A stretch of DNA of 31,289 nucleotides from positions 1 through 31,289 of IMG/VR virus record IMGVR_UViG_3300025127_000008; one strand, 5' to 3'. Position numbers and translations under genes: made by a program. The notes beneath the pieces were generated by a model, which saw nothing but the letters and a program-made list of their open reading frames with translations, was not told where the DNA came from and searched no databases. How positions within the stretch are numbered: position 1 is the stretch's first letter; the number at the start of each line of letters is the position of its first letter. Below are positions 1 to 31,289 of the stretch, piece after piece. The DNA comes from a virus.

Positions 1-127
1 GTGCCTATTGGTACTTGGATGGTATCTATGAAAGTTAATAACGATGATGTTTGGAAAAAAGTAAAAGCAGGTGAGGTAAAAGGGTTTAGTATAGAAGGCT
101 ACTTTGCTGATAAATTAGAAAGACCTA
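1..127. repeat. Terminal direct repeat, left copy (circular assembly overlap)
   Basis: These 127 bases are identical to 31163-31289. The protease reading frame continues without a break from the right copy into the sequence after the left copy, so the repeat marks a circular contig with overlapping ends. A 127-base overlap equals a common assembler k-mer length, which favours an assembly overlap over a biological terminal repeat. Confidence 0.95.
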
Positions 128-618
128 ACGAACCTGTAAAAGATAAGATGTCCGAGCAAGAAGAAATGGCTAACGAATTAGTTGAAGAACTAAAACATAT
201 ATTAAAAGAAGAAAATTTAGAATCTTATTCAGATTATCCAAGTGGTGTAAAAAACAATGCTAAAAAAGGTATTGAACTAAACGAAAAAGTAAACAACAAG
301 TGTGCAACACAAGTAGGAAAAGTAAGGGCACAACAATTAGCACAAGGCAAACCAATAACAACAGAAACTATTAAAAGGATGTTTAGTTATTTAAGTAGGG
401 CGCAAGAAGATTACGATGAAAGCGATACTAAAGCGTGTGGTACTATATCTTACTTGTTGTGGGGTGGTAAAGCAGGTTTACGTTGGGCAGGTGCTAAACT
501 AAAAGAACTTGATCTAATAGAAGAAGATTTAAAAAAGCCTTGTTACGATGGTTATGAAATGATAGGTTTTAAAATTAAAAACGGTAGAAAAGTACCTAAT
601 TGCGTGCCAATAAAATAA
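1..618 (+). CDS. Prohead (capsid maturation) protease, XkdF-like/S78_2, C-terminal part
   Basis: This is the downstream part of the gene that starts at 30776; joined across the circle it encodes 334 residues. The GTG at base 1 is an internal valine codon, not a start. The motif GFSIEG carries the likely catalytic serine (about S159 of the full protein), and the likely catalytic histidine (H101) lies in the part at the right end. The family cleaves the scaffold and capsid delta-domains during prohead maturation. After the protease domain, roughly residues 190-334 form a second domain with the motifs NNKCATQVGKVRAQQLA, YLSRA and CGTISYLLWGG, ending in GRKVPNCVPI. I know this extension from Bacteroidota phages but know no function for it. 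It lies directly upstream of other head genes, as expected. Confidence 0.85.
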   Translation: MPIGTWMVSMKVNNDDVWKKVKAGEVKGFSIEGYFADKLERPNEPVKDKMSEQEEMANELVEELKHILKEENLESYSDYPSGVKNNAKKGIELNEKVNNKCATQVGKVRAQQLAQGKPITTETIKRMFSYLSRAQEDYDESDTKACGTISYLLWGGKAGLRWAGAKLKELDLIEEDLKKPCYDGYEMIGFKIKNGRKVPNCVPIK

Positions 619-619
619 T

Positions 620-982
620 ATGAGTAGAATACCAAGTCCACAGTCAGGTCGTAGAGGTTGCTTATGTAAAGATGGTACATATTCTATAGAATGTTGTGAT
701 GGTAGCTTCCAAGCACAAGGAGTAGGAAATGTTACAGGCATTGTAGGTACACCAAGTGCAGGAGAATACGGTTACAGGGTACAAAAGTGTGGACATAGCC
801 AAAAAAAGCACTTTTACGGTTCTACACAATTAGTAGTAGGCAATGTATATTATATAAATGCAGACCACGATAACCACGATGGTTGTTATACCGTATTAAG
901 TCAAGACCAAAACGCACACGGACATCATTTTAGTGCTGTTACATTATATAACGATTGTGCAGCGTGTCAAGCAGCAAACTAA
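620..982 (+). CDS. Cysteine-rich putative structural protein, unknown function
   Basis: This is a 120-residue protein with eight cysteines: C14, C16, C25, C26, C57, C89, C113 and C116. The N-terminal half holds GCLCKDGTYSIECCDG and the C-terminus DCAAC. It also has several histidines (QKKHFYG, ADHDNHDG, HGHH), so metal binding or disulphide stabilisation is possible. It starts three bases after the protease stop and ends just before a late promoter motif. I recognise the N-terminal pattern from other Bacteroidota phage genomes but know no assigned function. Its position between protease and scaffold suggests a virion protein such as a decoration or minor head protein; this is inference. Confidence 0.7.
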   Translation: MSRIPSPQSGRRGCLCKDGTYSIECCDGSFQAQGVGNVTGIVGTPSAGEYGYRVQKCGHSQKKHFYGSTQLVVGNVYYINADHDNHDGCYTVLSQDQNAHGHHFSAVTLYNDCAACQAAN

Positions 983-988
983 AAACAC

Positions 989-1014
989 AACAAACAGTTA
1001 AATATATTATTATA
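989..1014 (+). promoter_or_regulatory. Candidate phage late promoter (AACAAA-N12-TTATTATA)
   Basis: AACAAA at 989-994 and TTATTATA at 1007-1014 are separated by exactly 12 bases. The second box ends five bases before the ATG at 1020. It is one of seven sites with the same architecture, all upstream of late genes, and its second box differs from the consensus TTATTGTA at one base. Confidence 0.55.
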
Positions 1015-1019
1015 TAAAT

Positions 1020-1532
1020 ATGGATTCAAAAACAAAAGAGATACTGCAAAAACTTTCTGCACAAAAAGTTAAATTATTTACTATATCACAAGCAAAAAGC
1101 ATATTAAAAGATGATTTTCAAGAAGATGTAAATAAGCATAATAGAGTATTTAAAACTAATACTGATGATTTAAAATCTTTTGATAGAAAATCAAGTGATG
1201 CAAGAAGAAAATTAATTGATAATCAAAAAAAAGAACTTGATGATTTACGAAAACAACAAGAACAACAAATTGAAAAATATGTAAATACATTAACTAATGA
1301 GATAAAAGAATCAAAAGCAGATATTAAAGTGTTTGATAAAAAAATCCAAAAACACAAATCAACACTTAAAGAATTTGAACAAGAATTAAAAGAACTTGGT
1401 ATCAAACCATCAAGCAGTAAATTATACGAAGAAGCAGATTCAGCTATTTTTTTAATGGAAGAAGATAAAAAAAGATTACAAAAAGGAATAGATTTTGTTG
1501 AAAATAATTATGAATACAAATCAAATATTTAA
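1020..1532 (+). CDS. Coiled-coil protein of the head module (paralogue of next gene)
   Basis: This 170-residue protein is rich in Lys, Glu, Asp and Gln. Residues about 40-125 are almost continuous charged helix with heptad-like spacing, so it is probably a long coiled coil. The first 25 residues (KEILQKLSAQKVKL) resemble the start of the next gene (KRILTKLSENKVEL), which indicates duplication of at least this segment. It lies between the protease and the acidic scaffold-like gene, and a late promoter motif sits directly before its start. A role as a scaffold accessory or minor head protein is possible. There is no recognisable enzyme motif and no signal peptide. Confidence 0.75.
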   Translation: MDSKTKEILQKLSAQKVKLFTISQAKSILKDDFQEDVNKHNRVFKTNTDDLKSFDRKSSDARRKLIDNQKKELDDLRKQQEQQIEKYVNTLTNEIKESKADIKVFDKKIQKHKSTLKEFEQELKELGIKPSSSKLYEEADSAIFLMEEDKKRLQKGIDFVENNYEYKSNI

Positions 1533-1533
1533 T

Positions 1534-1905
1534 ATGAAACCAGATGTAAAAAGAATACTTACCAAGTTAAGTGAAAACAAGGTTGAGTTAGGAATAAATG
1601 ATTATAAAAAATATGAAAAAGAATTGTTTGTTGTTAACAATGATTTAAGAGAATTAGTTTCTGAATTTGTTTCTATGAAAAAACAAATACTTAATGTAAG
1701 AAGTAAAGCTAATAAAATGAGTTTAAAGTCATCAGCAATAAGAAAAGAAGCACTTAAAATATTTAATGATGATTCATCCGCTGCTAAAAAATTAGGGATA
1801 GATGCAGGTGTATTTTTTAAAGCATACAGAGAAGTAGATAAAAATGCAGCAGAAAATGAAAGAATAGCAGAAAGAATTATACAACAAACATCAAGCATAA
1901 GATAA
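1534..1905 (+). CDS. Coiled-coil protein of the head module (paralogue of previous gene)
   Basis: This 123-residue Lys/Glu/Ala-rich protein is probably helical. I chose the ATG at 1534 over the upstream ATG at 1495 for two reasons: it follows the previous stop by one base, and the resulting N-terminus (MKPDVKRILTKLSENKVEL) lines up with that of the previous protein. The paralogy covers about 25 residues and the remainder diverges. The gene ends with the sequence AAAAACACAACAAAC, also present after gene 620-982; in both cases it forms the upstream part of a late promoter motif. Function is unknown; position suggests head assembly. Confidence 0.7.
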   Translation: MKPDVKRILTKLSENKVELGINDYKKYEKELFVVNNDLRELVSEFVSMKKQILNVRSKANKMSLKSSAIRKEALKIFNDDSSAAKKLGIDAGVFFKAYREVDKNAAENERIAERIIQQTSSIR

Positions 1906-1911
1906 AAACAC

Positions 1912-1937
1912 AACAAACTAATTACTAATTTATTGTA
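1912..1937 (+). promoter_or_regulatory. Candidate phage late promoter (AACAAA-N12-TTATTGTA)
   Basis: AACAAA at 1912-1917 and TTATTGTA at 1930-1937 match both consensus boxes perfectly with the 12-base gap. The ATG of the scaffold-like gene follows six bases after the second box. Confidence 0.65.
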
Positions 1938-1943
1938 ATATAT

Positions 1944-2552
1944 ATGAAAGCAACAGATATGTTAAACAAAGTAAAAGAGGTTCTTGGGGTAGAGTTATCC
2001 GAAGCACCTGTAGAAGTAAAGTTGGCACAAGCTGAACTTGAAAATGGTACAATTATAGAAAGCGAAAATTTTGAAGCTGGAAATGAAATATTTATTGTTA
2101 CCGAAGATGAAAAGGTAGCAATGCCTATAGGTGAATACAAACTTATTGATGGTGAATCTATAATTGTAGAAGAAGAAGGTATTATTGCTTCTATTGGTGC
2201 AGTTGAAGAAGAAGAAGTAGAAGCTGCTGAAGAAAAAGAAGAAATGAACTACGCTACTAAAGAAGAACTTGCAGAGGTTAAAGAAATGGTTGAAGAAATA
2301 AAATCAATGCTTGAACCTAAAGAAGAAGAAATGGCTGAAGAACCTGTAGGTGAAAATTCTGTTAAATCGGAAGAAACAACTACAAAGACTGTTTACGCTG
2401 AAAAAGAAGAATTAAGCGAAATAAGCGAACCTGTACAAAAGGTTACTCATAATCCTGAAAAAGAAAACAAACCTAACCTAAACTTGTATTCACAAAAAAG
2501 AACTAATACAACTTTAGATAGAGTGTTAAATAAAATATCAAACATAAAATAA
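1944..2552 (+). CDS. Scaffold-like capsid assembly protein (acidic)
   Basis: This is a 202-residue, very acidic protein. The N-terminal half includes KVKEVLGVELSE and IFIVTEDEKVAMPIGEY, patterns I associate with the gene preceding the major capsid protein in Bacteroidota phages. The middle is nearly all Glu, Ala and Lys with coiled-coil character (about residues 85-130), and the C-terminus is short and basic (TLDRVLNKISNIK), reminiscent of scaffold tails that bind capsid protein. Acidic composition, helical middle, basic end and position two genes before the capsid all fit a scaffold cleaved by the nearby protease. It could instead be a fused head-fibre or decoration precursor. Confidence 0.7.
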   Translation: MKATDMLNKVKEVLGVELSEAPVEVKLAQAELENGTIIESENFEAGNEIFIVTEDEKVAMPIGEYKLIDGESIIVEEEGIIASIGAVEEEEVEAAEEKEEMNYATKEELAEVKEMVEEIKSMLEPKEEEMAEEPVGENSVKSEETTTKTVYAEKEELSEISEPVQKVTHNPEKENKPNLNLYSQKRTNTTLDRVLNKISNIK

Positions 2553-2559
2553 ATAAAAA

Positions 2560-2967
2560 ATGTCAACAACAATAACAACTTCAAATGATGTGTTGAGAGC
2601 AAGATCAAAGCAAGAAACTTTGACTACTACTCAAGATATTCCTGTAAACAAAGCAGGTACTGAATTTAACATAGCAACAGATGCTAAAGTAATGACTTTA
2701 CCAGCTATTACATCTGAAAATATTGGAATGGAATTTACATTTCGTAACACAGGTGCTGATGGTAACAACATTATTACAATTTCACCTGCTGCAACAGATG
2801 CTATTCACGGTACAGTAGGTTCAGTATCTTCTGGCGGTGTAGATGATAAAGATTGGATTAACACAAAAGCAACTGCAAATAAAGGCGATTGGTGTTCACT
2901 AAAAGCTGTAGCACTTACCGATTGGTATTTAACAGGCGGTGATGGTGTATGGGCAAGTGAATCGTAA
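2560..2967 (+). CDS. Putative capsid decoration protein
   Basis: This is a 135-residue, Thr/Ala/Gly-rich protein without predicted membrane segments. It begins seven bases after the scaffold stop behind an A-rich leader and precedes the capsid gene by 25 bases. Segments such as VMTLPAITSENIGMEFTFRN and WYLTGGDGVWAS look like a beta-rich domain of the kind found in head decoration or fibre proteins. Adjacency to the capsid gene in one transcription unit supports a head-surface protein made in high amounts. Assignment is by position and composition only. Confidence 0.6.
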   Translation: MSTTITTSNDVLRARSKQETLTTTQDIPVNKAGTEFNIATDAKVMTLPAITSENIGMEFTFRNTGADGNNIITISPAATDAIHGTVGSVSSGGVDDKDWINTKATANKGDWCSLKAVALTDWYLTGGDGVWASES

Positions 2968-2992
2968 TAAATAAACTTATAAATAAAATAAA

Positions 2993-3919
2993 ATGGCAAC
3001 AACAAATTCTATAACTACTACTTATGCTGGTGAGTTTGCAGGACAATACATATCTGCTGCACTTTTAAGTGGTTCAACTTTGGACAATGGTTTAATTACC
3101 ATTAAGCCAAACATTAAATTTAAAGAAGTGATTAAAAAAGTATCAAGTGATGATATCGTAAAAGATGCTACTTGTGATTTTGATCCTACTTCAACTTTAA
3201 CACTTACAGAACGTATTTTACAACCTGATTTTCAGCAAGTAAATCTACAACTATGTAAAGCAGACTTTCACAACGATTGGGAAGCTGTACAAATGGGATA
3301 TAGTGCTTTTGATAGTTTACCTCCTTCATTTGCTGACTTTCTAATTGGACACGTAGCTTCTAAAGTAGCACAACGTACAGAGCAGTCTATTTGGAATGGT
3401 GCTGCTGCAACAGCAGGGCAATTTGGCGGATTTACTGAATTACTTTTAGCTGATGCTGATGTTACTGATGTAGGTGGTGGAGCAGCTGTAGATTCTTCAA
3501 ATGTAATATCAAAAATAGGACTCGTAGTTGATGCAATCGGTTCTTCGCTCTATACTTCAGAGGATATGTTTATTTATGTTTCACAAAACGTAGCAAGAGC
3601 ATATGTAAGAGCATTAGGTGGATTTGCAAGTAATCTTGGTGCAGCAGGTACAGATGATAAAGGTACACAATGGTACAACGGTGGTGGACTTTCTTTTGAT
3701 GGTATCAAAATTGCTGTAGCAAATGGATTATCGGACAACAAAATGGTAGCAGCAGAAAAATCAAACTTATTCTTTGGAACAGGTCTTTTAGCAGACCATA
3801 ACGAAGTAAAAGTAATTGATATGGCTGATATAGATGGTTCACAAAACGTAAGAGTAGTAATGAGATTTACAGCTGGTGTTCAATATGGCATCGGTAGCGA
3901 TATCGTACTTTATTCTTAA
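2993..3919 (+). CDS. Major capsid protein (HK97-fold type)
   Basis: This is a 308-residue protein of typical capsid length and Ala/Gly/Thr/Val-rich composition. The N-terminal segment about residues 35-60 (IKPNIKFKEVIKKVSSDD), the central region with SFADFLIGHVASKVAQRTEQSIWNG (two segments of it) and the C-terminal VVMRFTAGVQYGIGSDIVLY match the pattern I know for Bacteroidota phage capsid proteins. It follows protease, scaffold and decoration genes and is followed immediately by a strong terminator, as expected for the most highly expressed late gene. Recognition is by pattern and context. Confidence 0.88.
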   Translation: MATTNSITTTYAGEFAGQYISAALLSGSTLDNGLITIKPNIKFKEVIKKVSSDDIVKDATCDFDPTSTLTLTERILQPDFQQVNLQLCKADFHNDWEAVQMGYSAFDSLPPSFADFLIGHVASKVAQRTEQSIWNGAAATAGQFGGFTELLLADADVTDVGGGAAVDSSNVISKIGLVVDAIGSSLYTSEDMFIYVSQNVARAYVRALGGFASNLGAAGTDDKGTQWYNGGGLSFDGIKIAVANGLSDNKMVAAEKSNLFFGTGLLADHNEVKVIDMADIDGSQNVRVVMRFTAGVQYGIGSDIVLYS

Positions 3920-3940
3920 TAGATAATTAACCAATAAATT

Positions 3941-3976
3941 AGGTGGGTAAGCCAATAGTGCCTACTCACCTTTTTT
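3941..3976 (+). terminator. Rho-independent terminator after the capsid gene
   Basis: AGGTGGGTA (3941-3949) pairs with TACTCACCT (3963-3971), nine pairs with one G-T, and the stem is followed by a run of six T. It lies 22 bases after the capsid stop. Confidence 0.85.
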
Positions 3977-3991
3977 AATATAAAATAACAA

Positions 3992-4016
3992 TAACTTATT
4001 GATTTTTAGTAAGTTA
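3992..4016 (+). repeat. Inverted repeat upstream of the tail-tube gene
   Basis: TAACTTA (3992-3998) and TAAGTTA (4010-4016) are perfect complements, and weaker pairs could extend the stem to about ten pairs around an ATTTT loop. An A-run and a T-run follow before the ATG at 4037. It may stabilise the 5' end of the tail-tube mRNA or be an operator. No late-promoter motif is present here. Confidence 0.5.
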
Positions 4017-4036
4017 AAAAAAAATTTTTAACGATT

Positions 4037-4585
4037 ATGGCTTGTGATTTAACAAAAGGTAGAAAAGAACCTTGCAAAGATTCGGTTGGTGGTATAAAAG
4101 CTGTCTATTTTGCAGACTTTGGTGATTTAACTATTGCATATGATGGTACAGATACAGATGTAATAGATGATTTAGGTGCTGTAACAGTATTTAAATATGA
4201 ATTGAAAGGTAATAGTAGTTTTGAACAAACTATTACTTCTTCAAGGGAAAATGGTACAACTTTCTTTGAACAGGCGTTAAACCTTACTTTAAAGAAATTA
4301 ACTGTACAAGACCACAAAGAATTAAAGCTAATGAGTTATGGTAGACCACATATCGTGGTGCAAGACTATAACGGTAATGCTTTTTTAATGGGTGCAGAAC
4401 ACGGATGTGATGTAACAGGTGGTACAATTACGACAGGTGGTGCAATGGGAGATTTAAGTGGTTATACACTTACATTTGCTGCACAAGAGCAAGTACCTGC
4501 TAACTTTTTAGAGGGTGCTACAGAAGCTAACCCTTTTGGTGGTTTATCAGGAACTGTAACTGTAACACAAGGTACAAATTCTTAA
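4037..4585 (+). CDS. Major tail (tube) protein
   Basis: This is a 182-residue protein starting MACDLTKGRKEPCKDSVGGI, followed by VYFADFGDL, TVFKYELKG and SSRENGTTFFEQ, later YGRPHIVVQDYNG and GDLSGYTLTFAAQE. I recognise this as the family usually called tail or structural protein in flavobacterial phages. The beta-rich composition and the length fit a siphovirus tail-tube monomer. It has its own leader (with an inverted repeat) and its own terminator, consistent with high independent expression. Its place between capsid and portal, far from tape measure and chaperone, is unusual. Confidence 0.75.
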   Translation: MACDLTKGRKEPCKDSVGGIKAVYFADFGDLTIAYDGTDTDVIDDLGAVTVFKYELKGNSSFEQTITSSRENGTTFFEQALNLTLKKLTVQDHKELKLMSYGRPHIVVQDYNGNAFLMGAEHGCDVTGGTITTGGAMGDLSGYTLTFAAQEQVPANFLEGATEANPFGGLSGTVTVTQGTNS

Positions 4586-4607
4586 TAGGGTTTTTATTTG
4601 GTAAATT

Positions 4608-4639
4608 AAGGGGTGGCAGAAATGTTACCCTTTTTTTTT
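4608..4639 (+). terminator. Terminator with AGAAAT loop after the tail-tube gene
   Basis: GGGTGGC (4611-4617), loop AGAAAT (4618-4623) and GTTACCC (4624-4630) form a seven-pair stem with two G-T pairs, followed by nine T. Flanking AAG/TTT can extend the stem. The AGAAAT loop is shared with three other terminators in this genome. Confidence 0.88.
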
Positions 4640-4650
4640 GCTTTAATAAT

Positions 4651-4676
4651 AACAAATTTCATACTTTTTTATTGTA
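4651..4676 (+). promoter_or_regulatory. Candidate phage late promoter (AACAAA-N12-TTATTGTA)
   Basis: AACAAA at 4651-4656 and TTATTGTA at 4669-4676 with the 12-base gap. It lies directly after a terminator and five bases before the ATG at 4682, where a promoter is needed to express portal and downstream genes. Confidence 0.7.
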
Positions 4677-4681
4677 TATAT

Positions 4682-5026
4682 ATGATAGTATTACAAGAAA
4701 GCGGATCAGCACAAAATATTGATTTTATACCAAGAGAATTTACTGCAAACGCATCTTACACGGTAAAAATAACAGATGAAACGCAAAACAAAGAAGTGTA
4801 CAATCAAGCAACAACAAGTATATCACAAAACTTATACTTCAATAGATATAATGCTGTATTTCCTGTAAAACAAGATATTTATTACACACTTAAAATACTT
4901 TCAGGTAGTTCAGTTGTATTTTTAGATAAAATATACTGTACAAACCAAACAGATTTACCAGCTTACACAATAAACGAAGGTGAGTACACTTCTAATAGCA
5001 CTACAAACGAATTTATCACAATATAA
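4682..5026 (+). CDS. Conserved virion-associated protein upstream of portal
   Basis: This is a 114-residue protein starting MIVLQESGSAQNIDFIPREF and ending NEYTS-like and EFITI motifs, rich in Thr, Asn and Tyr, probably beta-stranded. The frame is open further upstream to a GTG at 4613, but that codon lies inside a terminator hairpin, while the ATG at 4682 sits five bases after a late promoter motif, so I chose 4682. The gene overlaps the portal gene by one base (TAATG), implying coupled translation. The family is familiar from Bacteroidota phages next to portal genes, with no function known to me; a neck or head-vertex protein is possible. Confidence 0.7.
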   Translation: MIVLQESGSAQNIDFIPREFTANASYTVKITDETQNKEVYNQATTSISQNLYFNRYNAVFPVKQDIYYTLKILSGSSVVFLDKIYCTNQTDLPAYTINEGEYTSNSTTNEFITI

Positions 5027-6945
5027 TGGATAACTTACACATAGTAAATTTAGCTTCTTACAACCGACCTAAAATAAGTGAGGATAAACAAAAAGATTGG
5101 GTTAACTACGGTGAGGATAATGACTACTATTCTTATTTAATACAACTTTATACTAATTCAACAACTAACAACGCTATTATTAACGGTGTATCTAATATGA
5201 TATACGGTAAAGGGTTAGATGCTTTAGATAGCAACACTAAAACAAACGAGTATGCTGCAATGCGATCTATTATAAGCAACACTTGTTTAAAAAAGGTTGT
5301 ATTAGATTTAAAACTATTAGGCGAAGGTTCTTTTCAAGTGCTTTACAAAGATGATAAGGTATATAAAGCAGAACACTTCCCAAGACAAACACTACGTGCT
5401 GAAAAATGTAATGAAGATGGTGAGATAGAAGGTTATTATTATGCACCTGATTGGACAAAAGTAAAACCCAAAGATAAACTAGAACGTATAGCAGCATTTG
5501 GATTTGGTAACGGTAAAGAACCTGAAATAAAAATTATAAAAAGGTATGTTAGTGGTTACGATTACTATTGCCCTGTAGACTATCAAGGTGGTTTAGCTTA
5601 TGCAGAATTAGAAAGTGAGATAAGTGATTACCTTATAAACGATGTACAAAATGGCTTCAGCGGTACGAAGGTTGTCAACTTTAACAACGGTGTACCAGAC
5701 CGTGAAAAGCAAATGCAAGTTAAAAATGATGTAATGTCAAAACTTACAGGTGCAAGAGGTGAAAAAGTAGTAATTGCATTTAATAACAATGCAGAAAGCA
5801 AAACAACAGTTGATGATATACCATTAAACGATGCACCACAACACTATGAGTATTTATCAAATGAATGTAGTAATAAGTTAATAGTAGCACATAGGGTAAC
5901 CTCACCTTTATTATTGGGTATACGTACCGAAAACAATGGTTTAGGATCAAATGCAGACGAAATAAAGACCGCTGCGCTACTTTTTGACAATATTACTATA
6001 AAACCCTACCAAGACCTAATAACGGACTGTATAGATGATATATTAGCTGTTAACGGTATTAGTTTAAAACTTTATTTTAAAACACTTCAGCCATTAGCAT
6101 TTATAGATACAGACAATGCAATAACAGATGAAGCACGTGAAGAAGAAACAGGTGTAAAAAAGGAGTTAACACTAAAAAGCCAAGTAGTAGATAAAGATTT
6201 TGCTATTATAGATGATAGATTAGCATACGCAACAAAAGAAATGGCAATACAAGGTGCTAAAAACATAGGTTGCGAAGGTTATCACGAACACGAGTACGAA
6301 GGCAAGATATGGTATATGCCTTGTGAAGAACACAAGCAAAGTAATTTAAGTGCTGAAACAGATGATAAAGTGTTTGATTTGCTTGATGAGTTTGGTGAAG
6401 ATGAAGATTTAGAAAATTGGGATTTAGTAGATGAACGAAAAGTAGACTACGACCAAGAAGAAGCATTAGATAAAATGGTAGGTTTAGCAAGAGTTGGTCA
6501 AGCACTACCTAATTCAAAAAGTGATTTAGATGGCGAAAGTAAAACAGGTAAAAAGTTTATTGTACGTTATCAATATTCGCCTTTAGCTGTAAGTAATAAT
6601 TCACGTGAGTTTTGTAGAAAAATGGTAGCTGCAAGAAAGATATATCGCAAAGAAGATATAATGCGAATGAGTAAACAAGCTGTTAATGCTGGTTGGGGTA
6701 AGGGTGGTGCTGCAACTTATAATATCTGGCTTTACAAAGGTGGAGGTAATTGCCATCATTTTTGGTTACGTAAAACATATATGTCAAAAGGAGATGAAAA
6801 AGCAGTTGTAAGTGCAAAATCAAAACCAATTTACAAACAACAAAGGGAAAATGAAGGTATTAAAGCCCCAAGTAAAAGTAAAGAACCTAACAAGGTTTCA
6901 ACTAAACCAAAAGATATGCCTAATCAAGGATTTGTAAATAAATAA
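5026..6945 (+). CDS. Portal protein with extra C-terminal Cys/His domain
   Basis: This is a 639-residue protein. Residues 1-375 have the portal pattern: an early NYGEDNDYYSYL, NNAIINGVSNMIYGKG, the wing region with FPRQTLRAEKC, and a C-terminal core with HRVTSPLLLGIR and ADEIKTAALLFDN. The portal forms the dodecameric vertex through which DNA is packaged. Residues about 415-440 hold HEHEYEGKIWYMPCEEH. An acidic linker (445-500) leads to a separate domain at about 510-590 with SREFC (C530), YRKEDIMRMS and GGGNCHHFWLR (C576, H577, H578), then a basic tail. That domain is not part of ordinary portals and may be a fused minor head or ejected domain; its function is unknown. It overlaps the upstream gene by one base. 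Confidence 0.85.
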   Translation: MDNLHIVNLASYNRPKISEDKQKDWVNYGEDNDYYSYLIQLYTNSTTNNAIINGVSNMIYGKGLDALDSNTKTNEYAAMRSIISNTCLKKVVLDLKLLGEGSFQVLYKDDKVYKAEHFPRQTLRAEKCNEDGEIEGYYYAPDWTKVKPKDKLERIAAFGFGNGKEPEIKIIKRYVSGYDYYCPVDYQGGLAYAELESEISDYLINDVQNGFSGTKVVNFNNGVPDREKQMQVKNDVMSKLTGARGEKVVIAFNNNAESKTTVDDIPLNDAPQHYEYLSNECSNKLIVAHRVTSPLLLGIRTENNGLGSNADEIKTAALLFDNITIKPYQDLITDCIDDILAVNGISLKLYFKTLQPLAFIDTDNAITDEAREEETGVKKELTLKSQVVDKDFAIIDDRLAYATKEMAIQGAKNIGCEGYHEHEYEGKIWYMPCEEHKQSNLSAETDDKVFDLLDEFGEDEDLENWDLVDERKVDYDQEEALDKMVGLARVGQALPNSKSDLDGESKTGKKFIVRYQYSPLAVSNNSREFCRKMVAARKIYRKEDIMRMSKQAVNAGWGKGGAATYNIWLYKGGGNCHHFWLRKTYMSKGDEKAVVSAKSKPIYKQQRENEGIKAPSKSKEPNKVSTKPKDMPNQGFVNK

Positions 6946-6948
6946 AAG

Positions 6949-7452
6949 ATGGCTGAAGCATTATTTGTTACTCGTAAAGATATTGTAAAATACACTAATG
7001 TATCAGGTGGAGTTGATACAGACAAGTTTATACAATACGTTAAGATTGCCCAAAACATACATATACAAAATTATATAGGTACAAAGCTATATGATAAAAT
7101 AAGTACAGATATTATAGCTGGTAATTTGACAGGGCATTACGCAACATTAGTTGAGAACCATATAAAACCCTGTTTAGTACATTGGGCAATGGTTGAGTAT
7201 TTACCATTTGCTGCTTACACGGTATCAAATAAAGGTGTTTATAAACATAGTAGTGAAAACGCTGAAAACGTATCTAAAACAGAAGTAGATTTTTTAATTG
7301 AAAAAGAACGTACAACAGCACAATACTATACCGATAGAATGATAGAACATTTTAGTTTTTATGCAGCAGAAAGATATGCTGAATATTACACTAATAATAA
7401 CGATAACGTATATCCTGATAAGGATGCTAATTTTTCTGGATGGGTACTATAA
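6949..7452 (+). CDS. Head-tail connector (DUF6712-like)
   Basis: This is a 167-residue, mostly helical protein with LFVTRKDIVKYTNVSGGVD, YVKIAQNIHIQNYIGTKLYD and VHWAMVEYLPFA. The early pattern of a helix-turn leading into IQNYIGTKLYD is typical of connector or adaptor proteins that bind below the portal, and I recall this type as DUF6712 in Bacteroidota phages. It begins three bases after the portal stop, which supports a head-tail joining role. Its 3' end overlaps a 33-codon basic reading frame. Confidence 0.7.
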   Translation: MAEALFVTRKDIVKYTNVSGGVDTDKFIQYVKIAQNIHIQNYIGTKLYDKISTDIIAGNLTGHYATLVENHIKPCLVHWAMVEYLPFAAYTVSNKGVYKHSSENAENVSKTEVDFLIEKERTTAQYYTDRMIEHFSFYAAERYAEYYTNNNDNVYPDKDANFSGWVL

Positions 7453-7541
7453 TAAAAGTAAGATACAAACCTAAACAACAAAACATAGTTAAGTTAAGAA
7501 ACTATTTAGAAAAGATGTATAACAAAAACGTTAAAAAGTAA
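7440..7541 (+). CDS. Small basic peptide overlapping the connector gene
   Basis: A 33-residue reading frame starts with the ATG at 7440, 13 bases inside the connector gene, and stops at 7539-7541, ten bases before the next ATG. It reads MGTIIKVRYKPKQQNIVKLR and continues with YLEKMY. Ten of 33 residues are Lys or Arg and only one is acidic. It fills an otherwise empty 99-base gap in a genome with almost no gaps, which favours it being real. Function is unknown; nucleic acid binding is possible from charge alone. A late promoter motif lies inside its 3' half. Confidence 0.5.
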   Translation: MGTIIKVRYKPKQQNIVKLRNYLEKMYNKNVKK

Positions 7542-7546
7542 TTATA
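7521..7546 (+). promoter_or_regulatory. Candidate phage late promoter, weaker (AACAAA-N12-TAATTATA)
   Basis: AACAAA at 7521-7526, then exactly 12 bases, then TAATTATA at 7539-7546, which matches six of eight consensus bases. Five bases separate it from the ATG at 7552. The spacing agreement and its place before the tail-fibre module support it. Confidence 0.45.
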
Positions 7547-7551
7547 TAAGT

Positions 7552-7758
7552 ATGGCTAATAACATAAATTGGGGAAAAGTATATTGTGAAATGGTAACCA
7601 ATTCTGCTTGGGGTACAGATAGTGCTTTTACAACTGAATTTATACCTGATTTTTCTGCACCTACTTGCTGGACTCTTATAGATGCTTTTAGTGCAGACAC
7701 AACGTTATACACAGCAGATACAACTCAACATAAAGCAGATGCTACACAAATAAGTTAA
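7552..7758 (+). CDS. Small protein at the head of the tail-fibre module
   Basis: This is a 68-residue protein with NINWGKVYCEMVTNSAWG and a Thr/Asp-rich repeat-like C-terminus (SADTTLYTADTTQHKADATQ), where the units DTTLYTA, DTTQHKA and DATQ repeat loosely. It precedes three larger fibre-type genes by a short A-rich gap. I recognise the pattern from Bacteroidota phages but know no function. It is probably a small tail-tip or fibre component. Confidence 0.6.
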   Translation: MANNINWGKVYCEMVTNSAWGTDSAFTTEFIPDFSAPTCWTLIDAFSADTTLYTADTTQHKADATQIS

Positions 7759-7768
7759 AAAATAAAAA

Positions 7769-8338
7769 ATGGCTAAACAAGTAATAAATATAGGAACAAC
7801 TGCTAACGATGGTACAGGTGATCCGTTAAGAGATGCCTTTGATAAGGTAAACGACAACTTCACTGAATTGTATTCAGACGATGCAGGAGATGTAGGAAGT
7901 ATAACAGCAACAGCACCAATAGCAAGAGATTCAGCTACAGGAGCAGTAACAATATCTTTAAATGATGATGGAGTTACACACGCTAAACTAGAACCAAGAT
8001 ATACAGCAAAAGCTACAAGTACAGGAACAGGTAGTCAAAATTTAGATGCTTCTACTGCAACAACTTTTTTACTTACAGGTAATGTAGCAACTGCAACCCT
8101 TACAATTCAAAATATGAAACTTGGGCAAGTGATTGACATCCAAATGACAGGAACTTTAAGTAGTGCTGCAATAACATTAGCTACAAACTTTTCAAGTACA
8201 ACAATTAATAAAATCGGAACTACGGATTTTGATACTTCAGAAAAAAACTTAATACAAGTAGTTTGTGTAGACGATACAGATGCAGCAGCGATTATTAACT
8301 ATTCAGTCGGAAAAATAACAGCAGATACAACACCATAA
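7769..8338 (+). CDS. Tail fibre/baseplate attachment protein
   Basis: This is a 189-residue protein beginning with the motif INIGTTANDGTGDPLRDAF followed by KVNDNFTELY. This motif is a widespread N-terminal signature in phage tail fibre and baseplate wedge-attached proteins. The rest is Thr/Ala/Ser-rich with alternating hydrophobic residues, suggesting a beta-structured trimeric fibre body. It sits between a small protein and a fibre-chaperone-like gene. It most likely links the adhesin to the tail tip; the exact place in the virion is inference. Confidence 0.72.
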   Translation: MAKQVINIGTTANDGTGDPLRDAFDKVNDNFTELYSDDAGDVGSITATAPIARDSATGAVTISLNDDGVTHAKLEPRYTAKATSTGTGSQNLDASTATTFLLTGNVATATLTIQNMKLGQVIDIQMTGTLSSAAITLATNFSSTTINKIGTTDFDTSEKNLIQVVCVDDTDAAAIINYSVGKITADTTP

Positions 8339-8340
8339 AT

Positions 8341-8808
8341 ATGAAAGCAATACAAGATAGTAACGGAAAAATAACAGTATTTAATAGTACGCCTAAAAAT
8401 TGGGGTGCTGTAATTTGTGGATTCAATACATTTTCAAAAGAGAAACTTGAAAGCTATGGTTTTTACGATGTAGTGAGACCAACTATAAAAGAAAGTCAAA
8501 AGTTAGGTGCTATAGAATGGGATGCAGACAATAGTGTTTTTACTTATCCTGTAGTTAATAAAACTTACAGTCAATCAGTAGCTGAACTTAAAACAAGTAA
8601 AATAGAAAACTTAAAATATATTTACGGTAGTGAATTAAGCAAAACAGATTGGTATATTATAAGAGCGCAAGAAGGAATAGCTGCACCACAAGATGTTATA
8701 GACGCAAGAGCAGCGTTAAGAACTGAATGCGCAAGTAAAGAAGCAGAAATAAATGCTTTAAGTACAAAGGCTTCTATTGTAGATTATCAACTTCCAAGTT
8801 ATATATAA
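8341..8808 (+). CDS. Tail fibre assembly chaperone-like protein
   Basis: This is a 155-residue protein. Its C-terminal half contains LSKTDWYIIRAQEGIAAPQD followed by ARAALRTECASKEAEI. The pattern Lxx(S/T)DWyxxRxxE with a later R-x-x-L/I-R motif is typical of tail fibre assembly proteins and DUF4376-type fibre tails. The N-terminus (IQDSNGKITVFNSTPKNWG) is less informative. It is flanked by two fibre genes and overlaps the next gene by one base. It could be a chaperone or a fibre domain that stays in the virion. Confidence 0.6.
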   Translation: MKAIQDSNGKITVFNSTPKNWGAVICGFNTFSKEKLESYGFYDVVRPTIKESQKLGAIEWDADNSVFTYPVVNKTYSQSVAELKTSKIENLKYIYGSELSKTDWYIIRAQEGIAAPQDVIDARAALRTECASKEAEINALSTKASIVDYQLPSYI

Positions 8809-9851
8809 TGAGTTTAGGAAAAAGATTAATAGCAACCGATGCAGCAGGAGGAATTGTAGGTACTGATAACTTTAATACTGTTACTTATATAGGAAATGGA
8901 GGTACTCAAGCAATTACAACGGTTGGCTTTCAACCTGACTTTGTTTGGATAAAAACGAGAAGTGATATAGGAGGTTCAAACCATTTTCTTTTTGACAGCA
9001 TTAGAGGCGCAACAAATAGGGTTTTTTCGAATCTAATTAATAATGAAGCAGCAGATGCTGATTCTTTAACATCATTTAATAGTAATGGATTTACTGTAGA
9101 TGATGATATAAGCTGTAATGGTAGTGGAGAAAGCATAGTTGCTTGGAATTGGAAAGCGGCGGCAAGTAATGCAACAAACAATGATGGAACAACAACAAGT
9201 ACAGTGAGAGCAAACACAGCAGCAGGATTTTCTATTGTAAAATTTGCAGCAACTAATACAAGCATTCAGGTTGGACACGGACTGACCGCCAGTCCTAATT
9301 TGATTATATATAAAAATTTAGATACTGCTGACAATTGGTATGTGTATCATAGTGGTTTAACTTCTCCAAATACACAATGGTTAAAGTTAAACAGTCAAGA
9401 TGCTGTAGTAACAAGTGGAACATACAACTTTTCTGCTGTTACATCTTCTACATTTACAAGCCATTTGTGGGCAGGTGCAGGAAGTAACGATATAATCGCA
9501 TATTGTTTCGCAGACATATCAAATTATCAAAAAATAGGAACGTATAACGGTTCAGGTTCAGCAGGGAAAAGAGTTTATACAGATAGTAATGGAGATGGAA
9601 CAGGAACAGGAGGCTTCCAACCAAGGTTTGTATTAATAAAATGTACTACTAATGGAAGTACAGATTGGCTAATTTTTACTTCAAATGTTGTAGATGGAAG
9701 TGGTAACCCAACAATGATTAGGGCAAATACAACAGATTCAGAATTTACAGGCGATAGATTACAGTTCACCTCAGATGGATTTACTTTGAGTGATAATGAT
9801 GGTTCAAGAAACGGAAGCAGTAGAACTTACCTTTATTGGGCAATCGCATAA
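8808..9851 (+). CDS. Tail fibre / receptor-binding protein with DUF7483-like lectin repeats
   Basis: This is a 347-residue Gly/Ser/Thr/Asn-rich protein. GFQPDFVWIKTRS followed by FLFDSIRGA and, later, SFNSNGFTVDD and VAWNWKA fit a domain (DUF7483-like, concanavalin-like jelly roll) that I know from marine phage fibres. A second, partial copy occurs in the last 110 residues (GFQPRFVLIKCTT, LQFTSDGFTLSD, YLYWAIA). As the last and largest gene of the fibre module it is the best candidate for host recognition. The lectin-like role is inferred from the family. Confidence 0.72.
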   Translation: MSLGKRLIATDAAGGIVGTDNFNTVTYIGNGGTQAITTVGFQPDFVWIKTRSDIGGSNHFLFDSIRGATNRVFSNLINNEAADADSLTSFNSNGFTVDDDISCNGSGESIVAWNWKAAASNATNNDGTTTSTVRANTAAGFSIVKFAATNTSIQVGHGLTASPNLIIYKNLDTADNWYVYHSGLTSPNTQWLKLNSQDAVVTSGTYNFSAVTSSTFTSHLWAGAGSNDIIAYCFADISNYQKIGTYNGSGSAGKRVYTDSNGDGTGTGGFQPRFVLIKCTTNGSTDWLIFTSNVVDGSGNPTMIRANTTDSEFTGDRLQFTSDGFTLSDNDGSRNGSSRTYLYWAIA

Positions 9852-9854
9852 AGA

Positions 9855-9995
9855 ATGGAAAATATTAGACTTTGGGCAGTAAATAGTATGGCAGTTGGCT
9901 TTAGTCTTGTAAATATAAATATGATATTATCAACTTTAGTATTAGTAGCTTCTTTAGTATGGACTATAATACAAATAAAAGATAAGTTAAAATGA
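9855..9995 (+). CDS. Small single-pass membrane protein, holin-like
   Basis: This is a 46-residue protein. After MENIRLWAVNSMAVGF comes one strong membrane helix at about residues 22-41 (ILSTLVLVASLVWTIIQI) and a short basic tail KDKLK. It starts three bases after the fibre gene and overlaps the next gene by four bases (ATGA). With three further small membrane proteins nearby and an endopeptidase, it is probably part of the lysis module, for example a holin or antiholin. No sequence motif proves this. Confidence 0.65.
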   Translation: MENIRLWAVNSMAVGFSLVNINMILSTLVLVASLVWTIIQIKDKLK

Positions 9996-10396
9996 AACTT
10001 CCAAAGAACGGTACAGCAAAAGAAATACGAAGTTATGCAGGAAGCCTTTTTGTATTTCTGTTTATAGTTGGAATAATAATAACGTTTGTACAGTTTCCTG
10101 TTTTAGAATCTAACAAAGAGATCGTGCTAATGTTGATTGGCTCTATCGCTGCTTCGATTCCTGTCTTAATTTCAGCCATAAGTGGCACACGACCTGATGA
10201 TGTAAATGCATTGAAATCAGCAATAGAAAAAAAAGAACATCAAATACAAATGCTTGTAGATGCTAAAGATAGATTAGAAGAAATGGTTATAAACCTACAA
10301 AGAGAAATGCTACAAAATCAAGATATGATGCTTGACCGTATCTTATTAAAGAGTGCTATGGACTTTGATGACAAAAACAATAGAAATGAAAAATAA
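9992..10396 (+). CDS. Two-pass membrane protein with coiled coil, holin-like
   Basis: This is a 134-residue protein with hydrophobic helices at about residues 17-35 (GSLFVFLFIVGIIITFV) and 45-65 (IVLMLIGSIAASIPVLIS), then a charged helical region at about 75-120 with coiled-coil heptads (EKKEHQIQMLVDAKDRLEEM). Two membrane helices followed by a soluble helix fit a class II-like holin or a membrane anchor of a lysis complex. It overlaps both neighbours in other frames, consistent with a coupled lysis operon. Confidence 0.65.
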   Translation: MKLPKNGTAKEIRSYAGSLFVFLFIVGIIITFVQFPVLESNKEIVLMLIGSIAASIPVLISAISGTRPDDVNALKSAIEKKEHQIQMLVDAKDRLEEMVINLQREMLQNQDMMLDRILLKSAMDFDDKNNRNEK

Positions 10397-10466
10397 ACCT
10401 AAATGTAAATGTGGATGCACAAATAACGCAGAAGGTTATTGTGATGGTTCACACCTAAATAAATAA
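10386..10466 (+). CDS. CDGSH-like iron-sulphur microprotein
   Basis: A 26-residue frame starts at 10386, overlapping the holin-like gene by 11 bases, and ends two bases before the next gene's ATG at 10469. It reads MKNKPKCKCGCTNNAEGY and continues CDGSHLNK. The motif C-x-C-(9)-C-D-G-S-H matches the 2Fe-2S ligand set (three Cys, one His) of CDGSH domains, with one extra residue between the second and third cysteine compared with the usual C-x-C-(8)-C-D-G-S-H. The exact fit into the gap and the intact ligand set argue that it is a gene. A role in lysis or redox sensing is unknown. Confidence 0.65.
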   Translation: MKNKPKCKCGCTNNAEGYCDGSHLNK

Positions 10467-10468
10467 AT

Positions 10469-10636
10469 ATGGATGTTTTAATAATTATAATTTCAATAAT
10501 AATGTTTGCTACTGCAATAATGATGGGGCTTACTGTTTACGGACTTTTTACCGACAAAGACAAAGATGGTATACCTGATGCATTAGAACAAAAATTTAGC
10601 GAACTAAAAGAAGAAATTAGTAAGTTGAAAAAATGA
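10469..10636 (+). CDS. Single-pass membrane protein with calcium-binding-like loop
   Basis: This is a 55-residue protein. Residues 3-26 form a membrane helix (very rich in Ile and Met), followed by DKDKDGIPD at about 29-37, which is the D-x-D-x-D-G-x-x-D pattern of EF-hand and thrombospondin type 3 calcium loops, then an amphipathic charged helix (QKFSELKEEISKLKK). It overlaps the endopeptidase gene by four bases (ATGA). The arrangement could serve as a calcium-responsive membrane anchor or a spanin-like part; this is inference. Confidence 0.62.
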   Translation: MDVLIIIISIIMFATAIMMGLTVYGLFTDKDKDGIPDALEQKFSELKEEISKLKK

Positions 10637-10983
10637 AATACTTTACGTTAGATGAATTTGATTCACCAGATCACAAAGGTAGTGGTGTTAATATGGATAG
10701 TAATTTTCTTGAATTGCTCAACAATGCACGTGAAATTGCAGGGATACCATTTAAGATCACAAGTGGATATAGAACATCTGAACATAACCAAAAAGTTGGA
10801 GGTGTACAAAACTCATCACACCTCAACGGTCTTGCAGCAGACATTGCAGTTGGATCAGGCAATGAAAGATACGTTATTCTTAACGCACTTATTAGAGCAG
10901 GATTTAAACGATTGGGAATTGCTAAAACCTTCATACATTGCGATACCGATTCTTCAAAACCAAATTCAGTTTGGACATACTAA
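10633..10983 (+). CDS. Endolysin, M15 family D-Ala peptidase (peptidase M15_3-like)
   Basis: This is a 116-residue protein with the zinc peptidase pattern SGYRT (44-48), SSHLNGLAADIAV with H63 and D70 as zinc ligands, and FIHCDTD with H102 as third ligand. These are the M15_3/VanY-like motifs. Such enzymes cut peptidoglycan peptide cross-links, and small single-domain versions act as phage endolysins. No signal peptide is seen, so release across the membrane would need one of the adjacent holin-like proteins. The length fits the minimal M15_3 domain. Confidence 0.88.
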   Translation: MKYFTLDEFDSPDHKGSGVNMDSNFLELLNNAREIAGIPFKITSGYRTSEHNQKVGGVQNSSHLNGLAADIAVGSGNERYVILNALIRAGFKRLGIAKTFIHCDTDSSKPNSVWTY

Positions 10984-11001
10984 CACGGTAGGAAGCACAC
11001 T

Positions 11002-11073
11002 ATGGAACAATTAATAACAGGTTATATTATGTTTCGTTTGTTAGAATTTTTAATAAGGAAAACTTTTGGCTGA
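11002..11073 (+). CDS. Possible 23-residue hydrophobic peptide
   Basis: A short frame reads MEQLITGYIMFRLLEFLIRK and ends TFG. It is amphipathic or membrane-seeking. It lies between the endopeptidase and the 3TM holin and overlaps the latter's TTG start by eight bases. It fills the only gap in the lysis module, but at this length chance is a real alternative. Confidence 0.3.
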   Translation: MEQLITGYIMFRLLEFLIRKTFG

Positions 11074-11482
11074 AAAAAAGAAATTTAAGGATACTAAAGT
11101 AGGTCAATTCTTACTTAACAAAATACCTGATGTAGTTGGTGCAGTAGCAGGTGATACACTTGCAGGTAATGTTATACAAGCTATTATAGGTGGTTCTGAA
11201 ATGAGTGATGAAGATAAGCAAGTTGCACTTAAAAAACTTGATATAGAACGTGCTGAAATAGATGGTGTTACAAGAAGGTGGGTAGCTGATGCAAGAAGTG
11301 GATGGTTGCCATCAAACGTAAGACCACTTACATTAATATTTCTTACAGTTGCTTTTGTTATTGGGTGGTATATGCAAATAGATGGTTTATCAATTGTTAA
11401 AGAACTTCTTTTTGTAGTTTTTGCAGGATATTTTGGAGGAAGATCGTACGAAAAGGTAATGGGTAATAAAAACCATCAGTAA
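11066..11482 (+). CDS. Holin, 3TM family (Holin_3TMs-like)
   Basis: This is a 138-residue protein. RRWVADARSGWLPSNVRPLT (71-90) is the signature of the three-transmembrane holin family found in gene transfer agents and many phages, with helices at about 88-103 and 108-122. Such proteins perforate the inner membrane at the end of infection. The start is TTG at 11066 (TTG GCT GAA AAA), preceded by AAGGAAAA, and overlaps the short upstream peptide; no ATG fits better. It lies directly after the endopeptidase and overlaps the next gene by one base. Confidence 0.78.
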   Translation: MAEKKKFKDTKVGQFLLNKIPDVVGAVAGDTLAGNVIQAIIGGSEMSDEDKQVALKKLDIERAEIDGVTRRWVADARSGWLPSNVRPLTLIFLTVAFVIGWYMQIDGLSIVKELLFVVFAGYFGGRSYEKVMGNKNHQ

Positions 11483-11772
11483 TGAATATATCTGAAAGTT
11501 CTAAAATAAGTTTAGATATTAAAGCACTTTTAGGTATGATAATAGGTGTAGTTACAGTTGCAAGTATTTGGTTTAACCTTACAGCAGAAATAGAAATGTT
11601 AAAAATTAAAGTTTCTAAAATGGATGAAAAGGTACAATCCAACTACAGATGGGTAAATAGCTTTGAACCTCCTAAAGAAGTACAAAAAGCAGTAGATGAA
11701 ATAAACATAATGAAACTTGAAAACGCTGTTACAAAATATAAAGTTGAACAATTAGAAAAATATAAAAAGTAA
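11482..11772 (+). CDS. Membrane-anchored coiled-coil protein, spanin-like
   Basis: This is a 96-residue protein with one membrane helix at about residues 14-31 (ALLGMIIGVVTVASIWF) and the remaining 60 residues charged and helical (EIEMLKIKVSKMDEKV and a second helix). A membrane anchor plus coiled coil after holin and endolysin fits an inner-membrane spanin, but no outer-membrane lipoprotein partner with a lipobox is visible nearby. Stop and start overlap (TAATG) with the next small gene. Confidence 0.6.
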   Translation: MNISESSKISLDIKALLGMIIGVVTVASIWFNLTAEIEMLKIKVSKMDEKVQSNYRWVNSFEPPKEVQKAVDEINIMKLENAVTKYKVEQLEKYKK

Positions 11773-11903
11773 TGGCAAAGCAAATAGTTATTAACTATAA
11801 AAAAGTTAAGGTTAAGCGTAAGGGTATACATAGTAAAAACAAACAATCTAAACTTAAATCTTCTAAAAACTACGTTAAAAAATATCGTGGTCAAGGTAGA
11901 TAA
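11772..11903 (+). CDS. Very basic 43-residue protein
   Basis: The frame reads MAKQIVINYKKVKVKRKGIH, continues with SKNKQSKLKSSKNY and ends KYRGQGR. It has 16 Lys or Arg residues and no acidic residue, so nucleic acid binding is plausible, or packaging with DNA in the virion. It starts in a one-base overlap with the spanin-like gene. I recall similar short basic proteins ending in YRGQGR in flavobacterial phages. A further 21-codon frame begins in a TAATG overlap at 11903 and ends at 11968; I do not call it. Confidence 0.6.
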   Translation: MAKQIVINYKKVKVKRKGIHSKNKQSKLKSSKNYVKKYRGQGR

Positions 11904-11956
11904 TGTGTAAAACTAATTTTAAAAAAAGTTTACATTTTAAAATAAAAGCGTGTAAC

Positions 11957-11989
11957 TTTGGTGGGTAGTGGGAATGTAAATAATATTTG
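11957..11989 (+). promoter_or_regulatory. Possible weak host-type promoter
   Basis: TTTG at 11957-11960, 21 bases, then AATATTTG at 11982-11989, one mismatch to the Bacteroidota box TAnnTTTG. It lies 14 bases before the ATG at 12004 and would drive the two genes ending in the NinG-like gene. Spacing is two bases longer than at the better sites. Confidence 0.3.
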
Positions 11990-12003
11990 TATAAATATAA
12001 ATA

Positions 12004-12252
12004 ATGATTACAGAAGATAAAATTAGAAAAATACAAGGTTATAAAACTTGGTCTACTAAAAGAAAAGTAGATGAACTACTAATGGAAGATGCTCATATGT
12101 ATTGTAATTTAGGTATTGATTCTACAACTACAGATAAGAAAAAAGTAAAAGCTATTAGTAGAAAAATATACAAAGCTATATCTATTATAAGTCCTTTAGA
12201 TGGTTATATATTAGAAGCACATATGAATGAAAAAGATTTAACAAGTGCCTAA
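12004..12252 (+). CDS. Conserved hypothetical protein next to NinG
   Basis: This is an 82-residue, mostly helical, charged protein with KVDELLMEDAHMYCNLGIDS and KVKAISRKIYKAI. I recognise the type from Bacteroidota phages but not a function. It overlaps the NinG-like gene by eight bases, so a joint role in recombination or DNA processing is possible. No membrane segment or catalytic motif is seen. Confidence 0.6.
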   Translation: MITEDKIRKIQGYKTWSTKRKVDELLMEDAHMYCNLGIDSTTTDKKKVKAISRKIYKAISIISPLDGYILEAHMNEKDLTSA

Positions 12253-12643
12253 AAAATTATCAAGAAGTAAACTTGTAAAGAAACTTGATACAGTATTTAG
12301 TAAATATATAAGGGTTAATAGTGCTAATAAAAATGGATATTGTACTTGTGTAACTTGTGGTGTAGTAAAACATTGGAAAGAAATACAAGCAGGACATTTT
12401 ATGAGTAGAAAACATTACAGTACAAGATGGGATGAACGTAATATTCGAACGCAATGTGTAGGTTGTAATATGTTTAGGCAAGGTGAACAATATAAATTTT
12501 CACTTTTTTTAGGTAAAGATCAGGCAGAAGTATTATATTTGAAAAGTAAAGAAACAGTTAAGTTTACCAATAACGAACTTGAAGAAATGATAAAGGATTA
12601 TGAAGCAAAGTTAAATAACGATAGGCTTAAAAGTATTACTTGA
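12245..12643 (+). CDS. ninG: NinG-like HNH recombination nuclease
   Basis: This is a 132-residue protein. It has a zinc-finger-like CTCVTC (C33, C35, C38), AGHFMSRKHYSTRWDERNIR with H51 and H57, then QCVGCNMFRQG (C71, C74). This order of CxxC, AGHF-x-SR, N and CxxCN is the hallmark of lambda NinG (Rap), a structure-specific endonuclease acting on recombination intermediates. The start is GTG at 12245, overlapping the previous gene. A terminator follows closely. It is separated from the main recombination cluster by a terminator and a promoter. Confidence 0.8.
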   Translation: MPKKLSRSKLVKKLDTVFSKYIRVNSANKNGYCTCVTCGVVKHWKEIQAGHFMSRKHYSTRWDERNIRTQCVGCNMFRQGEQYKFSLFLGKDQAEVLYLKSKETVKFTNNELEEMIKDYEAKLNNDRLKSIT

Positions 12644-12674
12644 TTCTTTCTTGTAATTTTGTTCTTTGTTTGAA

Positions 12675-12701
12675 GGGTGTCAGAAATGATGCCCTTTTTT
12701 T
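12675..12701 (+). terminator. Terminator with AGAAAT loop after ninG
   Basis: GGGTGTC (12675-12681), loop AGAAAT (12682-12687) and GATGCCC (12688-12694) form seven pairs including two G-T, followed by seven T. It separates the late and lysis region from the early region. Confidence 0.88.
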
Positions 12702-12723
12702 ATTTAAAATATTTTGTTAATTA

Positions 12724-12754
12724 TTTGTTTATTAAAAAAAAGGTTGTATGTTTG
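12724..12754 (+). promoter_or_regulatory. Strong host-type (Bacteroidota) early promoter
   Basis: TTTG at 12724-12727, exactly 19 bases, then TATGTTTG at 12747-12754, a perfect match to the Bacteroidota -33/-7 pair TTTG and TAnnTTTG. It follows a terminator and opens the early region. A perfect palindrome lies at the expected transcription start. Confidence 0.75.
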
Positions 12755-12756
12755 TG

Positions 12757-12772
12757 ATGTCAATAATGACAT
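12757..12772 (+). promoter_or_regulatory. Palindromic operator candidate at the early promoter
   Basis: ATGTCA (12757-12762) and TGACAT (12767-12772) form a perfect 6-4-6 inverted repeat three bases after the -7 box, on the predicted transcription start. A dimeric regulator bound here would block initiation. Two copies of TTCACAAA (12798-12805 and 12809-12816), 11 bases apart, lie further down. No repressor gene is recognisable in this genome, so a host regulator or an unidentified phage protein would be needed. Confidence 0.5.
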
Positions 12773-12922
12773 ATAATTAATAAAAGGGGTTAAGAGCTTC
12801 ACAAAGATTTCACAAATTTATTAGAATATTATAAAGATAAGAATGGTAAAGTTAATTTTGATAATTTTACACATAAAGATACATTTGAAGAATACTGTAA
12901 CTTATTTGAAATAAGACAATAC

Positions 12923-13156
12923 TTGGCACAATTATCTGATTTTCTTGGAACAAATGAATATTATCAAGATGCTGATGCTTGTGAAAGTTATTGTTATGAT
13001 TTAGATAAAATTATTGGAACACCATCTTATAAAGATTGGGATGAATTTAAGATAGCAATGTTTAATAAAAAAATAGAATTACAAAAAAAGGAATATGATG
13101 CAAATGAACCAAAAAGAAAACTTGCAGAATTTCAAAAAAAATTAAAAGAATGGTAA
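12923..13156 (+). CDS. Hypothetical early protein; true start uncertain, frame open from 12794
   Basis: The smallest version uses TTG at 12923 and gives 77 residues: acidic and Tyr-rich at first (ADACESYCYDLDKIIG), then a charged helix (KKIELQKKEYD). The frame is open upstream to 12794 and that part also looks coding (for example DKNGKVNFDNFTHKDTFEEY), yet holds no ATG, GTG or TTG. A GGGG at 12786-12789 could act as ribosome binding site for a start near 12794-12800. The gene is alone between a strong promoter with a palindrome and a terminator. Function is unknown; an early host-takeover or regulatory role is inference. Confidence 0.5.
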   Translation: MAQLSDFLGTNEYYQDADACESYCYDLDKIIGTPSYKDWDEFKIAMFNKKIELQKKEYDANEPKRKLAEFQKKLKEW

Positions 13157-13186
13157 AAATAATTTAATGAATGTAATTTTATAATA

Positions 13187-13213
13187 CCCTTACAGAAATG
13201 TAGGGGTTTTTTT
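13187..13213 (+). terminator. Terminator with AGAAAT loop, overlapping the next promoter
   Basis: CCCTTAC (13187-13193), loop AGAAAT (13194-13199) and GTAGGGG (13200-13206) form seven pairs including one T-G, followed by seven T. The stem bases are unrelated to the other three AGAAAT hairpins, so the loop is conserved independently. Confidence 0.85.
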
Positions 13214-13237
13214 GTTAATTAATTTTTACTATCTTTA
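13207..13237 (+). promoter_or_regulatory. Probable host-type early promoter
   Basis: TATCTTTA at 13230-13237 is a one-mismatch -7 box. The -33 element is either TTTT (13207-13210, 19-base gap) or TTTG (13211-13214, 15-base gap), inside the terminator T-run. It lies just before the ATG at 13242 and would express the recombination genes. Confidence 0.45.
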
Positions 13238-13241
13238 CAAT

Positions 13242-13361
13242 ATGAACAATTATACAAAGGCAGAACTCTATGGCAAGGTACAAGAACTGCAATACGATCT
13301 GAAACAATTAAAGAATCAATTAATTTTAACACAACAAAGCAATGAAAGAAACAAACGTTAA
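13242..13361 (+). CDS. Small coiled-coil protein upstream of erf
   Basis: A 39-residue frame reads MNNYTKAELYGKVQELQYDL and continues with KQLKNQLILTQQ, a clear amphipathic helix with heptad spacing. It overlaps the ERF gene by 20 bases. The start is close to a promoter. It could be an oligomerising partner of the recombination protein; function is unknown. Confidence 0.55.
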   Translation: MNNYTKAELYGKVQELQYDLKQLKNQLILTQQSNERNKR

Positions 13362-13872
13362 CATAAAACTATTTAACCTACAGCAGGAAATAGGTACAAT
13401 AAGTAAGGATGCAAAGAATCCTTTTTACAAATCAAAATACTTTGATATCAATTCATTAATTAAACAACTACAACCTTATTTAAAAAAACATAGGTTAAGT
13501 TTATTTCAGCCAACAAAATTTGATGCTATAAATAATCTTTCTTATGTGAAAACGTATTTTCAATGTCCAGATACTAAAGAAAAAAGTGAAGCAAGTGAAT
13601 TAAAGTTACCTAAATTAGATGATCCACAAAAAATATTAGCTTGTGTAACATATTTTAGAAGGGCAACATTAACTGCTTTACTTGGATTACAAGCAGAAGA
13701 TGATGATGGAAATACAGCGAGTGGTAAAACTGTTGATAAAAAATGGTTAAACCAAAACACACCTGAATATTCTAAAGCAATAGAATTTATAAAAGGGGGT
13801 GGTAGTGTAGAAGCTATTAAAAGCAAGTATAAAGTTTCAGGTAAAATAGAAAATGAACTTGCAAAACTGTAA
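13342..13872 (+). CDS. erf: ERF-family single-strand annealing protein
   Basis: This is a 176-residue protein with the ERF pattern: KNPFYKSKYFDINSLI and LQPYLKKHRLSLFQP in the N-terminal half, and ITYFRR-type VTYFRRATLTALLGLQAEDD (102-121) followed by DDGNTASG. ERF proteins form rings on single-stranded DNA and pair complementary strands during phage recombination and genome circularisation. The C-terminal part (about 125-176) is variable, as usual. The exonuclease at 17386-18153 is the expected partner, although four kilobases away. Confidence 0.85.
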   Translation: MKETNVNIKLFNLQQEIGTISKDAKNPFYKSKYFDINSLIKQLQPYLKKHRLSLFQPTKFDAINNLSYVKTYFQCPDTKEKSEASELKLPKLDDPQKILACVTYFRRATLTALLGLQAEDDDGNTASGKTVDKKWLNQNTPEYSKAIEFIKGGGSVEAIKSKYKVSGKIENELAKL

Positions 13873-13925
13873 AGTAAAAAACGTATATATAAAAGTTAAT
13901 TACAAAAATTATCAAATAATAATTT

Positions 13926-14243
13926 ATGGAAAAAAAGAACGTAGCAATATTATCAGGCAGTTTAAATCTATCTGCGATTGATAAAAGCAAGATTGTAAAA
14001 GGTAAAGATGGTAACCAATATTTAAACATTACTATGATGATACAAGACAAATCACAGTACGGTAATAATATTTGGATTACACAAAGCCAAACACAAGAAG
14101 AAAGAGAAGCTAAAACAAAAGCAACATCTTTAGGTAATGGTGCAGTACGATGGTTAGGTGGTGATATAACGGTAGCTGAAAGAAATGAAGTTACTAATCA
14201 ACAGCAGCAACCAGCACGTGAAGAAGCTGATTTACCATTTTAA
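13926..14243 (+). CDS. ssb: Single-strand DNA-binding-like protein with acidic SSB tail
   Basis: This is a 105-residue protein. The N-terminal 80 residues are a beta-rich body (LSGSLNLSAIDKSKIV, YLNITMMIQDKSQYGNN) consistent with a small OB-fold, followed by a Gln-rich linker (NQQQQPAREE) and the ending EEADLPF. That ending resembles the DDDIPF tip by which bacterial SSBs recruit replication and repair partners. No close family match to classical SSB is evident, so the fold is inferred from tail and context (between annealing protein and helicase). Confidence 0.65.
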   Translation: MEKKNVAILSGSLNLSAIDKSKIVKGKDGNQYLNITMMIQDKSQYGNNIWITQSQTQEEREAKTKATSLGNGAVRWLGGDITVAERNEVTNQQQQPAREEADLPF

Positions 14244-14261
14244 AAATAGTTCAACAATAAT

Positions 14262-14289
14262 AAGGGGGTTTAATTACCCCTTTTTTTTT
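14262..14289 (+). terminator. Rho-independent terminator after the SSB-like gene
   Basis: AAGGGGGT pairs with ACCCCTT around a TTAATT loop (14262-14282), followed by a run of nine T. Confidence 0.85.
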
Positions 14290-14302
14290 ATACTTTTATA
14301 AA

Positions 14303-14449
14303 ATGCTAAAGAAATTAAAAGAAGGTGAAGAATTACCTGATGACTTTTGGAACTATAACGTTAACCCTATATTAGGTTATAAATATAATCCAAACAGAAA
14401 CGAACAGGGAATTGATACAGAAAGAAAATACGCAAAACCAAGAATATGA
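14303..14449 (+). CDS. Small hypothetical protein upstream of the ATPase
   Basis: A 48-residue frame starts MLKKLKEGEELPDDFWNYNV and ends ERKYAKPRI. It is charged, with aromatic residues and a Tyr/Asn-rich centre (GYKYNPNRN). Its stop overlaps the ATPase start (ATGA), implying coupled translation and a possible accessory role such as loading the helicase. No motif is recognised. Confidence 0.6.
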   Translation: MLKKLKEGEELPDDFWNYNVNPILGYKYNPNRNEQGIDTERKYAKPRI

Positions 14450-15357
14450 TAGCACAAGCAAATAAATTACAAGACAAAATATTAGATATAAAATACGGTA
14501 GAGTAAAAGAAGGTTTAAAAATAGATGTTCCAGAAGTAGATGAGCATATAAGATTTAAAAAATCCTTATTGATAGCGATTGGACACGCAAATGTTGGAAA
14601 GACTACAACTCTTATTTATTTTTATGTTTTATGGGCAATTAAACACAAATTAAAATTTGTTGTTTGGTCAAGTGAAAATAGTCCTGAATCTATTTTAAGA
14701 AAAATTATTGAGTTTAAAATGGGCAAACCAATACAAGAAGCAAGTGATAAATTAATATCAGAATCTATAGAATGGTCAAACAAATATTTTAAAATAATAG
14801 ATGTTGAAGATATGTATACCTATAAAAGTTTACTAAAATTAGCACAACAGATAAAAGATGCTTGGAATTATGATGGTTTATTAATTGATCCTTATAATTC
14901 GTTAGCTAAAGATGCTTCTATTTTAAAAATGGTAGGTAATACACACGAATATGACTACAGAGCATTAACTGAATTAAGAATATTTAGCAAAAAAAATGAT
15001 GTACAAGTTTGTGTGAATGCTCACGGAGTAACATCTGCTCTACGCCAAGTACATCATTCAGGACACGAATACGAAGGTTTAACAAGACCATTAGCAATGA
15101 GTGATGCAGAAGGTGGTTCTAAAATAAGTTCACGTGCTGATGACATTTGGTGTATTCATAGGTATGTTCAACATCCTAAAAATTGGATGTATTCACACAT
15201 TCACGTTTTAAAAATAAAAGAAAACGAAACAGGGGGTAGACCTACAACATTTGAAATGCCAATCACATTAAGAATGGTAATAAATAATGTAGGTTTTGAA
15301 TTTCTTGGTAGAGATTTAATACACAATATAAAACCAATAGAAAAGTTAGAAATTTGA
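14446..15357 (+). CDS. RecA/DnaB-like ATPase, probable replicative helicase
   Basis: This is a 303-residue protein consisting mainly of a RecA-fold domain. Walker A is GHANVGKTT (46-54), Walker B is DGLLIDPYN (143-151), and a CVNAHG strand corresponds to motif 3 of DnaB-type enzymes. WSSENSP (74-80) carries the glutamate expected near the active site. The primase-binding N-terminal domain of DnaB is absent, so this is a minimal helicase or a RecA-like recombination ATPase. Context with SSB-like, DnaA-like and nuclease genes supports DNA replication. No primase or polymerase is visible, so the phage presumably uses the host replisome. Confidence 0.8.
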   Translation: MIAQANKLQDKILDIKYGRVKEGLKIDVPEVDEHIRFKKSLLIAIGHANVGKTTTLIYFYVLWAIKHKLKFVVWSSENSPESILRKIIEFKMGKPIQEASDKLISESIEWSNKYFKIIDVEDMYTYKSLLKLAQQIKDAWNYDGLLIDPYNSLAKDASILKMVGNTHEYDYRALTELRIFSKKNDVQVCVNAHGVTSALRQVHHSGHEYEGLTRPLAMSDAEGGSKISSRADDIWCIHRYVQHPKNWMYSHIHVLKIKENETGGRPTTFEMPITLRMVINNVGFEFLGRDLIHNIKPIEKLEI

Positions 15358-15569
15358 TAGTAATAATATTTTTACTAATTATATGTGCAATTTATTTAAT
15401 TATAGGTCAGGTAAAAAATGCTGATGTAATTATTAGTCCTGTAATTGGTATGATGTTTGGTTTTTTATATAGCAAAGAAGAATTAGAAGAAGGTAACGAG
15501 ATAACCCTACAATGTTTGTTGGGTGTAATTAGTGTTACTGTAATATGGACAAATCTGCACAATGGTTAG
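15354..15569 (+). CDS. Small membrane protein of the replication cluster
   Basis: This is a 71-residue protein with a membrane helix at about residues 2-18 (IVIIFLLIICAIYLIIG) and one or two weaker ones (ISPVIGMMFGFLY; LLGVISVTVIW), separated by the acidic SKEELEEGNE. The start is TTG at 15354, overlapping the ATPase stop as TTGA, and its 3' end overlaps the sigma-like gene by 25 bases. Its place among early genes, away from the lysis module, suggests something other than a holin, for example superinfection exclusion. Function is unknown. Confidence 0.6.
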   Translation: MIVIIFLLIICAIYLIIGQVKNADVIISPVIGMMFGFLYSKEELEEGNEITLQCLLGVISVTVIWTNLHNG

Positions 15570-16093
15570 CAAAGGTAGCTGAAAGGCATACTGAATGGGT
15601 TAATGTGATTAAAGGTTTTGGTGAGTATGAATATTGTGATGATCTTGTTCAAGAAACGTATTTAATTTTATACAAGTATGCAAATGAAGAAAAGGTTATT
15701 AAAGATGGTGTTGTTAGCAGGGGGTATATGTACTTTACTTTACGCAGCACTTACTTCCAATTTTACAAAAACAAAAGAAAGATTAAAAAGGTTTCACTTG
15801 ACAATGAAGAATATACCCAAGAAGTGGAGGACAATTCAAACTTGGATGAAGAAGTAGCTTATAACAAAATATGTACAATGATTGATGACCATATAGAAGA
15901 TTGGAGATGGTATGAAAAAAAACTATTTACGCTTTACAGAGATTCTGGATTAAGTATAAGGGGAATAGCAAAAGAAACCAATATAAGTTGGGTAAGTATA
16001 TTTAACACATTAAAAAACGCAAAACACGAATTAAAACAAAAGTTTCAAGATGATTGGAGCGATTTAAAAAATAAAGATTATGAACGAATTTAA
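15545..16093 (+). CDS. Sigma-70 family-like (ECF-type) transcription factor
   Basis: This is a 182-residue protein. Residues 28-76 resemble sigma region 2, with the DDLVQETYLILYKYA helix typical of ECF factors (where DLVQEvFl is usual) and an aromatic-rich stretch after it. Residues 120-163 resemble region 4, with a helix-turn-helix LSIRGIAKETNISWVSIFNT. Only the two domains of ECF sigmas are present. A phage sigma of this kind could direct host RNA polymerase to phage promoters; the conserved late motif AACAAA-N12-TTATTGTA is the natural candidate target. It could instead be a non-sigma HTH regulator such as a late activator. Confidence 0.68.
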   Translation: MDKSAQWLAKVAERHTEWVNVIKGFGEYEYCDDLVQETYLILYKYANEEKVIKDGVVSRGYMYFTLRSTYFQFYKNKRKIKKVSLDNEEYTQEVEDNSNLDEEVAYNKICTMIDDHIEDWRWYEKKLFTLYRDSGLSIRGIAKETNISWVSIFNTLKNAKHELKQKFQDDWSDLKNKDYERI

Positions 16094-16490
16094 AGGTGAT
16101 AAAAGAAGTAAGGCATATAAGGCTTGGAAAAAGAACCACGAAGCAGATGGTTTAGGATCAAAGGTTGAAAAAGTTTTTAAAAAAGTAGGCATTGATAAAG
16201 CTGCCAAATTTGTACTTGGTAATGACTGTGGCTGTGATAATAGACGTGATGTTTTAAATAAGATGTTTCCAAGTAAAAAGATTGAATGTTTAACAGAAGA
16301 TGAGTATAACTATTTAGATACTTTCTTTAGTGTTAAAAGATCAACAGTAACACCTGTACAACAAAACGAACTAATAACAATATACAATCGTGTATTTAAT
16401 GGTAATGCTGTTGCTACAAGTTGTGGTAGTTGTTTTCTAAATGGTGTGTATGATAAATTAAATAAGATATTTAATCAGTACAACGATTGA
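16080..16490 (+). CDS. Conserved phage protein with CGC and CGSC cysteine motifs
   Basis: This is a 136-residue protein. A Lys-rich N-terminus is followed by GLGSKVEKVFKKVGIDKA, then NDCGCDNRRDVLNKMFP (C50, C52), IECLTEDEYNYL (C70) and TSCGSCF (C115, C118). Five cysteines in paired spacing suggest a metal site. I recall the motif CGC-x-x-R-x-x-x-LN in many Bacteroidota phages without assigned function. It overlaps the sigma-like gene by 14 bases, and the next gene starts inside its stop (TTGA), so the three are probably translated together. Confidence 0.62.
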   Translation: MNEFKGDKRSKAYKAWKKNHEADGLGSKVEKVFKKVGIDKAAKFVLGNDCGCDNRRDVLNKMFPSKKIECLTEDEYNYLDTFFSVKRSTVTPVQQNELITIYNRVFNGNAVATSCGSCFLNGVYDKLNKIFNQYND

Positions 16491-16867
16491 AAGAACAAGA
16501 ACTTTTTGAGTATTTAGTTTCTTGTTGTTATCCTGATTTAGTAAAAGCAAAAAGCCAGATGAGCAGGTGGGATTGTTACAGTCCTAAAACCTATCATCGT
16601 ATTGAATTAAAATGTAGATCGGTACATTACGATACTTTACTTATAGAAAAGAAAAAGTATGATGCTATGATTGCAAAGTGTAATGATAATTTAGATATAC
16701 CTATGTATGTTAATTCTACACCTTCTGGTGTATATAGATTTAATTTGTATATTGTGAATCCTGTTTGGGAAATACAATATCATAACACCACAACAGAATT
16801 TAAGAACAATAAAAAGATACCTAAAGAAATTGCTTTGTTAAATGTAAGCGAAGCAGAAATAATTTAA
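16487..16867 (+). CDS. Putative PD-(D/E)XK nuclease
   Basis: This is a 126-residue protein starting at TTG 16487 inside the previous stop. RWDCYSPKTYHRIELKCR places D29 and the pair E40-x-K42 in the D-(x)n-E-x-K arrangement of PD-(D/E)XK nucleases, after a first helix (ELFEYLVSCCY) that would supply the early acidic residue. The size suits a resolvase-like or Vsr-like single domain enzyme. The fold is inferred from these residues only. With recombination genes on both sides, a Holliday-junction or repair role is plausible. Confidence 0.5.
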   Translation: MKEQELFEYLVSCCYPDLVKAKSQMSRWDCYSPKTYHRIELKCRSVHYDTLLIEKKKYDAMIAKCNDNLDIPMYVNSTPSGVYRFNLYIVNPVWEIQYHNTTTEFKNNKKIPKEIALLNVSEAEII

Positions 16868-16879
16868 AACAAAGAAACA

Positions 16880-17194
16880 ATGAACAAAAAAATAAACAAC
16901 CTTAAAGAAATAGAATACTACACTAACTTTAATTTAGTAGGTGAACATATAGTACAATCAAGAAAACTAAAACCAGAAAACAAAGCATTAAACGATATGT
17001 ACTTTTGTTGGCAAGAAGTAGGGTTTTATGTAAACAACCTTATACGTGATGAAAGGATGTACGAACAATCATTAAGTGAATACAGAAGTGATAAGATACG
17101 TGCAGTAGAACGTGCAAGAACAGCAGAACAAAAAGTAACAGAACTTGAACAACAATTAGAAAAACTCAAAACTAAAAAAAGTTTGGGTTTGTAA
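16880..17194 (+). CDS. Coiled-coil hypothetical protein
   Basis: This is a 104-residue protein. The first 60 residues contain EIEYYTNFNLVGEHIVQSRK and YFCWQEVGFYVNNLI; the last 45 are a strongly charged coiled coil (RTAEQKVTELEQQLEKLK). It is preceded by a purine-rich leader. No function is recognised; the coiled coil suggests oligomerisation or partner binding. Confidence 0.6.
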   Translation: MNKKINNLKEIEYYTNFNLVGEHIVQSRKLKPENKALNDMYFCWQEVGFYVNNLIRDERMYEQSLSEYRSDKIRAVERARTAEQKVTELEQQLEKLKTKKSLGL

Positions 17195-17218
17195 TTGTTT
17201 AAAAAATGTTTAAATTAG
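17188..17218 (+). promoter_or_regulatory. Probable host-type promoter upstream of the exonuclease genes
   Basis: TTTG at 17188-17191, exactly 19 bases, then TAAATTAG at 17211-17218, one mismatch to TAnnTTTG. It begins in the last codons of the coiled-coil gene and lies 24 bases before the ATG at 17243. Confidence 0.45.
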
Positions 17219-17242
17219 TACAATAATTATTAACAAAGAACA

Positions 17243-17389
17243 ATGAACGAACAAATACGATTTACAAACGCAGGTAAAATTGGTAGTGCTAAAGGAATAA
17301 CAAGAGCATTAGTTACTGATGATTTAGATGATTACACTAAAAACAGATTAAACAAAATTATTGAAATATTAGATAGCATAGAATTATGA
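17243..17389 (+). CDS. Small hypothetical protein upstream of the exonuclease
   Basis: A 48-residue frame reads MNEQIRFTNAGKIGSAKGIT and ends NKIIEILDSIEL. It has a short basic N-terminal half and an acidic helical C-terminus. The stop overlaps the exonuclease start (ATGA), showing translational coupling. No motif is recognised. Confidence 0.6.
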   Translation: MNEQIRFTNAGKIGSAKGITRALVTDDLDDYTKNRLNKIIEILDSIEL

Positions 17390-18153
17390 TAACATTATTA
17401 AACGGTGAACATTGGGGTAAAGAAGAAATACTAACACAAATGTATGATGATGAATTTTACTATAATTTTTTAGGTAAAAACGCATTAAGTTCTTCATCAC
17501 TTAAAACACTTCTTAAAAGTCCAAAAACATATAGAAACATATTAAACTATGGTGATCCTAGTTCAGATAGTCCAGCACTTGCAGCAGGTAAGTTAGTACA
17601 TTGGATGATACTGGAAAGCCATAAAATAGATAAGTTACACTTTGTAGATGCTACCACAAAAAACACTAAAGTATATAAAGAAGCAAAAGCAAAGTATGGT
17701 GAGGTATTTCTTACAAAAGAAAAGAATGCAGCAGAAAGATTAACAGATGCAGTATTAAGAAATGAAGCAGCACTTAAACTATTAAACAATAGTGAATTTG
17801 AAGTACCTGCAATAGATATGATAGAAGGGTTAGCATTTCGTGGTAAAGCAGATATTATACAAGGTAATACAATAATAGATTTAAAAACAACAGCTGAACT
17901 AAACACCTTTAAATATAGTGCTGATAAGTATGGATACGATTTACAAGCGTGGCTGTACTTAAAACTATTTGATAAGAAAAAGTTTACGTTTCTGGTAATA
18001 GATAAAGCAAGTACTGATATAGGTATATTTGAAACTACAGAAGAATTTTTAGCAAGAGGTGAAAACAAATTTAAACAAGCAGTAGATAACTACAAATACT
18101 TCTTTGAACAAGATAATGATTTAGATCAGTATGTAATGAGGGGTATATTATAA
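17386..18153 (+). CDS. RecE/exonuclease VIII-like PD-(D/E)XK exonuclease
   Basis: This is a 255-residue protein. It shows SSSLKTLLKSPKTYR near residue 36, GKLVHWMI with H72, GKADIIQGNTIIDLKTT with D156, D165 and K167, and YDLQAWLYLKL with Q187. This order of SxLkxl-SP, H, G-x-x-D, D-x-K and Q matches the putative exonuclease PDDEXK_12 family related to RecE. These enzymes resect double-stranded ends, giving single strands for an annealing protein, here the ERF protein. The length fits a full catalytic domain without the long N-terminal part of RecE. Confidence 0.82.
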   Translation: MITLLNGEHWGKEEILTQMYDDEFYYNFLGKNALSSSSLKTLLKSPKTYRNILNYGDPSSDSPALAAGKLVHWMILESHKIDKLHFVDATTKNTKVYKEAKAKYGEVFLTKEKNAAERLTDAVLRNEAALKLLNNSEFEVPAIDMIEGLAFRGKADIIQGNTIIDLKTTAELNTFKYSADKYGYDLQAWLYLKLFDKKKFTFLVIDKASTDIGIFETTEEFLARGENKFKQAVDNYKYFFEQDNDLDQYVMRGIL

Positions 18154-18164
18154 ATAAAAAACAA

Positions 18165-18716
18165 ATGGAAATAATAGGAAACAAAGTAAGAATGCAACCT
18201 CAAGAAATTGCACAATATTTTTTTATGCAAGGAATACAAAAAGAAGAAATAGTATTAAAGGTATTAAGATATACTATTGATAACAATGGTGTACTAAAAA
18301 ACAGAAAAGGCAAAACAGTTGGAAGTTTAAATAGACAAGGTTATGAAAAAATACAAATTACTTTAGGTGGTAAGTGTAAAGATGTATTTACTCATAGAAT
18401 ACAAGCATTTAAAAAGTTCGGAAGAAAAATGTATGAAAAAGAAATACAAGTTAGGCATCTTAACGATATTAAAACAGATAATTCATATCAAAATATAGAA
18501 CTTGGTACTGCAAAAGATAATTATCAGGATAGAGGTCAAGAAAAAATAAAACAAGCACAGAGGTTAGCAACAGAAGCATCTAAAGTATATTCAGATGAAT
18601 TGGTAAAGGAAATAAAACAATACTACGAGGATAACAATAAACAACAAAAGAAAACAATGCAGAAATATAATATATCAAGTACAGGAACACTTTGGTATAT
18701 TTTAAACAAAAGATGA
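18165..18716 (+). CDS. HNH homing endonuclease
   Basis: This is a 183-residue protein. The centre has GSLNRQGYEKIQI, FTHRIQAFKKFG (H77) and VRHLNDIKTDNSYQNIELGT (H98, N106, N110), which is the HNH_3 homing-endonuclease arrangement. The C-terminus (YNISSTGTLWYILNKR) looks like a small DNA-binding helix module. Such genes are selfish mobile elements inserted between phage genes. The gene lies freely between the exonuclease and a small gene, with no intron evident. It overlaps the next gene by four bases, so it is integrated in the operon. Confidence 0.78.
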   Translation: MEIIGNKVRMQPQEIAQYFFMQGIQKEEIVLKVLRYTIDNNGVLKNRKGKTVGSLNRQGYEKIQITLGGKCKDVFTHRIQAFKKFGRKMYEKEIQVRHLNDIKTDNSYQNIELGTAKDNYQDRGQEKIKQAQRLATEASKVYSDELVKEIKQYYEDNNKQQKKTMQKYNISSTGTLWYILNKR

Positions 18717-18913
18717 ATAAAAAAATAATAGAAGAATTTTATTTACTTGCTTTAGTAGATATAGTAAATGGTAAAGATATAGCAGAACTTGAAGAAACAA
18801 TAAAACTATATGAAAAAGAAGAACACTATGAAGCGTGTGCAGGAATACAAAAAGCAATACACGAATCAGGATATTTAACAATTAAAGAAATAATAGAAAG
18901 AAACAAATTATAA
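18713..18913 (+). CDS. Small acidic hypothetical protein
   Basis: This is a 66-residue protein starting at the ATG that overlaps the HNH gene stop (ATGA); an upstream ATG at 18692 is less likely because it lies in the HNH coding region. It is helical and Glu-rich: DIVNGKDIAELEETIKLYEK and YEACAGIQKAIHESG. It precedes the DnaA-like gene. No function is recognised. Confidence 0.62.
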   Translation: MNKKIIEEFYLLALVDIVNGKDIAELEETIKLYEKEEHYEACAGIQKAIHESGYLTIKEIIERNKL

Positions 18914-18922
18914 AAATAAATT

Positions 18923-19318
18923 ATGAGTATACAAATAATAAAAGAAGTAGTAGAACAACACTTTAATATAGACATAACAAAAGATACAAGAAAACGTGAA
19001 TATGTAGAAGCACGTGCAATGTATTTTAATTTAGCAAGAGATTATACAAGAATGTCATTATCAGTAATAGGCAAAACAGTATATAGGGATCATACAACGG
19101 TACTGTACTTTTTAAAACAATTAAGAGATTGGATGTTACACGATTTTCGTTTAAAGCAAGATTACGATACAATAAACAAAAGAGTACAAGATGCAATACA
19201 CGCTAACCCTGAAGAATTTAAAACAGCAGTTACAATAGAAGGTTTCTATGAAACACAATACAAACGTTTAAAGGAGTTAACAGAACAAATTAATCAGGAT
19301 CAATTAACAATTAGTTAA
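18923..19318 (+). CDS. Stand-alone DnaA domain IV-like DNA-binding protein
   Basis: This is a 131-residue protein. Residues 18-70 match the C-terminal DNA-binding domain of the replication initiator DnaA: RKREYVEARAMYFNLARDYT, then SLSVIGKTVYRDHTTVLY, where RDHTTV (55-60) is the signature that reads the DnaA box. The AAA+ ATPase domain is absent, so it cannot be an initiator by itself. It could recruit or compete with host DnaA at a phage origin or at host DnaA boxes, or regulate transcription. The C-terminal 50 residues are helical and unassigned. It is the last early gene, just before the terminase promoter motif. Confidence 0.78.
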   Translation: MSIQIIKEVVEQHFNIDITKDTRKREYVEARAMYFNLARDYTRMSLSVIGKTVYRDHTTVLYFLKQLRDWMLHDFRLKQDYDTINKRVQDAIHANPEEFKTAVTIEGFYETQYKRLKELTEQINQDQLTIS

Positions 19319-19331
19319 TTTTTTTATTGTA
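19306..19331 (+). promoter_or_regulatory. Candidate phage late promoter upstream of terminase
   Basis: AACAAT at 19306-19311, 12 bases, then TTATTGTA at 19324-19331. Unlike the other six sites it is followed by 26 bases before the ATG at 19358, which argues that the motif acts in transcription and is not simply a ribosome-binding pattern. Confidence 0.6.
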
Positions 19332-19357
19332 TAGTTGAATAAACAAGTTATTTCAAA

Positions 19358-19588
19358 ATGGCACACGGTGGAAAAAGAGATGGAGCAGGTAGACCTTCTA
19401 AAGCAGATGAGGTTAATCTAATAGAGAAATTAAGTCCATTAGAAGATGCAGCATTTCAAGCATTAAAAGCAGGTGTAGAAAAAGGTGATTTTAAATTTGT
19501 ACAACTGTACTATAATTATTACGCTGGTAAACCCAGAGAAACAAGAGATATTACAATCAATGAGGATATTCCATTGTTTGTAGATTAG
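19358..19588 (+). CDS. terS: Terminase small subunit-like protein
   Basis: This is a 76-residue protein. It begins with GGKRDGAGRPSKADE, a basic Gly/Arg stretch common at the N-terminus of small terminase subunits, followed by helices (EKLSPLEDAAFQALKAGVEK) and YYNYYAGKPRETRDITI. The GAGRP start and the GKP-x-E motif are known from small terminases that choose phage DNA for packaging. It is shorter than usual (often 120-180 residues), so its DNA-binding part may be minimal. It precedes the large subunit by one base. Confidence 0.75.
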   Translation: MAHGGKRDGAGRPSKADEVNLIEKLSPLEDAAFQALKAGVEKGDFKFVQLYYNYYAGKPRETRDITINEDIPLFVD

Positions 19589-19589
19589 T

Positions 19590-20759
19590 ATGCAAGTAAA
19601 GAAAACTATTGCATTAAATAAATTAAGGAAGTTAGATAAAAGAATTAAAATAGTAAGAGGTGGTACATCTGCTGGTAAAACTATTTGTATTCTGCTTATA
19701 CTAATTGATTACGCTATTAGAAACGAAGGTAAAGAAATAAGCGTAGTATCTGAATCAATACCACACTTACGTAGAGGTGCTTTTAAGGACTTCTGCCAAC
19801 TGTTAAAAGGTTTAAATAGGTATAAGGATATACAGCTAAATAAAAGCACCTTAAAATACACTTTTACAAATGGTAGTTATATAGAGTTTTTTAGTACAGA
19901 CCAACCAGATAAACTACGTGGTGCAAGAAGAACTGATTTATATATTAACGAGTGCAACAATGTACCATTTGATGCTTACAACCAATTAGCAGTAAGAACA
20001 AGTGGTAACGTCTGGTTAGATTATAACCCTTCTAATATCTTTTGGGTAGATAAAGAATTAGTAGGTAAAGAAGATGTTGACTACATAACACTAACTTATA
20101 AAGATAACGAAGTGCTACCTGATAGTATTGTTAAAGAAATAGAGAAAGCAAGAGATAAAGGTAAAACCTCAACGTATTGGGCAAATTGGTGGAGGGTGTA
20201 CGGACTTGGTGAAACAGGTTCTTTAGAAGGTGTATGCATACCTGATTGGAAAGAAATAGATAACATACCACAAGAAGCACGTTTGTTAGCTTATGGTATG
20301 GACTTTGGTTATAGTGTTGATCCTACTACATTAATAGCTTTGTATAAATGGAACGATGCCTATATATATGATGAGGTGCTGTACAAGAAGGGTATGTTAA
20401 ATAGAGATATAAGCAGATTTTTATCACAACTTGATATTAAAGAAAACATAGTAGCAGATTCAGCAGAACCTAAATCAATAGCAGAACTACAAGGGTATGG
20501 TCATTCTGTATATGGTGTAAGTAAAGGTAGGGATTCAGTAGTATATGGATTAAACCTAATAAACCAGAACGAAATATACATAACATCTAAAAGTAAAAAC
20601 CTTAAACGTGAATTAGCAGGATATGTATGGGCAAAAGATAAAGATGGTAACCAGCTACAAAAACCAAGTGGCGAACATCCTGATTGTATTGATGCAGCAC
20701 GGTACGTTTTAACAGACCAATTAGAAAACCCTAACAAGGGTGAATACTACATATATTAA
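19590..20759 (+). CDS. terL: Terminase large subunit
   Basis: This is a 389-residue protein. The ATPase half has Walker A RGGTSAGKT (23-31) and Walker B with catalytic glutamate DLYINE (116-121), plus FSTDQPDKLRGARR before it. The nuclease half has GMDFGYSVDPT (D238), VADSAEPKS (D290) and PDCIDAARY (D365, D368), an RNase H-like metal site. It powers DNA translocation into the prohead through the portal and cuts DNA. All catalytic positions are present, so it should be active. Confidence 0.95.
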   Translation: MQVKKTIALNKLRKLDKRIKIVRGGTSAGKTICILLILIDYAIRNEGKEISVVSESIPHLRRGAFKDFCQLLKGLNRYKDIQLNKSTLKYTFTNGSYIEFFSTDQPDKLRGARRTDLYINECNNVPFDAYNQLAVRTSGNVWLDYNPSNIFWVDKELVGKEDVDYITLTYKDNEVLPDSIVKEIEKARDKGKTSTYWANWWRVYGLGETGSLEGVCIPDWKEIDNIPQEARLLAYGMDFGYSVDPTTLIALYKWNDAYIYDEVLYKKGMLNRDISRFLSQLDIKENIVADSAEPKSIAELQGYGHSVYGVSKGRDSVVYGLNLINQNEIYITSKSKNLKRELAGYVWAKDKDGNQLQKPSGEHPDCIDAARYVLTDQLENPNKGEYYIY

Positions 20760-20775
20760 AATAAATTGTGTATTA

Positions 20776-20806
20776 TTTGTTAATTAAATAAATAGTAGTA
20801 TATTTA
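20776..20806 (+). promoter_or_regulatory. Host-type promoter for the single gene 20842-21096
   Basis: TTTG at 20776-20779, exactly 19 bases, then TATATTTA at 20799-20806, one mismatch to TAnnTTTG. It lies in the gap after the terminase gene. Confidence 0.6.
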
Positions 20807-20841
20807 CAAAGTAAAACAAAGTTTAATTAAAACAAAGACAA

Positions 20842-21096
20842 ATGAAAAATCTAATAAAAACAACAATAAATCTAAAAAAAGAAAAAGGCTTAACTTTAGC
20901 TATTGACTTTAGGACTAATGATGATAGTATTGGTCATATACAATTTAGTGAAAAGTCTTGGGGAAGTGATTGGGCAATATTTTTAAATAGTGCTTGTATT
21001 CACACTTCTAAAACTTTAGATTCTGCAATATCTAAATTAAGAAGATTAGGATTAGTAGAAAATAATTTTGAAATAAACGAAGCTGAATTATTTTAA
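20842..21096 (+). CDS. Hypothetical protein in its own transcription unit
   Basis: This is an 84-residue protein with KTTINLKKEKGLTLAIDFRT, HIQFSEKSWGSDWAIFLNSA and TLDSAISKLRRLGLVENNF. It is a mixed alpha/beta domain with no membrane segment or known motif. A host-type promoter lies before it and a terminator directly after it, so it is transcribed alone between terminase and the tail genes. That arrangement is typical of added cargo (moron-like) genes that can be expressed separately from late genes. Function is unknown. Confidence 0.68.
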   Translation: MKNLIKTTINLKKEKGLTLAIDFRTNDDSIGHIQFSEKSWGSDWAIFLNSACIHTSKTLDSAISKLRRLGLVENNFEINEAELF

Positions 21097-21100
21097 ACAC

Positions 21101-21123
21101 AAGGGGGGAAACCCCCTTTTTTA
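21101..21123 (+). terminator. Rho-independent terminator after the single-gene unit
   Basis: AAGGGGG (21101-21107) pairs with CCCCCTT (21112-21118) around a GAAA tetraloop, followed by T to 21123. The GAAA loop differs from the AGAAAT loops elsewhere. Confidence 0.88.
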
Positions 21124-21141
21124 TTAACCAATAATTATATT

Positions 21142-21327
21142 ATGGAAAACAAAGTAGAGTATATAATGATTAAAGAATTAACTAAAAAACAAAACAGAAA
21201 GAACATTATAAAGTTTATAAGTGGAGGCATTTTACTTGCCTTATTCAGTTTTATAGCAATGTATATGTTTTTATTTTTTATATTGTGGGCTGATGAAATA
21301 ACAGATAAGATAATTGGATATTTTTAA
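21142..21327 (+). CDS. Small single-pass membrane protein
   Basis: This is a 61-residue protein with a basic N-terminal half (KELTKKQNRKNIIKF) followed by a long membrane helix at about residues 29-50 (GILLALFSFIAMYMFLFFILW) and a short acidic end. Positive residues before the helix suggest an N-inside orientation. It lies between a terminator and a terminator together with the next gene. Function is unknown. Confidence 0.55.
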   Translation: MENKVEYIMIKELTKKQNRKNIIKFISGGILLALFSFIAMYMFLFFILWADEITDKIIGYF

Positions 21328-21328
21328 A

Positions 21329-21538
21329 ATGATGGAAGCGTGTTGGTACGAAAAGATATACATAGTACAACGACCATCTAAACGTGGTGCAAAGGCTTCA
21401 GATGTTTATTTAGATATAAACGTTAATGGTCAAGTTCTAAAAGGTAAGAAGCTGTACAAACAAAACAGCATACATTTAGAAAAAACAATAGAAGAAGCGT
21501 ACAGGTATTCGTATAAAAGGTTTATATTAAAGCAATAA
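21329..21538 (+). CDS. Small basic hypothetical protein
   Basis: This is a 69-residue protein using ATG 21329, one base after the previous stop; a TTG at 21314 in frame is less likely. It contains YEKIYIVQRPSKRGAKASDV, DINVNGQVLKGKKLYKQN and a C-terminal helix, and is net basic. An AGAAAT-loop terminator follows. No function is recognised. Confidence 0.55.
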   Translation: MMEACWYEKIYIVQRPSKRGAKASDVYLDINVNGQVLKGKKLYKQNSIHLEKTIEEAYRYSYKRFILKQ

Positions 21539-21565
21539 CTTTTCATTTGGTTTGGGTTGAGAATT

Positions 21566-21589
21566 AGGTAGCAGAAATGTTACCTTTTT
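21566..21589 (+). terminator. Terminator with AGAAAT loop before the tail chaperone gene
   Basis: GGTAGC (21567-21572), loop AGAAAT (21573-21578) and GTTACC (21579-21584) form six pairs with one G-T, extended by A21566-T21585, followed by a T-run. A late promoter motif begins eight bases later. Confidence 0.82.
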
Positions 21590-21596
21590 CTTTTTA

Positions 21597-21622
21597 TACA
21601 AAACACCAATTAATTTATTGTA
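21597..21622 (+). promoter_or_regulatory. Candidate phage late promoter (TACAAA-N12-TTATTGTA)
   Basis: TACAAA at 21597-21602, 12 bases, TTATTGTA at 21615-21622, then five bases to the ATG at 21628. It follows a terminator and precedes the long tail operon. Confidence 0.65.
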
Positions 21623-21627
21623 TTAAT

Positions 21628-22302
21628 ATGAAAGTTGAAATAAACGTACCTGAATCACTTAAAGAAATAACTTTAGATCAATACCAAAGATTTGAAAAGT
21701 TAAATACAGAAGAAAATAAAGAATCTACATTCTTACTTCAAAAGATGGTAGAAATATTTTGCAGCCTTAACTTAAAGGATGTTGCAAACATAAAATACAA
21801 ATCAGTACAAGAAATAGTTGTACACCTCAACAAAATATTTGATAAGAAGCATAGTTTAACACCTACGTTTACTTTAGGCAATGTAGAGTATGGATTTATA
21901 CCTGTACTTGATGATATGTCATTAGGTGAGTTTATTGATCTGGATGAGAACTTGGGTAAGTGGGATAATATGCACAAAGCAATGAGCGTGTTATACAGAC
22001 CAATTAAATTTAAGAAAGGTAACAAGTACAACATAGAAGAATACAAAGGTATGAATGACAACCTAAAGTATATGCCTTTAGATATTGTGTTTGGTGCTAT
22101 GGTTTTTTTTTATCATTTAAGCAACGAGTTAACACAAACTATCCTGAACTATTTACAGAAGGAGTTACCCAAGAACTTGACTATTCAGCAGAGGGAACGT
22201 TTGGGTCAAAGTGGGGTTGGTATCAATCAGTCTATGGTATTGCTAAAGGAGATGCTACCAAGTTTGACGAGGTTACCCAACTTAACATTCACCAATGTTT
22301 AA
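21628..22302 (+). CDS. Tail assembly chaperone-like protein (frame-0 product)
   Basis: This 224-residue product has MKVEINVPESLKEITLDQYQ, a helical centre (FLLQKMVEIFCSLNL), DDMSLGEFIDLDENLGKWDN and LYRPIKFKKGNKYNIEEYKG. The ATG at 21628 is chosen because the late promoter lies just before it; the upstream ATG at 21577 is inside the terminator. At 22103-22111 a run of nine T occurs in the frame GTT TTT TTT TAT, after which a -1 frame is open to 22364. This matches the G/GT type of tail assembly chaperone, which binds the tape measure. The family assignment rests on position, frameshift site and remembered patterns. Confidence 0.72.
   Translation: MKVEINVPESLKEITLDQYQRFEKLNTEENKESTFLLQKMVEIFCSLNLKDVANIKYKSVQEIVVHLNKIFDKKHSLTPTFTLGNVEYGFIPVLDDMSLGEFIDLDENLGKWDNMHKAMSVLYRPIKFKKGNKYNIEEYKGMNDNLKYMPLDIVFGAMVFFYHLSNELTQTILNYLQKELPKNLTIQQRERLGQSGVGINQSMVLLKEMLPSLTRLPNLTFTNV
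22101..22112 (+). promoter_or_regulatory. Candidate -1 ribosomal frameshift site
   Basis: GGTTTTTTTTTA contains nine T with frame-0 codons GTT TTT TTT TAT; the T-TTT-TTT heptamer permits simultaneous tRNA slippage by -1. The -1 frame is open for another 252 coding bases after the slip, whereas the +1 frame stops at 22118-22120. Confidence 0.65.
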
Positions 22303-22364
22303 TGTATTTGTCATTTGAAAAAGATAAAGTAGAATTAGAAAAGAAGTTAATTAAAAAACGATGA
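22104..22364 (+). CDS. -1 frame extension of the tail chaperone (GT-like fusion, 21628-22364)
   Basis: This frame has no ATG, GTG or TTG before its last third, so expression needs a frameshift from the gene starting at 21628, giving a fusion of about 245 residues. Its content is strongly protein-like: NYPELFTEGVTQELDYSAEG, then FGSKWGWYQSVYGIAKGDAT and a C-terminal LSFEKDKVELEKKLIKKR. Its stop overlaps the next ATG (ATGA at 22361-22364), the coupling seen throughout this genome, whereas the frame-0 stop leaves a 58-base gap. Both frames may be used over 22104-22302. Confidence 0.65.
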   Translation, partial: FFLSFKQRVNTNYPELFTEGVTQELDYSAEGTFGSKWGWYQSVYGIAKGDATKFDEVTQLNIHQCLMYLSFEKDKVELEKKLIKKR

Positions 22365-22819
22365 AAGGTTTTTACAACGTTACAAAGGAATTAAAAACAG
22401 CACTTGCAGCAGAACCATTTGTAAATACAGTTACATTTGGTAGTTTAGATGATGTAGATTTAAACAAGCAAACTATATTCCCATTATCACATATAATTGT
22501 AAACAACACAACTGTAGGAACTAAAACATTAACGTTTAACATTTCTATTCTTGCAATGGACATTGTAGATATAAGCAAAGAAGCAACTACTGATATATTT
22601 GTAGGAAACGATAACGAACAAGATGTGCTAAATACACAATTAGGATTATTAACAAGAATAATAAATATCTTACAACGTGGTGATCTATATACTAACCTCT
22701 ACCAAGTACAGGGTGATGTAAGTTGTGAACCATTTGTAGATAGATTTGAAAATAAATTAGCAGGATGGGCAGCAACATTTGATGTAGTAGTACAAAACGA
22801 TATGACAATATGCAGTTAA
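22361..22819 (+). CDS. Tail terminator/completion-like protein
   Basis: This is a 152-residue protein with MKGFYNVTKELKTALAAEPF and FVNTVTFGSLDDVDLNKQTI, then LSHIIVNNTT, TFNISILAMDIVDIS and CEPFVDRFENKLAGWAATFD. The alpha/beta pattern with a late C-terminal strand resembles tail terminator proteins that cap the tail tube. It lies between the chaperone and a gp10-like protein, where such genes commonly occur. It overlaps the next gene by ten bases. Assignment is by context and remembered family pattern. Confidence 0.6.
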   Translation: MKGFYNVTKELKTALAAEPFVNTVTFGSLDDVDLNKQTIFPLSHIIVNNTTVGTKTLTFNISILAMDIVDISKEATTDIFVGNDNEQDVLNTQLGLLTRIINILQRGDLYTNLYQVQGDVSCEPFVDRFENKLAGWAATFDVVVQNDMTICS

Positions 22820-23358
22820 AAGAAACACAAAAGGTTTTAGATGTATTTAAGCAGGTTGTTTTAAATCAAAGTAGAGCAATGCTTTCCAAGAAAGGAAAGA
22901 ATGTTTCTAACGACCTTTATAGAAGTTTAGATGGTGTTGTTAAGTCTATGCCTAATTCTATATCTGTAGAGTTTAAAATGGAAGATTATGGTTATTATCA
23001 AGATAGGGGTGTTAAAGGTAAAACCTCAACATATCCTGAAATAGCCAAATATGGAACTTTAGCAAAGTTTGGATCAGGTAAAGGTAAAAAAGGTGGATTA
23101 AGTGCAGGAATTAAAAAATGGGTAGAAGCAAGAAGGTTTCAATTTAGAGATAAGAAAACAGGTAGGTTTATGTCATATCAAAGTACTGCTTACTTAATAA
23201 CGAGATCAATATACAATAAAGGTATAAAGCCAAGTTTATTTTTTACTAAACCATTTGAAAACGCGTTTAAAAAACTACCTGATGAACTAATAGAAAAGTT
23301 TGGTTTAGATGTAGAAGATTTTTTAGCATTTACATTAAAAGAAGATAGATTAAGATGA
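22810..23358 (+). CDS. HK97 gp10-like tail/neck protein
   Basis: This is a 182-residue basic protein with VEFKMEDYGYYQDRGVKGKT, FGSGKGKKGGLSAGIKKWVE and STAYLITRSIYNKGIKPSLF, followed by FFTKPFENAFKKLPDEL. The order of YYxDxGvkG, Gly/Lys-rich loop, aYlitRsIYxkGixpt and FFtkpf is typical of the HK97 gp10 family, a tail completion or head-tail joining protein. It overlaps both neighbours by a few bases. Fairly sure of the family, less of the precise role. Confidence 0.72.
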   Translation: MQLKETQKVLDVFKQVVLNQSRAMLSKKGKNVSNDLYRSLDGVVKSMPNSISVEFKMEDYGYYQDRGVKGKTSTYPEIAKYGTLAKFGSGKGKKGGLSAGIKKWVEARRFQFRDKKTGRFMSYQSTAYLITRSIYNKGIKPSLFFTKPFENAFKKLPDELIEKFGLDVEDFLAFTLKEDRLR

Positions 23359-24842
23359 GTACATATACAAAGATAAACGTTAGAAGTCCATTCTATTTAC
23401 ACCTTGTAGAACCAAGTCCTCCATTACCTAACTTTGATTGTACGGTAGCAGGTTTAGTAGGTTTTGCAGTAGATAATCAAGGTATTATTACTTTGCCAAG
23501 TCCTGCTGTTGGTGTAATAGATTCTATATCAAGTGATGATGGTGATTTTGCAAATAACAAATTCCCAGCAGAAGGTACTGATACATCAAGAACAATAAAA
23601 GTTAAACTACTTATACCTACAGGGTACGCAAACACAAGTGATATATTTTTTGAATGTCCTGTAACTGCAACACAACCTGGTACAACAAGTTCAGTAGTAC
23701 AACCTACTGTATGTTCAGGTGGTCCAGCAACAAGTGGTTCTATTGGTGGACAAAGTTTAAGTGTAGGTGGTTCAAGTGTAGATATTGATTTAGCAGGATT
23801 CTTTACAAGTGAAACAACTTACGATTTTTCTAACCTAAACCCTACATTAGTAACAGCGGCATTAAGTGGTAGTACATTAACATTATCACCAAACGTTATA
23901 GCAGGATCAACAACAGTTTATGGTATTGGTAGAGATAATAGTTATCCATCAACTTGTGAAGCAACACAAAGCATAGCGGTTACAGTAACAGATAGTACTA
24001 CTGCATTTAGTTGTACATCACCTACAAACCCAGCTTTACAAGGTGGTAGTATTAGTCAAGCAGGTGCAATAACAAACCCATCAACTTTAGGTACAATCAC
24101 AAAAATAATGGCAACATCTGGTGGAGGTGCAATAACAAGTGTAGCAGCAAATTCAGGTACAAACGCACAAAACGTTACATTGTTTTTTGATATTACAGTA
24201 CCATCAGGTTATTCTAATGCAAGTGCTACAGTAGAATGTTCTGCAACATTTTCACAACCTGGTACAGCAGCACCTACGTTTACTTGTGCATTAGCTAATT
24301 TAACAGGTCAAGCAATAGCAAGAAATGGTGCTATATTTTTAGGTACAGCAGCATTAGGAACGGTTAAAAGTTTTACAGCACCTACAACACCTTTTACAGA
24401 TGTAGCAACTGATACTTCAAGAACGGTAGTATATCAAGTAGAAATACCATCAGGATATGCAAATGCAGGATCAACAATAGATTGTAGTGTAACAATGACA
24501 CAACCAGCAACGGTAAGTATATGTGGTACAAATGAATTTTATTTAAGTGTAGGTAAACTAACACTTGAAGGTCATTGTAATGCAACTTATCCAAATCCTA
24601 AATTAGTTACATCAACAGGTAATAGTTTAGGTAATTTAGAACAATCACAAATATGTGAAGGTGGTGTAGCTTTTGATGGTAAAGGTTTGTACTACGGTGT
24701 GCTTACAGGTTTTGTTGTTAGTTCAGTCGGTGCAGGGGTTGGTCCTTATAATGTTATAAAAATAGAAAGTACAGGAATAGTAAGTCAAGTAGGAATAGTT
24801 ACTTGTGATACAGTAGGTGGTGGTGTTGGTGTAATAGTATAA
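23355..24842 (+). CDS. Tail structural protein with three cysteine-flanked repeats
   Basis: This is a 495-residue Gly/Ser/Thr-rich protein. Three related units of about 80 residues occur at about 27-108, 218-303 and 309-384. Each begins FxC(T/A), has a middle D(T)SRT or equivalent, then IPxGYxNAxxxxxC and ends TQPGT or TQPAT. A different Ig-like segment (about 115-215) separates the first two. Repeated beta-domains each with a cysteine pair suggest stacked Ig-like domains on the tail surface. The C-terminal 110 residues are unique. Position among tail genes supports a virion role; host-surface contact is inference. Confidence 0.65.
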   Translation: MSTYTKINVRSPFYLHLVEPSPPLPNFDCTVAGLVGFAVDNQGIITLPSPAVGVIDSISSDDGDFANNKFPAEGTDTSRTIKVKLLIPTGYANTSDIFFECPVTATQPGTTSSVVQPTVCSGGPATSGSIGGQSLSVGGSSVDIDLAGFFTSETTYDFSNLNPTLVTAALSGSTLTLSPNVIAGSTTVYGIGRDNSYPSTCEATQSIAVTVTDSTTAFSCTSPTNPALQGGSISQAGAITNPSTLGTITKIMATSGGGAITSVAANSGTNAQNVTLFFDITVPSGYSNASATVECSATFSQPGTAAPTFTCALANLTGQAIARNGAIFLGTAALGTVKSFTAPTTPFTDVATDTSRTVVYQVEIPSGYANAGSTIDCSVTMTQPATVSICGTNEFYLSVGKLTLEGHCNATYPNPKLVTSTGNSLGNLEQSQICEGGVAFDGKGLYYGVLTGFVVSSVGAGVGPYNVIKIESTGIVSQVGIVTCDTVGGGVGVIV

Positions 24843-24846
24843 AATT

Positions 24847-25827
24847 ATGAGTTTAAAAAGCGTAGTAGTAGATTTATATGTATGGGATGGTACGGTATCA
24901 GATCAACCTGTAACACCTGCATATACAATAAATAAAAGTGTTATAAGTGGTCAAACAAACATTACTTTAGAAATTGCAGAACTTGTAAGGGATTATTTTA
25001 CCATTACATTTAATGATGATTACAATTCTATTGCAAGATATGTTAGAACGGTTGTAAGTTCTTTTGATGATAGTGATGAACCTTTTGAAACAAACCCTAT
25101 TGTAACAACTTACGTTGCTTTAGATGGTTATGGTTATTTTGAAGAAGGCACTAACCCTGAATTAGATAGGCACGCTTTAATTAGTTCAACTAATATATAT
25201 TTACCAGAAGGCACAGCAGGTAAGTTACCAATATTTGCAGAAGGTGTAGGTAAGGTTATAATAGATGGTGTAACAACAGAAATAACAGATAACGGTAATA
25301 CAAACCAAAAAATACAATACGTTACAATACCAGCAGACAAATCATCAATACAAGTTTTTGATACAGATGATACCACGCTAAAGAAAACAATAACAATATC
25401 TAATATTTGTGAACCTAAATACACACCATTTAAAATAACCTTTGTAAATAAATTTGGTGCATTTCAAGATTTATATTTCTTTAAGAAAACAAGTGAAGTA
25501 ACAAACGTAACAGATGAGTTGTTTAAAAAGAATATAATAACAAACACCTCATCAAACTATAACACATACGATAACCAAAGAGGTAGAATAAATGTAAACG
25601 CACAAACTTCTTTAACTATGAATACAGGTTTTGTAAAAGAGGATATGAATCAAACTATAGAAGAACTATTTTATAGTGAAAACGTTTATATAAGATACGA
25701 AAACAAAACACTTGCAGTAATACCTAAATCTAAATCATTACAATACAAAACATCTTTAAATGACAAACTAATTAATTATACAGTAGAGTTTGATTTTGCG
25801 TTTGATAGAATTAATAATGTTAGATAA
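24847..25827 (+). CDS. Tail/baseplate structural protein
   Basis: This is a 326-residue protein starting MSLKSVVVDLYVWDGTVSDQ, with ITLEIAELVRDYFTITFNDD and a C-terminal KLINYTVEFDFAFDRINNVR. Beta-strand-rich composition and a size near 300 residues fit a distal tail or baseplate component. It lies just before the very large hub gene and shares a TAATG overlap with it, so the two products probably assemble together. I recognise the C-terminal pattern from other Bacteroidota phages as a structural protein. The exact place is inferred. Confidence 0.62.
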   Translation: MSLKSVVVDLYVWDGTVSDQPVTPAYTINKSVISGQTNITLEIAELVRDYFTITFNDDYNSIARYVRTVVSSFDDSDEPFETNPIVTTYVALDGYGYFEEGTNPELDRHALISSTNIYLPEGTAGKLPIFAEGVGKVIIDGVTTEITDNGNTNQKIQYVTIPADKSSIQVFDTDDTTLKKTITISNICEPKYTPFKITFVNKFGAFQDLYFFKKTSEVTNVTDELFKKNIITNTSSNYNTYDNQRGRINVNAQTSLTMNTGFVKEDMNQTIEELFYSENVYIRYENKTLAVIPKSKSLQYKTSLNDKLINYTVEFDFAFDRINNVR

Positions 25828-28800
25828 TGCTACAACTACAAATATATTTTGATGGTCAACAGGTTGAACTGTTTAAGGATGAAAGCATTGTATTAACACA
25901 ATCAATACAAGACATAAAAGATATACAAAAAGTGTTTGTACCTTTTACACAAACCTTTAATGTACCTGCTTCAAAAATAAACAACAAAATATTTCAACAC
26001 TTTTACAATTTTAATATAGAAGGTTTTGATGCACGTAAAAAAACACCATCTGAACTACACTTAAATTATAAGCTATTTAAAAAAGGTAAAATAAAACTTG
26101 AAGGTGTACAGCTTAAAAACAACGAACCACATACATACAAGCTAACTTTTTATGGTGATACTATAAACTTAAAAGATGTTGTAGGTGAAGATAAGTTAAG
26201 TGCGTTAGATCAGTTAGGAAAGTATTCTTTTGATTGGACTGATACAAACATATCTACATATATGTCAAATGGTTTAGATGTTGTTACACCTACAGGTACA
26301 ATGACTGATGCTGTAATAGTACCTTTAATAACACACACTGCAAGACTTTTATTTGATAGTAATTCAGCAGTAGTTAATACTGATACTATTAAAAACATAA
26401 ACCCAGCAGCAGGTACAAGTACAGACTACGGTGTACCTTATAGTCAATTAAAACCTGCAATCAGATTACTTGCTATAATACAAGCAATAGAAATAGAATA
26501 TGATTTAACATTTAGTACAGACTTCTTTAATGAAACAAATACTGCTTTCTTTAATTTGTATATGTGGATGCACAACAAAGAAGGTGATTTTCAAACAAAC
26601 CAAGATGCACAATATCAAGGTAAAAACATTACAAATGTAGTTGATGATAAACAATTTTTTACAGGATTTAAAAACGCAAGTTATTCTTCTTTTTTAGATG
26701 ATATAATTGCAAGAGATTATTACAAAGGTAAAAACAATTCTAAAATATTTAGAAAAATGAATGTAACCGTAGTACCATCTGGTGCTGCTGTTTACACTTT
26801 GGTTATTAAAAAGGATGGACAAGAATTTCAAAGATTTGAAGGTTTAACAGGCACTACTTCTTTAGGGCAATCAGCAACACTAAAAAACAAAGATTGGTTA
26901 GAACACGAAGATGGTGTATTCACATTTTTTATAGAAACAGAAGCTGTATCAAGTTATACAATTACAGTAGAATTAATAGTAGATAAAAAAGGCACATTAC
27001 TATCAAGACCAAAAGGTTCATTTCAATTAACTGCTGCAAAAACTTCTGATGATCCTGCTAACCCATTACAATTAGTACCAGATATTAAAGTAATAGATTT
27101 TCTTACGGGGATATTTAAAATGTTTAACCTTACAGCATTTCAAGATAACGATGGTATTATACAAGTTAAAACATTAGATAATTTTTATTCAAGTAGTACA
27201 ACCGTACACGACATAACACCATTTGTAGATAAAACAGAAACAATTACAGATGCTGTATTACCATTTAAAGAAATAGATTTTGGTTATGAAGGAACAGAAA
27301 GTTTTTTAGCTAACAACCATTATCAAATAGCAAATACAAAATGGGGTGCGTTAGATTACGAAGCACCTAATAAATTTGATGGTAAAGTATATAACATAGA
27401 ACTACCCTTTGAGCATTTTAAATATGAACACTTATTTATACAAGCAAACAATGTAGTTAGTGTTAATGATAGTGGTGTGCAATATGGATATTCAGTAGAT
27501 GAAAGCCAAAACCCATATCTTGGTAAACCTCTCATATTTTATGCTGCAAAATCTACTGCAACAATACGGACATTAAATTTAGCTAATACAGCAGGTGCAT
27601 CTGTAGCAAACCCATATATACCTTTAAATTGTGAAGATAAAGGTAGTACGTATTTAGCAGGTAAACAAAGTTTAAACTTTAATGCAGAATTTGATGAGTT
27701 TTCAAGACAAGTAAACCAGGTAAGTTTATTTAAAACATATTATGAAACGTATGTAAAAGATATGTTTGATTTACGCAAAAGACTTACAAGCGTAAAAGCA
27801 TATTTACCAATGAACATTATTTTTAAATTAGATTTAGCTGATAAGTTTATATTAAATAATAACGAATATAGAATTAACAAAATATCTACAAACTTTGAAA
27901 CTGAACAAAGTAGTTTAGAATTAACAAACATATTTGAAGAACCTGTATTTAAAACGTTAAAAGTATTACAAGATAATTGTTTAACAGTTGATACAACAAC
28001 AATTACTGCTGATACAATAGATGTTAAAGTAGATTCAGGATGTGATAACCAATTTACATTACCAAGTATAAAAACAGGAATACCAAGTGCAACGGTAAAC
28101 AACCCTGCAAGTGTATTTACAGATACAAGTTTAACAGTTACACCTCCTACAATAGCAGTGGATCAAATACCTGTATCTACAACAACAAAAGTATTTTTTA
28201 GTCATCAAATAACTGCAATAGGTAAAGTAGGTAATACACAAAAATTAGATGAGTACGGATATTTATATTCTACATCTTCTACAAATTTAAGTTCAACAGA
28301 TGACATAGATACTTTAAAAGCATTTGGTGATGTTACTACTGTACCGTTTACACCAACGTTAGCAGTAATTAAAGTTCTATTAGATAATGGTTTATCAGTA
28401 AAAAGCACTTATGAGAAAGCAGGTTTAACACATCCTGCTATACTTTATTATAGATTCTATGCAAGAACTAACACTGATGTACAAAACGATAAAGCAGATG
28501 CTATTAGTAGTGTTGTAAGTGCATCTACAGTACCATCAGCAGTTAGTCAATACAACAATGCAAATGGCGAAAACCTTGTAGGGGTTGCAGGTAGTACAGG
28601 CTACTTAACAGATACATCACCTTTAGGATTTTTCAAAGCTAACTTTAAAAATTATGGAGGTGAAGATCAAGAAGGTTTTATAATTTATCAAATTACTAAT
28701 TTAACCGAAACTACTGCTAAAGAGATAATAGAATGGCTAACAAGTACAGCGACACCAGCAGTAGATACATATTATGATATATCACACACTTTTAAAGCGT

Positions 28801-28994
28801 TAGATAGATTTGGTGCAAACAATTCAAGTATGTTTAATATGACAAATAAAACTAATGCAAAAGTTAAATATGTAATGTTTTTAAATACATACCCTGTAGT
28901 AATGATTAAAGGCGGAACGGTTACTGGTTCACTTGCTACTTCTGGAACTTATTCAATAGGTGATGGAAATGGTGATTTACAAAGTACATCTTAA
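25827..28994 (+). CDS. Large tail hub/tip protein with FN3-like C-terminal region
   Basis: This is a 1055-residue protein, the largest here. The N-terminal part has IQKVFVPFTQTFNVPASKIN and FNIEGFDARKKTPSEL, a start I associate with baseplate hub-type proteins of flavobacterial phages. The middle (about 200-700) is a mix of beta and helix, with DLADKFILNNNEYRINKIST near the end. From about residue 770 the sequence becomes Thr/Ser-rich; one section with EYGYLYSTSSTNLS and PAILYYRFYARTNT resembles a fibronectin type III-like domain, and the end looks fibre-like. It probably forms the tail tip that contacts the host. Confidence 0.68.
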   Translation: MLQLQIYFDGQQVELFKDESIVLTQSIQDIKDIQKVFVPFTQTFNVPASKINNKIFQHFYNFNIEGFDARKKTPSELHLNYKLFKKGKIKLEGVQLKNNEPHTYKLTFYGDTINLKDVVGEDKLSALDQLGKYSFDWTDTNISTYMSNGLDVVTPTGTMTDAVIVPLITHTARLLFDSNSAVVNTDTIKNINPAAGTSTDYGVPYSQLKPAIRLLAIIQAIEIEYDLTFSTDFFNETNTAFFNLYMWMHNKEGDFQTNQDAQYQGKNITNVVDDKQFFTGFKNASYSSFLDDIIARDYYKGKNNSKIFRKMNVTVVPSGAAVYTLVIKKDGQEFQRFEGLTGTTSLGQSATLKNKDWLEHEDGVFTFFIETEAVSSYTITVELIVDKKGTLLSRPKGSFQLTAAKTSDDPANPLQLVPDIKVIDFLTGIFKMFNLTAFQDNDGIIQVKTLDNFYSSSTTVHDITPFVDKTETITDAVLPFKEIDFGYEGTESFLANNHYQIANTKWGALDYEAPNKFDGKVYNIELPFEHFKYEHLFIQANNVVSVNDSGVQYGYSVDESQNPYLGKPLIFYAAKSTATIRTLNLANTAGASVANPYIPLNCEDKGSTYLAGKQSLNFNAEFDEFSRQVNQVSLFKTYYETYVKDMFDLRKRLTSVKAYLPMNIIFKLDLADKFILNNNEYRINKISTNFETEQSSLELTNIFEEPVFKTLKVLQDNCLTVDTTTITADTIDVKVDSGCDNQFTLPSIKTGIPSATVNNPASVFTDTSLTVTPPTIAVDQIPVSTTTKVFFSHQITAIGKVGNTQKLDEYGYLYSTSSTNLSSTDDIDTLKAFGDVTTVPFTPTLAVIKVLLDNGLSVKSTYEKAGLTHPAILYYRFYARTNTDVQNDKADAISSVVSASTVPSAVSQYNNANGENLVGVAGSTGYLTDTSPLGFFKANFKNYGGEDQEGFIIYQITNLTETTAKEIIEWLTSTATPAVDTYYDISHTFKALDRFGANNSSMFNMTNKTNAKVKYVMFLNTYPVVMIKGGTVTGSLATSGTYSIGDGNGDLQSTS

Positions 28995-29004
28995 ACAAAA
29001 AGAT

Positions 29005-29145
29005 ATGATACAGAATATATTAGATTTATTAGAATTTGCAAGAAGCGAGAAATGGTCAGGGCAATATATAGATATAGCTATGGGTAAAAACAAATACCCT
29101 GAATCAATAAGAGAAGCATACAAACAATTTAAGCAGCAATTATGA
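29005..29145 (+). CDS. Small hypothetical protein between hub and tape measure
   Basis: A 46-residue protein starts at ATG 29005, ten bases after the hub stop; a longer version from 28960 would overlap the hub gene and is less likely. It reads MIQNILDLLEFARSEKWSGQ and ends EAYKQFKQQL, helical and charged. Its stop overlaps the tape measure start (ATGA). It may be a small tail-tip or chaperone factor; function is unknown. Confidence 0.6.
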   Translation: MIQNILDLLEFARSEKWSGQYIDIAMGKNKYPESIREAYKQFKQQL

Positions 29146-30746
29146 GTTTAAAAAAAATTATAGAGGTAGAAGCTAAAGTAGATGATGCCAAAAAAGGTTT
29201 AGATAGTGTAAATGAAAGTGTACAACGTATAGATAAAAACCTTGAAGAAGTTAAGGATACAACAAGTGGTGTTTCTAAAGGTGTAAAAGGTATTGGGAAT
29301 GCTTTAAAAGCTGCTGGTATTGGTTTAGCTATTGCAGCATTTTCTAAACTTGCAGAAGTATTTAACCAGAATCAAAAAGTTACAGATGCATTTAATACAA
29401 CATTTGAGGTATTAAGTTTAGCTTTTAATGATTTTTTCAATTTCCTTTCAAAAAATATTAGCACCGCCACAGGTTTTATAGATTCTATATTTGGCAGCAA
29501 AACTTTAAAAAATATTACTGAATTTTCAAGATTAATAGGGGTAGAAATACTAACAAGAGTTAAAAATCTAATAGAAGGTATAGGTGGGTTAGGTAGTGCT
29601 TTATTAAAAGTTTTTAGTGGAGATTTTGCAGGAGCATACGAAACTGCTTCAGAAGCGGTAGGTAATTTAGGCGATGCGGTAGTAGGAAACGTACAAGATA
29701 CTGTAAAAATGGATGAAGCGGTAACTAAAGTTACAAATAAAATAACAAATTATGCTAAATCAACTTTATCTGCTGCAAAAGCAACAGTAGATTTAAATAA
29801 ACAAGCAGAAGTAGCTAATGTTATTAATCAAGGGTTAATAGAAAAGTATGATAGACAAGCAGAGCAACAAAGACAAATAAGAGATGATGAAAGTAAAACT
29901 ATTGAAGAACGTATTGCTGCAAATGAAGAACTTGGTAGAATATTAGATGAGCAAAGTGAAAAAATGCTTGAAAATGTTGATATAACAATTAAAGCAGCAC
30001 AAGCAGAATACGATAAAAACCAAAACCAAGAAAACTACATAGCATTATTAGAAGCACAAAATGAACGTGAAGCTGTACTTGCACAAATAGAAGGTTTTAG
30101 ATCGGAACAATTAATAAACCGTATTTCTTTAGAACGTGAAGTAGCAGATATAAAAACAGAAGCTGATGAAAAAGAAATAGAAAGAAAAGAAAAGTTAATT
30201 GAATTAGAAAAACAAAAAAAGCAAGGCGTAATGGATGCTATGGATGCTGTAGCTATGGCAGCAGGTGAAGAAAGTAAAATAGCAAAAGCATTGTTTCTTT
30301 TAAAAACAGGAATGATACTTAAAGAACAAATAATGGCTGCACAAGCTACTATGCAAAGAATTTTAGCATCAGCAGCAGAATCAGGAGTAGATGGTGCAAA
30401 AGGGTTTATGAAAGCAGCATCAGCAGCACCTCCTCCTGCTAACGTACCTTTAATAGCAATATTTGCAGCACAAGCAGCAGGTATAGCAATGAGTATTAAG
30501 AGTGCAGTAAGTACTGCTAAATCTATGGTTGGTAGTCAAGCTGGTGGTAGTGTAGGTGGTAGTGGTAGTGTATCTACACCACAAGCACCATCATTTAATA
30601 TAGTAGGAGCAGCACCTGAAAACCAATTAGCACAAGCAATAGGTGAACAAGAAGAAAAACCTATAAAAGCATTCGTAGTAAGTAATGAAGTAACTAACGC
30701 ACAAGCATTAGAACGTAATATAGTAGAAGGTGCATCAATTGGATAA
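29142..30746 (+). CDS. Tape measure protein
   Basis: This is a 534-residue protein. It begins with a charged coiled-coil (EVEAKVDDAKKGLDSVNESV), then hydrophobic Gly/Ala-rich helices (ALKAAGIGLAIAAFSKLA; SALLKVFSGDFAGAY), a long charged coiled coil (about 215-370), a second hydrophobic region (about 400-455, NVPLIAIFAAQAAGIAM) and a Gly/Ser-rich end. Alternating coiled coil and hydrophobic helices is characteristic of tape measures, which set tail length. At about 0.15 nm per residue this would give a tail of roughly 80 nm. It is the last tail gene and precedes the protease. Confidence 0.75.
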   Translation: MSLKKIIEVEAKVDDAKKGLDSVNESVQRIDKNLEEVKDTTSGVSKGVKGIGNALKAAGIGLAIAAFSKLAEVFNQNQKVTDAFNTTFEVLSLAFNDFFNFLSKNISTATGFIDSIFGSKTLKNITEFSRLIGVEILTRVKNLIEGIGGLGSALLKVFSGDFAGAYETASEAVGNLGDAVVGNVQDTVKMDEAVTKVTNKITNYAKSTLSAAKATVDLNKQAEVANVINQGLIEKYDRQAEQQRQIRDDESKTIEERIAANEELGRILDEQSEKMLENVDITIKAAQAEYDKNQNQENYIALLEAQNEREAVLAQIEGFRSEQLINRISLEREVADIKTEADEKEIERKEKLIELEKQKKQGVMDAMDAVAMAAGEESKIAKALFLLKTGMILKEQIMAAQATMQRILASAAESGVDGAKGFMKAASAAPPPANVPLIAIFAAQAAGIAMSIKSAVSTAKSMVGSQAGGSVGGSGSVSTPQAPSFNIVGAAPENQLAQAIGEQEEKPIKAFVVSNEVTNAQALERNIVEGASIG

Positions 30747-30770
30747 CAAAATAGATAAATAATTATTGTA
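30745..30770 (+). promoter_or_regulatory. Candidate phage late promoter (AACAAA-N12-TTATTGTA)
   Basis: AACAAA at 30745-30750 and TTATTGTA at 30763-30770 are perfect matches with the 12-base gap. Five bases follow to the ATG at 30776. It opens the head operon. Confidence 0.65.
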
Positions 30771-30775
30771 TTAAT

Positions 30776-31289
30776 ATGGACATAGTAGAACTTTTTATAG
30801 ATGAAAATGATGAGGTTTCTGGAATAGAAGCAATATCAGTGGTAGAAAACCCAGCAATAGAAGAAAACTTTATAGCACTTAAAAATCAAGAGTTTAAACT
30901 TGCAGAAGTAGACAAGGAAAAACGTATACTTATGGGTGCTGCTTTGATACCTAACAAACCTATATACCGTACAAACGGTGAGCAGGAGTATTATATATAT
31001 TTTAGTCAAGCAACTGTAAGAAAAGCAAGTGAATTATTTTTTATAAAAGGTAACCAAAACAACTCAACATTAGAACACCAATTAGAACTTAAAGGTTTAA
31101 CTGCTGTAGAAAGTTGGATAGTAGAAAGTGAACAAGATAAAAGCAGAATGTACGATTTAAACGTGCCTATTGGTACTTGGATGGTATCTATGAAAGTTAA
31201 TAACGATGATGTTTGGAAAAAAGTAAAAGCAGGTGAGGTAAAAGGGTTTAGTATAGAAGGCTACTTTGCTGATAAATTAGAAAGACCTA
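30776..31289 (+). CDS. Prohead (capsid maturation) protease, XkdF-like/S78_2, N-terminal part
   Basis: The gene starts at ATG 30776, five bases after a late promoter motif, and continues across the circular junction into 1-618 (334 residues in total). The N-terminus reads MDIVELFIDENDEVSGIEAI with SVVENPAIEENFIAL, the usual opening of XkdF-like proteases in Bacteroidota phages. ILMGAALIPNKPIYR and STLEHQLELKG follow; H101 in LEHQ is the probable catalytic histidine. The serine (S159, GFSIEG) is inside the repeated 127 bases. The protein cleaves scaffold and capsid during maturation. Confidence 0.88.
   Translation, partial: MDIVELFIDENDEVSGIEAISVVENPAIEENFIALKNQEFKLAEVDKEKRILMGAALIPNKPIYRTNGEQEYYIYFSQATVRKASELFFIKGNQNNSTLEHQLELKGLTAVESWIVESEQDKSRMYDLNVPIGTWMVSMKVNNDDVWKKVKAGEVKGFSIEGYFADKLERP
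31163..31289. repeat. Terminal direct repeat, right copy (circular assembly overlap)
   Basis: It is identical to 1-127, and the reading frame is continuous from 30776 through this copy. Removing one copy gives the 31,162 bp circle. Confidence 0.95.

Follow-up and report, generated by a model that had tools for sequence, protein, structure and literature searches.

A putative 26-residue CDGSH-like metal-binding protein encoded near the lysis genes of a phage, and its relatives in phages and marine bacteria

Background

Does a reading frame of only 26 codons near the lysis genes of a phage encode a protein, and can so short a loop bind metal in the manner of the CDGSH iron-sulphur proteins? The frame is found in a viral contig of 31,289 nucleotides, analysed here at its full length and referred to as the window, whose terminase is closest to those of Flavobacterium phages (50.7% identity). 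An exact 127-bp terminal repeat (positions 1-127 and 31163-31289) indicates that the genome is probably complete, and an XkdF-like open reading frame (ORF) spans its joined ends.

The published CDGSH motif is C-X-C-X2-(S/T)-X3-P-X-C-D-G-(S/A/T)-H (PMC5859297). In the CISD proteins the CDGSH module must be paired and is supported by a beta-sandwich with an N-terminal strand and a P motif, the residues Phi1, P11 and Phi12 forming the dimer interface (Lin et al. 2011, PMC3174974).

Methods

Related loci were retrieved by means of the endolysin; ten of the 80 were too short to judge, leaving 70. The x9 family was defined by the motif CxCGx(T/S)xxxxGxCDG(S/T)H, which has nine residues between the second and third cysteines in place of the canonical eight (x8), found either in chains about 22-60 aa long or as a tail, tandem or fused module. 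Pattern searches returned at least 120 x9 matches each in viral and in genome collections, and were complemented by a pattern-free profile search, with no residue fixed, of 396 genomes of one family.

Results and discussion

A tightly packed gene near the lysis genes

The features of the locus are listed below.

9855-9995, + strand: 46-aa small membrane protein, with a weak match to T7-type holins (PF10746, E 0.016; phrog_920, E 0.0088)
9992-10396, + strand: 134-aa membrane and coiled-coil protein, the direct upstream neighbour, holin-like at most
10386-10396, + strand: start/stop overlap of 11 nt with the upstream gene, ATGAAAAATAA
10386-10466, + strand: mini-CDGSH (x9) gene, 26 aa and TAA; product MKNKPKCKCGCTNNAEGYCDGSHLNK
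10404-10454, + strand: 17-residue x9 motif CKCGCTNNAEGYCDGSH
10404-10406, 10410-10412, 10440-10442 and 10452-10454, + strand: codons of the putative ligands C7, C9, C19 and H23
10469-10636, + strand: 55-aa single-span membrane protein, the direct downstream neighbour, with an EF-hand-like loop
10633-10983, + strand: M15 peptidase endolysin (PF08291, E 2.8e-17; phrog_894, E 1.7e-30)
11066-11482, + strand: holin-family protein (phrog_3427, E 1.3e-11)

The frame, coordinates and sequence of the CDGSH-like peptide proposed in an earlier, sequence-only reading of this DNA are exact, and the four expected ligands with one extra residue in the Cys-to-Cys spacing were confirmed, the arrangement being C-x-C-x9-C-x3-H with six residues N-terminal and three C-terminal to the motif. 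When CxCGxTx4GxCDG(S/T)H was turned into a degenerate DNA pattern, it matched the window once and none of 100 dinucleotide shuffles.

The ORF begins within the final codons of the upstream gene, and its stop lies 2 nt before the next ATG (10469). Relatives are equally tightly packed, with start/stop overlaps of 4 nt at 15 loci and of 11 nt at 14 loci, and the next ATG is mostly 2 nt beyond the mini-CDGSH stop in the lysis-region relatives. The overlap ATGAAAAATAA is consistent with translational coupling to the upstream gene. A frameshift product of that gene was also considered and was set aside because the overlaps vary among the relatives (4, 8 or 11 nt, or none) and the ATG is conserved. 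Judged from its sequence, 10386-10466 is a real, tightly packed gene with its own start within a late operon.

The precise fit between two lysis genes, as originally described, holds for the packing but not for the neighbours, neither of which has a confirmed lysis function. For the 134-aa protein, the holin resemblance comes from a relative with a phrog_297 match (E 0.017). A lysis function is confirmed for the M15 endolysin, which lies downstream of the mini-CDGSH gene with one gene in between, and for the phrog_3427 holin-family protein beyond it. The EF-hand-like calcium loop of the 55-aa protein, DKDKDGIPDALE, is perfect, and a similar loop is present in 17 of 20 distinct relatives.

Conservation among related phages

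A small motif-bearing ORF was identified just upstream of the endolysin in 39 of the 80 loci, always with nine residues between Cys2 and Cys3, while two further loci (L004 and L005) carry the variant CKCGYTNNAEGYCDSSH (CDSSH), an inexact motif in which all four ligands are retained. The mini-CDGSH is thus present in the lysis region of 41 of the 70 judgeable relatives, and Cys7, Cys9, Cys19 and His23, whose loss in relatives was one of the outcomes said to refute the idea, are kept in all 41. From the remaining 29 it is missing altogether, the neighbours being joined directly and the cassette otherwise intact, and it is therefore an accessory gene in this phage group. The pN/pS over the motif in the lysis group is about 0.21, i.e. 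per-site synonymous change is about five times the nonsynonymous, a value to be taken as indicative only, since the search pattern had itself prescribed some sites at the loci found with it. The fifth cysteine that the sequence-only reading had remarked upon (C-G-C) is present in the window peptide but is not a family feature: of 44 distinct lysis-cassette motif sequences, 24 have C and 17 have N at its position, where most other x9 members have K, Q, R or N.

That the frame is a chance ORF might be argued from its length of 26 codons and from the fact that no family library annotates it. This explanation is effectively refuted by conservation of the sequence despite synonymous change, conserved start/stop packing, clean presence or absence and the occurrence of homologues in bacteria. 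The conservation pattern thus indicates that the mini-CDGSH gene is real, constrained and accessory in this phage group.

A family shared by phages and bacteria

The window peptide, a 26-aa chain with the full motif, belongs to the x9 family as defined above. Among the matches listed, the bacterial members are mostly 25-30 aa long and come from marine Flavobacteriaceae and their relatives, others being Paenibacillaceae proteins (MGKCACGNTQNAEGNCDGSHAKKDK) and tandem proteins of Opitutae; the phage copies are free proteins or tails on other proteins. Nearly all members retain both the CDGSH signature and the (S/T) that follows CxCG. The profile search gave 22 strong places (E < 1e-11), with the full x9 motif in all 21 that were read, followed by a gap, below which a few variants lacking the His (CTCGETIHPQGWCDGFGQYIC, CSCGQTTNPNGLCDWFGTYSC) precede the canonical x8 CDGSH domains. 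The gap, with canonical domains among the matches that rank next, indicates that x9 is a discrete family whose wider kin are the CDGSH domains. Three sequences (L494, L495 and L502) have x9-like openings and lack the CDGSH His, two of them having a later Cys (CDGFGQYIC, CDWFGTYSC), which is perhaps a ligand swap. Organisms with x9 may or may not also have canonical CDGSH proteins.

The Pfam model zf-CDGSH (PF09360) does not match the window peptide and scores 11-20 bits in those x9 relatives that it matches, all members tested falling under its cut-off of 29.5. No credible NCBIfam match to x9 members was obtained and no PHROG model captures the family; tblastn of the peptide against cultured phages likewise gave nothing credible, a weak evidence of absence for so short a query. 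A description of the family was not found in the open-licence literature on CDGSH with phages, auxiliary metabolic genes or YceI. Thus, x9 appears to be a widespread family common to phages and marine bacteria that is apparently undescribed. Small-gene filters and family libraries can miss whole families, x9 being outside Pfam, NCBIfam and PHROGs, with none found in cultured phages.

Comparison with CISD proteins and zinc modules

The x9 sequences share with the CISD/NEET proteins (PF09360, types 3, 4 and 6) the C-x-C...C-D-G-(S/T)-H ligands and the (S/T) after CxCG, and hhalign aligns x9 with canonical CDGSH at a probability of 95% (E 3.6e-8). The differences lie in the spacing and the scaffold. 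All members read have the x9 spacing, whereas CISD proteins have x8 with S/T-X3-P-X-C; the x9 proline, where present, is shifted to three residues after the T, and a Gly occupies position -2 before CDGSH. At the interface, residue 1 is mostly K/Q in place of Phi1, P11 is absent and Phi12 is matched in part (Y/F/L/N). The beta-sandwich dimerisation module (N-terminal strand and P motif) is absent, and there is too little sequence ahead of the motif to accommodate the strand: among the matches listed, 80 of the 100 viral x9 sequences and 103 of the 124 bacterial ones have their first Met at most 15 aa from the motif. Since the x8 spacing, P11, Phi1, the N-terminal strand and the beta-sandwich are lacking, x9 was placed outside CISD and regarded as a variant related to CDGSH proteins, with a possibly similar mode of action.

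Two other groups come close to x9. Strand-less x8 mini-CDGSH proteins of viral contigs (e.g. L362, 24 aa) are likewise tiny, start near the first Cys and occur in phages, but their spacing is canonical and their proline is at its usual position. Type 6 CISD proteins (MmCISD/Miner2) have two CDGSH motifs per chain, as do the Opitutae x9 proteins; however, they possess the strands that build the beta-sandwich, where the Opitutae tandems have linkers of about 7-17 aa. Canonical x8 motifs occur in viral contigs (L350-L429), many of them in tiny proteins without the strand; of 95 distinct ones, 49 are preceded by 15 residues or fewer.

The top PDB sequence matches of x9 are CDGSH structures (3tbm and 3tbn), with weak E-values. 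An AlphaFold2 model of the window peptide has a pLDDT of about 82 over the motif but a pTM of 0.30, and is not confident overall; AlphaFold2 may be reproducing the CDGSH loop. Foldseek matched it to only two PDB entries, the CDGSH proteins 3tbm and 3tbo (19 aligned columns, rmsd 1.2-1.3), which is not significant alone, and with a second structural aligner, VIA-align, no match reached a Z of 2. The tandem Opitutae protein was poorly modelled (pLDDT 54.5).

The same three cysteines and one histidine could instead hold a single Zn2+, x9 being then a small zinc-knuckle module with a structural or protein-binding role, whether free or appended as a tail. SEC-C zinc motifs are likewise short, CxCG-led modules found as tails on unrelated proteins, but they have no CDGSH and their second half is different. 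A zinc knuckle would suit the autonomy of x9 at 17-26 aa, its tandems with variable linkers, the loss of the CISD dimer-interface residues, the Cys-rich His-less relatives, and the tails on such unrelated proteins as the ribosomal protein bS16 (L300), a PSP1 protein (L219) and an XkdF-like phage protease (L106, L182). It accords less well with the nearly invariant CDGSH signature and (S/T) after CxCG, with nearest profile and fold matches that are all CDGSH proteins and none a zinc knuckle, and with the redox-flavoured bacterial neighbourhood described below; it is considered possible, although not the probable reading. Tails of the x9 type were also observed on other PSP1-domain proteins (L310 and L321).

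Bacterial context

The bacterial copies occupy loci without lysis genes. In about 57 of 120 bacterial loci among the matches listed, the x9 gene begins shortly after a YceI gene, and genes for NADPH-dependent FMN reductase, MarR, HxlR and rhodanese are recurrent neighbours. Three ORFs of Flavobacteriales-type genomes (L228, L243 and L492) encode, in frame, an N-terminal x9 motif, a hydrophobic segment and a YceI domain, the third ending at a contig edge with a YceI score under the cut-off. These fusions suggest a cytoplasmic location for the metal module, with YceI on the opposite side of the membrane. YceI lipocalins carry ubiquinone or other isoprenoids and, with cytochrome b561, counter lipid peroxidation in Burkholderia (PMC9113575). 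The YceI and redox-gene context favours a redox role and hence an iron-sulphur site, without being proof.

Association with the lysis module in phages

The x9 genes of phages are placed between a 134-aa membrane protein and a 55-aa single-span protein, as in the window, in the gap between the single-span protein and the endolysin, before the endolysin, after the endolysin and holin, and elsewhere. Among the matches listed, 87 viral copies are distinct, and 42 of these share a stretch with a homologue of the window endolysin or holin, to which x9 is nearer than are most of the other genes (mean rank fraction 0.20 for the 42 copies and 0.18 for the 23 loci of other cassette types, lacking the 134-aa gene). 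The test presupposes that the stretch contains a lysis gene, and it overstates independence, the phages being related. These placements support an association of x9 with the lysis module beyond its position in a single genome. The link to lysis drawn in the sequence-only reading is therefore borne out as proximity to M15 endolysin or holin homologues in several arrangements, but many phages carry x9 elsewhere.

In a more specific form of this link, x9 would be a dedicated lysis-timing device, the cluster sensing the redox or iron state and altering holin triggering. The frequency and closeness of lysis homologues given above, and the position of x9 before, between and after lysis genes in various phages, speak for such a device, which is nevertheless improbable in view of the limits of the proximity test, the 29 relatives with an intact cassette and no x9 gene, and the copies lying elsewhere in phages and outside lysis loci in bacteria. 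Less probable still is that x9 delivers metal as a chaperone, or buffers it, for the M15 endolysin, a zinc-dependent enzyme that it adjoins at many loci, since M15 endolysins are widespread in cultured phages, where no x9 gene was found, and x9 also occurs beside chaperonin genes or inside a capsid-protease protein.

Proposed function

The best reading of x9 is a portable mini-CDGSH module. That the window gene encodes a stand-alone x9-type CDGSH metal-binding loop is about evenly balanced as a claim in full; as to the metal, the sequence comparisons and gene neighbourhoods make [2Fe-2S] slightly the more probable choice, with zinc as a serious, if less than probable, rival. In the preferred [2Fe-2S] form, C7 and C9 would hold one iron and C19 and H23 the other iron of a labile cluster. 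An NPxG-type turn would replace the canonical proline segment, so that the loop might fold alone or pair without the CISD beta-sandwich. The peptide would be a small cytoplasmic carrier, of redox or Fe-S/metal type, working next to membrane partners, presumably YceI in bacteria and the holin-like and single-span lysis-cassette proteins in these phages, which would use it late in infection in an accessory function. An effect on the membrane redox state or on lysis is possible, while control of lysis timing and a role as a virion cofactor are speculative.

In the widest form of the proposal, x9 and the strand-less x8 proteins would together be a large, so far unmapped class of autonomous mini-CDGSH modules that bind [2Fe-2S] without a paired beta-sandwich, act alongside YceI in bacteria as portable redox modules and have been taken up repeatedly by phages (in lysis, capsid-protease and chaperonin settings), connecting membrane redox with late infection; as a whole this is rather unlikely. 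With a conserved loop of 17 residues that occurs alone, in tandem with short linkers or appended to unrelated proteins, one could test directly what a CDGSH cluster minimally requires, and phages would have a metal or redox gene at the lysis stage that has been overlooked.

Other x9 modules in phages

Several XkdF-like protease proteins (PF14550; L106, L121, L126, L127, L130, L133, L182 and L187) carry a C-terminal x9 tail of the form SKTxCxKNxxCxCGx(S/T)...CDGSHLK, which is possibly located in or near the capsid. An x9 gene lies directly upstream of a GroEL-like gene in L147 and L150 and, in a different group of phages, of a small GroES-like gene in L095, L097, L120 and L152, the chaperonin calls being made by eye and the small GroES-like gene having no Pfam or PHROG match. 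The idea that a phage x9 fusion partner is an Acb2-like sponge found no Pfam or PHROG support and was rejected. Two C-terminal tails recur after the x9 motif in viral sequences, ..LF[DE]MN[NS]LPFPYL (L098, L109, L110, L159 and L192) and ..LDQNEDVPFADKF (L125, L136 and L200), and look like partner-binding motifs.
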